From an uncultured Saprospiraceae bacterium (GTDB taxonomy: Bacteria; Bacteroidota; Bacteroidia; Chitinophagales; Saprospiraceae): a stretch of 64,000 nt of DNA. Each line of letters opens with the position of its first letter. Position 1 is the first letter of the stretch. The notes below the pieces were generated by a model that saw only the letters and a program-made list of their open reading frames with translations, made no database searches and was not told the origin of the DNA. Shown in pieces: positions 1-64,000 of this stretch. A program made the translations under genes and the position numbers. Location of the stretch: NCBI GenBank assembly GCA_937959275.1, contig CALGLU010000013.1:1-64000 (forward strand), read 5' to 3'.

Positions 1-117
1 AAAGGTAAATATTTGCAGAATTATTTAAATGAATTTTGCTATAAACTAAACAGGAGGTACTTTGGACCTAAATTATTCGATAGGGTAATTATTGCGACAG
101 CTAAATCATACTGGTAA
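1..117 (+). mobile_element. C-terminal remnant of an IS1595-like transposase, truncated by the window start
   Basis: Frame 1 from base 1 reads KGKYLQNYLNEFCYKLNRRYFGPKLFDRVIIATAKSYW*, resembling the 'YLNEFCYRxNRR...LFDRLL' C-terminus of IS1595-family transposases (recognised from memory). Confidence 0.72.
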
Positions 118-479
118 GATTGCGGGGACTCATAATAATTATTTTGATCATAGTTTGTCTTTTCTTATTTAAGAGGCGTAATTGACTCCGTCTTAATATA
201 CAACTTTTCTTCTTATTAGTGTCTCAGTAACCCAGTCTAATGGCTTAGAATTTCTACCTGCCTGATATGTAGCTTTATAATTAACCTTATCACTTAACTA
301 TTATTTGTTCTACTAGGTTTAATTAGTATTTATTCTTTGAGAGAAACCCAAAGACAATTTATTATATGATAATTTAATTAGGATCAGTCTATTTTAAAAG
401 CATTATATGTAAGGACAGTTGGCGTCTATTTGTTGTAATCAATATTAGAATTAATTATTTAACCTCAAATATATTTACA

Positions 480-980
480 ATGAAAAATATACTTAGCATT
501 ATTTATTTATGTGCATTTTCTATTCTCCTTCTTTGCTCTTGCCAACAAGAATTTGTATCGGACGACAACATTCAAGTTGAAGAGGAACTAATTGAAAATG
601 AAAAAAAAGGACTTGGCTTTTGTCAGCTTAATTGCATATTGCCAATAGGCTATCCAGCCCTCCTGTCAAGTAGTACGATTATAGAATCTTCAACATTATT
701 TAGTTGTGGTAATTGGGTTGTTGATCCTTCATCAAAATTTGATAAGTGCGGAAAAGTAGTTGTTCGCATTTATGATGACTCTTGTGAAGAAATTGACTCA
801 TTTCAAGTCTCGCCTGGTTCAACATTTACACTTAATGCATTAGATTATCCAACAAGCTATTGCAGTGTAATGGTTGTCGTCATTGAAAATAGTTGCGGCA
901 CTGCTAAAAAATGTATTTACAATGGGTATGCACCTGGGCCAATTATAAAGGGCAATCCCATAGGATGTGTCGGGTGCTAA
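480..980 (+). CDS. hypothetical Cys-rich lipoprotein
   Basis: Lipobox-like N-terminus (FSILLLCSCQQ); intact ORF followed by a terminator hairpin. Confidence 0.65.
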   Translation: MKNILSIIYLCAFSILLLCSCQQEFVSDDNIQVEEELIENEKKGLGFCQLNCILPIGYPALLSSSTIIESSTLFSCGNWVVDPSSKFDKCGKVVVRIYDDSCEEIDSFQVSPGSTFTLNALDYPTSYCSVMVVVIENSCGTAKKCIYNGYAPGPIIKGNPIGCVGC

Positions 981-1034
981 TAGTTGATAATGATTTCATC
1001 CACCATAAGAATCTAACACCAATTTGTATTTAAG

Positions 1035-1063
1035 GAGCAGGCAGCCATGTCTGCTCTTTTTTG
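1035..1063 (+). terminator. Rho-independent terminator after the 480-980 gene
   Basis: GAGCAG...CTGCTC stem followed by TTTTTT. Confidence 0.7.
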
Positions 1064-1170
1064 TCAATATGCATATATCTATCTATTTAATTTCTTTTTC
1101 TGGTCTCTCTTTCTTTATATTTTCTACTAACAAATTTTGTATACATAAGATATCTATGTATATTCGATAT

Positions 1171-1497
1171 ATGAACTCTAAATTATTCAGAGGAACACTG
1201 GATACCATTATTCTGACAATGCTTCGAGACAATGGTAAGATGTACGGCTATGAGATTACTAAATCAGTCAAAGAGAAAACCAATGGCGAATTCAAGATTA
1301 CCGAAGGTTCTTTATATCCCGCATTACACAAATTAGAACGCAAAGGCTATCTCGAGATTCATCTATTGAAGGTCGATAATCGGATGCGTAAATACTATTC
1401 ATTGTCAAAAAAAGGCAATAAAGCAGTCAAAGAGGAAATCACAGAAATACAATCATTTATCCATAGTTTATCACTAATCGTCAATCCTAATACTTAA
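1171..1497 (+). CDS. PadR family transcriptional regulator
   Basis: MNSKLFRGTLDTIILTMLRDNGKMYGYEITKSVKEKTNGEFKITEGSLYPALHKLERKGYL is a classic PadR winged helix; the internal ATG at 1171 is a better start than 1024. Confidence 0.9.
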   Translation: MNSKLFRGTLDTIILTMLRDNGKMYGYEITKSVKEKTNGEFKITEGSLYPALHKLERKGYLEIHLLKVDNRMRKYYSLSKKGNKAVKEEITEIQSFIHSLSLIVNPNT

Positions 1498-1503
1498 AAA
1501 TTT

Positions 1504-2205
1504 ATGAGTACTGAATTAGCTGTCACAAAAGATGTAGATCACATAATTAATTGCTTAAATATTGAACAATATGATCTGCGCATAGAAGTTAAAGATCACC
1601 TGATGTGCCTTATTCATGACAAACTTGATATTGATGATTCCTTGAGTTACAAAGAAGCCATCCAATCTTCTCGATTTGAAATTACTCAACTTATCCATCA
1701 AGTCAAAGCTACAATAGCAGATCAAAAAAGGGATGATTTGACCAAGATTGTCTTTGATGTATTTAAGGCGGATTCTTTATTTGTTTGCTTTAGTTTGGCA
1801 GCACTGGTTTTCTTTTTTTATAAGAGTGTGCACTTTTTATGGGTTCCTGATTTTGAAATTGTCTTTTTTATATCACTCTTTACTTTCGTAAGATTAAGAT
1901 GGTTGTTACGCAAGAAAAAAGTAAATGTTAGTTATTCTAATTTGATTCTTAAGCGATACTCATTTATACCCATATTGTCTGCTTTAGGCTTTATGCTAAT
2001 TTCATTAATTACCACGAAAGCATTGTATGCTTCATTCGAGAATTTGAATATTGATTTCCTGTTATCTATACCAATTTCTTTAGGATCTATAGCGGGTGGT
2101 ATGTTTCTTAAAATGCTCTTAGATGCGAGCATTAAGATTCCTGATATGATTAATAATCAAAGCCAAATAGATAATGCCCTTAGAGAGATTGGTTACGCTG
2201 TATAG
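1504..2205 (+). CDS. hypothetical membrane protein (HAAS-like partner of PadR)
   Basis: Starts 6 nt after the PadR stop; helical N-terminus plus several hydrophobic segments. Confidence 0.7.
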   Translation: MSTELAVTKDVDHIINCLNIEQYDLRIEVKDHLMCLIHDKLDIDDSLSYKEAIQSSRFEITQLIHQVKATIADQKRDDLTKIVFDVFKADSLFVCFSLAALVFFFYKSVHFLWVPDFEIVFFISLFTFVRLRWLLRKKKVNVSYSNLILKRYSFIPILSALGFMLISLITTKALYASFENLNIDFLLSIPISLGSIAGGMFLKMLLDASIKIPDMINNQSQIDNALREIGYAV

Positions 2206-2347
2206 TTCGCAGTCTTTGCTTTTAGTGCCTGAATGACGAATTACATTTTGGTTAGATTTCATGAAAGTTCAATATGGTTTACAGAGACTATGAACGACTG
2301 AGAATGTTTTTACATGTATATTCTTATTTTACAGCATAATCCAAATT

Positions 2348-3121
2348 ATGAAATCTCTGTATTACAGCATTGTTCTTGTAGTGTTTCTTTTTGCCTGCAA
2401 ACAACAAGCAATTCAAGTTGTAGATTCGACAATCCAAACTAGGACCTACCCAGAAGCCATGCAAAGTATCTTTAAGGCGCATGGTGGCTTAGCAACTTGG
2501 CGTGCGCACAAAGCAATGTCATATGAAATTGAGAAGGGAGAACAAAACGAAAGACAATTCATAGACTTACACGACCGGAGAGAACGAATCGAAGCCTCTA
2601 ATGTAACAATGGGCTATGATGGGTCTAACTTCTGGATGGAAGCTGATACCTCCTATAAAGGCAACCCTATCTTTTATAAGAACCTCATGTTTTATTTCTA
2701 TGCGATGCCATTTGTCTTAGCAGATGATGGCATACAATATCATGAAGCAGAGCCTTTACGTTTTGATGGTATTAGCTATCCAGGATTTAGGATTAGCTAC
2801 GGAGATGGAGTAGGAGTGAGTCCAGAGGATGAGTACTTTATTCATTATAATCCTGAGACTTATCAAATGGAATGGCTAGGCTACACAGTCACATTCTACT
2901 CCAAAGAAAAGTCAAAATCCATCAAATGGATTAGATATGACGATTGGATAACCATCCAAAACCTTGTATTGCCAAACACATTAGCTTGGTATACTACAGA
3001 AGATAACCTGCCTATAGAGTTAAGAAATAGGCGCGTATTTAAAAATGTTAGACTGAATAAGGAGCCATTCGAAGATTCGATGTTTAGTAAAACTGCTAAT
3101 GCGGAAATTGTAATTGAGTAA
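2348..3121 (+). CDS. hypothetical lipoprotein, DUF6503-like
   Basis: Lipobox FLFACKQ; sequence style of the family (AMQSIFKAHGGLATWRAHKAMSYEIEKG...). Confidence 0.7.
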   Translation: MKSLYYSIVLVVFLFACKQQAIQVVDSTIQTRTYPEAMQSIFKAHGGLATWRAHKAMSYEIEKGEQNERQFIDLHDRRERIEASNVTMGYDGSNFWMEADTSYKGNPIFYKNLMFYFYAMPFVLADDGIQYHEAEPLRFDGISYPGFRISYGDGVGVSPEDEYFIHYNPETYQMEWLGYTVTFYSKEKSKSIKWIRYDDWITIQNLVLPNTLAWYTTEDNLPIELRNRRVFKNVRLNKEPFEDSMFSKTANAEIVIE

Positions 3122-3416
3122 GGAGCTGTTTATTGACTTTAAGACGCAGTACGCAACTCACACATTCACTAAAGAATCACCAGTGAAAACGCCTATTTAT
3201 AATGGATAGGTGCAATTAGGTATTCAGATCTTCTTGTATTGTAGTCTATTTGTAAAAGGCAATAAACAAATATCATAATGTCTAAACTTATTAACCTATG
3301 TTAATTACAGGGTCTAACTAATTGATAATCAATAAGATATATTCTTTCATGTCGGTGAAAACTGTAGTGCTTTTGTAGGTTCTTGTAGATATTTTGATCC
3401 TGACTACATTGTAGGG

Positions 3417-3449
3417 CTTGACTGCTAGTTGGTTTCTGTACTATATTTG
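3417..3449 (+). promoter_or_regulatory. Bacteroidota-type promoter (CTTG-N21-TATATTTG)
   Basis: Near match to TTTG/N19-21/TAnnTTTG upstream of the small ORFs. Confidence 0.4.
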
Positions 3450-3511
3450 TAGTGTCATTACAACTTCTGCGGGCGTCATTTTAAAATTAAATAACTAATA
3501 ATAATTTTAAG

Positions 3512-3619
3512 ATGAATAATTCACAAACAATCTCACTAGAAAACATAATCGAAAAAATTCAAGTTTGCGGCATCTTCGCAATGGGTATCTTTTTTATTGT
3601 TTCACAAACATTTGGATAG
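3512..3619 (+). CDS. small 35-aa hydrophobic peptide
   Basis: MNNSQTISLENIIEKIQVCGIFAMGIFFIVSQTFG*; lies between a promoter-like motif and a strong terminator. Confidence 0.4.
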   Translation: MNNSQTISLENIIEKIQVCGIFAMGIFFIVSQTFG

Positions 3620-3670
3620 TCGATATTCTTAGCTTCTAAATAAGTCCTAAGTATCAGAACATAAAACGAA

Positions 3671-3742
3671 ATGAACAACTGTAAGATCAAAAACACCCTT
3701 TTAACTGCACCCCTTCAAAACCGATATTTTTCCTTCTATTAA
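3671..3742 (+). CDS. small 23-aa peptide
   Basis: MNNCKIKNTLLTAPLQNRYFSFY*; ends 12 nt before a strong terminator hairpin. Confidence 0.25.
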   Translation: MNNCKIKNTLLTAPLQNRYFSFY

Positions 3743-3754
3743 CTAACTAGTTTC

Positions 3755-3796
3755 AGAATCTATATCCGATTTTCAGGATATAGATTCTGATTTTCT
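3755..3796 (+). terminator. Terminator hairpin
   Basis: AGAATCTATATCC / GGATATAGATTCT, 13-bp perfect stem with 8-nt loop, followed by GATTTTCTT. Confidence 0.75.
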
Positions 3797-4050
3797 TCCA
3801 ACTCCAATACTCCTAAACCACAGCTTCTAGCTTCAATAATCCCAACATCCTGAATTCAACGCAGGGATTTTGATGCTTTCGAATGTTTACTTATTGCCAC
3901 AGCAAGGACATTTGATATGATTAGGGATCAATTGTAGGCGACATGTTGACTATTTGTAGGTGTACATATTACTATTTACTTTAATGTATTATACTTATAA
4001 GTCATATATATTTCTATCTTTACCATATACTTTAAATAGTAGATACTATT

Positions 4051-4398
4051 ATGACTCTGAAGGTAATTTTTGCGACATTAATTATGGCTTGTTCACTCTC
4101 CTTGAGTGCTCAGCTACAGTTTAGTCCAGAAAAGTCAATAGAGCTAAGAAGTTCAAAAGGACAAACTCCCAAATTATCTATCTATCCAAACCCGACTTCA
4201 GATTTTTTTGCTGTCAAATCGGATGCTGGAATATCCAAAATTGTTGTTTACAACTGGATTGGAAAACAGCTTGAGTCCTATGCTCACTACAAGGATAGAC
4301 TCTACAATGTCGAAGATTTTGATAAAGGCATTTACATCGTCAGACTCTTTGATAAAGAAAATAAGCTCATTAAAGTGCTTCGTCTCCACCGAAATTAA
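4051..4398 (+). CDS. short secreted protein made almost entirely of a T9SS type A sorting domain
   Basis: Signal peptide plus LSIYPNPTSDFFAVKSD...GIYIVRLFDKENKLIKVLRLHRN. Confidence 0.8.
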   Translation: MTLKVIFATLIMACSLSLSAQLQFSPEKSIELRSSKGQTPKLSIYPNPTSDFFAVKSDAGISKIVVYNWIGKQLESYAHYKDRLYNVEDFDKGIYIVRLFDKENKLIKVLRLHRN

Positions 4399-4708
4399 AT
4401 TTAATTATACCTTAAGGTTGGTTTAATTTACTCTTTGTCTTCACTACCATTTTGCTGAATATTGGATTCACAGGTATCATTTACTTTTGACTATTACCTC
4501 CTGAAATAAAAGTAGTGCAACAGTCGACGCTGTATAAAGCAAGCTCTTCTAACGTTCACTGAATCCCCTGTATGCCAAGGCTAAGCAAAGGTCAATGCAA
4601 AGGGTGATATGTTATGATTTATCATGAGTTAGTTTTGGACTCTTGCTAAATAAGTTTTCTATTTTTGGAATCTTTAATTGAATCGTAAAAGATTTACATA
4701 ATCATTTC

Positions 4709-5788
4709 ATGATTTACATTGCAGGAATAAGTATAGCTCTCTTTACCTCAGCACTTTTGCTTTTAAAAAAAGACAAGTCAACAGCTGATTATTTCTTGCT
4801 TCTATGGATGCTACTTAATGTGGGGCATTTAGGATTTCATTATTTGAATTTTGTAGGGACTCTGTTTGATTATCCTCAAATTTTGGGGATACAATTGCCT
4901 TTTCCATTATTTCAAGGAGTCGCTTTGTACTTTTATGTTTCCTCAGTAACAAATCAATCGCCCCAACGGAATTGGCATTATTTGTTGCACTTAATTCCTG
5001 CCATTCTAGCCTACCTTTATATGATTAGTTTTTTCACCTTACCTGCAGCAGAAAAAATAGAAATATTCAAACAAAAGGGTGGGGAAGATTATGCTCTGTT
5101 TATGTCGATTTTACAAATCGCTGTATTTGTATCAGGCTTTATTTACGTGGTCTGGTGTAGTTGGCTTCTGATACAACACAAAAAGAATATTACCTCTCAA
5201 TTTTCAGATATTGAAGATATTAGTTTGTCTTGGTTGCAATTTCTCGTTTATGGATTAGGCATTGTCTGGTGTTTTGTCATATTTACTCAGAGTGATGTGA
5301 TCATATATCAAGCCGTGGCGGTTTTTGTGATATTGATTGGTTTTTTTGGCGTACAACAGAAAAACATTTTTAATAAAGTTGAGCAGAGGTTTAAAGAGCC
5401 CCAGGAAATTAAAGTAAAAGAGAAATATCTCAGTTCAGGTTTGTCAGAAGAGAATTCTGATAAACAGTATGAAAAATTAACTCAATTGATGGAGCAAGAT
5501 CAATTGTATAAAAATGCAAATCTCTCTTTGCGTGATTTAGCTAAGGAACTAAATCTACACCCCAATTACCTTTCTCAGATTATAAATGAGAAAGGTGGTG
5601 TTTCGTTCTACGATTATATTAATACCTACAGGGTTGAAGAGTTTAAAAAGCTTATTGAGATCCCAGAGAATAAAAAGTTCACCCTTATGTCCTTGGCCTT
5701 AGATTGTGGCTTCAATTCTAAGTCATCCTTTAATCGGAATTTTAAAAAAATAACGGGTCAGATACCTTCTCAATTCGTCAAAAGGTAG
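4709..5788 (+). CDS. AraC family transcriptional regulator with N-terminal transmembrane domain
   Basis: C-terminal HTH_18 (LSLRDLAKELNLHPNYLSQIINEKGGVSFYDYINTYRVEEF...); N-terminal hydrophobic helices. Confidence 0.9.
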   Translation: MIYIAGISIALFTSALLLLKKDKSTADYFLLLWMLLNVGHLGFHYLNFVGTLFDYPQILGIQLPFPLFQGVALYFYVSSVTNQSPQRNWHYLLHLIPAILAYLYMISFFTLPAAEKIEIFKQKGGEDYALFMSILQIAVFVSGFIYVVWCSWLLIQHKKNITSQFSDIEDISLSWLQFLVYGLGIVWCFVIFTQSDVIIYQAVAVFVILIGFFGVQQKNIFNKVEQRFKEPQEIKVKEKYLSSGLSEENSDKQYEKLTQLMEQDQLYKNANLSLRDLAKELNLHPNYLSQIINEKGGVSFYDYINTYRVEEFKKLIEIPENKKFTLMSLALDCGFNSKSSFNRNFKKITGQIPSQFVKR

Positions 5789-5858
5789 TTTCTGTATGAT
5801 TCTGCATCGATTTCTATTTGACTCCAAAAACCTTTATGTATTGGGTTTCATAGACTCA

Positions 5859-5921
5859 TATTGTAAGTTGACACCCTTGATTTAGCATGTGCTAGTGCCA
5901 TATTGAAGGCTGACACGCTTG
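5859..5921. promoter_or_regulatory. 22-nt imperfect direct repeat pair, candidate operator
   Basis: ATATTGTAAGTTGACACCCTTG (5859) and ATATTGAAGGCTGACACGCTTG (5900), 18/22 identical, 41 nt apart. Confidence 0.4.
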
Positions 5922-5970
5922 CTATCACTTTCAGCTCTAAGTTTACATCATCGTTTAATTTATAAAATTA

Positions 5971-6948
5971 ATGGAAATGAGAAATGTAATACTTAGCCTT
6001 ATCTGTATATCATTGATGTCTTCTTGTGGAGATACGTATAACACGAGCGATGTAGGGCTCTTGGTTCCACCGACTGTGATGGAGGATGCTTCGCTATCGG
6101 CAATAGATATTAATGGTGTTAGACTACATTCTGAAGCGTTTGGAAAATCTTCAGATCCCTTGATTTTGGTCATACATGGAGGTCCTGGAGCTGACTATCG
6201 TAGCCAACTAAATTTTATTGATTTAGTGACAGACAATTATTATGTCGCTTTTTATGATCAAAGAGGATCGGGATTATCTCAGCGATTGGATGCTGAGGCA
6301 TATTCAAGTGTACAGGGCTACATCGATGAATTAGCCGGAGTCATCAATTACTACAAGCAAGATGAAAACCAACAAGTCATTCTTGCTGGACATTCTTGGG
6401 GTGCCATGTTGGCCACTGCATATATAAATCAAAATCCCAATGCTGTAGACGGCATGATTCTAGCTGAACCTGGTGGATTTACTTGGCAAGAAACCGAAGC
6501 TTACATTTCAAGATCGCGTCAATTAAAGTTATTTGATGAAAGCACGAATGATTTTGTTTACCAAGATCAGTTCATAACTGGAGATGATCATAATACATTG
6601 GATTACAAGTTTGCTTTGTCCTTAGCTGGAGATGTTCAGACAGGCGATACTTCTATTCCATCATTTTGGAGATATGGCGCCGTTTGTTCTAACGCTTCCA
6701 TAAAGCTTACCATTGATAATCCTGAGCAATTAGACTTCACTAAAGACATAAAGCTCCACGACCAAAAAATACTTTTTGCTTATAGCGAATTAAATGAAGC
6801 GTATGGAAAGGAGCATGCTGAACTGTTAGCCAGCTCACTGAAGAATGTGGAGCTGGTAGAAATAGAAAACTGTGGCCATGAAATTCCAGAGTTCGGGTGG
6901 GATAATTTCTATCCAATTGTTAAAGCCTATTTAAATGAAATATTGTAA
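5971..6948 (+). CDS. alpha/beta hydrolase, proline iminopeptidase-like, lipoprotein
   Basis: HGGPGADYRSQ, GHSWGAMLA and FYDQRGSG motifs; lipobox LMSSCG. Confidence 0.88.
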   Translation: MEMRNVILSLICISLMSSCGDTYNTSDVGLLVPPTVMEDASLSAIDINGVRLHSEAFGKSSDPLILVIHGGPGADYRSQLNFIDLVTDNYYVAFYDQRGSGLSQRLDAEAYSSVQGYIDELAGVINYYKQDENQQVILAGHSWGAMLATAYINQNPNAVDGMILAEPGGFTWQETEAYISRSRQLKLFDESTNDFVYQDQFITGDDHNTLDYKFALSLAGDVQTGDTSIPSFWRYGAVCSNASIKLTIDNPEQLDFTKDIKLHDQKILFAYSELNEAYGKEHAELLASSLKNVELVEIENCGHEIPEFGWDNFYPIVKAYLNEIL

Positions 6949-6989
6949 TTGAAATCAAGTAAACGTATTAAGGCATTAAAAAAGTAAAA

Positions 6990-7649
6990 ATGAAAGTTAG
7001 AATCTTAACCGCAATCATGTTTTTTGTAGCAGTAAGCTTTATCTCAGCTCAAAGTTTGAATTGGAATAGCATAGAAAAAGCGAATAGCTCTCAAGTGTAT
7101 CTTAATTTTGGATTTGATTTTGGAATGACAACTCAGCTTGGCTTTGCGCTTAAGTTGAAGGCGAAAAAGCCTATTTTGTTAGTATCAGATATTTCTGTGC
7201 CAATGGGGAATGAACTGAATGACTACAAGTTTAGATTGGGAGCGCAAATGCAAGTTCTTAGTTTCAAATCTTTGAAAACCTCAATACAGTATATGAGTAT
7301 CCTTAGGAGATATGAGACCAACTTAGTTAGACAAATAGGGATCGGTCAAATGCTTTCTATGACAACAGGCATTCATAAAGAAGGATGGTCTGTAGCTTTT
7401 GAATTGGCTTATGATGCTTCAGTGGCAAGCCATTTAAAACATACGGATGAGTTGCGTAACATGTATTCAAATATTCAAGATGCATGGTATCGTAACACTG
7501 GAGGGCAATGGCAGATTGGGTTTCAAGCAAGTAAGAAGATAGGGAGAATCGAGCTGAATATAAGAGCAGGTGCAATCGATGCAAGAGGGGAAGATGTGGA
7601 TGCTTTGTTGCCTGCTTATGCGGGATTAGGGGCTGTGGTTTGGCTTTAG
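6990..7649 (+). CDS. hypothetical exported protein
   Basis: N-terminal signal peptide; alternating beta-type composition. Confidence 0.6.
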   Translation: MKVRILTAIMFFVAVSFISAQSLNWNSIEKANSSQVYLNFGFDFGMTTQLGFALKLKAKKPILLVSDISVPMGNELNDYKFRLGAQMQVLSFKSLKTSIQYMSILRRYETNLVRQIGIGQMLSMTTGIHKEGWSVAFELAYDASVASHLKHTDELRNMYSNIQDAWYRNTGGQWQIGFQASKKIGRIELNIRAGAIDARGEDVDALLPAYAGLGAVVWL

Positions 7650-7686
7650 AGGCAAACCGCATCCTTAATTTCCTTGATTCCAATAT

Positions 7687-7741
7687 CACGACATCATCAG
7701 ATCAGCACATCCGCAATTCATCGAATCTGCACATCATCAAA
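7687..7741 (-). repeat. C-poor degenerate octamer repeat after queD
   Basis: Minus strand after the stop: TTTGATG ATGTGCAG ATTCGATG AATTGCGG ATGTGCTG ATCTGATG ATGTCGTG. Confidence 0.6.
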
Positions 7742-8149
7742 TCAAGCAGGATACTGAACATAATTCCGAGGCGTCTCGTATAAGGTAATTTGAACTTCTT
7801 TGTCCTCATCGATTACGTCTGATAAAATCTGATGAATCAAATAACAGAAATTTTCAGTTGACGGGATAACATCCTTAAAGTAGGGGATATCTAGATTCAA
7901 GTTCTTGTGATCGAATACATGTTCAACATGTTTTTTGATAATATCACTTAACACCTTTAAATCCATCAAATAACCAGATTCTTCATCGACCTCACCTGTG
8001 ACCTTGACGATCAATTCATAATTGTGACCATGATAATTCGAATTGTTACATAGTCCATAAACCTCTTCATTCTTTTCGTCTGACCAGTGCGGATTATGTA
8101 AGCGATGGGCGGCGTTAAAATGTGCTTTTCTGAATATAGCTACTCTCAT
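7742..8149 (-). CDS. queD: 6-carboxytetrahydropterin synthase
   Basis: FRKAHFNAAHRLHNPHWS, CNNSNYHGHNYELIVKVTGEVD; PTPS/QueD metal-binding His motifs. Confidence 0.93.
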   Translation of the reverse strand: MRVAIFRKAHFNAAHRLHNPHWSDEKNEEVYGLCNNSNYHGHNYELIVKVTGEVDEESGYLMDLKVLSDIIKKHVEHVFDHKNLNLDIPYFKDVIPSTENFCYLIHQILSDVIDEDKEVQITLYETPRNYVQYPA

Positions 8150-8614
8150 AACACAAAGATAAATGAAAATCTCAGTCAGTGGCTACTTCATTCAGCCTTG
8201 AAAAAAAGTAAAGTGGAATACTTCACCTGATATATTGACTTGAGATGATAACGGATACTCGGCGCTTTCAACCTCGAATCAATTTGATTGGATTTCATGG
8301 GTATGCCTCTTATGCTGAAAACATCGGAGATCCAATTTTAATTCTTTCAAGTACGGATTCCGTTTCATCTTCAGATTAGCAGCTAAATGAAAGATAATGT
8401 CAATTATTTTCAATTATTTTCTGTTAAAATTTTTCAAGAATGCTGCCGATCATTCCTAGCCTTTTGGTTTCTGAAAATAAATAAATTGCTGTTTTACATA
8501 TAATAGAAATAACATATATAAATATTTTGTTATATTTACATCACAGATATTCAACTTAGAACCTATTAGAAGAATATCTATGTATAATTTAGTTTAATAT
8601 TTATAACCAATCTG

Positions 8615-11600
8615 ATGAAGAGTGTATCCCTAATATTAACATTCGTTTTGGCGATTTTATGCCAGAATCTATGGTCTCAATGCCCTGCTCTCTCATGCAA
8701 CGATCGCGTCCAAATTAGCCTCGCTGGGACGTGTGAATCCGCCATTACCCCAGACATGCTTTTAGAAGGTCCTGGAAATGGTCTGTATACAATAGAAATC
8801 TACGGAGATGCAGATACCTTAATCGGAGATACCCTAAATGGTTACCATGTCGGACAAGACCTTCAATATAAGGTCATCAGTGATTGTGGCAATACCTGTT
8901 GGGGTCATATTACTTTAGAGTATAATCAACCCATTCCTATTCATGACATTCCATGCGAATATATTCCTGGTGTTAATGTCGTGCAATCGGGTTCATTAGA
9001 TGCCTTTAATCAAAGCGAATCTGCTGAGATTATGGCGATTGAACTTTGCCAACGTGTCCTTTACATTGATATTCATACGCATTTTGTATATGGCGATGGG
9101 TTTGATGCGAATGGAGAAATCATTTGGGTAGATTCCGAAGCTTTGGTCACCATTTTAGATGGTGATGGAGTTGTCAAAGAAAATCTTGTAGTACCAGCTA
9201 CAGGTGAATTATTAACCTCAATTAATGTCGGTGCCATGGGCTCGTGTACTGTCATTATTGAACCAAGTGACTCTAGAGCATTTGGTGAATACACAATGGA
9301 ATTAAACATCGAAGACTGTGGTGTAAATCCAGATTGCCTCTCATGGTGCGGAAGTGTGCCTGATGAATTTTTGACTGTAGATGAACTATACGAAGAAATT
9401 GGAAATGGTTGTACTTCACCCATAGTCGGACCTATTAGAGTCGAGACAAATACCGTCGGCGATATCTGTAGCCCAGATGGAGAGTTAGTCGTAGTAACAT
9501 ATACAGCAACTGTTGAATCTCATGGTCAGAGAGAAAAGCAAGTCTTAATGACTCAGGCCTACAGGACTGAAAAATTAAATTTAGGCACTAGCTCACTTGG
9601 TGATCCTACGCCTGTGTTTTTCCCAATTGACGTTAACCTCGGTTGTCATGATGCTGCAAGTCCAGAAGATATTTATGCTGCCACTGGTAGCGGAACGATG
9701 GCATATCCCTATTATATTGATGTTCATAATTTCATCCAAGATACAGTGATCACAGAGATACTTGACCATTATGAAATACCTGTAGATACTGTAGAGGAGA
9801 TGACTTGGCTTACTATAGATGTGGATGGAGACGGAGATCTTGAGGAAGTGTGGGCTCTAACCAAAGTTGTCAAAAAAGAAATAAGAGATTCTATTCGACT
9901 GGATACAACGCTAGGTAAACTAGTTAATCCTTTGGTCTTAATAAATGACAAAGCTTGTAATCTTTTAGCTGCTTATTCTGATGAAGAATTCCCTGCCTGC
10001 GAAGGCGGTAAAAAGATATTGAGGAATTGGAGTATTATCGATTGGTGTGATGCCACAGCTACAATTTCAGATTATCAAACGATTGAAATGTTTGATAAAG
10101 AACCTCCAGTTGTACTTCAACCAGAAGACATGCTGATTAGTATTGATCCATGGACATGTATGGGGCGTGCAGCCTTACCAGTACTGGATATTGTTGATGA
10201 TTGTGCGACTTCATTTGACATCAGTTGGGATTCACCATATGGACGAATAGTTGATGGTTTCTTAGTAGATATTCCTGCAGCAGATTCAATCCCAGTAAAT
10301 CTGGTTATTGCTGATGGCTGTGGTAATGAAACGACAACATCTTTTAAAGTGACTGTAGTTGATAGAGTACAGCCTGTCGTCGTTTGTGTAGACAATCTTG
10401 TTGTGACATTGACGACTGGTGGCGATTCTGAATTGCAAGGTGTAGCTAAAATTGCAGCTACAGATTTTGATGCAGGTAGTCATGATGCAGGATGTGGTGA
10501 TGTCACGATTCAGGCTATTCGGATGGATGATATGACAGAGTATATCTGGGATTGTGAAGGTAATGAAATCGGTTACTTGCCAGTTTCGTGCAAACCTTTT
10601 ACTGAAGATGTAGATTTGATTTGTGAGAAAGATGGTAGTCAATATGCTCAAGCGGCAGTTCCTGGAGAAAATGTTAGATTCTGCTGTGAAGATGTTGGCA
10701 AACTAGTGATGGTATTAGTTATTGTCACTGATTCATATGGGAATCAGAATCAATGTATGATTGAGGTATCTGTTGCCAATAAAGGTGGCGGCGCTCTTGT
10801 CTGTGAAACAGAGTATATAGGTTGTTCTGCAGATTTAGATGATTTGTCTCCTCCTGAAATTATTGGCGGTATTTGTGCAGATGATTTAGGTCTAGTTCTA
10901 TTATCAGAGAGCAATGATGAAATTGGTTGCGGAGAGGGAACAATTATCCGAGAATGGTATATCGATTTAGATGCGAGTGGAGATTTATCTGGAGGAGATA
11001 GTTACTGTGAGCAGTTGATTAATGTTGATCCGATTTTATCAAGCTTTGATCCTTACACGATAAAATGGCCACAGCACTTTGATGGTACAGTATATCCAGG
11101 CATTAATTTAGAATGTAATGTAGCCTTAGATTCTGTAGACGTTGAATCTGTTAATGTCATGATGGGTGATCCATTTTCTTGCATGGCTGGCACACAGGAT
11201 ATTATTCCAGTATGGTGTGAGACAGATTGCGGTTTAATCGGTTACAGTGTTGAGCCAGATACAGTGTTTGCAGGAGATGCGTGTTTAAAAATAATTAATC
11301 GGTGGGCTGTCGTCGATTGGTGTGTATGGGATGCAAATTCGAATAACATCGATGATGAAAATGATGACTTATCTGATTCATTCATTGCTGTAGAGGATTG
11401 GGCTCAAGGACTTTGTGCCTCCTGTCCAGAGTATGGTCCTGAAATTCAGCAAGCTGTTTATTTTAGATATGAAACTGTTGACCGAGATGGCTATTATACA
11501 TTTGATCAAGTTATCAAAGTCGTTGATGATACAAATCCAGTCATCGTATTAGAATCTGATACCATCATTGTCAATACAAGTGGAGGATTAGATGTCAAAG

Positions 11601-13486
11601 TAGGAGAACGTAATTGTGTCGGTTCTGAAATTATAACAGCTACAGCAAAAGATTTTTGTGATGGTATTCAAACACCTGGTGAATTTTTACAATGGTCAAT
11701 CGAAATTGAAGACTTAGATGGTAATCCTGTCAATAATATTGATGGACTCAATTTTAAAAACGATCGAGGTCCTACAGCTACAATGAATAGTCGAGCTGGT
11801 AGTCCAGGAGATGTCTATTTAATCAGATGGAAAGTAGAAGACGGTTGTAAGAATGAAGCCTATGCAACAACAACTGTAATCTTCAGCGATAAAAAAGCGC
11901 CTTCACCTGTGTGTGTGACAGGCTTGACTACAGTCTTTATGGAAGCTAATGGGACTGCCGATATTTGGGCAAAAGATTTCAACCTAGGCAGTTTTGATAA
12001 TTGTACAAATGCAGAGGATCTCAGATTCAGCATTGTGCCTCACGGTAATGATGTCATTTTACCAGGGAATGAAGGATTTGAAGATCAATCGAATTATACA
12101 GTGTATTGTGATTCTATTCTAGCACCCCTTGTGGATTTTGATATGTATGTCTGGGACATCAATGGTCGTGGAGATTTCTGTACAGTAGGTCTAGCATTTT
12201 CAAATGGATGTTTTGAAGATCAAGGAGGAAATGGTGCATTTATTTCAGGCTCAGTACAGACAATCTCTGGTCAGCAAATCGAATCTGCGATGGTTACATT
12301 GTCGACTGATTTACCAGAGTATCCTAAAAATAGCATAACCACAGTAGATGGAATGTATGCTTTTGATAATAATCCAATGAATTTGGATTATGAAGTGACA
12401 GCATACAGAAACGATGATCATTCTAATGGAGTATCTACCTTGGACTTAGTTCTCATTCAGAAACATATATTAGGATTAGCTTCATTCGAAAATGCATTTC
12501 AGATTATTGCGGCTGATGCAAATAATGATACTAAAGTTTCCGCAACAGATATTATTGAATTGAGAAAATTAATTCTCTCTATCAATACGGAACTACAGAA
12601 TAGTGAAAGTTGGAAGTTTATTGATGCTAATTATGTATTCTTTGATGAGGAGCAACCATGGCCGTTTGTGGAGGGGGCGCAGCTCAGAAAGCTTAGCACT
12701 GATATGATGGGAGAGGATCTGGTAGGTGTAAAAATTGGTGACATCAATGAGAGTGCTTCTACTAATAGTTTTAGTACTGTTGAAATTAGAACGGTTGGAG
12801 AATTGACTCTCACAAGTTTTGATGCAGCATTAGCTGCTGGCGAACGATATAGAGTTGATGTCAGTGCCACTGCATTTAATGAAGTGTCGGGTATGCAATT
12901 CAGTTTAGCGCATAAAGGACTTGAGTTGATCGATATCGAATCTGCAGCATTAGAATTTTCTGAGCTTAACTATATCACACGTGAAGATATTACCTCAGTT
13001 AGTTGGTCTAATTCAGAACAAGTATCAAGTCAAGAGGTGCTATTTACAATCACAGTAGAAGCACAGCAGCGTCTTTCTTTAGCGAATGTGTTGAAAATTA
13101 TTAAAGATGAAACCGCATACAGCACACCGATTGTCCAAGCAGAAGCATATGTTGGAAATACACTCGAGGTTCATGAAGTTGATTTAATAATCGAAGCTGT
13201 GACTGCAGACATCGTTGAGAATGCTTTTGAGCTAGGGCAGAATGATCCGAATCCATTTAGAACACAAACGATCATTCCATTCACTCTTCCAGATGCTGCA
13301 AAAGCAACCATCACTATCCATGATGTTGGAGGAAAGGAATTATACCAAATTCAAAAAGAATTTGCCAAAGGGTTAAATGAATTTAAAATAGATATTTCAG
13401 AGAGTGGGTTGACTTCTGGGGTGTATTACTACACTCTTGCTAGTCCAAATTATTCAGCCACAAATAAAATGATCGTTATTGAATAG
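8615..13486 (+). CDS. large secreted multidomain protein with dockerin type I, cohesin-like and T9SS sorting domains
   Basis: Signal peptide; Cys-rich beta repeats; dockerin-like DHSNGVSTLDLVLIQKHILG...ADANNDTKVSATDIIELRKLIL; C-terminal T9SS domain. Confidence 0.85.
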   Translation: MKSVSLILTFVLAILCQNLWSQCPALSCNDRVQISLAGTCESAITPDMLLEGPGNGLYTIEIYGDADTLIGDTLNGYHVGQDLQYKVISDCGNTCWGHITLEYNQPIPIHDIPCEYIPGVNVVQSGSLDAFNQSESAEIMAIELCQRVLYIDIHTHFVYGDGFDANGEIIWVDSEALVTILDGDGVVKENLVVPATGELLTSINVGAMGSCTVIIEPSDSRAFGEYTMELNIEDCGVNPDCLSWCGSVPDEFLTVDELYEEIGNGCTSPIVGPIRVETNTVGDICSPDGELVVVTYTATVESHGQREKQVLMTQAYRTEKLNLGTSSLGDPTPVFFPIDVNLGCHDAASPEDIYAATGSGTMAYPYYIDVHNFIQDTVITEILDHYEIPVDTVEEMTWLTIDVDGDGDLEEVWALTKVVKKEIRDSIRLDTTLGKLVNPLVLINDKACNLLAAYSDEEFPACEGGKKILRNWSIIDWCDATATISDYQTIEMFDKEPPVVLQPEDMLISIDPWTCMGRAALPVLDIVDDCATSFDISWDSPYGRIVDGFLVDIPAADSIPVNLVIADGCGNETTTSFKVTVVDRVQPVVVCVDNLVVTLTTGGDSELQGVAKIAATDFDAGSHDAGCGDVTIQAIRMDDMTEYIWDCEGNEIGYLPVSCKPFTEDVDLICEKDGSQYAQAAVPGENVRFCCEDVGKLVMVLVIVTDSYGNQNQCMIEVSVANKGGGALVCETEYIGCSADLDDLSPPEIIGGICADDLGLVLLSESNDEIGCGEGTIIREWYIDLDASGDLSGGDSYCEQLINVDPILSSFDPYTIKWPQHFDGTVYPGINLECNVALDSVDVESVNVMMGDPFSCMAGTQDIIPVWCETDCGLIGYSVEPDTVFAGDACLKIINRWAVVDWCVWDANSNNIDDENDDLSDSFIAVEDWAQGLCASCPEYGPEIQQAVYFRYETVDRDGYYTFDQVIKVVDDTNPVIVLESDTIIVNTSGGLDVKVGERNCVGSEIITATAKDFCDGIQTPGEFLQWSIEIEDLDGNPVNNIDGLNFKNDRGPTATMNSRAGSPGDVYLIRWKVEDGCKNEAYATTTVIFSDKKAPSPVCVTGLTTVFMEANGTADIWAKDFNLGSFDNCTNAEDLRFSIVPHGNDVILPGNEGFEDQSNYTVYCDSILAPLVDFDMYVWDINGRGDFCTVGLAFSNGCFEDQGGNGAFISGSVQTISGQQIESAMVTLSTDLPEYPKNSITTVDGMYAFDNNPMNLDYEVTAYRNDDHSNGVSTLDLVLIQKHILGLASFENAFQIIAADANNDTKVSATDIIELRKLILSINTELQNSESWKFIDANYVFFDEEQPWPFVEGAQLRKLSTDMMGEDLVGVKIGDINESASTNSFSTVEIRTVGELTLTSFDAALAAGERYRVDVSATAFNEVSGMQFSLAHKGLELIDIESAALEFSELNYITREDITSVSWSNSEQVSSQEVLFTITVEAQQRLSLANVLKIIKDETAYSTPIVQAEAYVGNTLEVHEVDLIIEAVTADIVENAFELGQNDPNPFRTQTIIPFTLPDAAKATITIHDVGGKELYQIQKEFAKGLNEFKIDISESGLTSGVYYYTLASPNYSATNKMIVIE

Positions 13487-13512
13487 AAACATATTAGGCT
13501 GAATTAGGGATA

Positions 13513-13553
13513 GGGGTGGCGTTTTCTCAGGTTAGCCACCCCTTCTTTGTTTT
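13513..13553 (+). terminator. Terminator
   Basis: GGGGTGGC...GCCACCCC stem followed by TTCTTTGTTTT. Confidence 0.8.
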
Positions 13554-13798
13554 GAACAAAAGGATGACACTAGACTACAAATAAACTACTCCATACAGAT
13601 ATACTCGATTTTCACTTAAATAATATATTGATATTCAGTAAATTACGAATATGTAAATATTGATATGTTTTAACTAACGTTTTATTGGTATTTAATTCTA
13701 GGTGTAGTGTGCATAACTTTACGATAACTTTAATACTCAACATCTAAGAAATAAGAGAACATTTTAAGATATTTAAAATTGAGTAGATGTTTGAATAT

Positions 13799-13843
13799 GA
13801 AAAGAGGCTTGTACCGCCTGGTACTGCCTCTTTTCTCTTTTTA
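13799..13843 (+). terminator. Second terminator-like hairpin
   Basis: GAAAAGAGGC...GCCTCTTTTC followed by TCTTTTT. Confidence 0.65.
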
Positions 13844-13960
13844 GAAGAATGCATAAATTCTTGGCTGCATTTGATCAAATTTCACATACACTATTTATAA
13901 AAAAAAATACTTTGGTTTTATCTATTTATATTGACTACTTTGGCCTTTTAAAACGTGAAC

Positions 13961-14113
13961 ATGAAGAAAAGTGAAATAGTAGAGATAGCAGTTTCACCTC
14001 CAAAGCTTGTAATCCCTCCAGTTTTAAGTTCATTGAATATGAGTTTTGCTCAAGGATTAATATTTAAAGCTGGTTGGAATGTATTTATTAAAGAACACTT
14101 TAAAAAAATATAA
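13961..14113 (+). CDS. small 50-aa hypothetical protein
   Basis: MKKSEIVEIAVSPPKLVIPPVLSSLNMSFAQGLIFKAGWNVFIKEHFKKI*; ends about 50 nt before deoB. Confidence 0.35.
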   Translation: MKKSEIVEIAVSPPKLVIPPVLSSLNMSFAQGLIFKAGWNVFIKEHFKKI

Positions 14114-14162
14114 TACATAGACAGACCGAACTATGACAAGAAGCCTTATATCTTAGTCATAT

Positions 14163-15335
14163 ATGAATCACAATAGAGTCATATTAATTGTGTTAGACAG
14201 TGTTGGAATAGGTGCGTTGCCTGATGCAAAACTGTATGGTGATGAAGGGGCAAATACCCTTAATCATATTGCAGAACAATACGCCGATCTTAAAATTCCC
14301 AATCTCATCAACTTGGGCTTAGGCAATATCGATCCAATGAATGCTCTAGTCAAAGCGGCAAATCCAATTGGATCATATGGGAAAGCGGCAGAACAATCAG
14401 CCGGAAAAGATACGACCACTGGACATTGGGAGATTTGCGGAGTGATTTTAGATCAACCATTTCCAACATATCCAACTGGATTTCCTGATTCATTTATGGA
14501 TTTATTTCATAAAGCGATAGGTTTGTCAACCATTGGAAATGTAGTGGCTTCTGGTACAACAATTATCAATGAATTAGGAGATGAGCATCTCAAGACGGGT
14601 AAGCCAATCGTTTACACATCGGCAGATAGTGTGTTTCAAATTGCAATGCACGAAGATGTCATTCCCATCGAAAGACAATATGAAATTTGCCAGATTGCCA
14701 GAAAAATGCTTGTTGGAGAATTTAATGTTGGTCGTGTTATCGCTAGACCGTTTGAAGGAAGTTCTGGTCAGTACTCGCGAACATCGCGAAGAAAGGATTA
14801 TTCTGTTTCACCTCCCGCTACTCTTTTAGATGCTATCATTGATCAATCGATGGATGTTATATCTATCGGTAAAATAGCAGATATATTTAATGGCCAAGGG
14901 ATAAGCCATTCTACGAAAACTGATAATAATCTAGAAGGTATCCAAGAAACCATTCAAGCCATTAAGAGAGAATCGGCCGGTTTGATTTTTACAAACCTTG
15001 TCGATTTTGATATGTTATTCGGACATCGAAGAGATGTAGAAGGCTATGCCAAATGCCTTATGGAGTTTGATTCCCATTTGCCGAACCTATTGGAAGCTTT
15101 AAAAGAAGATGACCTATTAATCATAACAGCAGATCATGGGAATGATCCAACTGCACCTGGCACTGACCATACCAGAGAGTATATTCCTATTCTCCATGTT
15201 GGCGATAAGATCAAGCAAGATCACAATCTAGGCACACGAAACTCATTTTCTGACATCGCCGCTACCATCGCAACCGCCCTTGGTATAAAATTTGACACAA
15301 AAGGCAGTAGCTACTATGATGAAATAGTAGTCTAA
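14163..15335 (+). CDS. deoB: phosphopentomutase
   Basis: VILIVLDSVGIGALPDA, GKDTTTGHWEICG, TADHGNDPTAPGTDHTREYIPIL. Confidence 0.97.
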   Translation: MNHNRVILIVLDSVGIGALPDAKLYGDEGANTLNHIAEQYADLKIPNLINLGLGNIDPMNALVKAANPIGSYGKAAEQSAGKDTTTGHWEICGVILDQPFPTYPTGFPDSFMDLFHKAIGLSTIGNVVASGTTIINELGDEHLKTGKPIVYTSADSVFQIAMHEDVIPIERQYEICQIARKMLVGEFNVGRVIARPFEGSSGQYSRTSRRKDYSVSPPATLLDAIIDQSMDVISIGKIADIFNGQGISHSTKTDNNLEGIQETIQAIKRESAGLIFTNLVDFDMLFGHRRDVEGYAKCLMEFDSHLPNLLEALKEDDLLIITADHGNDPTAPGTDHTREYIPILHVGDKIKQDHNLGTRNSFSDIAATIATALGIKFDTKGSSYYDEIVV

Positions 15336-15344
15336 GCCTTTTGC

Positions 15345-16646
15345 ATGGTCAGTTTACTTAAGAAGAAAAGAGATGGTGAGGTGCTTAGCCGAGCCGACTA
15401 CGAATTCTTTGTCAATGGATTATTATCTGGTGAGATTCCTGATTACCAAGTCTCTGCATTTCTAATGGCGGTCTACTTCCAAGGGATGACAATTGAAGAA
15501 ACTGCTGTGTTTACTGATGTCATGATGCACTCAGGTGATGTCATTGATTTATCTGGAGTCGACGGCATAAAAGTAGACAAGCACAGTACTGGCGGAGTAG
15601 GGGATAAGACAACACTTATCCTTGGGCCTTTAGTCGCTGCTGCCGGTGCTAAAGTCGCGAAGATGTCAGGACGTGGGCTAGGGCATACAGGTGGCACTCT
15701 TGATAAAATGGAGTCAATCGCTGGCCTTACTGTCGATATGAGCAAGGAGACATTTATTAATCTTGTCAAAAAACATGGTATCGCTATATGCGGACAAAAT
15801 GAATCACTTGTTCCTGCTGATAAAAAATTATATGCTCTGCGAGATGTTACTGCTACTGTTAATAATCTAGCGCTAATCACCTCCAGCATCATGAGTAAGA
15901 AATTTGCTTGTGGGGCTGACGCCATCGTTATCGATATCAAGGTAGGTGAAGGTGCCTATATGAAAACCACTGAAGAAGCTGAGCAACTTGCCAAGCTGAT
16001 GCTTGATACGAGTCGCAATATGAATAGGGATTTGGTTGTCGTCATATCTGGGATGAATGAGCCTTTAGGTAAAATGGTCGGCAATGCTTTAGAAATTAAA
16101 GAAGTCATTCAAACATTAAAAGGCGAAGGTCCAGACGATCTAACAGAACTTGTTTTAGTACTCGGAAGCCATATGTTGGTCCTAGCAAAAGTCGTTGAAT
16201 CCACTGAAGAAGGGGCACGGTTGTTGAATCAATTACTCTCGGATGGGTCCGCATTTAACAAATTTAAGGAGTTAGTGAAGGCACAGGGAGGTGATGTAAG
16301 TCAAGTTGAAGACCCATCTTTATTACCGACTGCAATATACTCTTATACCTATACGAGTCCGAAATCAGGATATATAGCAGAGTTAAATGCCTTGAAAGTT
16401 GGCTTGGCCTGTGTCAAACTCGGAGCAGGAAGAGAAACGAAATCAAGTGTGATTGATTTTGGAGCAGGCATAGAACTAAAGAGTAAGGTAGGCGAATATG
16501 TAAACCAAGGTGATGCATTAGCCATCCTATATAGTAATGATCAAGCTAAGCTAACAGAAGCGGAAGAAATACTCAAGCAGGCGTATAAGTTCAGTCCGTC
16601 TCAAATAGTTAAGCAAGCTTTGATTCTAAAAGAAATAAGGAAATAA
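15345..16646 (+). CDS. deoA: thymidine/pyrimidine-nucleoside phosphorylase
   Basis: KVDKHSTGGVGDKTTLILGPLVAAAGAKVAKMSGRGLGHTGGTLDKMESI. Confidence 0.96.
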   Translation: MVSLLKKKRDGEVLSRADYEFFVNGLLSGEIPDYQVSAFLMAVYFQGMTIEETAVFTDVMMHSGDVIDLSGVDGIKVDKHSTGGVGDKTTLILGPLVAAAGAKVAKMSGRGLGHTGGTLDKMESIAGLTVDMSKETFINLVKKHGIAICGQNESLVPADKKLYALRDVTATVNNLALITSSIMSKKFACGADAIVIDIKVGEGAYMKTTEEAEQLAKLMLDTSRNMNRDLVVVISGMNEPLGKMVGNALEIKEVIQTLKGEGPDDLTELVLVLGSHMLVLAKVVESTEEGARLLNQLLSDGSAFNKFKELVKAQGGDVSQVEDPSLLPTAIYSYTYTSPKSGYIAELNALKVGLACVKLGAGRETKSSVIDFGAGIELKSKVGEYVNQGDALAILYSNDQAKLTEAEEILKQAYKFSPSQIVKQALILKEIRK

Positions 16647-16655
16647 CACGTTTGT

Positions 16656-17654
16656 ATGGCAAAAACAAAAGCAAAACGAAAATCTACAGCTAAAACAATC
16701 AGCCACATACCTAGAAATGAAGGTATAGATTACAATGCAGATCTGTTTATAGATTTGAATATTAATCGAAGTGCAGTTGAAAGACGCGCAGCTACAATCG
16801 GCAAACGTAGGTCAGTTAAAAAGCAATGGCAGGCAGCTTGGCTATTAAAAGCAGTCAGTTGTATTGACTTAACCACATTATCTGGTGACGATACGCCAAG
16901 TAATGTTCATCGCCTCTGCGCAAAAGCTCTTTCTCCGATCAGACAAGATTTATTGACAGCGATGGATATGCAAAGCGCAAACATTACAGTGGGAGCTGTC
17001 TGTGTATATCACAATAAAATTAAGGACGCTGTGTCTTCTCTTGGTAGCTCTACATTGCCTATTGCAGCAGTATCTACTGGCTTTCCCGCAGGGCAAATTC
17101 CACTTAAAGAAAAACTAAAGCAAATTAAATTATCAGTCGCTGCTGGAGCAACAGAGATTGATATTGTCGTCAGTCGAGAATTGGTTCTTCAGTCTAAATG
17201 GAAAGAACTCTATCGAGAAGTCAAAGCCTGTCGCGAAGCTTGTGGTGAGGCTCATATGAAAACGATATTAGCGACAGGTGAAATTCCGACCTATACAAAA
17301 GTAGCTAAGGCGAGCTGGGTAAGTATGATGGCAGGCTCCGATTTTATTAAGACGAGTACAGGCAAAGAGCCAGTCAATGCGACTGTAGCTGTTAGTCTTG
17401 TAATGATTCGTTGTATCCGAGAATATGAAGCATTGACAGGATTTAAAGTCGGCTTCAAGCCAGCTGGCGGCATTCGAAAAGCTAAGCAAGCATTAGAATG
17501 GTTGATACTAATCAAAGAGGAGCTTGGAGATGAGTGGTTAAATCCTCAGCTATTTAGATTTGGTGCCAGTAGCTTATTAGGAGATATAGAACGCCAGCTT
17601 GAACATTATGTCACAGGAAGATATTCTGCTTCCTACAGACATCCCATGGCTTAA
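16656..17654 (+). CDS. deoC: deoxyribose-phosphate aldolase
   Basis: IDLTTLSGDDT, GATEIDIVVSRELV, DFIKTSTGKEPVNATV, GFKPAGGIRKAKQAL. Confidence 0.94.
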   Translation: MAKTKAKRKSTAKTISHIPRNEGIDYNADLFIDLNINRSAVERRAATIGKRRSVKKQWQAAWLLKAVSCIDLTTLSGDDTPSNVHRLCAKALSPIRQDLLTAMDMQSANITVGAVCVYHNKIKDAVSSLGSSTLPIAAVSTGFPAGQIPLKEKLKQIKLSVAAGATEIDIVVSRELVLQSKWKELYREVKACREACGEAHMKTILATGEIPTYTKVAKASWVSMMAGSDFIKTSTGKEPVNATVAVSLVMIRCIREYEALTGFKVGFKPAGGIRKAKQALEWLILIKEELGDEWLNPQLFRFGASSLLGDIERQLEHYVTGRYSASYRHPMA

Positions 17655-17668
17655 AAAGTAGACATCAC

Positions 17669-20050
17669 ATGAGTATTAAAGAAATATACGATTCTATGGA
17701 ATATGGTCCCGCTCCAGAAAGTGATACGGCAGCAATTGACTTCCTGGAGTCTCACAATCGAAAATTCCAGTTATTTATTAATGGAAAATGGAACGCACCT
17801 GCTTCGAAGACATACTTTGATAGCATAAATCCATCGACTAAAAAGAAACTTGCCAAACTTGCAGAGGCAAATACCAAAGATGTTGATGACGCCGTAAAAT
17901 CTGCTAAAGCCGCATTGCCTAAATGGATTGCGATTGGTGGACATCAACGATCTAGATATTTGTATGCCTTAGCTCGTCAAATACAAAAACACGCAAGGTT
18001 ATTTGCCGTCCTAGAATCTCTGGATAACGGCAAGCCAATTCGTGAAACAAGAGACATAGATATACCTCTAGTCGCAAGACATTTTTATCATCATGCTGGC
18101 TGGGCACAACTGCGAGACACAGAGTTAAGTGACTATGAAGAAGTTGGTGTTATCGGCCAGATTATCCCTTGGAATTTTCCACTCTTGATGTTGTCTTGGA
18201 AAATAGCACCTGCATTGGCGATGGGGAATACCGTCGTCTTAAAACCTGCAGAGTTTACTTCGTTAACGGCTTTATTATTCGCAGAAATCTGCCAACAAAT
18301 CGGATTGCCTGCTGGAGTAATTAACGTCATTACTGGTGCTGGTGAAACCGGAGCTGCATTAGTCAATCACAAACAAGTAAATAAAATAGCCTTTACGGGT
18401 TCGACGGAAGTCGGCAAGATAATTAAGCGTGCGATAGCAGGCACAGGAAAAAAACTGTCCTTAGAGTTAGGTGGTAAATCTCCATTTATAGTTTTTGAAG
18501 ATGCAGATTTGGATAGTGTCGTGGAGGGTGTTGTGAATGCTATTTGGTTTAATCAAGGCCAAGTGTGTTGCGCTGGATCAAGGCTACTCGTACAAGAAAG
18601 TATAGCAGATAAATTATATACCAAGATTAAAGCACGGATGGAAACACTGCGTGTCGGTAATTCTTTGGATAAGTGTATCGATATAGGTGCCATAGTAGCA
18701 CCTGTGCAGTTAAAGGTCATTAATGATCTGGTCCAACAAGGCGTTGCAGCAGGTAATGAGATGTGGCAACCTTCTTGGGCGTGTCCGACGGAGGGCTATT
18801 TTTATCCGCCTACCTTATTTACCAATGTGAGTCCATCGTCTAAGATTGCTCAAGTAGAAATATTTGGACCTGTGTTGGCAGCGATGACATTTAGATCTCA
18901 TCAAGAAGCTGTGAAACTAGCAAACAATACCGTGTATGGTTTGGCAAGTAGCCTCTGGACAGAAAACATAAACTTGGCCTTAGATATCGCCCCGCAAATT
19001 AAAGCCGGGACAGTTTGGATTAATTGTACCAACGTCTTTGATGCAGCATCTGGATTTGGAGGTTATAGAGAATCTGGTTATGGTAGGGAAGGTGGACTCG
19101 AAGGATTGTATGAGTACATGAAGCCAAAAGTGCACAAAGAATTTAGATCAACATCGTTTGATAAGAAAAGTAGCAACAAGTCTCAATCGAACCCAACAGA
19201 AATTGGTATCGATCGGACAACTAAAATGTATATCGGTGGCAAACAAAAACGCCCAGATGGTGGATATAGTTTGACGATCACAGATGCGAATGGCGAAGCT
19301 ATTGGAGAAGTGTCAATCGGCAATCGAAAGGATATTCGAAATGCCGTCGAGGCAGCACATGCGACTAAGGGATGGTCAGCCAAAACTGGACATGCAAAAG
19401 CGCAGGTCTTATATTTTATTGCAGAGAATTTATTTGTACGAAAAGAAGAATTTGCTAAACGCTTAATGCAGATGAAAGGTCGGTCTTACGAGGATGCGAC
19501 CAAGGAAGTGGACACAGCAATCGAGCGCATATATTATTATGCCGCTTATGCTGATAAGTATGATGGGCGGGTACATCATACCACGCATAGAAATGTGACC
19601 TTAGCTATGCCAGAAGCCATTGGTGTTATGGCGATAGTATGTCCTGATGAGTTTCCACTATTAGGTTTTATATCCACGGTGTTACCTGCGATTGCGATGG
19701 GGAATAAAGTGATTGTGATACCGTCAGAGACAGCTCCATTATCAGCAACAGATTTCTTCCAAATTCTGGATACATCAGATGTGCCTGGAGGCGTGATCAA
19801 TATCGTTACTGGCAACAAAGAAGAGTTGACCGAAGTCTTGGCAAAGCACGATGACATCGATGGTATTTGGTATTTCGGTTCTAAAAAGGGTAGCACAGGA
19901 GTAGAGCGTTTATCTGCTGATAACATGAAGCGGACTTGGGTGGATTATGGAAAGCATCGGGATTGGATAAAACAGACACATGGCCAGGGTCAGGAATTTT
20001 TACGACAGGCCAGTCAGATTAAGAATATTTGGATTCCTTATGGAGCCTAA
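17669..20050 (+). CDS. two-domain aldehyde dehydrogenase (ALDH16-like: catalytic plus C-terminal pseudo-ALDH domain)
   Basis: N-terminal ALDH domain with LELGGKSPFIVFEDADLD and FNQGQVCCAGSRL; from about aa 510 a second, shorter ALDH fold with no recognisable catalytic Cys motif. Confidence 0.9.
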   Translation: MSIKEIYDSMEYGPAPESDTAAIDFLESHNRKFQLFINGKWNAPASKTYFDSINPSTKKKLAKLAEANTKDVDDAVKSAKAALPKWIAIGGHQRSRYLYALARQIQKHARLFAVLESLDNGKPIRETRDIDIPLVARHFYHHAGWAQLRDTELSDYEEVGVIGQIIPWNFPLLMLSWKIAPALAMGNTVVLKPAEFTSLTALLFAEICQQIGLPAGVINVITGAGETGAALVNHKQVNKIAFTGSTEVGKIIKRAIAGTGKKLSLELGGKSPFIVFEDADLDSVVEGVVNAIWFNQGQVCCAGSRLLVQESIADKLYTKIKARMETLRVGNSLDKCIDIGAIVAPVQLKVINDLVQQGVAAGNEMWQPSWACPTEGYFYPPTLFTNVSPSSKIAQVEIFGPVLAAMTFRSHQEAVKLANNTVYGLASSLWTENINLALDIAPQIKAGTVWINCTNVFDAASGFGGYRESGYGREGGLEGLYEYMKPKVHKEFRSTSFDKKSSNKSQSNPTEIGIDRTTKMYIGGKQKRPDGGYSLTITDANGEAIGEVSIGNRKDIRNAVEAAHATKGWSAKTGHAKAQVLYFIAENLFVRKEEFAKRLMQMKGRSYEDATKEVDTAIERIYYYAAYADKYDGRVHHTTHRNVTLAMPEAIGVMAIVCPDEFPLLGFISTVLPAIAMGNKVIVIPSETAPLSATDFFQILDTSDVPGGVINIVTGNKEELTEVLAKHDDIDGIWYFGSKKGSTGVERLSADNMKRTWVDYGKHRDWIKQTHGQGQEFLRQASQIKNIWIPYGA

Positions 20051-20089
20051 TTTTGATTCAAATTTTGATTTTGGTTTTAATTTTTTAAA

Positions 20090-20791
20090 ATGGGAAGTAT
20101 ACATATATCAGCAAAAGTAGGAGAGATCGCCGACACGATTTTATTACCAGGTGATCCGATGCGGGCAAAACACGTTGCGGAAAATTTATTGCAGGACGCG
20201 GTGTGCTTTAATCAGGTGAGAGGCATGCTAGGCTTTACTGGATTTTACAATGGTAAGAAAGTGTCTATCATGGGATCTGGAATGGGGATGGGGAGTACAG
20301 CGATATATGTCAATGAGCTCATTGAAACGTATGGGGTGAAGCAGCTGATTCGAGTAGGGACTTGTGGTGCCATTAAAACTGAATTGGAAGTTGGGCAGGT
20401 GATCTTGGCAATGAGTGCGTCAGGCGATTCGGGTGCGAATCGGTCGTACTTTGGTGGCTTGCATTATGCTGCGACGGCTGATTTTGACTTGTTACTAAAA
20501 GCCTATTCTGCTGCTCAGCGATTGGGTATTGATACAAAACAAGGTTCTATTTTTTCTACCAATACATTTTATGATGATGATCCTCAGCGCTGGGATAAAT
20601 GGGAGCAACACGGTATCCTTGGCGTCGAAATGGAATCTCAAATTTTATTTACATTGGCTAAGCGGCTAAAGGCCAAAGCGCTAGCCATATTGACAGTCAG
20701 TGACAATATCAGAACAGGCGCTAGTGCCAGTTCGCAAGAGCGAGAACAATCGTATATGGATATGATGCGGATTGGATTTGAGTTGGCTTAG
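20090..20791 (+). CDS. deoD: purine-nucleoside phosphorylase
   Basis: GDPMRAKHVAENLL, GSGMGMGSTAIYVNELIETYGVKQLIRVGTCGAI, LTVSDNIRTG. Confidence 0.95.
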   Translation: MGSIHISAKVGEIADTILLPGDPMRAKHVAENLLQDAVCFNQVRGMLGFTGFYNGKKVSIMGSGMGMGSTAIYVNELIETYGVKQLIRVGTCGAIKTELEVGQVILAMSASGDSGANRSYFGGLHYAATADFDLLLKAYSAAQRLGIDTKQGSIFSTNTFYDDDPQRWDKWEQHGILGVEMESQILFTLAKRLKAKALAILTVSDNIRTGASASSQEREQSYMDMMRIGFELA

Positions 20792-20796
20792 GATTG

Positions 20797-20980
20797 AGGA
20801 GTGAAGCGGGAGGGTTGGAGAAGGGTTGAAGCTGGAAGGGTTGAAGTTGGAAGGTTGAAGCTGGAAGGGTTGAAGGTTGAAGATGGAAGGGTTGAAGGTT
20901 GAAGATGGAAGGGTTGAAGCTGGAAGGGTTGAAGATGGAAGGTTGAAGCTGGAAGGGTTGAAGGTTGAAGTTGGAAGGGC
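20797..20980 (+). repeat. Tandem degenerate 7-8 nt repeat array, (GGTTGAAG)(NTGGAAGG)n
   Basis: About 21 tandem units alternating GTTGAAG and NTGGAAG(G) between the 3' ends of deoD and metG. Confidence 0.95.
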
Positions 20981-21016
20981 TTCCTTGATTCAAAATTAAA
21001 CATTAAGCAATCAACA

Positions 21017-23149
21017 TTATCTCACTGAAGCTCCATTCATCATTCCATTTTCAGGACTAATAAAGGCTAACTTACCCTCATCATCCTCCGCCATTAGGAT
21101 CATGCCGTTAGATTCAATACCTCTAATCTTACGAGGTGCAAGATTGGCAAGTAAGGATACTTTTTTACCAATAATATCTAAGGGTGCATAATGCTCAGCA
21201 ATGCCTGAAACAACAGTTCTGGTTTCGAAACCTAGATCGACAGTCAACTTCAATAATTTATCGGCATTGGGATGCGCTTCGGCAGCAGTGATGGTAGCTG
21301 TACGGATATCTAGTTTTGTGAAATCATCAAACTGGACGGTTGACTTGACTGGGGATTTTGTTTCTGTATCCGTTTGGCTTGTCGCCATTAATTTATCGAT
21401 TTGGCCTTGAATGGTTTCGTCATCAATTCGATCGAATAAGTGTTTAGCCTGTTGTATTTTATGGCCAGCAAGAAGTAAAGGTGTTTCACCTTCTGCCAAT
21501 TGATTCATCATCTCATTCCATTCACCTGTTTCTTTTATCGGATCTAAGTTGAGCATGACTCTCAAACTATCTGAGGCATTGGGTAGGAATGGACGGCAGG
21601 CAATGCTAATGGCTGCCACATATTGAAGTCCAATATTAATCACAACTTTTACTAATTCAGGATCATCTTCAACGTGCTTCCAAGGTTCATTGAATTGTAA
21701 GAGTTGATTGCCTTGTGAAGAGACGGACATAAATGCAGTTAAGGCACCACGAAAATCAAATTTTCTTACACAATCACCCATTTCTGAAAGTCCATCAAAT
21801 AAAGAGATTAACTCACTATCATGGAATGACAACTCATCCATGTCATGACAACTTGAGATCCCTTGGTTTTCATCATATTCAGGTACGATTCCGTCGTAAT
21901 ACTTATTGGTAAGTACGATGACTCGATTAGTGAAATTTGCCAAATTATTGACAAGCTCGTTGTTGACAGATTCTTGAAACCCTTTCCAGGTAAACTCAGA
22001 ATCCCTTTGCTCTGGCATTATTTTAATCATGTGATAACGTAGTTCGTCCTCTTTTCCTTCTAAATCTTTTAAATAATCGTTTACCCAAACTGCCCAATTC
22101 TTCGACGTTGAAATTTTACGTCCTTCTAAATTTAAAAATTGATTTGCTGGTACGTTTTGCGGTAAAATGTAGTTTCCATGAGCCTTGAGAATAGCAGGAA
22201 ATGTAAGACAGTGAAAGACAATATTATCTTTTCCAATAAAATGGATAAGTGCAGTTTCCTCATCTTTCCAATAGGGCTCCCAATCTTTATTGTTATCGAT
22301 TGCCCATTGTTTAGTTGCCGAGATATAGCCAATTGGAGCATCCATCCAGACATATAGTTTCTTACCTTCTGACCCAGGTATTTCTTTTGGTACATCGACC
22401 CCCCAATCTAAATCTCTAGTCATTGATCTCGGTTGGAGACCTCCATCCAACCAAGATTTGCATTGACCGATGACATGATTTTTCCATTCTGCAGGATCGT
22501 GGTGTTCTTTACCATCGAGTTGTCCATTTTCAATATAGTCCTTTAACCACTCTTCATATTTGTCTAATGATAAATACCAATGTTTCGTTTTGCGAAGAGT
22601 AGGAAGACTACCTGATATTGTGGACTTTGGGTTTATTAATTCTGTAGGACTTAATGATGAGCCGCAGTTTTCACATTGATCACCATATGCATCTTCATTG
22701 GAGCATTTAGGGCAGGTACCTTTGATATACCGATCCGCCAAAAATTGCTTGGCTTCTGTATCATAGTATTGTTCCGTTTCTAATTCTTGAAATTCGCCCT
22801 TTTTATATAACTCCCGAAAAAACTCTTGGCTTGTTTCGTGATGAATTTGTTCTGATGTTCTATGATAAATATCAAAGGATATTCTCATTTTAGAAAACGC
22901 CTCCTGAAAGTCAGCATGGTATTGATCTACAATATCTTTGGGCGTTCTTTTTTCCTTAAGAGCTTTGATCGTAATCGCTGCACCGTGCTCATCTGACCCT
23001 CCGACATAGAGAACGTCTTTCCCACACAGTCGCATGAACCTCACAAATATATCTGCAGAAATATATGCACCTGCTAAATGACCTATATGAAGAGGTCCAT
23101 TGGCATACGGCAATGCAGAAGTTACTAAAATACGCTTGGCACGAAACAT
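21017..23149 (-). CDS. metG: methionyl-tRNA synthetase with C-terminal tRNA-binding domain
   Basis: SALPYANGPLHIGHLAGAYISADIF, DEHGAAI, zinc knuckle CPKCSN...CENCG, GRKISTSKNWAVW, C-terminal EMAP/OB fold. Confidence 0.98.
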   Translation of the reverse strand: MFRAKRILVTSALPYANGPLHIGHLAGAYISADIFVRFMRLCGKDVLYVGGSDEHGAAITIKALKEKRTPKDIVDQYHADFQEAFSKMRISFDIYHRTSEQIHHETSQEFFRELYKKGEFQELETEQYYDTEAKQFLADRYIKGTCPKCSNEDAYGDQCENCGSSLSPTELINPKSTISGSLPTLRKTKHWYLSLDKYEEWLKDYIENGQLDGKEHHDPAEWKNHVIGQCKSWLDGGLQPRSMTRDLDWGVDVPKEIPGSEGKKLYVWMDAPIGYISATKQWAIDNNKDWEPYWKDEETALIHFIGKDNIVFHCLTFPAILKAHGNYILPQNVPANQFLNLEGRKISTSKNWAVWVNDYLKDLEGKEDELRYHMIKIMPEQRDSEFTWKGFQESVNNELVNNLANFTNRVIVLTNKYYDGIVPEYDENQGISSCHDMDELSFHDSELISLFDGLSEMGDCVRKFDFRGALTAFMSVSSQGNQLLQFNEPWKHVEDDPELVKVVINIGLQYVAAISIACRPFLPNASDSLRVMLNLDPIKETGEWNEMMNQLAEGETPLLLAGHKIQQAKHLFDRIDDETIQGQIDKLMATSQTDTETKSPVKSTVQFDDFTKLDIRTATITAAEAHPNADKLLKLTVDLGFETRTVVSGIAEHYAPLDIIGKKVSLLANLAPRKIRGIESNGMILMAEDDEGKLAFISPENGMMNGASVR

Positions 23150-23278
23150 ATGATAAAACTATATTCTACGAAGATAGCTATCCGTATTCATTAAACAATG
23201 CTATTGATTAAAATATTTAAAAAAATTATATATGTTAATTCATCATGCCTTGGTAGTTATGGCCAATTTTTGAATATT

Positions 23279-23320
23279 ATCCCTAAAAATAGGGATAGAA
23301 AAATCCCTATTTTTAGGGAT
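23279..23320. repeat. Two 18-bp sequences that are reverse complements of each other, each with self-complementary ends
   Basis: ATCCCTAAAAATAGGGAT - AGAAAA - ATCCCTATTTTTAGGGAT. Confidence 0.9.
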
Positions 23321-23418
23321 AGAATAGCTCTCGATTATATAGTACCTTTACTATAATGTAAGGCGCGAGTAAATGTGCTTTGTTCCTTGCATCCGCACAA
23401 ACATGTTAGTTAATAGAG

Positions 23419-23454
23419 AGCAGCTCGGTTTCCATAATCAAGCTGCTTTTTTTA
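23419..23454 (+). terminator. Terminator hairpin upstream of the serine hydrolase, with no obvious upstream gene on +
   Basis: AGCAGCT...AGCTGCT stem followed by T7. Confidence 0.65.
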
Positions 23455-23615
23455 TTGTTTTATGTCAAATCACTTATCAATTCACTTTTATATTAGGTCT
23501 CACATAGAAGATGCCAATCAAATAACTATTTGTAATTTATTGGCAATCAGGAGTCTAAGATGCTTAGGCTATTTTGTTTTGAAAGACCCTTTTTGTCAAG
23601 TACATTTGTGCCTGC

Positions 23616-24974
23616 ATGAAGAAGCGGTACATCTTTACAGGTTTGTTAATCTTAATGGCTACAATTATTTTTAGCTTTTATCTAAAACCAATGCTATTAA
23701 TTTACACTGGATTTAGTGCTAAAACAGCTTGTTCCTGTCATTTTATTCAAGGAAGACCTTACAATGACATCCTCAAGGATGAGTTAGGTCCTGCTGATTT
23801 TATGACAACAAGTATTGATCAAGCAAAACAGCAGACGAAAACTTCATTTTTAGGTGTTTCTCGCACTGCCATGTATAGACCAAATATGGGTTGTACGCTT
23901 CTGTCAGAACGAAATGAGGAGGAAATTAAGGAATTAGCTGTCCCTACTTTCGAAAAAAATGATACAGAAACATTAAAATCTAGCTTGGATGTTAATCCTG
24001 GTTTAGAAAAAATCATTGACAGAGCGTTTAAAGAAAAGACAGACAAAGTAGTCAACACTAGGGCAATCGTGGTGTTTAAGGACAGTCTCATTCTTGGTGA
24101 GCAATATGCCAATGGATACACTGATCAAACACCTCAAATGGGATGGTCAATGACTAAGAGTGTCACAAATGCTCTGGTAGGTATATTAGTGAAAGACGGG
24201 AAATTGGATATTTATCAGCCTGCGCCTATTTCTGATTGGTCAATCCAACAAGACGACCCTCGACATGCAATCACAATTGATCACTTATTACGCATGAGTT
24301 CAGGTTTGTTTTTTGAAGAATTGTACGATAGAAATTCTACTGTCAATCAAATGTTATGGACCAAAGCTGATGCTGGTAAAGTTGCCTATTCACAACAACT
24401 CAGCGAACCAATCGATACAAAGTGGTCCTATTCCAGTGGAACGACTAATATTATTTCTCACATCATTAGAAATCAATTTGCAGATTACCAAGAGTATATA
24501 AATTTCCCTTATACCTACCTATTTAATAAACTTGGGATGAGCACTGCTGTGATGGAAACAGATGCTAATGGTACATATGTCGGCTCCTCACTTATGTATG
24601 CATCTGCACGTGACTGGGCGAAATTGGGGATATTGTATTTGCAAGATGGCGTTTGGAATGGAGAGCGCATTTTGCCAGAAGGTTGGGTCACATATTCTAA
24701 GACGGCTACAAAGACTGTTGATCCATATAATTTTTACGGGGCACATTTTTGGTTAAATGCAGTAGAAGAGCCTCCTGAAAATATCGACGTTCCCAGAAAA
24801 TGGCCTGGTGTCCCTGATGATGCCTATTATGCCTCAGGATTTGAAGGCCAGACCGTACTGATTATCCCTTCAGAACATGTAGTGATTGTTAGGCTTGGAC
24901 AAACGCTTGATCGGTCAGCTTGGGATATGGGGGCGTTTGCGGCTGAGGTGTTAGCTGGGCTTACAGATCAGTAA
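23616..24974 (+). CDS. serine hydrolase (beta-lactamase/class C-like)
   Basis: WSMTKSVTNALVG (SxxK) and WSYSSGTTNIISHII (YxS/N type) motifs. Confidence 0.9.
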   Translation: MKKRYIFTGLLILMATIIFSFYLKPMLLIYTGFSAKTACSCHFIQGRPYNDILKDELGPADFMTTSIDQAKQQTKTSFLGVSRTAMYRPNMGCTLLSERNEEEIKELAVPTFEKNDTETLKSSLDVNPGLEKIIDRAFKEKTDKVVNTRAIVVFKDSLILGEQYANGYTDQTPQMGWSMTKSVTNALVGILVKDGKLDIYQPAPISDWSIQQDDPRHAITIDHLLRMSSGLFFEELYDRNSTVNQMLWTKADAGKVAYSQQLSEPIDTKWSYSSGTTNIISHIIRNQFADYQEYINFPYTYLFNKLGMSTAVMETDANGTYVGSSLMYASARDWAKLGILYLQDGVWNGERILPEGWVTYSKTATKTVDPYNFYGAHFWLNAVEEPPENIDVPRKWPGVPDDAYYASGFEGQTVLIIPSEHVVIVRLGQTLDRSAWDMGAFAAEVLAGLTDQ

Positions 24975-25220
24975 AGAAACATGGACTAAGTGCTCTGTCA
25001 AGATATACATTATGAGTGAGCTTTATTGCAGTATTACTATTGCTGGATTAACTATTGACGACTACATTCCTCATATTTAAAATTTCCAGTTAATTTCCTC
25101 ATAGTATTAAAATTTATTATGTTCGCACAGCTTTAATAGGTTGTATCCTAATAATCATGTGCAGTGATTCAAGATTGTAATCATCTCTACAACTAAAAAC
25201 CCTCCAAACAAACAATATTC

Positions 25221-25247
25221 AACTCCATATTTTAGGGAGTTTTTTGA
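25221..25247 (+). terminator. Terminator
   Basis: AACTCC...GGAGTT stem followed by a T-run. Confidence 0.6.
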
Positions 25248-25360
25248 ATATATTTATTTTAGTAGCATACGATTAAAATGCTAAAAAAAAGGATCAAAAC
25301 AAGATGTTTTTAATCGAAGCCTTATATAATAATCTTATTGAATAAAGTAACTATATAGTC

Positions 25361-27706
25361 ATGAGAATTATATTTTCAACATTGCTTTTGAGTTTGTTCA
25401 TAGCCGTTTCATATGCTCAAATGGATGGCATTAACTGCTGGGATCTGAATGCCAATGGAGTAGGAGATTTACCCGCTGAGGACTTGAATCTGGATGGGAA
25501 TGTGGACGTTTTAGATTGCGCTGGAGCAGATGGTATCAACTGTTGGGACTTAAATGCCAACGGAATAGCTGATTTACCAGATGAAGACTTGAATCAGGAT
25601 GGGAGTGTTGATGTTTTAGATTGTGTTGGCACACCAGGACAAGATGGCGTTGATGGAGAAAATGGTCAAGCTGGACAAGATGGTACTGATGGCATCAGTT
25701 GTTGGGATTTAAATGCGAATGGTATTGGCGATTTGCCTATAGAAGATTTGAATCTGGATGGGAATGTGGATGTGTTAGATTGTGCGGGTACACCTGGAGA
25801 AGACGGAGCTGAAGGAGTAAATGGAATGGATGGACAAAACGGATTAGATGGACAAGATGGAGTAGATGGTCAAAGCGGATTAGATGGACAAAATGGTATT
25901 AGTTGCTGGGATTTGAATGAGAATGGTATTGGAGATTTGGCGACAGAAGATTTGAATCTGGATGGGAGTGTCAATGTTTTAGATTGTTCTGGTAATGGAT
26001 CACCTAATTTACCAGACGACTTTTTTTATAATGCAGCTGGAGATAGTATTGTTGTTTTAATAGATGGGCTTGAGTATATATTGCCTGTAGAACCATGCCC
26101 AACTGATTGTGTGTATTCGGAAGTCGAGTCGGACCTGTGTCAAGTTTTTTTTATTAAAACTTCGGTTGATTGTAATGGAGTTGAATGGGTAGATACCTTG
26201 GGATGCAAACCTTTACTCGATTGTAACCTTGGAGAAATTACAGTAGAAAAAAAATTCAGCCAAACTGATGTTTTGCTTGGAGATACGATAACCGCTATTA
26301 TACCATACTGTAATTCTGGAGGTCAGGCCTTAACGGATATTGTAGTCACCGACGTGATTGGGCCGGAATTTAATTTACTAACAGTTAACCCCAGTGAAGG
26401 ATCATGGAATGCGACTAATCATGAGTTGACTTGGGGTGGTCCATTAGATCCTGGACAATGTGAATCTATTATTTTTGAGCTTGAAGTGTTATCAGGTGAA
26501 GGCTTGACACATAATATTGTAACAGCTTCAGCTGATAATGGAAATGGTACAAAAAGTACTTCTGCTTCAGATAATGATTTTGTTATTATAGAAGATCCTT
26601 TCATAGATCCGATCGCAAGAGTAACTGGAGGATCACTGACGATTATTGGAACTGATACAGACGGTGATGGAGTAGATGATGAATTTACCATTACAGGCAT
26701 GACGGAGTTAACACCTGAATTTGTCAAAGAAGATGGAACCACTATTACAAGTAATGAATACTACAGCGCGACGTTAACCAATATCTGTACAAACACCTTG
26801 GTTGATTCTTGGACAGGCACTTTGGGAACAACGGATTATGTGAGTGATGGAGTTGGTGCTACAGATGCAACAGATGACTTGACTGGTCCAATAGCACACA
26901 ATACACCTTTTGATCTGGATAAACGAAGGGTAGCTATTGACGCAAATATGACTGGAGAAGGAGCCTATGGAGTATGGGAAATTTGTTTTACTGTTGGTGG
27001 CGGTACGTCTACATGTCCTACTCAATCTACTAATACTGATAATTGTACGTTAATTGAAAGAATACTTACGACTGGTGGAGATAATCAAGCTTTTCCAGTA
27101 GATCTAATTTCTAATTCTCCTCCAGATGATCCTCGGTTTTACCAAAACTATACTGAACCATTTCAAGCGAATAATCCAATAGTAAATCCATTCCTTGACA
27201 CCTTAGGTTCAATTTTGCAAATACCAGAATGTGCAATTAGAAACTTTTCTGCTTCTGGGTTATCCTATTTTGGTATACAATATTCAGGTGTGAATCAGGT
27301 AGCCTATATTCGGGAATTACAAATGACCGATGCCAGTGTAATTGATGGCAGAACACTACCAGGTGCTGATCCCATTTGGGGTTTAGCTATGGGGACAGGA
27401 GCCAATGCAGGTACTGTGAATCAATTACAATATTATGACGAATTATTTGATTATACAGCTCTAGCATTAAATGATCCCAACATCTATTTAACGGAGAGTG
27501 AAATTAGTTCTGGAGCTGCACTATCGTCAAGAGTTGGTACGTATGCATTGTCGTCAAATCTAAATACAGATTGTTCATCAAGTCCAAGAACAATTGATGC
27601 AACCATATTAGAATATCAAGCACCCTCATGTACTGGTGTCAATGCACCATTTGCAGATACTCAGATTATTTTAAATTGGAATATTTTAAAATCAGAAACG
27701 TATTAA
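25361..27706 (+). CDS. secreted protein with four dockerin-like Asp-rich repeats, collagen-like Gly-X-Y linkers and a DUF11-like domain
   Basis: Four copies of (D)G-I-N/S-C-W-D-L-N-x-N-G...EDLNxDGxVxVLDC; GQDGVDGENGQAGQDG and GLDGQDGVDGQSGLDGQNG; VEKKFSQTDVLLGDTITAIIPYCNSGGQALTDIVVTDVIG (DUF11). Confidence 0.85.
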   Translation: MRIIFSTLLLSLFIAVSYAQMDGINCWDLNANGVGDLPAEDLNLDGNVDVLDCAGADGINCWDLNANGIADLPDEDLNQDGSVDVLDCVGTPGQDGVDGENGQAGQDGTDGISCWDLNANGIGDLPIEDLNLDGNVDVLDCAGTPGEDGAEGVNGMDGQNGLDGQDGVDGQSGLDGQNGISCWDLNENGIGDLATEDLNLDGSVNVLDCSGNGSPNLPDDFFYNAAGDSIVVLIDGLEYILPVEPCPTDCVYSEVESDLCQVFFIKTSVDCNGVEWVDTLGCKPLLDCNLGEITVEKKFSQTDVLLGDTITAIIPYCNSGGQALTDIVVTDVIGPEFNLLTVNPSEGSWNATNHELTWGGPLDPGQCESIIFELEVLSGEGLTHNIVTASADNGNGTKSTSASDNDFVIIEDPFIDPIARVTGGSLTIIGTDTDGDGVDDEFTITGMTELTPEFVKEDGTTITSNEYYSATLTNICTNTLVDSWTGTLGTTDYVSDGVGATDATDDLTGPIAHNTPFDLDKRRVAIDANMTGEGAYGVWEICFTVGGGTSTCPTQSTNTDNCTLIERILTTGGDNQAFPVDLISNSPPDDPRFYQNYTEPFQANNPIVNPFLDTLGSILQIPECAIRNFSASGLSYFGIQYSGVNQVAYIRELQMTDASVIDGRTLPGADPIWGLAMGTGANAGTVNQLQYYDELFDYTALALNDPNIYLTESEISSGAALSSRVGTYALSSNLNTDCSSSPRTIDATILEYQAPSCTGVNAPFADTQIILNWNILKSETY
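25423..25995 (+). repeat. Four-copy about 33-aa coding repeat (GINCWDLNANG...EDLNLDGNVDVLDCAG)
   Basis: Seen directly in the translation. Confidence 0.85.
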
Positions 27707-28456
27707 ATGATAGTCTTTCTTTTACTACTCCTGTTTACATGTCCTGACTGCAAGCCCAAAGGCAAAGTAGCGACTGATATTTACTTTACAGATGTTGAAG
27801 GTAATTTACGGACTCAAGCATCAATCGGCGATACACTTTATGTTAATGTAGAAATTTGTAATAAGCCAGTTAGCAAACCTGGGAACCTATTGACGACAAC
27901 GATTACTTTTGCTTTCCCATCGGGAATTGCAATGATTGATAGTATCCCTCTATTTGAAAGTATACCATTCCTGTCACCTCAAGAATGTGATACATTTCAA
28001 TATAGATTTGAAATTATTTCTGAATATTGGGTTGATGAGCTTTTTTTAGTTAGTGCGACTGGTGATGATTCGTGTAAAAATTTAACGTCCGATCTTGCTA
28101 CCGAATTGTTAATAGAGGTTGTTCCCGTGTCTTGCCATGCTTGGAATGGAGAATCTCTTATTCAGCAATATATAAAGCTACCTACAAATCAAAAGGTATC
28201 TAATGGTGAATCGTATACAATAGAGGTCTCATGCTCAGGAAGCATTCAAGAAACAATAACTGGTCATTTAGGAGAAATGAACTATACATCTACACTTGGG
28301 AATGCAGGGCTATTAAATGGAGCTGTTGGTGATTTTTGTAATGGTTGCTCATTTGTTGGCAACATATCGAATTATTCTGGATGTCAGACGCGTATAAAAA
28401 TAGGAGGCATTATTTGTGAATCAGAAAGTGAATATCATGAAGCGATTATACCGTAA
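27707..28456 (+). CDS. hypothetical secreted protein with DUF11-like segment
   Basis: Starts immediately after the previous stop (TAAATG); N-terminal hydrophobic segment. Confidence 0.65.
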   Translation: MIVFLLLLLFTCPDCKPKGKVATDIYFTDVEGNLRTQASIGDTLYVNVEICNKPVSKPGNLLTTTITFAFPSGIAMIDSIPLFESIPFLSPQECDTFQYRFEIISEYWVDELFLVSATGDDSCKNLTSDLATELLIEVVPVSCHAWNGESLIQQYIKLPTNQKVSNGESYTIEVSCSGSIQETITGHLGEMNYTSTLGNAGLLNGAVGDFCNGCSFVGNISNYSGCQTRIKIGGIICESESEYHEAIIP

Positions 28457-30260
28457 TGTATTATTTAGTCTTGTGTTGGCTGTGTGTCCCCAGTCTAGTT
28501 ATGCTTATTTTAAAATAGCATCTACACCGCCAACTAAACCAAATATAATCATTGTCTTTTTAGATGATGCCGAGATGATTGATATTGGATATTATGGTGG
28601 ATTAATTGATACGCCCAATATGGATTTTCTTGCAGCCAATGGACAAGTCCACACGAACGCCTATACACATTCCATTTGCTCTCCAAGTAGAGCCGCATTG
28701 ATGACTGGGTTTTATGCACAATGCGTAGGCATGACAAATCTAGCAAAGGTTGTAACATCACATCCAGGTCAATTAGGCCATGTCAATTTGGAATATCAAA
28801 TGATACAAGAATGGTTACTCTCACAAGGCTATAACACATTCCTTTCGGGAAAATGGCATGTTGGAATAAACAATCATCCGCCTCAATCTTTTGAATTACA
28901 AACGCCTTATGCAAATGGATTCCAACCACTAGACAGAGGATTTGAACATTATGTTGGCTTGCTGACAGGATTGACAGGATACTATGACTCTGGGGTGAAT
29001 AGATGGAGACAAGACGATGTGTTAATCAACAGACCATCTGGGTTTTATGCCACAGATTGGTTAGGAGATGAAGCTGCTAATTTTATTGATACCTTATCAA
29101 CCAATAATCCATTTTACCTTTATTTTAGTCCTAATGCTGTTCATAGTCCCTATCATCCTCCTTTAGATAGAACACTTTTAAAATATAGATTAAAATACAG
29201 CAGATTATCATCTATGGCAGATGTTTGTACGCAAGCAGAAACTAGATTTAGAGAATTAGGCATTATTCAATGCAAGACTGTAGAATCGGCATCAGAACCC
29301 AATCAATTAAATGCAAATATAAGTCCTGATGCGCTAACTCGAATTGCAATCCGGTCCGCAATGGTTGAGTCTATTGACAATCAAATAGGCAAACTGATTC
29401 TATCACTGAAAAGAAAACGAGAACTTCACAATACAATGATCATTTTAGCAAGTGACAATGGAGGCGAACAATATTCGATGTCTGCTATGTTTGATAATTG
29501 TCCTCTAAATGGGAGTAAAAGAGGGGTTAGAGAGGGAGGTATTCATACACCACTTATTGTGTATTGGCCTAATGAAATTCAGCCAGGCATCACAAATCAA
29601 TTGACGCATATAGTAGATGTTTTTCCAACAATTAAAGATATTATTACAGGATATGATCATCAGAACAATCAAGGGATAAGTATTAAGTCTACCCTCACAA
29701 ATTATGTTGAGACTTTTAGATGTATTGCGACAGAAACCTTCGACAGAGTCGCCTTGATTTGTAGTGATCTTTGGAAAATGAATTTGGATAAAAACGTTAA
29801 CCCTCCAAGACAAATTCTCTATAATTTAACTTGTGATAGAACTGAATCCATCGAAATTAATTCTAGTAAAATTAAAGCCAGATTATTAGAAGTCCACAAT
29901 GATTATATAAATGAATGTGACGTCATTACTAATGACTCGATTACCATTCTTGCGGCATGTTATCCTGATTGCAATCCTGATAACGGTGCATCCAGGGCAA
30001 CAAGCCCTTTTGATCCTAAGTTGAGTAATATTGATGTTTCAGGATTGAATAAGCCGTATATGGCCGAACTATTAAACAGAAGAACCGTATTAATTTACGA
30101 GTACCGCATCAACGAGAATGGTATAAAGAAAAAGGACTTACCAACGCCAACAAGAATTAGATTGACTCCAGAAGATATAATAAAGTATGATGCATTACTA
30201 GAACAAATTGATAAAGACCAATCTATCTATATTGAAAAATTTAAATATAATCTACTTTAA
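28437..30260 (+). CDS. sulfatase (arylsulfatase family)
   Basis: PNIIIVFLDDAEMIDIGYYGG, CSPSRAALMTG (C-x-P-S-R formylglycine motif), GKWHVG, ILASDNGGEQ; start chosen at the signal-peptide Met. Confidence 0.92.
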   Translation: MKRLYRNVLFSLVLAVCPQSSYAYFKIASTPPTKPNIIIVFLDDAEMIDIGYYGGLIDTPNMDFLAANGQVHTNAYTHSICSPSRAALMTGFYAQCVGMTNLAKVVTSHPGQLGHVNLEYQMIQEWLLSQGYNTFLSGKWHVGINNHPPQSFELQTPYANGFQPLDRGFEHYVGLLTGLTGYYDSGVNRWRQDDVLINRPSGFYATDWLGDEAANFIDTLSTNNPFYLYFSPNAVHSPYHPPLDRTLLKYRLKYSRLSSMADVCTQAETRFRELGIIQCKTVESASEPNQLNANISPDALTRIAIRSAMVESIDNQIGKLILSLKRKRELHNTMIILASDNGGEQYSMSAMFDNCPLNGSKRGVREGGIHTPLIVYWPNEIQPGITNQLTHIVDVFPTIKDIITGYDHQNNQGISIKSTLTNYVETFRCIATETFDRVALICSDLWKMNLDKNVNPPRQILYNLTCDRTESIEINSSKIKARLLEVHNDYINECDVITNDSITILAACYPDCNPDNGASRATSPFDPKLSNIDVSGLNKPYMAELLNRRTVLIYEYRINENGIKKKDLPTPTRIRLTPEDIIKYDALLEQIDKDQSIYIEKFKYNLL

Positions 30261-30608
30261 TTTTATAGGAGTATTTCCAGTCTGCAAATGTGAATTTCTA
30301 TGCTTCTTATCTATTCTATTTCATATTAATTGATAAGCAAAATTCTTGGATTTAACCAGATTGTCTGCAAAATAATCTGAAGACAAACTCAGTCTCCACT
30401 TTTAGTAATAACTATACGTGGATGATTCTTGGTGTCTGAGAGTTTAGCTGATAATTCAGATTGACAAAATACATTGAAGATTTTAGTTTTTTGCTGCACA
30501 AATTGTGTAACAATATATGTTGTAGTAATCACTTTTTTATGTGTTGCCCCTATAGTATATTCGTTTCTTTCCTTAAAAACCCCTATTTTAGAAAGGAATT
30601 ACTAAGAC

Positions 30609-32222
30609 ATGACTTTAAGGACAAACATCTACATACTCACTTGTATCAGTGTGTTTATGAGTATTGTATCAGAGGCTTCTCCTAATTCAGGGCAGATTCC
30701 AACATATGTCATTGATTCTACTGTTGACGTTTTATCACTGACAGATACGCTAAGTTATTTTGTAGATGCAACGACACGTTTAACGAAAGCTGAAGTTGAA
30801 GGTCAGGAATTTAGTCTTACGACAGAAGTACCGATACTGAATTCAAGGGAAAATTTTTGGTTTAGGTTTTCTTTAATTAATCGAGATTCTAATGAATTAA
30901 AAGTATATCTGTGCGATGATTGGCATGAGAGAAAAACCTACCACGTTAATGAAAGAGTTATTGAAGTCGGACAAGGTGCTCCAAGGAATCATGAATCAAA
31001 AAATGGATGTATTGAGTTAATTCTAGAGTCTTTAAAACAGAACAATGTTTATATAAAACACTGGAATCTATGGGATACTAAAAAAGCCACTAAGTTAGAA
31101 TTGGGCTTAGAGGGATTTTTAAAATCTTATCGCAAATTTAAGATTGGCAAATATGATCTAACAGTAAAGAGTACTATTTCTTTGTTATTTTTCATGAGTT
31201 TATTAGCACTAATATTTTTTTTAATATTTAAGGAAAAATATTTAGGATATTATTTTCTCTATATTGTCACCTTTTTATTCTTTTATTCAAAGAATAGATT
31301 TTTTATTGATTTACTGCGATTCGATAAAATTTTAGGTATTAATTTAACGTATCTAATATTTCCATTCTATCTGCTTTTTTTAAAACATTTACTAGAAACT
31401 TATAGAACTAATAAGGTCCTAGATGCCATAATAAATGTAGTTGTATTAACATCTTTTTTATTTTTAGCTGTAACGATAGTGATACAAATTCTATATGATG
31501 TAGAACTAAGTTATTTCATTTATAATGTTTACAGGATACTAATGTTTCTGTTAATAATTGTATCAATCTATTTACTTTTAAAATATAATAAATCTAAAAT
31601 CACCTATATTATTTGTTTTGGAACACTATTTATTTTGGTTCCTATATTTTCTACATTTTTAGCACATGTATTTTATTTTAGTCAGTCTCATGCCGGATAT
31701 TTTTTTAAAGTCTTAAAAACGCCTTGGGGCTTTTCTTACTATATGCTTCACGCAAGAGTTGGTGTTGTTGTAGAGATAATCTTCTTTTCATTTGCCATAG
31801 CAATATATCTGAAACAAAAGGCTAATGACGCCAATCTTATCGCAGAACAAAATAGGGAGTTACGTCTAGTTGGAGAAGATATTCTTACCAGAAAATCATT
31901 ATCGACGAGTGGGTTCAGTGCTGACTTGATTAAATATATTCAAACGCATAAAGAAGATGCCATCAAGATTGAAGACCTCATGGCGCATTTTGGTCTAGGT
32001 CGAACCAGCTTAATTGAGAAAATCAAACAAGAGACCAATGAGACACCAATCCAATTTGTGAATTTTATCAAACTATCTTTAGCTAAAGAAGAATTGTTGA
32101 CGACAAGCAAGTCAATAAAAGAATTAGCCTACGAATTTGGATACTCCACACCGGCTTACTTTTCCAAAGTGTTTAAAGCGCAATTTGGAAAAACACCTAA
32201 GGACCTACGTATAAAATATTGA
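30609..32222 (+). CDS. AraC family transcriptional regulator with N-terminal sensor and multiple TM helices
   Basis: C-terminal HTH (DLMAHFGLGRTSLIEKIKQETNETPIQFVNFIKLSLAKEEL...YSTPAYFSKVFKAQFGKTPKDLR); 7 or so hydrophobic segments. Confidence 0.88.
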   Translation: MTLRTNIYILTCISVFMSIVSEASPNSGQIPTYVIDSTVDVLSLTDTLSYFVDATTRLTKAEVEGQEFSLTTEVPILNSRENFWFRFSLINRDSNELKVYLCDDWHERKTYHVNERVIEVGQGAPRNHESKNGCIELILESLKQNNVYIKHWNLWDTKKATKLELGLEGFLKSYRKFKIGKYDLTVKSTISLLFFMSLLALIFFLIFKEKYLGYYFLYIVTFLFFYSKNRFFIDLLRFDKILGINLTYLIFPFYLLFLKHLLETYRTNKVLDAIINVVVLTSFLFLAVTIVIQILYDVELSYFIYNVYRILMFLLIIVSIYLLLKYNKSKITYIICFGTLFILVPIFSTFLAHVFYFSQSHAGYFFKVLKTPWGFSYYMLHARVGVVVEIIFFSFAIAIYLKQKANDANLIAEQNRELRLVGEDILTRKSLSTSGFSADLIKYIQTHKEDAIKIEDLMAHFGLGRTSLIEKIKQETNETPIQFVNFIKLSLAKEELLTTSKSIKELAYEFGYSTPAYFSKVFKAQFGKTPKDLRIKY

Positions 32223-32319
32223 TTATCAGTCTGTTTGTACGATTTTACTCTTATTCTGGACTTTTATAACACAGATTTCATAATGTAATTGGGATATTAA
32301 TTGCCACAAATATTTATAT

Positions 32320-33165
32320 ATGATTTCCAAACAGCAGGAAGTTTTAAATCAATTTGATGAGATGCAATTGACGATGAGTGCGGCTCTCGGCTGCCTTGCA
32401 AATCCAGTAGAATGTCAAGAAATGGTTTCTTTTCTTGAACAGAATGAAAAGATGTTGCCTCCAAATGTATTCTACATTCTGGTAGACAACAAAATCAGTA
32501 AGATTAGCTGGTCTATGAGACTGTTTAAGTATTTGGGATATCCAGATGTTAGTCATCGAGATACTGCGCTAAGCGTAAAAGAAGTATTATCATGGATTCG
32601 CCCTGAAGAGTTGCCAGTATTTCTATCTAATGCACTGTCCGTATATGAGGAAGCCAATAAGAACGGCAAAATACTCCAATCCTACAAGAAATCTGTGAGT
32701 TATCAGATTGAAGTTCATATGAGGAATTATAATGGTAAATACTTTCACTTGTTGCAGCAATCTATTCCTATGGGATTTGATGAAAACTGCCAGTTAATTT
32801 CACACTTAAATATTTATACAATCATTGCTGATGGCTATCGACCAAATGTGATGCCTTTATCCCAAGTGTATATTGACCCAAGTAATCGACATCCATTTAA
32901 TGAAATAATTCATGATCATATTTCGGAAGTACTCTCTAAGTTTCAAGTGCTCAATTTTAATTATAGTCACAAACAAATCATCAAGGCTTATAAAGAGGAC
33001 AGTGAACTCACTGTACTACAATTAGTCAATCAACTCAGGCTAAGTGAACATTCGATCAGAAAATACCAGAAAGATATTTTACAGAAAATAAATGCCGCCT
33101 TTGGCATGACCTTTACATCATTAAAACCCGCTCTGCAGTCCTTATTTATTTCCAGAATCTTATAA
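32320..33165 (+). CDS. PAS-like sensor/LuxR-type HTH transcriptional regulator (tentative)
   Basis: Central PAS-like region; C-terminal LTVLQLVNQLRLSEHSIRKYQKDILQKINA resembles an HTH. Confidence 0.55.
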   Translation: MISKQQEVLNQFDEMQLTMSAALGCLANPVECQEMVSFLEQNEKMLPPNVFYILVDNKISKISWSMRLFKYLGYPDVSHRDTALSVKEVLSWIRPEELPVFLSNALSVYEEANKNGKILQSYKKSVSYQIEVHMRNYNGKYFHLLQQSIPMGFDENCQLISHLNIYTIIADGYRPNVMPLSQVYIDPSNRHPFNEIIHDHISEVLSKFQVLNFNYSHKQIIKAYKEDSELTVLQLVNQLRLSEHSIRKYQKDILQKINAAFGMTFTSLKPALQSLFISRIL

Positions 33166-33240
33166 GTGATACCCTTAGGGTAGTTCTTTTGTGTCGATTG
33201 ATCACTTAATATTACTCTTATTTAATCTAAACATAGTATC

Positions 33241-33351
33241 ATGACATTTTTAGAATCTATTTGGAAATTTTGGACAGACTTATTTAGCAATGGCGGAGGT
33301 CATACTTTTAGTGGTGGTGGTTCACATCGAAGTGGAGGTGGCGCACATTGA
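33241..33351 (+). CDS. 36-aa Gly/His-rich small peptide
   Basis: MTFLESIWKFWTDLFSNGGGHTFSGGGSHRSGGGAH*; intact, 37 nt before the next gene on the same strand. Confidence 0.5.
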   Translation: MTFLESIWKFWTDLFSNGGGHTFSGGGSHRSGGGAH

Positions 33352-33388
33352 TTATGGTTGATAAACTAAAACTAAAAACATACACATT

Positions 33389-34570
33389 ATGAAACTGCAC
33401 AAACAAATTCTATTATTCTCACTCTGTACATTATTCTTCGCTTGCTCTGATGAGTATAGCGAGACACAAAACCTCGCTGTTGACTTAGATGTCACTTCAG
33501 TAGCTGATTTATTGACAGATGAAGACAAAACCCATTTCACCTCAGAAGAACTGCTTGAAATGGAATCTCTCTCATCAGAATTATTAACAGCAGGAAAACA
33601 ACTCAAAAGCCACAACACCATCTACATTCCTGCTGGATCTGTTGATAAAATCCAGGAGGCTATACAGGCTGTGGCGGATGGCGGTCGAGTTATTCTCAAC
33701 GCTGGTACACATTATAACGCCGGTACGATCCATATCCATGATAAGCGTGTCAGATTAATGGGGCTGGGTACCACGGAGTTGATTGTTGACACAGAAGCCA
33801 CGACAACAAAGGGATATGTCCAGGCCGCTATCCATATGTATCATGCAGATAAATCATCTGTTATCAATATCGATATCAAGCCTAAAGGTGACATCGGTGG
33901 CACAGGTGTGTTTATCCAAAATTCTGATAAGGCTATCGTCTATCATTCCAATATCACCGATCATGAGTTTGGGATTATGGTGGAGCAGTCTGATCAGACG
34001 CGCATTTATCATAATCGTATTGTAGGGCACCCTAGATGGATTGCCAGCAACCTCGCTGAAGAGGTGTACGGTATCATGATTGTGAATGGGAGCAAAGCAT
34101 CCGTTGTAGGTAATACACTGAGCAATACCATTTTTGGTTCGTGGCTCTGTGATGAAGATGGTCGCTACTTTAGTAATACCAGTAAGGGCAATTTTATAGG
34201 TTCTATATTATGTAATATTCCACAATATATCCCTCTGAAAAACGGCGATATTATTGGATCTGATAAGCCAGCGACCAACTGGGTGTCAATGGGCAATAGA
34301 TCCAATGATAATCTGTATACGGGCTATTCTATCACTGATGGCAGCAATGGTAATTTCTTGAGTCGTAATGCGTCAAGTAGAAATGGAGCCTATGATATAG
34401 AAGCGATGGGTGACACCAACTTCTTTGGCTTTTTTACTCCGACAGCGAAGAACAATACTGTCATTCTTGGCACCGGCCAAACCATTAAAGACTGTGCTCA
34501 GAATACGACTATACGGAATGCGAATAGAGGTGTTGTTGTGGATACGGGTGTGGATGGGTGTCCTGATTAA
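33389..34570 (+). CDS. right-handed parallel beta-helix repeat lipoprotein
   Basis: Lipobox LFFACSD; NosD-like beta-helix pattern (IYIPAGSVDKIQEAIQAVADGGRVILNAGTHY). Confidence 0.82.
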   Translation: MKLHKQILLFSLCTLFFACSDEYSETQNLAVDLDVTSVADLLTDEDKTHFTSEELLEMESLSSELLTAGKQLKSHNTIYIPAGSVDKIQEAIQAVADGGRVILNAGTHYNAGTIHIHDKRVRLMGLGTTELIVDTEATTTKGYVQAAIHMYHADKSSVINIDIKPKGDIGGTGVFIQNSDKAIVYHSNITDHEFGIMVEQSDQTRIYHNRIVGHPRWIASNLAEEVYGIMIVNGSKASVVGNTLSNTIFGSWLCDEDGRYFSNTSKGNFIGSILCNIPQYIPLKNGDIIGSDKPATNWVSMGNRSNDNLYTGYSITDGSNGNFLSRNASSRNGAYDIEAMGDTNFFGFFTPTAKNNTVILGTGQTIKDCAQNTTIRNANRGVVVDTGVDGCPD

Positions 34571-34604
34571 ATTTTTAAAATATCCTAACTTATAAAATAA
34601 GAAA

Positions 34605-35150
34605 ATGAGAATATTTTTAATAATCCTAGTGTTCGCTTACACTTTAATAGTTTCCTCCTGTGCTGAAGATACTCCTGGCTGTACAGACCCTCTTTCCTCA
34701 AACTTTAATTTGGAAGCAGTCATAGATGATGGTAGTTGTCGCTATTTAAGAGACGAATATACGGGACAATATATGGGCTTGCTTGATTCTGATAACAATG
34801 ATCTTTATGACGATCCTGCATTTGCTATTAGAATCGTAGCAAATGATTCTGGACCGGATAAAGTCACACTCTCTTTTCCTTGTTGTCCAAAAGTCAAATT
34901 CGTTGGTTCTGTATCTGAAGGTAAGATTAGTGTTAATTCACGCGTTGATGTAACTAGCTTTCCAAACTGCGATGGGACAACTCCTTTCAATGGCTCTCGT
35001 TTTGATGGATTTGTTGCTTGGAATGTAGATATGATTGTAGACCAAGAAGCCAAGTGTATATCTTTTGATCGCTTAATTGAACAATATTTAGATACTCAAG
35101 AAACAGTTCTTTGTGCCAATACGTATAGTGGCAAATTAACAAGGGGCTAA
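34605..35150 (+). CDS. hypothetical lipoprotein
   Basis: Lipobox VSSCAED; GCTDPLSSNFNLEAVIDDGSCRY motif typical of Bacteroidota surface proteins. Confidence 0.7.
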   Translation: MRIFLIILVFAYTLIVSSCAEDTPGCTDPLSSNFNLEAVIDDGSCRYLRDEYTGQYMGLLDSDNNDLYDDPAFAIRIVANDSGPDKVTLSFPCCPKVKFVGSVSEGKISVNSRVDVTSFPNCDGTTPFNGSRFDGFVAWNVDMIVDQEAKCISFDRLIEQYLDTQETVLCANTYSGKLTRG

Positions 35151-35476
35151 AGATTAGAATTGTTGAATAATAGGGTCTATTGACGACATAGACCCTATTA
35201 TCAAATAAATAAAGTATTGCTTAAAAATACACCCGTGCATTGCCTCAAATTCTACCTATTCGCCTAGATCAAAAGTGTCTTTATAATATCACTGAGTGCA
35301 TTATGTCAGTTTAGACTATTCCAATTAAAATTATTTCTGCATTTAATTCTAGATCTAGGCAACCCTTACTTTCTTTCTGAATATAAGAGAATGGAGACAC
35401 TTATCAAATAGAGAACGATCGATCTATAGTGAGTAGTTGTCCTCCATTTTTATTAATCACATAAAATCTTTTTAGA

Positions 35477-36772
35477 ATGAGAAAGTCATCTTTCCTAGCA
35501 GCACTTGTATGTTTTTGTTTACCGTTTATGACGATTGGTCAGTCAGTCGTAGATGTTATTGTTAATAGCCCAGATCATAATACGCTTGAGGCTGCTGTGA
35601 TTGCAGCAGAGCTAGCTGATGACTTATCAGGTGATGGTCCCTTTACTGTATTTGCGCCAACAGACGCGGCTTTTGCTGCTATCGGCGAAGAAACAATCAA
35701 CGCCTTACTTGCAGATCCGACCGGAGATCTAGCCAATATATTATTGCATCACGTTGTTTTTGGAGTTGCCACAGCTGATAATATTTCTGATGGGACACGG
35801 ATAAGTAATCTAATTGGTCAAAACCTAGAATTTAAAATTAATGATTCAGGTATTTTTATTAATGATGCCAATGTGAGTGTCGTCGATATTAAAACGAGTA
35901 ATGGTGTTGTGCATGTTATTGATGCAGTGATGCTACCTGCTCCTGTAAAGACGAGAGTCGATGGGACGATCATGGATGTCGTATCTACCAGTCCAGTACA
36001 CACTACCTTAAATACCTTAATTAGTGCTGCACAACTTGATGATGACTTGAGTAGTGCTGGACCGTTTTCATTATTTGCACCGACAGATGATGCTATAGCT
36101 GCATTGCCAGCAGAGGTGACAGAGGCTTTGTTAGCAGATCCGACAGGCGCATTAGCAAGTGTATTATTATATCACGCAGTTGGTGGTGTTATTGAGTCAG
36201 ACCATTTATCGGATGGCCTGCAGTTTTCAAATTTAGCGGGTAGAAATCTCACTGTATCTATAACAGACGATGGTGCTTTTATTAATGGAGCCAAGGTGAG
36301 TGTCGCGGATATATTTACAAGCAACGGTGTTGTCCATGTGATCGATGCTGTAATTGTACCTCCAGCTGCTACGACAGTTCTTGATGTGATCGCTAACAGT
36401 CCAGTGCATACGACATTGGCAAGTTTAGTCGGTACTGCTGGGTTAGGTGATGCGTTGTCAGGTGCAGGGCCGTTTACTGTATTTGCTCCTACTGATGAAG
36501 CATTCGCAGCCCTCCCAACAGAAGTGGTTGAGTCCTTATTAGCCGATCCAACAGGTGCTCTGACAAATGTATTATTATTCCATGTCGTTGCCGGTGTTGC
36601 AGATACAAGTAATATTACTGATGGATTAGCCATATCAACGTTGCAGGGCCAAAATTTAAACTTTGCTGCAACAGCTGATGGAGTGACCGTCAACGGTATC
36701 AATATCAGTGTGACGGATTTAAAAACAAGCAATGGAGTAGTACATGTTATTGATGCAGTACTAGTCCCATAA
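35477..36772 (+). CDS. fasciclin domain-containing protein (three FAS1 domains)
   Basis: Three repeats of (G/A)PFTVFAPTDxAFAALP...LLADPTGxLxxVLLxHVV...GVVHVIDAV. Confidence 0.95.
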   Translation: MRKSSFLAALVCFCLPFMTIGQSVVDVIVNSPDHNTLEAAVIAAELADDLSGDGPFTVFAPTDAAFAAIGEETINALLADPTGDLANILLHHVVFGVATADNISDGTRISNLIGQNLEFKINDSGIFINDANVSVVDIKTSNGVVHVIDAVMLPAPVKTRVDGTIMDVVSTSPVHTTLNTLISAAQLDDDLSSAGPFSLFAPTDDAIAALPAEVTEALLADPTGALASVLLYHAVGGVIESDHLSDGLQFSNLAGRNLTVSITDDGAFINGAKVSVADIFTSNGVVHVIDAVIVPPAATTVLDVIANSPVHTTLASLVGTAGLGDALSGAGPFTVFAPTDEAFAALPTEVVESLLADPTGALTNVLLFHVVAGVADTSNITDGLAISTLQGQNLNFAATADGVTVNGINISVTDLKTSNGVVHVIDAVLVP

Positions 36773-36803
36773 TGCAGGGCTGTTAATATTGTTAGTAGTT
36801 CGT

Positions 36804-36843
36804 AAGCGGATGGAATTTGTTAGGTATTCCGTCCGCTCTTTTA
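36804..36843 (+). terminator. Terminator
   Basis: AAGCGGATGGAAT...ATTCCGTCCGCT followed by CTTTTATT. Confidence 0.85.
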
Positions 36844-36992
36844 TTGCAAATTAACCGCCATACGACGTATTCTATAGCGTGAAAAGTCATATAGGTCAAC
36901 TAGTCTTGGAAAATTCAGAATCATCGGTACGGATTAGTTGTGATTTTTACTGTAAACCTGTATATTAAGGTCAAATTCAACAAAAAAACACT

Positions 36993-37373
36993 ATGAGAGT
37001 ATTATCAATTATCATTTTTGCCATTTGTTTTATTTCGATCGGAACAGTTTCAGCTCAAACAAAATCATGTTCTAAAGCTAAGATGGCTGCTTGTGCAAAA
37101 GCAAATAATATGACTATTGCAGAATGTGCGAAAAAGTGCCCAATGGTCTCAGCATATCTAGCTGCACAAAGCGAGGAAGAAGTTGATATCATACCAGTTA
37201 GCTTAACTGCTGAACAACAAACTAAAGTGACTTCTGCTTTGCAATCTAGGGAAGGTGCAACTCAAAAGTCTTACCAGTGTACAAAATCAAAAGCACAGTG
37301 TAGCAAGTCTAAAGCAAGTGCTAAGGTAGCTACATTGCAAACTGAGGAAAAGAAAAAGGTAGTACGAGCTTAA
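36993..37373 (+). CDS. small secreted Cys/Lys-rich protein
   Basis: Signal peptide ...GTVSAQ; CSKAKMAACAKANNMTIAECAKKC; followed by a terminator. Confidence 0.65.
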   Translation: MRVLSIIIFAICFISIGTVSAQTKSCSKAKMAACAKANNMTIAECAKKCPMVSAYLAAQSEEEVDIIPVSLTAEQQTKVTSALQSREGATQKSYQCTKSKAQCSKSKASAKVATLQTEEKKKVVRA

Positions 37374-37399
37374 CAAAGCACAATCAATAAAAACTAAAG

Positions 37400-37431
37400 C
37401 CAGATATGCGTCATGTGTATCTGGTTTTTTT
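37400..37431 (+). terminator. Terminator
   Basis: CCAGATA...TATCTGG followed by T7. Confidence 0.8.
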
Positions 37432-37461
37432 ATGTCTTGAAGTGTGTTGTTCGTGTAGCAA

Positions 37462-37594
37462 GAGGTACGGAGACCTTTGCCTCAGTGGCTCATAAGTGGG
37501 TTTTATCATACCTGAATCGAAGGTCTCCGTACCTCTCGATTTAATAGCCAGTCTTGTTGTACTTAAATCGAAGGTCTCCGTTCCTCACGATTTA
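37462..37594. repeat. REP-like element in three copies (one inverted, two direct)
   Basis: GAGGTACGGAGACCTT (37462); AATCGAAGGTCTCCGTACCTCTCGATTTA (37515); AAATCGAAGGTCTCCGTTCCTCACGATTTA (37565). Confidence 0.85.
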
Positions 37595-37708
37595 TACTAA
37601 AAATAACTCAATCCCAACACAAAAAGCCAATGACAAGCACTGGAAAGTCTCAATTTTGAGTATCTTAATAGTTCACAAATAAATAGTTCACATTAAATAT
37701 CTAATACT

Positions 37709-39046
37709 ATGGAGTCTATAAACAGGCGATCATTCGTCAAAAAATCAGCTCTTGCAGCAGGTGCTGGCATTATGCTATCTGAAGAAGACATAAAAGCAAA
37801 AGTCTATGTCGATGGAGACGATGCTATAAAAATCGGTTTGATTGGTTGTGGAGGTAGAGGGACAGGAGCTGTAACACAAGCACTACGCTCTGGCCAAAAC
37901 GTAAAATTAGTCGCCATGGCTGATGCGTTTAAAGACAATCTAAAAAAGTGTTATGACAGAATTTCTGACCCTGATTTTAAAGATTGGTCTTCAGAGAAAG
38001 CGGTTGATATGAGCTCCATGATCGATGTGCCTGAAGAGCATATGTTTGATGGATTCGATGGTTATAAAAAGGTGATTGATCTTTGCGATGTTGTGCTTAT
38101 AGCAACTCCCCCAGGATTTAGACCGATACATTTTGAAGCAGCGGTAAATGCCAACAAGCACGTCTTTATGGAAAAACCTCTTGCAGTAGATGGTCCTGGC
38201 GTTAGACGGATATTGGCAGCAGCGAAAATAGCCAAGCAGAAAAAATTAAATGTTGTCGTCGGTCTGCAAAGACACTACCAAAAGATATATACGGAGTGGA
38301 TGGATCGAATTCATAATGGAGTGATAGGAGATATTGTCGCTTCTAGAGTGTATTGGAATGGCGCAGGCGTCTGGGTTAGAGAACGTCAGCCAGCACAAAC
38401 AGAAATGGAATATCAAATGCGTAACTGGTATTATTTTAACTGGTTGTGTGGTGATCATATCACAGAACAACATATTCACAATTTAGATGTAGGCAACTGG
38501 GCTAAGCAAGCAGTGCCTGTCAGGGCTATGGGAATGGGAGGACGTGAAGTGAGGGATGGACTTGATCATGGTGAGATTTTTGATCATCACTATGTCGAAT
38601 ATGAATATGCAGACGGCTCACGCATGTATAGCCAATGCAGACATATCGAGGGTTGTGCAAGTCGAGTAAGTGAAGCATTTCATGGGACTAACGGCTCCGC
38701 TCCGAAACCAGGGGTGCTCAAGACGAGAAGTGGCTATACTATTATGAAGCATGATGATGAGAATGATGTCAATCCATATCAAGAGGAGCATAATTTATTA
38801 TTTGCTGCCATTGCAAATGGAGAATATAAATATGCAGATGCTGAAAATGGAGCCAATGCGACCATGACTTCTATTTTAGGTAGAATGGCGACGTATTCAG
38901 GTAAAATTATTGAATGGGATGATGCCATGAATTCAAGTATTGATTTATCACCAAGCCGCTATGCTTGGGATGCAAATCCTCCAATTATGCCAGACGAAAA
39001 TGGTCGATATCCTATTGCTGTACCAGGTCAATCAAAAGTTGTATAA
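37709..39046 (+). CDS. Gfo/Idh/MocA family oxidoreductase
   Basis: Tat-like NRRSFVKKSALAAGAG; IKIGLIGCGGRGTGAV; EKPLAVDGPGVRRIL. Confidence 0.94.
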   Translation: MESINRRSFVKKSALAAGAGIMLSEEDIKAKVYVDGDDAIKIGLIGCGGRGTGAVTQALRSGQNVKLVAMADAFKDNLKKCYDRISDPDFKDWSSEKAVDMSSMIDVPEEHMFDGFDGYKKVIDLCDVVLIATPPGFRPIHFEAAVNANKHVFMEKPLAVDGPGVRRILAAAKIAKQKKLNVVVGLQRHYQKIYTEWMDRIHNGVIGDIVASRVYWNGAGVWVRERQPAQTEMEYQMRNWYYFNWLCGDHITEQHIHNLDVGNWAKQAVPVRAMGMGGREVRDGLDHGEIFDHHYVEYEYADGSRMYSQCRHIEGCASRVSEAFHGTNGSAPKPGVLKTRSGYTIMKHDDENDVNPYQEEHNLLFAAIANGEYKYADAENGANATMTSILGRMATYSGKIIEWDDAMNSSIDLSPSRYAWDANPPIMPDENGRYPIAVPGQSKVV

Positions 39047-39049
39047 GAG

Positions 39050-39994
39050 ATGATGAACAGAAGATCGTTTATGGGTGCGAGTGCATTGACGGCTGCAGGT
39101 GTTAGCTTTGGATGTGCATCGACAAAGGCCGCGATTAGTGATTCTGCGGTAGCCTCACAGTCATTGAATATGGCTCCTCCAGCGTTTAATTTGAAGTTTG
39201 CGCCTCATTTGGGCATGTTTAAACATCATGCTGGTGAGGATCCAATTGATCAACTTAATTTTATGGCTGATCAGGGATTTAAGGCATATGAAGATAACGG
39301 GATGAAAGGGCGAGATGTGGCACTTCAAGAAAAGATGGCCAGTGTCATGGCGAACCGTGGATTAGAGATGGGAGTTTTTGTTGCCCATAAAATTTATTGG
39401 AAAGAACCCACTCTGGCAAAAGGTGATGACGAATCGCGGGCAGAATTTTTAAATGACATTACCACTTCGGTTGATGTTGCTAAGCGAGTCAATGCTAAAT
39501 GGATGACAGTCGTGCCTGGTCATGTTGATATGCGTCAGGATATGGGCTATCAGACGGCCCATGTTGTTGAGTCATTAAAGCAAGCCTCAGCCATCTTAGA
39601 ACCACATGGTATTACTATGGTATTGGAGCCATTAAATTTTAGAAATCATCCTGGTTTATTCTTGACCAAGTCAGCGCAGGCATTTTCAATTTGCAAAGCA
39701 GTGAATAGTCCATCTTGTAAAATACTCTTTGATATCTATCACCAACAAATACAAGAAGGTAACTTGATCCCTAATATGGAAAACTCCTGGGGTGAAATTG
39801 GTTATATCCAAATCGGTGACAACCCTGGAAGAAAGGAGCCAACGACTGGAGAGATCAATTATAAAAATGTCTTTCAGTTTGTTCATGACCAAGGTTTTGA
39901 AGGTATCCTGGGTATGGAGCATGGTAATTTTCATGACGGATTAGAAGGCGAAAAGAAATTGATCGCTGCTTATCGATCAGTAGATATTTCGTAA
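39050..39994 (+). CDS. TIM barrel protein, hydroxypyruvate isomerase-like
   Basis: Tat/lipoprotein N-terminus (NRRSFMGASALTAAGVSFGCAS); EPLNFRNHPG, LFDIYHQQIQEGN, GYIQIGDNPGRKEPTTGEINY. Confidence 0.9.
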   Translation: MMNRRSFMGASALTAAGVSFGCASTKAAISDSAVASQSLNMAPPAFNLKFAPHLGMFKHHAGEDPIDQLNFMADQGFKAYEDNGMKGRDVALQEKMASVMANRGLEMGVFVAHKIYWKEPTLAKGDDESRAEFLNDITTSVDVAKRVNAKWMTVVPGHVDMRQDMGYQTAHVVESLKQASAILEPHGITMVLEPLNFRNHPGLFLTKSAQAFSICKAVNSPSCKILFDIYHQQIQEGNLIPNMENSWGEIGYIQIGDNPGRKEPTTGEINYKNVFQFVHDQGFEGILGMEHGNFHDGLEGEKKLIAAYRSVDIS

Positions 39995-40023
39995 ATAATT
40001 ACTTTCTTTAAAACGAATTAAAT

Positions 40024-40060
40024 ACTTGGGCAAATAGTCAAATTGTCCAAGTTTTTTTTG
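40024..40060 (+). terminator. Terminator
   Basis: ACTTGGGCAA...TTGTCCAAGT followed by T8. Confidence 0.85.
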
Positions 40061-40166
40061 CTTCGCAGCTCCTGAAGAATCAAATCACCTTATTATTAGT
40101 CATACTATAACAAGTCTGTTATGGAATTGAAATGTATATATTTTGGGAATTGTATTGAAGCTTATT

Positions 40167-42659
40167 TTATTGCTGCGGTTTTATAGAGAAATTATCAAAC
40201 CAATATGATCTTATAGCATATTTACCTAGCAAGGCAGCTACTCTAACTTGGCCGTCATTCGTTACATCAGGAGTAAATGGGAATGAGAATGTTTGCCATT
40301 CGTTATCCAAAAAGATGTTTTTCCAGAGAGAACTTGTATTTGGACTAACATGTCTAAACACATGGATTGGTATGGTGTCAATTGTGGTCGTGTTAGAACG
40401 AGCAGCAAATTCAACGATATATGTCTGGCCAGCAATAGTTGAAAAACCAGATTGTTCGAATTGTATATTCCAATGTGTGCCCGGACCATTAGTCACATTT
40501 ATACGTGCCGCGTTAAGGCCTTCATATGGAAAAATTGGATCTAAACTCGCAGATGCTGTTCCACCTTGGTATAATCCCAGATTCCAAGGAGCTACGGTAT
40601 TATCCTCAAAATCTCCATTGACTAATAGCTCTCTACAGTCCCAAATGTCAGCAAGAAAAAGCGAATTACTAATGATTGAGTTTGGATGTGCTTCAAAACC
40701 CTTGTCTAGTAAGATATGATTACCTGCTTCAAAAACAACATTTTCTCCAAAGACTTTACCGTTTGATATAATGGCATCATGTGCGCTATATAATCCATTG
40801 GGCATACTGTAATTAATCATTCTGATTGGAATACAATCATCACTGGTCAATGTTTCATCAATAACATCTGTCACTTCGATATGAAAAATTTGCAAGTCTC
40901 TATAATTTTTTGGGGAGCTACTGTTGTCATTGACTTCGACTATGACGGTGTATATATTATCTGCGTCTCGACTACCGGGTAGTTCATAATCTGGAACTGT
41001 TGCTGGCGTAAATTGTAACAAGCCAGTATGATCTACAGAAAAATGATTGAAGTCTGGACTCGCTGAAGAAATACTAAACGTGATGGCATCATTATCATTG
41101 TCCGCATAAATTATTTTTGAAATGGGCTGTGGTGTTTGTATGTTTTCAGGGACTTGAATAAAGGGGGATGCATCGACCAGAGTTGCACCATTTTCGGAGA
41201 CGATATCAACTCCATCATTTTGTGTCCATACAGTGCCTTCGTTTATTGTACATGCATCGACATTATGGTCAAGATTAAAATCGTGCGACGTTGTATTTAA
41301 ACTATCAAGAATCGTTTCTATGCAATAATTGGTTTCATTTAAGATGATATTATTATTGATAATTGAATTGGTTAAATAGTAGGATCCCAAGGAGGAATCT
41401 GTTACTTCAGTAATTAAAATTCTTGAGGTATCATTTGCAGGATTAATGATATTATTCGTGATCTGCAAGCCAGATAATCCTTCGTCAGCATAAAGGTTAG
41501 TTTTCCACCCTGCATAATTGCCTCGATGAGCCTTATCTGTTATATTACTATACCAAGCAGTTTCTACACCAATGTATGCGAATCGAGCAGGGCCATTAAG
41601 AGTATTCCTGTCAAAAATATTATTATTTGAATGAATGGCGTTATAAATCATCCATCTCGGTGCTAAACCTTCTGCGGTCAAACTGACATTTAATATATTA
41701 TCTCTAAACACATTATGACTTGCAGCTACATAAGCTTGTAATAAGCCTTCGCCGATAGACTCATTGGTTGTTATGATATTATTTTCAATTAAATTGTGCG
41801 AAGAACCTTGCCCTAAGTGAATAGATGAAGAGATAGAATTAGATAAATTATTGTTTCTGACAATACTACAATTTGTTTCCTTTTGTAGTGAAATATTTCT
41901 CGTACAATTTGTAATTGTATTATTTTCTATGAATGTATTGATGGCTTTTGTAACACCGATACCATAATATGATCCATCAATATAATTATTAGCGATGATC
42001 GTATTGTAAGCACGAAAATTTGCAGGAGGTATAGCTTTGAATTGTTGCCAATAAGAACCACGTCCGCTCGGAGGCAATGTATCCAAAATTCTGCTATGTA
42101 TGAAAATAGCTTCTCCATGAGATTGGATACCATAAAATGAATTATTGATGATCACATTATCTTGCATATCTTCTTGGCCTGTTGACTCAGCAAATAATGC
42201 GATTCCTCTGTTCCTTTCTCCACCATTATTAAATGTACAGTTTTGTACCAAAAGACGAGATGTGTTAATACCATATATGGTCCGACTATTGACATAGTTT
42301 TGGTCAAAAACAATATCTTCTATAGTTAGGTCTTTTACATTTGACGGGTTGTTATGGGCTATGCCCAAAAGGTTAAAACCAAAAGGTCCATCAGTTGCAT
42401 CTTTGATTAACTTTATTGTTCCTCCTCTCATATACTTTATACCATGTCTAACATTTACTTTAGACATTGTACAAATCATAGCATCTGGAAACGTAACCCC
42501 TCCACAATTAATAACTGCAGAATTTATCGCCATTTCAATTGTAAGCTGATTACAAACAGGACCAAAATCCAATGGGCTGTAATCAGGAACTTGGGCATTG
42601 ATCTGTTGAAAAGAAACAACAATAAACGCTAAAACGATGTATTGATTAAGTAACTTCAT
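40167..42659 (-). CDS. secreted right-handed beta-helix protein with cadherin-like, 3-coathanger-like and C-terminal CBM-like domains
   Basis: Signal peptide; NNxI...N beta-helix repeats; VFEAGNHILLDKGFEAHPNS; C-terminal NGDFEDNTVAPWN...YWFDNFSI. Confidence 0.8.
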   Translation of the reverse strand: MKLLNQYIVLAFIVVSFQQINAQVPDYSPLDFGPVCNQLTIEMAINSAVINCGGVTFPDAMICTMSKVNVRHGIKYMRGGTIKLIKDATDGPFGFNLLGIAHNNPSNVKDLTIEDIVFDQNYVNSRTIYGINTSRLLVQNCTFNNGGERNRGIALFAESTGQEDMQDNVIINNSFYGIQSHGEAIFIHSRILDTLPPSGRGSYWQQFKAIPPANFRAYNTIIANNYIDGSYYGIGVTKAINTFIENNTITNCTRNISLQKETNCSIVRNNNLSNSISSSIHLGQGSSHNLIENNIITTNESIGEGLLQAYVAASHNVFRDNILNVSLTAEGLAPRWMIYNAIHSNNNIFDRNTLNGPARFAYIGVETAWYSNITDKAHRGNYAGWKTNLYADEGLSGLQITNNIINPANDTSRILITEVTDSSLGSYYLTNSIINNNIILNETNYCIETILDSLNTTSHDFNLDHNVDACTINEGTVWTQNDGVDIVSENGATLVDASPFIQVPENIQTPQPISKIIYADNDNDAITFSISSASPDFNHFSVDHTGLLQFTPATVPDYELPGSRDADNIYTVIVEVNDNSSSPKNYRDLQIFHIEVTDVIDETLTSDDCIPIRMINYSMPNGLYSAHDAIISNGKVFGENVVFEAGNHILLDKGFEAHPNSIISNSLFLADIWDCRELLVNGDFEDNTVAPWNLGLYQGGTASASLDPIFPYEGLNAARINVTNGPGTHWNIQFEQSGFSTIAGQTYIVEFAARSNTTTIDTIPIHVFRHVSPNTSSLWKNIFLDNEWQTFSFPFTPDVTNDGQVRVAALLGKYAIRSYWFDNFSIKPQQ

Positions 42660-42929
42660 TGGGGTAGATTAATAATAGTTAGTGGAGGGTAGTTGAAAGT
42701 TGTTGAACTAATTATTGCCAACATCTTTTCATGATGCTTAATTATATTAATTTTCAATGAAAAAGGCTGAATCGAAATTGAATATTTATTTAGTCGGGAC
42801 ATTAAAAACTTAAGTTGGATTCAAAACGACATTTTGCTTGCTGTTTATATTCTAGATACGATAAGTCGGTATTTATTCAATTGTAGCTATGCCTTCAAAA
42901 CTAATATGTATTCTCATCGTTAGTATTGC

Positions 42930-43655
42930 ATGACACAAATAAAACTTGCTTCAACAATCCAAATCATAAGAGAAGTGCCAAATGGTAGGGGTATTGAAGT
43001 TTTATTATTGCGACGAAATAAACAACTGGAATTTGCATCTGGATTTTGGGTGTATCCTGGAGGGAAGATTGAGAATCATGAACTTCACAATAGGCCAGAA
43101 TTGCAAGCTGCACGAATCGCTGGTACAAGAGAAACTATGGAAGAGGCGCAATTAACGATTAATGAAGATGCGCTACAGTTTTGTATTCATTGGACGACTC
43201 CTGTCAATGAAAACAAAAGATTTGCAACTTACTTTTTTCATACAAAAGTAGACTACCATGATTCTGAAGTTAGAGTTGACGACTCTGAAATACTTGAGCA
43301 TAAATGGATGAGTCCTCAAAATGCTCTGCATGCTTTAAAGAGCAAAGAAATTATTTTACTGCCACCAACATATATCACTTTACAAAGGATTATCGATTGT
43401 CGCAATTATCAAGATGTCATTGCAGAATGGAAAAGATCAGAACCAGCTTTTGTAAATCCAATTATAGGAATGGATCAGTTCACAGTACACTGCATGTACC
43501 AAGGAGATGCTGGTTATGAAAATGGAGATTTCTCTTTGCAAGGAGCGAGACATCGATTGGTTGTCGACTACAAAAAGCCATCTTTTAAATTTCTACATCA
43601 AAATTGCGATGTTTTTCCAGTAAATGGTGGAAAACATTTGATAGAGGAAGGATAA
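42930..43655 (+). CDS. NUDIX hydrolase
   Basis: Nudix-box-like GGKIENHE...AARIAGTRETMEEAQL. Confidence 0.85.
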   Translation: MTQIKLASTIQIIREVPNGRGIEVLLLRRNKQLEFASGFWVYPGGKIENHELHNRPELQAARIAGTRETMEEAQLTINEDALQFCIHWTTPVNENKRFATYFFHTKVDYHDSEVRVDDSEILEHKWMSPQNALHALKSKEIILLPPTYITLQRIIDCRNYQDVIAEWKRSEPAFVNPIIGMDQFTVHCMYQGDAGYENGDFSLQGARHRLVVDYKKPSFKFLHQNCDVFPVNGGKHLIEEG

Positions 43656-43729
43656 CACAGATTTTACATTCCCTATGGAACCATATATTTGATATTTAAA
43701 TTACATTAGTGTAAATAACACATATAAAT

Positions 43730-44623
43730 ATGCGATGGCAAGGAAAAGAACAAAGTAAAAATGTCGAGGATAGACGGGGAGAACAGTCAAGCCGAGGTAG
43801 ATCAGTTGGAGTAGGAGGTGGTTTAGGTATAGGGGTTTTATTGTTGGCAGGATTAATATTTTTGCTGGGAGGAGATCCGTCTGGTTTTCTACAACAGGCT
43901 CAGCGTCAGCCAGTTCCGCAACAACAACCCCAGCAGCGGACTGATGGTCAGTCGACATATGTCGGTACAGAACAAGAAGAGGCTCTTGCAGATATTGCAG
44001 GTGTCGTTTTAAAAGAAACAGAAGATGTATGGGGATCTATATTCCCGACTCAGCTAGGCAAACGCTATGTGCCTGCTCGGCTTGTCCTATTTGAGCAAAG
44101 CATCGCATCAGCATGTGGTATGGCTGGCTCTGCAACAGGTCCATTCTATTGTCCAGGAGATAATAAGATCTATTTGGATGTTGATTTTTATGATCAATTA
44201 AAGAAAAATTTTGGTGCGCCCGGTGATTTTGCTTTTGCTTACGTCGTCGCCCACGAGGTAGGGCATCATGTACAAAATCAATTGGGCTATACGACCTATG
44301 TTCATAATCAAAAGAATCGGGTCAGCCAAGCTGCCTATAACGATTTATCAGTTAGACTTGAGTTGCAAGCAGATTTTCTTGCAGGCGTATGGGCACACCA
44401 TACCTATAAGAATACTGATCTAATTGAGGATGATGATTTTGAAGAAGCTATGCGAGCAGCTGAAGCGATTGGTGATGATAACATCCAGCGCCAGACGCAA
44501 GGATATATTCGACCGGAAACATTCACTCATGGTACATCTGAGCAGCGGATGAGATGGTTTAGGTATGGATTGGAGACTGGAGATATTAGTAAAGGAGATA
44601 CCTTTAATGCACGAAGGTTATAA
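43730..44623 (+). CDS. neutral zinc metallopeptidase (YpfJ/DUF neutral_zn family)
   Basis: ARLVLFEQSIASACGMAGSATGPFYCPGDNKIYLD, HEVGHHVQNQLG, ELQADFLAGVWAHH. Confidence 0.95.
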   Translation: MRWQGKEQSKNVEDRRGEQSSRGRSVGVGGGLGIGVLLLAGLIFLLGGDPSGFLQQAQRQPVPQQQPQQRTDGQSTYVGTEQEEALADIAGVVLKETEDVWGSIFPTQLGKRYVPARLVLFEQSIASACGMAGSATGPFYCPGDNKIYLDVDFYDQLKKNFGAPGDFAFAYVVAHEVGHHVQNQLGYTTYVHNQKNRVSQAAYNDLSVRLELQADFLAGVWAHHTYKNTDLIEDDDFEEAMRAAEAIGDDNIQRQTQGYIRPETFTHGTSEQRMRWFRYGLETGDISKGDTFNARRL

Positions 44624-44714
44624 GACATTTTAGACTCCAATTTTTTAATTTATACCATTCTTAACATTTTTTTTGCAGTAAGATATTTATCTTCCTAATT
44701 CAAAAAATTACAAT

Positions 44715-45053
44715 ATGAAATTAATACTATTTTTATCTAGCTTTTTAGTGCTTGCAGCAGTTGCAGATCACACGGGTACATACAATTATTCAATAGCCTC
44801 ACCTGACGGGATGACGTATAAAGGAGATATTGTGTTGACACTGGTAGATGGAGAGTACAACGGTGAAATACAATCTGATGGAGGAAGTATGCCACTTAAA
44901 GAGTTAGAAATTGTAGAAGATGAAGTTAATTTCCACATCATCTTTCAAGGTTATAAAGTACAGTTTGATGGCATCTTTGAAGAGGGCGCAATTGTAGCAA
45001 CAGCTTCTGTGGACGGTATGGATTTTCCATTCAAAGCCACTAAGAAAGATTAA
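44715..45053 (+). CDS. hypothetical secreted protein
   Basis: Signal peptide; intact ORF followed by a strong terminator. Confidence 0.7.
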   Translation: MKLILFLSSFLVLAAVADHTGTYNYSIASPDGMTYKGDIVLTLVDGEYNGEIQSDGGSMPLKELEIVEDEVNFHIIFQGYKVQFDGIFEEGAIVATASVDGMDFPFKATKKD

Positions 45054-45106
45054 AGAATCAATGACTCTGTGAACACTTGGCCTAACGAATAGTTAGTCTT
45101 AAAAAT

Positions 45107-45146
45107 AAAGAAAGACCTCCAATTTGAATTGGAGGTCTTTCTTTTT
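45107..45146. terminator. Strong terminator
   Basis: AAAGAAAGACCTCCAATTTGAATTGGAGGTCTTTCTTTTT, near-perfect palindrome with U-tract. Confidence 0.92.
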
Positions 45147-45224
45147 ACATCTCTTTTTAGATTTAGCGAAACATAAGCGTTTTTTTGCTTATCTCTCAGA
45201 CCTACCTTCTCAGCCCTTCTCAGC

Positions 45225-45345
45225 TGCCAGGCTCAAAACTCAACCAAGCCTTTCACTTCATCCACCACGGAATGTCCCGCTTTGCTCCCACATTCAACAC
45301 CCAACACCTAAAACTCAACACCCAAAACTCAACACCGCGACCAAA
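45225..45345 (-). repeat. C-poor degenerate repeat after the DAHP synthase gene
   Basis: Minus strand: GTGTTGAGTTTTGGGTGTTGAGTTTTAGGTGTTGGGTGTTGAATGTGGG ... GGTTGAGTTTTGAG. Confidence 0.6.
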
Positions 45346-45351
45346 GGGAGC

Positions 45352-46434
45352 TTACCCTTTCATCACTTGCTCCTGCTGGTTGATACTCTCATCATGAATC
45401 GCTCGTAAGAATTTATCTATGAACTCTTCACTTAGACCTTCGGCAGCTCCTTTTTCTTTTGCTGCTTTGGTTAGTTCTTCCCAGCGCTTAGCTTGGTAGA
45501 TGGTGATGTCATTCTTCTTCTTGTAGTCACCAATCTTTCGAGCGACAGACATTCTAGATACCAATAAGTTTAAGATGTCATTGTCTATTTCGTTGATATC
45601 CTGACGAAGGAAGTTTAAGCTATCTTGAGCTGCTACATCACCTTCGCTCATCAATCTAAGCTTCAAATCTGTGATCAATTTACCAAGTACTTCTGGAGTG
45701 ATTTGCTGCTTAGCATCTGTCCAGGCATTGTCAGGATCTCTGTGAGTCTCGATCATAAGACCATCATAACTTAAGTCAACTGCTTTCTGAGAGACATCAG
45801 CCAATAGATCTCTTCGACCACAAATATGACTCGGATCACAGATCATCGGCACTTCTGGACGCTCTTTCATGAAGTCTAAAGCGATTTGCCATTGTGGTCG
45901 ATTCCTATAGACCTTCTCACCAGTATTGGAGAATCCTCTATGGATCACACCAACGTTCTTAATGCCGACTTTTTCAAAACGATCGACTGCTCCTAACCAT
46001 AGCTTCAAATCTGGATTGATTGGATTTTTAACTAATACAGGGACGTCCACACCTCTTAATGCCTCTGCAATCTCTTGGACAGAAAACGGGTTAACAGATG
46101 TCCTCGCGCCAATCCAGATCACGTCTACGCCAAAGGCCAGACACATCTCAGCATGACCTGCTCGTGCAGCCTCGACTGTTATTGGTAATCCTGTCTCCTC
46201 TTTGACCCTCTTCATCCAAGGGAGTCCAGCGACGCCTACACCTTCGAAGTTGCCTGCAGATGTTCGGGGTTTCCAGATGCCTCCACGAAGCATGTCTACT
46301 TTTCCAGTGGCAGCGATCCCTTTACAGGTCTCTACTAATTGCTCTTCAGTCTCGACACTACATGGTCCAGCTATGACAACTGGTGTATCTGTTTTGCGAA
46401 ACCAGTTCGTTTTTGATGATGATTGTGTTTCCAT
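45352..46434 (-). CDS. bifunctional 3-deoxy-7-phosphoheptulonate synthase/chorismate mutase type II
   Basis: VIAGPCSVETEEQL...MLRGGIWKPRTSAGNFEGVG; PMICDPSHICGRRDL; C-terminal chorismate mutase LRQDINEIDNDILNLLVSRMSVARKIGDYKK. Confidence 0.95.
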   Translation of the reverse strand: METQSSSKTNWFRKTDTPVVIAGPCSVETEEQLVETCKGIAATGKVDMLRGGIWKPRTSAGNFEGVGVAGLPWMKRVKEETGLPITVEAARAGHAEMCLAFGVDVIWIGARTSVNPFSVQEIAEALRGVDVPVLVKNPINPDLKLWLGAVDRFEKVGIKNVGVIHRGFSNTGEKVYRNRPQWQIALDFMKERPEVPMICDPSHICGRRDLLADVSQKAVDLSYDGLMIETHRDPDNAWTDAKQQITPEVLGKLITDLKLRLMSEGDVAAQDSLNFLRQDINEIDNDILNLLVSRMSVARKIGDYKKKNDITIYQAKRWEELTKAAKEKGAAEGLSEEFIDKFLRAIHDESINQQEQVMKG

Positions 46435-46462
46435 TGTGTTTGTATTTCAGTTTATATGTTTT

Positions 46463-47329
46463 CTAACTTAATTTGACAACGTTTAATTTTAGTCCGTTGA
46501 GTACTCGTTTGATTTCATTTGCCTTTTGCATCAACTCTTTTGATGATACTGTATCACCTTTATCTATGACCTCTTTAAAATGCGTGAGGTGTGTAATGTA
46601 TTTACTTAACGCATCAGATAGATGAATTGAGTTTTTATTAAAAATCGATGACCAGGTTTCTGGATTACTTTTCGCCAACCGAACTGTTGATTCAAAACCT
46701 GTACTTGCAAGATTGAATATTTGTTTTTGATCTTGCTCAATATCTAATACGGTTAATGCCAATGTAAACGCACTGACATGTGACAAGTGTGACACATAAG
46801 CCATATGCTTATCATGAGAATCCGCATCCATAAATAAAGACTGCATGCCTAAATCATTAAAAATCTTCAACACAGATTCCAAGGCATCTTCTGCTACTTT
46901 ATGTTCTTCGCAGATAATATTTTTTTTGTCTCTAAATAAATTTATAATGGCTGCACCTGGTCCTGAAAATTCAGTACCTGCCAAGGGATGCGCTGCTACA
47001 TATCGCTCTCTCTTCTCATGATCACCTAAGGCCTTACATATCTCAGCTTTAGTCGACCCAACATCAAAGACTGTCTGGTTCCATTTTATAGTATTCAATA
47101 AATACAGACTGACCGCTTCAATGGCATCCACGGGAATACAAACAGCAAATACATCTGCCTCTCCAACCGCTTCATCCAAAGCCATCACTGTATCCACTAG
47201 CCCAAAATCAATTGCTTTTTCTTGATGCTGTACATTATCATCCACCCCGATAACAGTATAGCCTAGCTGTCTACATTCCTTGGCGATTGACCCACCTATT
47301 AATCCTAGTCCAATGACAGCTAGCTTCAT
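46463..47329 (-). CDS. tyrA: prephenate dehydrogenase
   Basis: KLAVIGLGLIGGSIAKECRQLGY; AHPLAGTEFSGPGAA; SHLSHVSAFTLAL. Confidence 0.94.
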   Translation of the reverse strand: MKLAVIGLGLIGGSIAKECRQLGYTVIGVDDNVQHQEKAIDFGLVDTVMALDEAVGEADVFAVCIPVDAIEAVSLYLLNTIKWNQTVFDVGSTKAEICKALGDHEKRERYVAAHPLAGTEFSGPGAAIINLFRDKKNIICEEHKVAEDALESVLKIFNDLGMQSLFMDADSHDKHMAYVSHLSHVSAFTLALTVLDIEQDQKQIFNLASTGFESTVRLAKSNPETWSSIFNKNSIHLSDALSKYITHLTHFKEVIDKGDTVSSKELMQKANEIKRVLNGLKLNVVKLS

Positions 47330-48519
47330 AGTAAAACAGTCGATTTTTTGGTTTGTAAATAGCTGCTAACTCGTTGTATCGCAGAGTCTAATATCTCTAC
47401 CGAACTACAGAGCGCTATACGTATATATCGATCTCCGTTACTACCAAAAATAAACCCAGGAGTAATAAAGACCAGAGATTCTTGTAGAATGTCTTCTATC
47501 CAATGCTCAACATTCATCACATGCTCAGGTACTGATCCCCACACAAATAAGCCAGCAGATTCTTTGTCACATGCGCAGCCTAATAAGTCCATCAGCTGCC
47601 AGGCTTTCTCTCGTCGTTTTTCATATATAGCATTTAAGTGATCAAACCACTCCTGCTCTAGACTTAGTGCTTTTACAGCAGCTAGTTGTATTGGTTTGTA
47701 CATGCCTGAATCCATATTGGATTTGAATTTCATCACAGCATCTATGTATGCTGACTTGCCAACCATGACACCGACTCGCCATCCAGCCATATTAAAGCAT
47801 TTACTCAATGAATTTAATTCAATGGCAACATCTTTAGCTCCTGGTACTTGCATGATACTAATCGGATTGTCATTCAGAATAAATCCATATGGATTATCAT
47901 GACAAATTAAAATTTCATGTGCTTTGCCAAAGGCGACAAGCTCTTCAAAAAGAGCTGCATCTGCGTGTTGGCCAGTCGGCATATTCGGATAGTTAACCCA
48001 CATGATTTTAACCTTGCTCAAATCCTGTTTTGCTAATGCTTGTAGATCAGGTTTCCAATGATTAGCAGCAGTCAGGTCAAAGTTTCTGACAGTAGCTCCG
48101 GCTAATTTGCTCGCCATGCGATACGCAGGGTAGCCAGGATTTGGCACTAAGACCTCATCGCCTTCATTTAGAAAACTCATCGAAATATGCATGATCCCTT
48201 CCTTCGAACCAATCAATGGTAATACTTCTGAGCTAAAGTCGAGATCAACAGCAAACCATCTTTGATACCAGGATGCGAACGCTTGGCGCAATGCAGGAAT
48301 ACCTTTATAACTTTGATACTTATTTGCAACAGCATCTTTAGTACCGTCTTTGAGCGCTTGCAGAATGTCATCTGGTGGACTCAAGTCAGGACTGCCTATG
48401 CCCAGATTAATCACGTCTTTACCCATCTGCTGCATGGCAGCAATTTGTGCCAGTTTTGTGGCAAAGTAGTAGGTCTTAACTAGACCGATCCTATGCGATG
48501 GTTTGATGATCATAAACAC
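47326..48519 (-). CDS. pyridoxal phosphate-dependent aminotransferase class I/II (aromatic operon)
   Basis: NLGIGSPDLSPP, NPGYPAYRMA, ELNSLSKCFNMAGWRVGVMVG; ATGA overlap with tyrA; true start may be M3. Confidence 0.93.
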   Translation of the reverse strand: MFMIIKPSHRIGLVKTYYFATKLAQIAAMQQMGKDVINLGIGSPDLSPPDDILQALKDGTKDAVANKYQSYKGIPALRQAFASWYQRWFAVDLDFSSEVLPLIGSKEGIMHISMSFLNEGDEVLVPNPGYPAYRMASKLAGATVRNFDLTAANHWKPDLQALAKQDLSKVKIMWVNYPNMPTGQHADAALFEELVAFGKAHEILICHDNPYGFILNDNPISIMQVPGAKDVAIELNSLSKCFNMAGWRVGVMVGKSAYIDAVMKFKSNMDSGMYKPIQLAAVKALSLEQEWFDHLNAIYEKRREKAWQLMDLLGCACDKESAGLFVWGSVPEHVMNVEHWIEDILQESLVFITPGFIFGSNGDRYIRIALCSSVEILDSAIQRVSSYLQTKKSTVLL

Positions 48520-49351
48520 TTGCTTTTTTGTAGGTTCCTAATTCTTTTAATTCTAGGGTAACAGACGGTAGGTATTCCATAATCGCCTCATATTGACCGA
48601 TATCCGTAAATTCTAAATCGAGATAGAAATAGTATTCACTTACTTTACCTACGACGGGGTAGGACTGTAACTTGCTAATATTGACATCGTGTTCAGAGAT
48701 TTTGTTCAGCACTTTTAATAGACAGCCAGGCTGATCTAAAACCCTGAGATATATCGAGGCTTTATCAAATACACCTGTTGGTATTTGTTGATTCTTCCCA
48801 TGTAAAATAAAGAATCTAGTATAATTTATTTTTGACGTTTCTATGCTTTCAGCCAGTATCTCTAAGCCGTAAATCTTGGCAGCCACTTGACTGGCGATCG
48901 CACCTCTAGTTTCTTTTTGTTTGTCCGCTACATATTTAGCAGAGAGTGCTGTATCCTCACTTTTGACAAGCTTGATATGCGGGTGATTGCTAAAGAAATG
49001 TAGACACTGGTTAATGGCCATTGGATGCGAACTCACTTGTTTGAGGTCCTCGATCTTGGTTCCTGGCAAAGCCATTAGATTGTGCTTTATACGTAGAAAA
49101 ACTTCACCAACGACTCTGAACTCTCGCTCTCGGAGTATTCTATAGTTTTGCAATATACTTCCAGCGATAGAGTTTTCGATCGCCATGATAGCTATATGGT
49201 CCTCCTCATTCTGTTCTAATATATCGGCTAACATATCAAATGAGTCAGATGGCACAATGGATGTATCGTCTGATTGAAAGTACTTTTGAGCTGCTTCCTC
49301 GTGGAAACACCCTGGATAACCCTGAACAATGATTTTCTTGTCAATGCACAT
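48491..49351 (-). CDS. pheA: prephenate dehydratase
   Basis: VQGYPGCFHEEAAQKYF; MAIENSIAGSILQNYRIL; ACT domain with GCLLKVLNKISEHDVNISKLQSYPV. Confidence 0.94.
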   Translation of the reverse strand: MCIDKKIIVQGYPGCFHEEAAQKYFQSDDTSIVPSDSFDMLADILEQNEEDHIAIMAIENSIAGSILQNYRILREREFRVVGEVFLRIKHNLMALPGTKIEDLKQVSSHPMAINQCLHFFSNHPHIKLVKSEDTALSAKYVADKQKETRGAIASQVAAKIYGLEILAESIETSKINYTRFFILHGKNQQIPTGVFDKASIYLRVLDQPGCLLKVLNKISEHDVNISKLQSYPVVGKVSEYYFYLDLEFTDIGQYEAIMEYLPSVTLELKELGTYKKASVYDHQTIA

Positions 49352-49363
49352 AAAAAACTATTT

Positions 49364-49404
49364 AAAAGCAAAAGGAGCCCTTATTTTTCAATAAGGACTC
49401 CTTT
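49364..49404 (-). terminator. Attenuator terminator in the pheA leader
   Basis: Minus strand AAAGGAGTCCTTATT-GAAA-AATAAGGGCTCCTTT then TGCTTTT: 15-bp stem with one G-U pair, 4-nt GNRA-type loop, interrupted U-tract. Confidence 0.85.
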
Positions 49405-49438
49405 GTTATATTTATCTTTTAAGACAACAAGATCCCTA

Positions 49439-49495
49439 TTACTCTTGGCTAAAGTAATAGAAGTAAAAATAGTTGCTAAAAGAATACTGTTTCAT
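49439..49495 (-). CDS. Phe/Tyr-rich 18-aa leader peptide of the aromatic amino-acid operon
   Basis: ATGAAACAGTATTCTTTTAGCAACTATTTTTACTTCTATTACTTTAGCCAAGAGTAA = MKQYSFSNYFYFYYFSQE*; 4 Phe and 5 Tyr of 18. Confidence 0.88.
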   Translation of the reverse strand: MKQYSFSNYFYFYYFSQE

Positions 49496-49505
49496 AATCG
49501 TATAT

Positions 49506-49536
49506 CAAAGCTATAGTTATTATTGAGAATATCAAA
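49506..49536 (-). promoter_or_regulatory. Bacteroidota-type primary sigma promoter of the pheA operon
   Basis: Minus strand TTTG-N19-TAGCTTTG, exact match to TTTG/N19-21/TAnnTTTG. Confidence 0.75.
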
Positions 49537-49695
49537 AACTTTTTTAAATCATCTCATTTGATCGAAGAAAACAACCCTTCGAAAACAGTGGCACAATTCA
49601 GTAATAACAGTCATTTGGAATACAAAAAAATGTGAAATAGTGTAATAATACCTTGCCAAATTGTACATAATTACTAATGTTCCGTAATTTTAGAG

Positions 49696-52600
49696 ATGAA
49701 TATTTACTCTACTACCCTTAACTCTACTAAGAAAGGAATAATTTTCTTTTTCATATTAGCGTCATGTCTACACACCCAATCAGCTTTAAGTCAATGCACA
49801 GGTGAGCTCGTTACTGGAGTTGGGAGCTACTATTCTCATTCAGGAGTCAGTGCGGTGCCATCTTTTGCCGCTGGAGAACCAGATGGACGGTTTTCTGGTA
49901 AGATAAGCGAAAAGGACTATTTGGCCTTACGGATTCCCATACATCCAGCAGTTGATTATACAGGTGAAATTTGTATTACTGTAGGCTTCAATAAGCCAGG
50001 TGGTATTGTCAATTTTACAGTTGGAGAAGAGTCTCATTCCTTTAAAAATGTAGCCTTTGATACAACACGACGGCCACAAGAGTTTTGTTTCGACTATTCC
50101 GTATCGAAAGCAGCAATCGTTTATATAACAGAGTCAGGACAGGGAGATGTGTTAGTTGATGGTTCTAGATATGCTATGTGTATATCGTGCGGAGATGACT
50201 ATGAAGATTCTGATTTTGATGGTATTTGTGATCCAGCGGATTTTTATCCAGGGTTTGATAATTCACGACTAGGCAGTCCGTGTGATGATGGAAATGAGAG
50301 TACTTCAAATGATAGACAAGAGGGTGCCAATCAGTGTAGAGGTGCAGGACAGATTGTGATCAATGAGGTTTTTGTTTCAGGCTTTAATGGAAGTGAAATA
50401 TTCGATCATGGTTTTAAGATTAGTGATTGGATTGAAGTGTTTAATGGGACTGGTGCTGTGATTGATCTGGCGGGGTGGTATCTAAGTGACTCTAAAGGGT
50501 CAAAGAAAAAATGGCAAATTCCGAGTGGTACTATTCCTGCAAATGGGTATCGTGTGTTTTATGCGAATGGTCTGGATGACTCCAATGTGAATACTAATTT
50601 TAAACTGGATCAAAGTGAGTTGACAGAGGAGGTTTTATTGACAGATGCATCAGGGACGATTGTTGATGAATATAGTATTGAAGCATTTACTCAAATCGGT
50701 CATAGCCGTGGCAGAGCATTTGATGGGTCTGATGACTGGGCAGTATTTGCGACACCAAGTCCTAGTGCGACTAACCTGATAGCTTCAGATTATGCACCTT
50801 ATCCAGACATCGATATGGAGTCTGGGGCGTATCCATCTCAAATCAGTGTTAGCCTAACTGTACCTACAGGTTTTACTGCTCGATACGAATTAAATACAGG
50901 GACAAATACTACAGGGCAGGTGTTAGACCCAACTGCAACAAGTACCGCCTACACAAGTCCAATTACAATTGCAAATACGACAAGTTTAAAAGTTAGATTA
51001 TTCGATGATGCTGGTATATTATTGCCAGGCTTTATAGAAACGAATACCTATTTAATAAATGAAAACCACACGATGTATACCTTGTCAGTCACAGGTAAAA
51101 AGAATATCCTTGATTTAGTCAATGGAGATATTGATTTATATCCAATGGCGCACATGGAGATTTTTGATGAGACAGGTCAATTGATCACAGAGGTAGCTGG
51201 TAATTTGAACAAGCATGGACAAGACAGTTGGCAATATCCACATCGAGGTTTTGATATTTTTGCACGGGATGAAGTTGGATATGGAGGAAGTATGAATCAT
51301 AAATTCTTTGAGAAAAAGGATCGACAGGAGTTTGATCGATTTATTATTAGAGCAGCGGGAGATGATAATTATCCTTATGAAAATGGTGGAGCACATGTCA
51401 GAGATGCCTTTGTGCAGGAATGGGGATTTGAATCTGGTTTGGAGATGGACCACAGGAGTTATCGACCCTGTGTAGTGTATTTGAATGGTAAATATTGGGG
51501 AGTCTATGAAATTCGTGAAAAGGTAGTTCATAAGTCATTTACCAGAGCTTATTTTAATCAGGATGAAGAGGACTTAGATTATATCAGTTATTGGGGTGGC
51601 AGGACGATTCGATATGGAAGTCCAGCTGATTGGGATGCAGTTATCGGTTATATAAATACAAACGACATGGGTAATGCTGCTCATTTTAAGCACGTTGATG
51701 ATCGTGTCAATCTACTAAGCTGGACAGACTATGTGTTGTTTAATAATTATATTGTTTCAAAAGATTGGAATAATTATAACTCAGCTTGGTGGAGAGGAAG
51801 GAATCCAGATGGAGGTGCTCAAAAGTGGCGATTTATATTGTGGGATATGGATGCCTCATTTGGACATTATATCAATTATAGTAATGTGCCTGATGAAAGT
51901 CCAAGTGCCTCACCATGTGATGTGCTGGACAACTCGCCAATTGATGATCCAGAATACTTACTCAGTTCTTTTGAAAAAATATTTGACCAAAATTCCGACT
52001 TTAGAAATCTGGTAGCCAATCGCTATAATGATATGTTGAATACCTATTGGAGTTGTGATTTTTCTATTCCATTACTGGATGCCATGGTGAATGAAAAAGC
52101 ACCTGAAATGGCAAGGCAGTTTGCCAGATGGGCAGGTAATGAAGCAACTTGGCAATCAAATGTCCAGGATATCAGAGACTTTTTGAATGACCGTTGTGAT
52201 GTGATCGACGCTGAATTAAATTTATGTCTTGATCTAGGTAGAAGAGCTGGTATTACATTTAATACAAATCCTCCCAATATACTTGCTAGTATAAAAACGA
52301 ATACAATCGTGCTGCCAGACTTACCTTTGACAGGGGATTATTATACAAACTTACCTGTACAATTAGAAGCCATAGAAAGTTTCCACTATGAATTTTCTCA
52401 CTGGGAATCAACGACAGGAATCATTCTTTCAGATTTCACGACAGAACAAACAATATTGAATCCAGGTAAGAGTGGAGATATAACAGCGCATTATAATTTT
52501 GTGCCAGGCAAAGAAATGGCGATCAATGAGATTCATTATAATCCAGTCGATGAGATTCTTTTACACCCTATCACGAATCAAATGGATACAATTGATGGCC

Positions 52601-53871
52601 ATAATTTTGAATTCATTGAATTTAAAAATAGCGGAACTGCTCCTATTGATTTATACAATATTGAATTTACAAAAGGATTAGATTTTAGATTTACAGAATC
52701 TCAAATTGTGATGCCAGGTGATTTCGTGGTGCTTGCCGATGATAGCTTATGGTTTCATACCAAATATGGATTCGCTCCTGACGGTGTGTACATTGGAGAA
52801 TTGGATAATAGTGGAGAGCGATTATTTGTAGAAACACAATTAGACATAGTGGACTCGTTGACCTATAATGACAAAGGAGATTGGCCTGGTACGGCAGATA
52901 AGGGTTATTATAGTGTGGCCCTGAAGGATGCTTCTCTTGATAATAATGATCCAGCAAACTGGGGGATACAATCTGTATTGACAACACCTGGCGAGGAAAA
53001 CATTTTTGTTGATTTGGGAGAACATGGTTATTCTGGTGTCGTCATTAATGAGATTCATTATAATCCATTTGATAGTATTGATGCTATTTCTGGAGATACG
53101 ATCGGTGGCACAAAATTCGAATTTGTTGAACTCAAAAACATTGGGTCTGTCCCAATTAATTTATCGGGTAGCTTTTTTGCCCGCGGCGTGGACTACGTGT
53201 TTGCTCCAGGTACGATTTTACAATCTGGCGATTATTTAGTACTGGCAGATGATAAGTCGTCCTTCCAGGATAGATACGGCTTCGCTCCTTTTGATAAATA
53301 TGACGGTAAATTGGATAACGGCAGTGAAACATTGTGGCTTGTCAATCCAGATGGTATTCTTTTAGATGCTGTTACGTATGACGATGATGCACCGTGGGAT
53401 GTGAGTGCAGATGGTGGTGACCACGATTATAGTTTAGCCTTGATAGATCCTAATGTAGATAATGATGATCCAGCTAATTGGCAACGACAGTGTAGCCAAC
53501 TATGGACGCCTGCTGCTGATAATAATTTTGCTGCGAGCACATGTGATTGTCTTAATGCCATTATCCCTGATGCCGATAATGATGGGGTGTGTGATGAAAA
53601 TGATCAATGTCCAGGCGCTGATGATACAGTTGATGTGAATGGAAATGGTATCCCAGATGCATGTGAAAATTGTGTCAACGATATTGTCGAACTGTCCATG
53701 ACTGACATTCAATCAGATGCAGCTGCTAATTTCACAATTCAGACAAATGGCGCGGTTCGATCAGGAAAGGTGATTGAATATCATGCTGGGCTGAATGTCC
53801 AGCTTATGGAAGGCTTTGAAGTGGAAGCTGCGGCGGTATTTCATGCTCATATTGCGCTGTGCGATGAGTAA
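49696..53871 (+). CDS. secreted CotH kinase family protein with lamin tail domains and C-terminal 3-coathanger-like domain
   Basis: CotH-like FNKHGQDSWQYPHRGFDIFARDE...WRFILWDMDASFGHY; LTD repeats IVINEVFVSGFNGSE..., MAINEIHYNPVDE..., VVINEIHYNPFDS... Confidence 0.9.
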   Translation: MNIYSTTLNSTKKGIIFFFILASCLHTQSALSQCTGELVTGVGSYYSHSGVSAVPSFAAGEPDGRFSGKISEKDYLALRIPIHPAVDYTGEICITVGFNKPGGIVNFTVGEESHSFKNVAFDTTRRPQEFCFDYSVSKAAIVYITESGQGDVLVDGSRYAMCISCGDDYEDSDFDGICDPADFYPGFDNSRLGSPCDDGNESTSNDRQEGANQCRGAGQIVINEVFVSGFNGSEIFDHGFKISDWIEVFNGTGAVIDLAGWYLSDSKGSKKKWQIPSGTIPANGYRVFYANGLDDSNVNTNFKLDQSELTEEVLLTDASGTIVDEYSIEAFTQIGHSRGRAFDGSDDWAVFATPSPSATNLIASDYAPYPDIDMESGAYPSQISVSLTVPTGFTARYELNTGTNTTGQVLDPTATSTAYTSPITIANTTSLKVRLFDDAGILLPGFIETNTYLINENHTMYTLSVTGKKNILDLVNGDIDLYPMAHMEIFDETGQLITEVAGNLNKHGQDSWQYPHRGFDIFARDEVGYGGSMNHKFFEKKDRQEFDRFIIRAAGDDNYPYENGGAHVRDAFVQEWGFESGLEMDHRSYRPCVVYLNGKYWGVYEIREKVVHKSFTRAYFNQDEEDLDYISYWGGRTIRYGSPADWDAVIGYINTNDMGNAAHFKHVDDRVNLLSWTDYVLFNNYIVSKDWNNYNSAWWRGRNPDGGAQKWRFILWDMDASFGHYINYSNVPDESPSASPCDVLDNSPIDDPEYLLSSFEKIFDQNSDFRNLVANRYNDMLNTYWSCDFSIPLLDAMVNEKAPEMARQFARWAGNEATWQSNVQDIRDFLNDRCDVIDAELNLCLDLGRRAGITFNTNPPNILASIKTNTIVLPDLPLTGDYYTNLPVQLEAIESFHYEFSHWESTTGIILSDFTTEQTILNPGKSGDITAHYNFVPGKEMAINEIHYNPVDEILLHPITNQMDTIDGHNFEFIEFKNSGTAPIDLYNIEFTKGLDFRFTESQIVMPGDFVVLADDSLWFHTKYGFAPDGVYIGELDNSGERLFVETQLDIVDSLTYNDKGDWPGTADKGYYSVALKDASLDNNDPANWGIQSVLTTPGEENIFVDLGEHGYSGVVINEIHYNPFDSIDAISGDTIGGTKFEFVELKNIGSVPINLSGSFFARGVDYVFAPGTILQSGDYLVLADDKSSFQDRYGFAPFDKYDGKLDNGSETLWLVNPDGILLDAVTYDDDAPWDVSADGGDHDYSLALIDPNVDNDDPANWQRQCSQLWTPAADNNFAASTCDCLNAIIPDADNDGVCDENDQCPGADDTVDVNGNGIPDACENCVNDIVELSMTDIQSDAAANFTIQTNGAVRSGKVIEYHAGLNVQLMEGFEVEAAAVFHAHIALCDE

Positions 53872-53877
53872 TTAGCT

Positions 53878-55092
53878 TTAAAACATAACCGAGACCAAGC
53901 CTTCTAAGTCAACATCGACATCAATACTGTCGGTCGACATTTGCAAATTGGCTAGTTTGTACTCTATAATATAGGCCTTCAATGTGAGGCTTGAATCTAG
54001 CTTAAAGTGACTGATATCTTTATTGATTTCACTAACCAAGGGGTCTAGTGGAATCTTTAAATTCTCTTTTACTTTTTGCATGATGAGTTTAGAAGCAAGC
54101 ACAACAATACTTTTGCTTTTAAATCCCGCACCCTCCAATTCTACATCGACATCTCGACAATACAATGTTTTATCCTCTGGATTAAAAAATGGAACGCCAT
54201 GCAATGTGACTTGTCCTTGGAAGCTACCTGCTAGTTTGGATTGTAATGTCATTCGCTTACCGTCGCAAGAAATCTTAATCTCACTTGGCGTAAGTTTGTA
54301 TTGCTCTACATCGAATGTCTGCCCTGAGAATTGTTGATTAAATAAATCTTGTATAGTGGCTAAGGCAGTCTTCGTTTTTAGTTTTAATTGACTGGGTACT
54401 CGTTTATTTTTAGTGAATTCTGGAGCCCGAACTTCAAGGATGGATGATTCGACGGCCTTACCAAATCCTAACGTAAGATCTGATTTCAGTCCTACGGTAA
54501 GTTGGACTTGATTGTCTTTAACTTCTAGTGGATGAAGGCTGGATTCTACAGCTGTGCTTGACCAATAGATAGGGCCTACTAGGGAAGTGATGACCGGATT
54601 TGGTAGATTCGACAAGAATGATTGGACATACTGGGCAGCATTTAGTTTAGTAACCTGCTCATCGATAGCACTACAAATCAAGTCTTGTTTTGAAGCAATG
54701 ACTCCCTCCAAAATTGTTGTAATGGGAACTGCAACAATCCCTAGGTCAAGCTGTGGTTTTTCAAGCCAGCCATATTTGACAAGTTCTGTTTTTGTGCGGA
54801 TTGACCAATCTGATGCAATGACAAAGACTGTTTTAAACTGCATGAGCAGTTTACAGTTTGTCGAAGCGTTTGTTATGCCCACATCCTTTTTGACTTGCAG
54901 CCGGATGGGCACTTGGTATTGAATCCGATTAAATTCTAAGTTGAGCTTAATGGTCCCTTCTTTGGTTGCTTTTATGTCAGTACCTGACCCAACAGAATCA
55001 TCATAAAAGACTTGAGGGATATTCTTATTAAGCAATGTTTCTAAATCACTTAACTGTATCGTAAAGAGTGGATTAATAAATGAGTTTGCCAA
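53878..55092 (-). CDS. DUF4403 family protein
   Basis: Family-like pattern (ALIP/BPI-like repeats: GIVAVPITTILEGVI, VQLTVGLKSDL). Confidence 0.75.
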   Translation of the reverse strand: MANSFINPLFTIQLSDLETLLNKNIPQVFYDDSVGSGTDIKATKEGTIKLNLEFNRIQYQVPIRLQVKKDVGITNASTNCKLLMQFKTVFVIASDWSIRTKTELVKYGWLEKPQLDLGIVAVPITTILEGVIASKQDLICSAIDEQVTKLNAAQYVQSFLSNLPNPVITSLVGPIYWSSTAVESSLHPLEVKDNQVQLTVGLKSDLTLGFGKAVESSILEVRAPEFTKNKRVPSQLKLKTKTALATIQDLFNQQFSGQTFDVEQYKLTPSEIKISCDGKRMTLQSKLAGSFQGQVTLHGVPFFNPEDKTLYCRDVDVELEGAGFKSKSIVVLASKLIMQKVKENLKIPLDPLVSEINKDISHFKLDSSLTLKAYIIEYKLANLQMSTDSIDVDVDLEGLVSVMF

Positions 55093-55094
55093 GA

Positions 55095-55724
55095 TTAAAA
55101 TTTATCTACGATGGCCTTTTTCATTTTATCAAATTCTTCCTGACTTAAAAGCCCTTTTTCTTTGAGTTCGCCGAGTTTCAATAACTCATCATAAATGTCA
55201 CCTTTGCTAGATGAGGTTTCAGTTGCCGCGGTTTCAGTTGCGGCAGCAGTTTCTGTTGAGGGACTATCAGCACCTTCATCTTTCTTTGCTTTTAAGTCAG
55301 CAGCGACTTGCTTACCTTTTTCAAATTCTTCTTTATAAATCGACTTGGCAAGATCTGCATCTATGTCTTCTATATCCAAGCCATCTCTAAAAAATCGATG
55401 AGAGACCTGGCCCAAAGCATATGTTGAAGCACCTGACATAATTGACATCGATACACCACCAATAATACTTCCAATACCAGGTATGGCCTTTAAAAACGAT
55501 GCACCTATCCTTGCAACTGTTGCACCAGCTGTAGAGGCAATAAATGATTTGCCTGAAATATCAGAAAAATTCTTACCGTGCACATTACCAATTTGGCTCA
55601 GCATGTCGAGTTGTGTAGCAGTTATCGCAGCAATATCGACTAAAGGAATAGGAATAATCCCAAGTCCCATAGAATATAAAACATGATTATTAATGATCTT
55701 ATCGATTTGTTCTTCCTTGGTCAT
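55095..55724 (-). CDS. DUF697-like protein with C-terminal SHOCT domain
   Basis: GLGIIPIPLVDIAAITATQLDMLSQIG; KLGELKEKGLLSQEEFDKMKKAIVDKF (SHOCT). Confidence 0.8.
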   Translation of the reverse strand: MTKEEQIDKIINNHVLYSMGLGIIPIPLVDIAAITATQLDMLSQIGNVHGKNFSDISGKSFIASTAGATVARIGASFLKAIPGIGSIIGGVSMSIMSGASTYALGQVSHRFFRDGLDIEDIDADLAKSIYKEEFEKGKQVAADLKAKKDEGADSPSTETAAATETAATETSSSKGDIYDELLKLGELKEKGLLSQEEFDKMKKAIVDKF

Positions 55725-55797
55725 ATCAATTAATTTAAATCAAAAGGTACATAAAGAAATTAAAACGATCTAATTACAATTTCATATCTTAGATATA

Positions 55798-57663
55798 ATG
55801 GAAGCAATATTTAAAAGACGACACATGCAGCTGTTGTTCATTCTTGGTCTCTTAGTTCAACTGACATCTTGTAAAAGTCAAGCTATAGCATCTCTTGATG
55901 ATGCTGCAATACTCAACAGCCCAGCTACGAGCACCCCAAATATAACAGGAGAACTCAGGCAATGGCATAAAGTCACACTCTCGTTTGACGGACCTCAAAC
56001 TAGTGAAACAAACGCAGTGAATCCTTTTCTGCAATATAGATTAAATGTCTTATTTGCGAAAGGAGATAAGTCCTACTTAGTACCTGGTTATTTTTCTGCG
56101 GATGGTAAGGCAGGGGAGAGTTCAGGAACTGAAGGTAATCAATGGAAAGTTCATTTTGCTCCCGATGAAGTGGGAGAGTGGTCCTATACCGTGTCCTTCA
56201 AAACAGGCAAGGACATAGCGGTATCTATAGCTGATTCTAATGATGAGAGCGCTGGCTATATGGATGGCATGACCGGTACAATTAATATTCAATCATCGAA
56301 TAAGTCGGGAAGAGATTTACGTGCAAAAGGAAGACTTCAATATGTTGAAGAGCCGTATCTAAAATTTGCTGGTTCTGGAGAGTACTTTATAAAAGTTGGA
56401 GCCGATGCACCAGAAAATTTATTAGCGTATCAAGATTTTGATGGAGACTTTAAAACAGATGGGCATAAAGATAATCTCGTAAAATCCTGGGAGCCTCATA
56501 TCAAAGACTGGAATGCTGGTGACCCTACTTGGCAAAATGGAAAAGGTAAAGGCTTAATCGGAGCCATAAATTATCTGGCTAGCAAAGGGATGAATGCCTT
56601 CTCCTTTTTACCAATGAATATTGCTGGTGATGATAAGAATGTCTTTCCTTATATCTCCTATGATATCTATGATCGGATGGATGTATCCAAGCTGGATCAA
56701 TGGGAGGTCATCTTTGAACATGCTGATCACCTAGGATTATTCCTTCATTTTAAAACCTCCGAAGTGGAGAATCAAGGATTGCTCGATAATGGAGAATTAG
56801 GCGTTCAGCGCAAACTCTATTATAGAGAATTGATTGCAAGATTCGGCCATCACTTAGCTTTAAATTGGAATATAGGAGAAGAGAATGGTAAGTGGATGAA
56901 GAAGCACCCGACACCCTATCAAACCACAACACAGCGATTAGCCTGTGCCCAATATTTCTATGATCATGATCCGTATCGTCATCATGTCGTGATTCATAAC
57001 GGCCAACCGTTTTATGATATCATGGGACCTGATTCAAAGTATACAGGACTCTCAGTCCAGACACATAAACCTGATTTTTCCCATGTGTATGATGCTGTCA
57101 GGAAGTGGAGAACCTTATCCGATCAACATAAATTGAATTGGGCAATCGCAGTTGATGAACCAGGAGATGCACAATTTTCTGTTGTTCCTGATAATATAAA
57201 CCCCGATCATGATAATGCCAGACAAAATGCTTTGTGGGGAGCGGTTATGGCTGGAGCTTGGGGAGTCGAATGGTACTTTGGGTATAAGCATGAGCATTCG
57301 GATTTGAGCCTTCAGGATTTTAGGAGTCGGGATAATATGTGGACACAGAGTAAGTATCTATTAGATTTTTTCTTGGAGCAGGAGATACCTTTTTGGACAA
57401 TGACTTCACAAGAAAAGCTGACTGAGTCTACGACTGATTATGTTTTGGCGGGTGAAGATGACTATGTGGTTTATATGAAAATGGGAGATAAGTCAGATCA
57501 TATATTAAAAGTTGAATCAGGTCGTTATGAGATTGTCTGGTATGCTGCAAAAAAAGGAGCCTTCTCTGAGGTGTCCTCAATCGCTGTTGGAGAAAAAGGA
57601 TTAGAACTCGTGCCAACAGATCGATCAATGGATTGGGCTGTCCATATCAAGCGATTGAAATAA
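55798..57663 (+). CDS. DUF5060 domain-containing putative glycoside hydrolase/collagen-binding protein
   Basis: GELRQWHKVTLSFDGP (DUF5060); TIM-barrel-like middle; C-terminal putative collagen-binding domain VYMKMGDKSDHILKVESGRYEIVWYAAKKG. Confidence 0.88.
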   Translation: MEAIFKRRHMQLLFILGLLVQLTSCKSQAIASLDDAAILNSPATSTPNITGELRQWHKVTLSFDGPQTSETNAVNPFLQYRLNVLFAKGDKSYLVPGYFSADGKAGESSGTEGNQWKVHFAPDEVGEWSYTVSFKTGKDIAVSIADSNDESAGYMDGMTGTINIQSSNKSGRDLRAKGRLQYVEEPYLKFAGSGEYFIKVGADAPENLLAYQDFDGDFKTDGHKDNLVKSWEPHIKDWNAGDPTWQNGKGKGLIGAINYLASKGMNAFSFLPMNIAGDDKNVFPYISYDIYDRMDVSKLDQWEVIFEHADHLGLFLHFKTSEVENQGLLDNGELGVQRKLYYRELIARFGHHLALNWNIGEENGKWMKKHPTPYQTTTQRLACAQYFYDHDPYRHHVVIHNGQPFYDIMGPDSKYTGLSVQTHKPDFSHVYDAVRKWRTLSDQHKLNWAIAVDEPGDAQFSVVPDNINPDHDNARQNALWGAVMAGAWGVEWYFGYKHEHSDLSLQDFRSRDNMWTQSKYLLDFFLEQEIPFWTMTSQEKLTESTTDYVLAGEDDYVVYMKMGDKSDHILKVESGRYEIVWYAAKKGAFSEVSSIAVGEKGLELVPTDRSMDWAVHIKRLK

Positions 57664-57726
57664 ATAAGCATTCTAGTTAGCTATTTAATTCTTTATGGAA
57701 TAATCTTCGAATGACTAAAGAACATT

Positions 57727-57764
57727 GAAAGTCGACAACTTACTGAAAAGTAGTCGACCTTTCG
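57727..57764. terminator. Candidate bidirectional terminator between convergent genes
   Basis: GAAAGTCGAC...GTCGACCTTTC. Confidence 0.5.
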
Positions 57765-57785
57765 TCAATGAGATTCTTTTAAATA

Positions 57786-58253
57786 TTAATCTTTAATACA
57801 TCTAATTGCATATTGAGATAATGTTGCGTCTGAACTATTCTTTCTCAGATTCGCTTCGTTGTATTTCATCTGTCTTGCAATTGCTCGAATGCTGCCATTT
57901 GCAAACACGCCGTTAGGATCTTGGGTCCATAAAAATGCGTCTAACGTGCTCTGAACTCCACTATCAAGATATCTTGGATCAACACAAAAATTTATGTGAA
58001 TGGTATCATATACATTACCATCACAATCTGTAGATAAATCATCACAACAACAACAACAACAACAACTTAGAGATTTCCAGACAGTTCCATTGAAGCCAAG
58101 AAAATTAGTGCCATCAAATTTGATTGTCCCAGGGGCTGGTGTTGGGCTGTCATTATCTGAAATGATAATAGCTCCTTCAATTTCAAGCTTTTCGGATTGA
58201 GCAAAGAGAAAATGTGTGCTGAGTAAAAGGAAGAAAATTCTCATTTTGCTCAT
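57786..58253 (-). CDS. hypothetical secreted protein containing seven consecutive Cys residues
   Basis: Signal peptide MSKMRIFFLLLSTHFLFAQ; GTIKFDGTNFLGFNGTVWKSLSCCCCCCCDDLSTDC. Confidence 0.6.
   Translation of the reverse strand: MSKMRIFFLLLSTHFLFAQSEKLEIEGAIIISDNDSPTPAPGTIKFDGTNFLGFNGTVWKSLSCCCCCCCDDLSTDCDGNVYDTIHINFCVDPRYLDSGVQSTLDAFLWTQDPNGVFANGSIRAIARQMKYNEANLRKNSSDATLSQYAIRCIKD
58044..58064 (-). repeat. (TGT)7 trinucleotide repeat encoding Cys7
   Basis: (ACA)7 on the + strand. Confidence 0.9.
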
Positions 58254-58522
58254 TTGATTTAGAAAATGTAAGCCAGGAATGTATTGAGTGGAGGGAAATT
58301 ATTGATTCCTCAAACAATGTTGTCGTTATTGAAAATAAAACCAGGGAATATTTACCAATTATAAGCGGAGCATGTCAAGTGGAACTTCTTAATACATTAG
58401 GTAATTTTTACTTAATGAAAAATAATCAGGATTCATCATTTCACTACTACAATAAAAGAATTGATTTAGCTGACTCATTACAGGCTTGGGAACAATTGGT
58501 TATGGGACTAAATGGGAGATGA
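58239..58522 (+). pseudogene. Truncated duplicate of the 5' part of the 60176 histidine kinase gene
   Basis: About 280 nt aligns by eye at roughly 95% identity to 60234-60515; translation FDLENVSQECIEWREIIDSSNNVVVIENKTREYLPIISGACQVELLNTLGNFYLMKNNQDSSFHYYNKRIDLADSLQAWEQLVMGLNGR*. Confidence 0.92.
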
Positions 58523-58557
58523 AACTCAACATGTGCTAAAGGTATGGGAGGGTACAT

Positions 58558-58689
58558 ATGAGTAAAACTGGTTTAATGCAAAAGATGGGAGGGTTTTCAG
58601 ATCCAACAACAACCCAGTCAGGTGAAAATGGCTTAGTAATAGAACCGATTGATCGATCACGCGACTGGGCTGTGCATATAAAGCGTTGA
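58558..58689 (+). pseudogene. Fragment of the 3' end of a DUF5060-family gene (paralog of 55798-57663)
   Basis: Reads MSKTGLMQKMGGFSDPTTTQSGENGLVIEPIDRSRDWAVHIKR*, compare ...GAFSEVSSIAVGEKGLELVPTDRSMDWAVHIKRLK*. Confidence 0.85.
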
Positions 58690-58717
58690 ATTAATTAAAA
58701 TACATTCTCACCTATCA

Positions 58718-59926
58718 TTACCTGACAGTAAATCTATGAGTGCTTGTTTTGCCCATATGATTAATTTGAAATCTCCACGTACCAGCACGGGCATTACTCG
58801 GTAAGCGAATATTTTGGCTTCGCCACCAGGCATTGGAAAAATTTGGTTGGCCTTCGGTGCCTGGTCGATAGGTCCAAGACCAAAATACAGTTCCATTGGG
58901 TTGAATTACCTTCCAATAACTGTTTCTACCTCTTACCTGATGTCTAAAATAACCTACTAAATATACTAAGGCTCCTTTATTAAAGACGTTTTGTTCATTT
59001 CTAATGGCTTTTTGAGGACAGTCTCTAAATATTGGTTTCGCTGAATGGGTTTTCAAGGCGTTTAATCCAGTATCGACATAAGGTTTTTGATTGGCCCAAT
59101 AGGAAGTGCTGCCATTTGATCGATTACAATTTCCTCCATAAGGATCAATAATCTTACCACTACTATTCTTGATTTCAAAATGCAAATGTGGGTTTGTAGA
59201 AATCCCAGAACTGCCTACTATACCTAAAAATTCTCCTCTTTTTACATAAGATCCGACTCCTTTAGACGTAGTAGAATTCTTTTTTAAATGCCAATATGTA
59301 GACCTTGATCCATCTGAATGACGGATTATTATGCCATTGGCACCTTGGCCATTCCAAGTACAATTTTTATCATATCGATTACTTTGCTTATAGACAATAT
59401 GTCCGGGTGCGCCTGCGATCACATGAACATGATTTCGGTCCATTTTATCCCATTGAAATGGAAAAAGAGCAATATCAGTTCCACTGTGATTATAGCTTGG
59501 CGTATCATAAGTTCGCTTGCCGCATCTATAGTCAGTTAAGCGGTCAGGACCATTAGGATTATGGTCCACATAGTTAGTGATGGTATAATATCCCGGATCC
59601 CTTAATCCATTTGCTTTGCGTAAAGGCCAACTAAATTTGACTGGAGCTCGTGAAATAGCCTCGCTGATAACACCACTTTGTTTGAGGTCATGAATATTTT
59701 TTTCCACAGCATCATCTAATCTTTTAGCTTCAGCTTCAGAAATACATGATTCTTTTGGATTTGACAAGTCAGCTGTTTCTTCAAAAAATCCTCCACCATC
59801 TCCAGGGTTTTGTACAAATTCCTGTGTGTTTAAATCTCCTTGTTCAGGATTTTCTTTTTGACATGCACATAATAAAATAGTAATAAAAAAAAGTAAAGAT
59901 GTTTTGTGTACACTAAAATTAAGCAT
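58718..59926 (-). CDS. M23 family metallopeptidase lipoprotein
   Basis: Lipobox ILLCACQKE; HSGTDIALF, GNGIIIRHSDG-type region (GANGIIIRHSDGSRSTYWHL), HLHFEIKNSSG. Confidence 0.92.
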   Translation of the reverse strand: MLNFSVHKTSLLFFITILLCACQKENPEQGDLNTQEFVQNPGDGGGFFEETADLSNPKESCISEAEAKRLDDAVEKNIHDLKQSGVISEAISRAPVKFSWPLRKANGLRDPGYYTITNYVDHNPNGPDRLTDYRCGKRTYDTPSYNHSGTDIALFPFQWDKMDRNHVHVIAGAPGHIVYKQSNRYDKNCTWNGQGANGIIIRHSDGSRSTYWHLKKNSTTSKGVGSYVKRGEFLGIVGSSGISTNPHLHFEIKNSSGKIIDPYGGNCNRSNGSTSYWANQKPYVDTGLNALKTHSAKPIFRDCPQKAIRNEQNVFNKGALVYLVGYFRHQVRGRNSYWKVIQPNGTVFWSWTYRPGTEGQPNFSNAWWRSQNIRLPSNARAGTWRFQINHMGKTSTHRFTVR

Positions 59927-60175
59927 TGTAAATGTTTAAATGTTAGCGTGACACCAAATTAGGAACACACTAAAAGTACAAATAATAAATCAGAAAAAGA
60001 AGATTAGCTGTCTGTAGGCATATATAATTACTTGTGTTAAAAAGATGGAAGCAGGTAATTAACAAAGAACAAGTTAAGTCCATATTGAGTTGGCATGCAC
60101 ATCGGATTAGCTTAGGGTTTACCCGTAGACGGAAAAAAATTATAAAAGTTAACTTTAGATATAAAATCGCACAAA

Positions 60176-62374
60176 TTGACACTTAAAGAGGCTCGTGTAT
60201 TTTTTAGATCAGTCTGTCTATTGATCAGTTTTATCTCATTTTGCTCATTTGATTTAGAAGATGTAAGCCAGGAATGCATTGAATGGAGGGAAATTATTGA
60301 TTCTTCAAACAATGTTGTCGTTATTGAAAATAGGACCAGAGAATATTTGCCAATTATAAGCGGAGCATGTCAAGCGGAACTTCTTAATACATTAGGTAAT
60401 TTTTACTTAATGAAAAATAATCAAGATTCATCATTTTACTACTACAATAAAGGAATTGATTTAGCTGACTCATTACAGGCTTGGGAACAATTGGTTACGG
60501 GACTAAATGGCAGAGCAAAATGTCAGTCACGGTTTGGTTTTAAAGATGAAGCTAAGGCAACATTTGCTGAGGTTAAAACTATACTTGATCAGGGTCATGC
60601 TCAAGCAAGTTGGGGTTCCTATTATAGGGATATGTCCCTTTTTTATAACGAAAGCTTTGATTATTATTCAGCTATTTTATATGCAGACTCTGCATTGGTC
60701 CATGTGAAAAATGATGCTAAAGAAACCGCCCTACAACATCATAATAAAGGGGTGTATTATATTAATTTAGGAGATTATCATAAAGCTATTTCACAAATTA
60801 TATCTGCTATAGAAGTCAGCCAAAACTTACCTAACGGCAACTTAAGCCCTATGTACTATACTTTAGGTTATACATATTTTGAGACCGAACAATATGAGGC
60901 TTCAAAAAAGGCATTTGAAAAATCATTGTCTTTAGCCCAAAAAGACAATTATCTCGAACTAGCACTTATGGTAGCATTAAAGCAAGCAAACCTCTATAAG
61001 GTAATGGGGGAAAAAGAAAAAGCCCTTGAAGCTTCAAATTATGCTTTAGAATTGATCAAACAATCAGTAAATCAACATGAAATAGCAAAGACGTATTTAG
61101 TTCGTGGAATGATGATGGAAGAGCTTTTAGAAAACGATGATCAGGCTTTATTTTTTTATAAAAAGTCTTATGACTTAGCTAAGCAGTTAACTTCGAAGTC
61201 GCGCCACTCTCCTACACAACAGTTAGCAAAGTTTTATATTAAAAAATATCAATTGGCTGATGCAAAGATCATACTGGATGAATTGATTGAACTAACGAAT
61301 CAATTTGATCAACCTGAATTAAAGTCAAGTACACAAAAAATACTGAGCGAGTATTATGAAAAATTAGGACAACCACAAAAAGCTTTGAAGCACTACAAGG
61401 CTTTTCATACTCTAAATGATTCTATAAATAATAAGGAAGTGCGAAAGCAAACAACTTATTTTGAAAGACAGTTTGATACCAAACAAAAAGAAATAGATAT
61501 ACTACAGCTAAACGAAGCAAACCGAAAACATAAACAGGAAACTGTTGAAGCCAAGTCACTTCAACGAAAATATCTTTTAAGTGCTTTGTGTCTTGGAGCT
61601 TTATTTATACTTGGGCTATACGGCTCGTTTGTATTGAACAAACAGAAAAAATCGCTTAAAAAAGCACATGAAAAATTATCGGAATCTAATAAAATTAAAA
61701 ATCGTCTGTTTTCAATTATCGCACATGATGTAAGAGGACTGATTGTACCGTTTCAACGTACAGGAAAGATACTTGGGTATCATATTGATAAAGGTAACTC
61801 GGATAGAGTTAAACAAATATCAAATGAACTTGAAAATAACGCGAACCAATTGTCCGATATGTTTGACAACCTATTAAAGTGGTCGATTGATCAAATGGAG
61901 GGCTATGAAACTAAGGTAGAAGAGATGAGAGTAAAGGAAGAACTAGAATCAATAGTTTCTACTTTTCAGGAAATTGCCCATTATAAATCTACTGAAATCC
62001 AATTGTTAGGTAACTTAAATGATACTATATTAATTGATAAGAACGCCTTTCACATAATTTTGAGAAATTTGATTGGAAATGCACTTAAGTATACGGAAGA
62101 TGGGATTGTAAAAATTGATTGGAAAAAAACACCAGAATTATTAGAATTACAAGTTATTGATTCGGGAACAGGCATTGATGAAAAACAAATTGAGAAATTA
62201 TTTAAATTAGGAAATAAAGTACAAAAATTAGGTACAAAGGGAGAGAAAGGTACAGGCTTAGGACTACATTTAGTACATCAGTTTATTGATAAATTAAGTG
62301 GACAAATTTCCGTACAATCAGAATTGAATAAAGGGACTACATTTTCTTTAAAATTCCCTTCTTATGCAGCTTAA
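60176..62374 (+). CDS. TPR-repeat sensor histidine kinase
   Basis: TPR repeats; TM segment; H-box FSIIAHDVRGLIVPF; N-box IILRNLIGNALKYT; G-boxes DSGTGID and GEKGTGLGLHLV. Confidence 0.95.
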   Translation: MTLKEARVFFRSVCLLISFISFCSFDLEDVSQECIEWREIIDSSNNVVVIENRTREYLPIISGACQAELLNTLGNFYLMKNNQDSSFYYYNKGIDLADSLQAWEQLVTGLNGRAKCQSRFGFKDEAKATFAEVKTILDQGHAQASWGSYYRDMSLFYNESFDYYSAILYADSALVHVKNDAKETALQHHNKGVYYINLGDYHKAISQIISAIEVSQNLPNGNLSPMYYTLGYTYFETEQYEASKKAFEKSLSLAQKDNYLELALMVALKQANLYKVMGEKEKALEASNYALELIKQSVNQHEIAKTYLVRGMMMEELLENDDQALFFYKKSYDLAKQLTSKSRHSPTQQLAKFYIKKYQLADAKIILDELIELTNQFDQPELKSSTQKILSEYYEKLGQPQKALKHYKAFHTLNDSINNKEVRKQTTYFERQFDTKQKEIDILQLNEANRKHKQETVEAKSLQRKYLLSALCLGALFILGLYGSFVLNKQKKSLKKAHEKLSESNKIKNRLFSIIAHDVRGLIVPFQRTGKILGYHIDKGNSDRVKQISNELENNANQLSDMFDNLLKWSIDQMEGYETKVEEMRVKEELESIVSTFQEIAHYKSTEIQLLGNLNDTILIDKNAFHIILRNLIGNALKYTEDGIVKIDWKKTPELLELQVIDSGTGIDEKQIEKLFKLGNKVQKLGTKGEKGTGLGLHLVHQFIDKLSGQISVQSELNKGTTFSLKFPSYAA

Positions 62375-62405
62375 ATTCAAGGAACCTTAAAAAGAGAATA
62401 AAATA

Positions 62406-63116
62406 ATGAACGTCTATGTGGTTGAAGATGATATTCTACATTTAGAAGATGTGATAATTTCATTAGAAAACTTAGGATATAACTGCGTAGGCCATTCAGA
62501 TGAGTCTTTAGATGCCATCCAACGAATCGAAAAAGTCAATCCTGATGTCATTTTAATAGATATACATTTACATGGAAAAGAGGCTGGGATCACCTTATCT
62601 CGTATGATAAAGTCAATGTTTCAATTACCTGTTATTTTTACAACTAGTGATAGATCTCAACACATGATTGAATCAGCAACTGATGTAGAACCTGTTGCCT
62701 ATCTTACAAAGCCAATTGATGATGGGGCTCTACATGCTGCATTGATGTTGGCGCAAAAGCAAAATGCAAGCGCTGCCACCATAAATTCTTTCAGCAGTAG
62801 TTTATATATCAAGCATAGAGAAAAATTAGTCAAGGTGTCGACGGCATCTATCGTCTATGTGTTTTCTGATACAAAAAACTATTGCAGCTTATTGACAAAA
62901 GATGGTAAGAAACTGACTTTTAGAAACTCCTTGCTTGGTTTTAAAAAGCTACTTGATCCTCATCACTTCGTACAGATTCATCGAGGATATTTAGTCAATT
63001 TGTCCTTCATCAACAGCTATTCAGAATCGGAAAATTCACTCGTTTTGCTTGAACAAACATTACCGGTTGGAAGTACTTTTAAAAAGGAACTTTTTAAGCA
63101 TTTGAAGATTATTTAA
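62406..63116 (+). CDS. LytTR family response regulator
   Basis: REC (VYVVEDDILHLED...VNPDVILIDIHLHG...PVIFTTS...YLTKP) plus C-terminal LytTR (HHFVQIHRGYLVNLSFI). Confidence 0.96.
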   Translation: MNVYVVEDDILHLEDVIISLENLGYNCVGHSDESLDAIQRIEKVNPDVILIDIHLHGKEAGITLSRMIKSMFQLPVIFTTSDRSQHMIESATDVEPVAYLTKPIDDGALHAALMLAQKQNASAATINSFSSSLYIKHREKLVKVSTASIVYVFSDTKNYCSLLTKDGKKLTFRNSLLGFKKLLDPHHFVQIHRGYLVNLSFINSYSESENSLVLLEQTLPVGSTFKKELFKHLKII

Positions 63117-63454
63117 AACCACTCTTTAATATATTTCTGAGGATTCACTAGCACTTTGAAACGCCTGCTGGAAAACTATTCTATGCACTTTAATTTAATT
63201 TAAAAAGTATAGTCTCTCTTTCCACGACTTCAGAATATTTTATGATTATTTTAATATTGTTCGTCCCGCTGAAAAGGTAGTTCGACTACAAGAATAACTA
63301 ATTCGGCCATAAAACGTCAATTCGCAATACACTATTGAGCTACATTTAAAAACCTCAGGAAATAATTGAATTGGCATTGGTCATATTTAAAAATTATAAA
63401 TGAACACTGTCATTAAATAAATGAATTAAAATTTTTGTGATACCAATTAGGACA

Positions 63455-63485
63455 GATGAGTCATTCAAAGGAGTGACTCATCTTA
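63455..63485 (+). terminator. Weak terminator-like hairpin
   Basis: GATGAGTCA...TGACTCATC followed by TTATT. Confidence 0.45.
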
Positions 63486-63574
63486 TTGCCTTCTAGTCGT
63501 CATATGAATAACACGGATGAAATTATATACATAATTGAAATATTATTAATACGAATTAGGATAGAATATAAAAA

Positions 63575-64000
63575 ATGAATACGCTCACGTTAAAGATCAA
63601 ACCTAGCAAAGATACAGATGATCACCAAGTTAGAATTGTTGTTGATGGAGTAGACTATTTAGATAATTACTTGGGAATTGATCCCCCTCAGTTTTTCGAT
63701 CAAAAAAAATTATTTAAGAAGGGGAAACTCCTCATTGGTAGATGTGATTGTGGATTTGAAGGATGCCATGATATCTTTGTTGATGTAGAAATAAACGGGA
63801 ATAAAATTATTTGGAATGTAGATGACTCCACAAAATTTGAATTTAATAAAATTGAATACATGAAATATATATCAGAAAAGAAAAATGATAACTCTTGGGA
63901 AGATTTGTATAGAAGAGTTGAAAGACTCGTTTCAATTGAGCTTAAGAATACAAAGATTTACTCTGATTATATTTTTGAATGGGCTTCATGTCGAATTGAT
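63575..64000 (+). CDS. hypothetical protein, truncated by the window end
   Basis: ORF open to the window edge: MNTLTLKIKPSKDTDDHQVRIVVDGVDYLDNYLGIDPPQ...IGRCDCGFEGCHDIFVDV... Confidence 0.6.
   Translation, partial: MNTLTLKIKPSKDTDDHQVRIVVDGVDYLDNYLGIDPPQFFDQKKLFKKGKLLIGRCDCGFEGCHDIFVDVEINGNKIIWNVDDSTKFEFNKIEYMKYISEKKNDNSWEDLYRRVERLVSIELKNTKIYSDYIFEWASCRID

Follow-up and report, generated by a model that had tools for sequence, protein, structure and literature searches.

Leader-peptide attenuation is textbook knowledge in Proteobacteria and is poorly documented in Bacteroidota. In Escherichia coli, the pheL leader is rich in Phe, has no Tyr and serves a gene of the Phe branch, while other enterobacterial attenuators read several amino acids at once, as do those of thr (Thr and Ile) and ilvGMEDA (Ile, Val and Leu); a comparative survey of attenuation was reportedly made by Lopatovskaya et al. 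in 2010. The locus described here lies on a 64,000-nt stretch of DNA (the window) from an uncultured Saprospiraceae bacterium. With E. coli pheA (pheL) it has in common a short ORF of aromatic codons, the logic of strands 1, 2, 3 and 4, and a terminator just 5' of pheA, but its leader interleaves Phe and Tyr codons, precedes genes of both branches and is predicted to be nearly leaderless. With thr and ilvGMEDA it would share the use of one leader peptide to sense several end products of one operon, although the amino acids are different, the sequences are unrelated and the phylum is another.

Within the same phylum, a putative attenuator from Merino's database has been listed for the Bacteroides thetaiotaomicron operon pheA > hisHb > aroA-aroQ > tyrA (PMC1173090, Table 7, 2005). 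The operon is homologous and the position is the same but, in the accessible part of that paper, the entry is a structural prediction, given without a leader peptide, sensed amino acids or a mechanism. A transcriptome of Flavobacterium psychrophilum published in 2021 contains a transcribed structured element 5' of pheA, conserved in Flavobacteriaceae and without an Rfam match, and speaks of 'strong clues' that amino-acid operons are attenuated through leader peptides (PMC9723704); the accessible text of this account gives neither a leader sequence nor a specificity for Phe and Tyr, and does not connect codons with the genes of the operon. A preliminary description of the window, made from its letters, had been unsure of precedents in Bacteroidota, and the Bacteroides listing of 2005 (PMC1173090) supplies one. 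As far as the accessible parts of these sources go, attenuators before Bacteroidota pheA had thus already been listed, and the suggestion that the mixed sensor is novel stands: the open literature yielded no account of a mixed Phe and Tyr leader or of a tie between such a leader and the genes of its operon, most subscription papers lying outside the search, and both features are apparently new within that scope. At the gathering score, no Rfam family was matched anywhere in the 64,000-nt window, so there is no T-box or riboswitch match, and the Phe_leader family (RF01859) reached, at a relaxed threshold, 17.2 bits where 55 are required (E = 1.8), so the element is not a member.

Anatomy and folding of the pheA leader

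The elements of the locus, with the evidence on which each was placed, are as follows.

49533-49536, minus strand: -33 promoter box, TTTG (sequence)
49506-49513, minus strand: -7 promoter box, TAGCTTTG (TAnnTTTG), 10 nt 5' of the leader ATG (sequence)
49439-49495, minus strand: leader ORF, MKQYSFSNYFYFYYFSQE and stop codon, with control run Y9-F15 (sequence, shuffle test, stall scan)
49434-49462, minus strand: 1:2 hairpin, F12-F15 codons paired with the stop-codon region (folding of ribosome-free RNA)
49433-49440, minus strand: strand 2, AATAGGGA, 5' half of the antiterminator, beginning within the stop codon (sequence, duplex test, folding)
49390-49397, minus strand: strand 3, TCCTTATT, common to antiterminator and terminator (sequence, folding)
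49371-49404, minus strand: terminator hairpin, 15 bp, GAAA loop (sequence, folding)
49364-49373, minus strand: interrupted U-tract, TTTTGCTTTT, overlapping the foot of the hairpin (sequence)
48491-49351, minus strand: pheA, prephenate dehydratase (PF00800, E = 1e-53; weak ACT match)
47326-48519, minus strand: class I/II aminotransferase, overlapping the end of pheA (PF00155, E = 3e-54)
46463-47329, minus strand: tyrA, prephenate dehydrogenase (PF02153 and PF20463; NF006307 above cut-off)
45352-46434, minus strand: DAHP synthase fused to chorismate mutase (PF00793 and PF01817)

The domain matches agree with the four-gene operon first proposed, which starts with pheA at 49351 and continues through the aminotransferase and tyrA to the DAHP synthase/chorismate mutase. 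The promoter TTTG-N19-TAGCTTTG claimed at 49536-49506 is likewise present on the minus strand, with TTTG at 49536-49533, a spacer of 19 nt and the second box at 49513-49506; the -33/-7 spacing is of the Bacteroidota type. For the leader ORF, the earlier count of nine aromatic residues in 18 holds, but the aromatic run, given as six residues (FYFYYF), is in fact an uninterrupted run of seven, YFYFYYF. This control run, Y9-F15, consists of three Phe and four Tyr codons, interleaved, so that the locus has a short ORF with a run of codons for the amino acids that its operon produces. Not one of 5000 dinucleotide shuffles of the window's upstream region yielded a short ORF with eight aromatic residues in 10 codons.

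Between the leader and pheA lies an intrinsic terminator, the 15-bp hairpin with its GAAA loop at 49404-49371 and the interrupted U-tract both being present as first described. The pairing of AATAGGGA (49440-49433) with TCCTTATT (49397-49390) over 8 bp, one of them G-U, was also borne out by the sequence, and this antiterminator is mutually exclusive with the terminator. The folding of the leader region that had been suggested as a check gave these two exclusive pairings, the RNA from leader to terminator having a folding energy of -40.7 kcal/mol, compared with -23.8 ± 3.2 kcal/mol in dinucleotide-shuffled sequences (z = -5.3; none of 200 folded as well), and the duplex of strands 2 and 3 an energy of -11.3 kcal/mol (P = 0.015). 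In ribosome-free RNA the folding also revealed a 12-bp 1:2 hairpin, missed in the preliminary description, in which the F12-F15 codons (49462-49451) pair with 49445-49434. Once strand 4 has been transcribed, the terminator is thermodynamically favoured over the 2:3 duplex, and the switch must therefore be kinetic. The interruption of the U-tract may make termination leaky; in L001, the nearest relative, the T run that follows the hairpin is unbroken.

Ribosome position and the proposed switch

With a ribosome placed at each codon of the leader in turn, the uncovered RNA was folded as far as the end of strand 3, the edge of the footprint being set at +10 nt. The mean probability of 2:3 pairing was 0.76-0.94 with the A site at Y9-F15, compared with 0.36-0.39 at codons 3-8, 0.04 at Q17 and 0 at E18 and the stop codon; in ribosome-free RNA it was 0.01, and the terminator formed. 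The pattern was kept with footprint edges from +9 to +12 nt, the values moving slightly at the ends of the aromatic run only. Since pairing is high exactly at Y9-F15, the permissive window is the aromatic run itself and, as it holds both Phe and Tyr codons, the operon should be released when either of the two amino acids is scarce. The logic originally assumed, in which strand 2 is freed by stalling on the control codons and masked by a ribosome at the stop codon, was reproduced in silico by the scans of the window and of 122 loci.

We conclude that the element is very probably a ribosome-mediated transcription attenuator sensing charged tRNA-Phe and tRNA-Tyr together; the leader-peptide reading advanced in the preliminary description draws support from the anatomy, the ribosome-position logic and the wide conservation. 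On the predictions for transcription start, termination in vivo and response to starvation that the sequence allows, transcription would begin a few bases 5' of the leader ATG. When both Phe and Tyr are abundant, the ribosome would pass Y9-F15, reach the stop codon and cover AATAGGGA, leaving strand 3 to pair with strand 4, and RNA polymerase would halt before pheA. When Phe or Tyr is short, the A site of the stalled ribosome would be occupied by one of the Phe or Tyr codons interleaved in Y9-F15, strand 2 would lie just beyond the ribosome's leading edge and pair with strand 3, and the operon would be transcribed. On a leader free of ribosomes, strand 2 would be tied up in the 1:2 hairpin and the terminator would form.

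Tyrosine codons and operon content

Loci of pheA were drawn from genome collections covering Saprospiraceae, Flavobacteriaceae, Crocinitomicaceae, Marinifilum, many other Bacteroidota and two Lentisphaerota, and an operon was classed as shared when one or more of the genes for the aminotransferase, TyrA and DAHP synthase came after pheA (final set, n = 193). The preliminary description had named a comparison of pheA upstream regions in relatives as a result that could overturn it; in the event, an aromatic leader and terminator were present at 172 of the 193 shared-operon loci, in Bacteroidota and Lentisphaerota. The module was undetected at the other 21, in part because of detection thresholds. 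Loci L092, L093, L011, L088 and L200, among others, are shared aromatic operons without an aromatic leader and terminator by the criteria used. Among pheA homologues of other classes (approximately 31-40% identity, no aromatic genes downstream), no such leader was found.

Each of the 172 leaders of shared operons has Tyr beside Phe, and in 169 of them the Tyr codons number at least two. Lone pheA genes within the group often retain the attenuator but, by contrast, mostly lack Tyr in it: in 21 leaders that precede pheA alone, the control window holds no Tyr in 18 and one in three, and Trp in none. The claim of a mixed Phe and Tyr sensor is thereby supported, but not as a peculiarity of the window's genome: it is the rule across Bacteroidota. 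Marinifilum breve has pheA alone, with the leader MRTIFSFSFIFSFFFFGDEKDRILMV, while its aminotransferase-tyrA-DAHP synthase-aroB-aroA operon is preceded by two leaders of F/Y/W type and a WWW leader stands before its trpE operon. The same contrast between the lone-pheA leader and that of the separate operon is seen in four further split genomes (G410, G420, G430 and G487; the lone-pheA leader of G487 has one Tyr, near its start), the separate tyrA/DAHP synthase operons of split genomes bearing leaders with both Phe and Tyr. Another lineage with lone pheA (L348) has the leader MITVNTIRFFFYFKMEA, with a single Tyr.

The lone-pheA state arose at least four to five times, five changes being needed on the PheA tree, of which four are forced by supported branches. 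In the four supported independent pairs, Tyr is absent, as expected, in about three and numbers at most one in about all four, with none in the opposite direction; the phylogenetically strict test gives p = 0.125-0.5, four pairs being insufficient to bring a formal P under 0.05. These comparisons suggest that the codon content of the leader follows the genes controlled, Tyr codons dropping out when pheA leaves the shared operon, and such losses form a natural experiment that ties sensor codons to regulated genes. Trp was considered as a third general signal and was set aside as optional, occurring in the control window of just 40 of the 172 shared leaders.

The same comparison bears on the possibility that Phe alone is sensed, and that the Tyr codons are neutral filler or serve the needs of the RNA, UAU and UAC aiding the 1:2 pairing. 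The window's F12-F15 codons do form strand 1 of the hairpin, pheA is the first gene of the operon, and classical pheA attenuators are Phe-only. Nevertheless, we consider this improbable, because every shared-operon leader has Tyr and the lone-pheA leaders, whose RNA is organized in the same way, have one Tyr at most, because strand 1:2 pairing is not conserved, and because the separate tyrA/DAHP synthase operons of the same genomes likewise have leaders with Phe and Tyr. For joint sensing of Phe and Tyr, the wider picture towards which we lean, by a small margin over doubt, is of phylum-wide aromatic attenuation, with a leaderless or near-leaderless leader ORF in Saprospiraceae and Chitinophagaceae, in which each split of pheA retunes its leader from Phe and Tyr to mainly Phe, the separate tyrA/DAHP synthase operon keeps a leader with Phe and Tyr (and sometimes Trp), and some lineages stack two attenuators for the same signal.

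Register, lineage variation and serial modules

Across 122 homologous leaders, the 2:3 duplex averages -12.6 kcal/mol, compared with -5.8 kcal/mol for shuffles, and is significant (P ≤ 0.05) in 109. The pairing cores vary by lineage, examples being AGGACT/AGTCCT, CGAGAC/GTCTCG and GCCGGGA/TCCCGGC, and strands 2, 3 and 4 co-vary so as to stay matched. The distance from the last aromatic codon to strand 2 has a median of 11 nt (interquartile range 9-13), as expected if a stalled ribosome just clears strand 2. When strand 2 was placed by pairing alone, codons at positions -5 to -2, counted relative to the last permissive one, were aromatic in 92-95% of cases, compared with 6% at +1 and 1% at +2, and the stop codon was non-permissive in 120 of 121 leaders. 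The drop past the boundary is partly compositional, because U-rich codons cannot pair with a G+C-rich arm, but composition leaves the narrow distribution of the gap unexplained. The register of aromatic run and strand 2 is thus, like the sequence elements, their conservation and the exclusive pairings, shown by the sequence comparisons and folding. A 1:2 pause hairpin conserved across the family was unsupported (24 of 122 homologues at P ≤ 0.05).

A nascent-peptide arrest sensor resembling TnaC, in which free Phe or Tyr, and not codon starvation, causes the aromatic peptide to stall the ribosome, would have a similar geometry, and strongly aromatic peptides could indeed touch the exit tunnel. 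The leader peptides, however, have no obvious conserved residues beyond their aromatic density, F, Y and W interchange, and the codons immediately after the run are variable; moreover, stalling at an excess of Phe or Tyr would induce the operon in excess, the wrong sign for biosynthesis, and we regard this explanation as very improbable. A reading of the hairpin as a plain terminator, or as an element for mRNA stability, beside a chance or unrelated small ORF is barely credible, for all that the U-tract is imperfect and short ORFs are common in AT-rich DNA, given the shuffle test of aromatic density, the recurrence of the ORF and hairpin together at 172 loci, the fixed register of run and strand 2, and the orientation of the upstream gene (49696-53871), which lies on the strand opposite to the pheA operon, so that no minus-strand gene needs a terminator here.

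A TAnnTTTG box was found 5' of 81 of the 122 homologous leaders, compared with 7.7 expected. Its spacing to the leader ATG is 4-11 nt in most of the Saprospiraceae and other loci of the same family or order that have the box, and 15-30 nt in most of the remaining loci, outside that family and order. The very short distance in the window (49513-49495; 10 nt) thus has counterparts in related families. In promoters of this type, transcription starts approximately 4-6 nt 3' of the motif; if it does so here, the leader would be leaderless or nearly so in the window's lineage, as the preliminary description had suspected for the window, and we predict a transcription start a few bases 5' of the leader ATG, with a near-leaderless leader transcript. 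Bacteroidota largely do without Shine-Dalgarno pairing, and a conserved switch at the branch point of aromatic synthesis, easy to handle in experiments, would allow the coupling of transcription to translation, and leaderless initiation, to be tested cleanly in the phylum.

In two Lentisphaerota (L028 and L035), pheA resembles that of Bacteroidota and is preceded by an aromatic leader and by the same attenuator in a G+C-rich version. Their PheA sequences are placed among those of Bacteroidota in the PheA tree which, together with the shared attenuator, suggests transfer of the whole unit.

The window has one module, but at least 27 related loci have two complete modules (leader, antiterminator and terminator) in series, the second antiterminator being no better than shuffles in some of the 27. 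Examples of tandem Phe/Tyr modules are those of L161 (5' of the aminotransferase at 4755), L219, L326, L337 and L340, with 22 others. Salmonella mgtCBR carries two leader ORFs with serial attenuators on one mRNA, sensing ATP and proline (PMC3641672); the arrangement is serial in both cases but the mgtCBR signals differ from each other, whereas here both modules look specific for Phe and Tyr. In the window's own genome (L253), approximately 70-172 nt 5' of trpE, there is a short ORF ending in MKLTINIWWWCSLEPDSGV, with three consecutive Trp codons, and a terminator hairpin, probably a Trp attenuator. A leader beginning MFGLNSKYWWWHICNLSNTMSG and a long terminator hairpin likewise lie upstream of trpE in Marinifilum breve (L161, minus strand, 3809).
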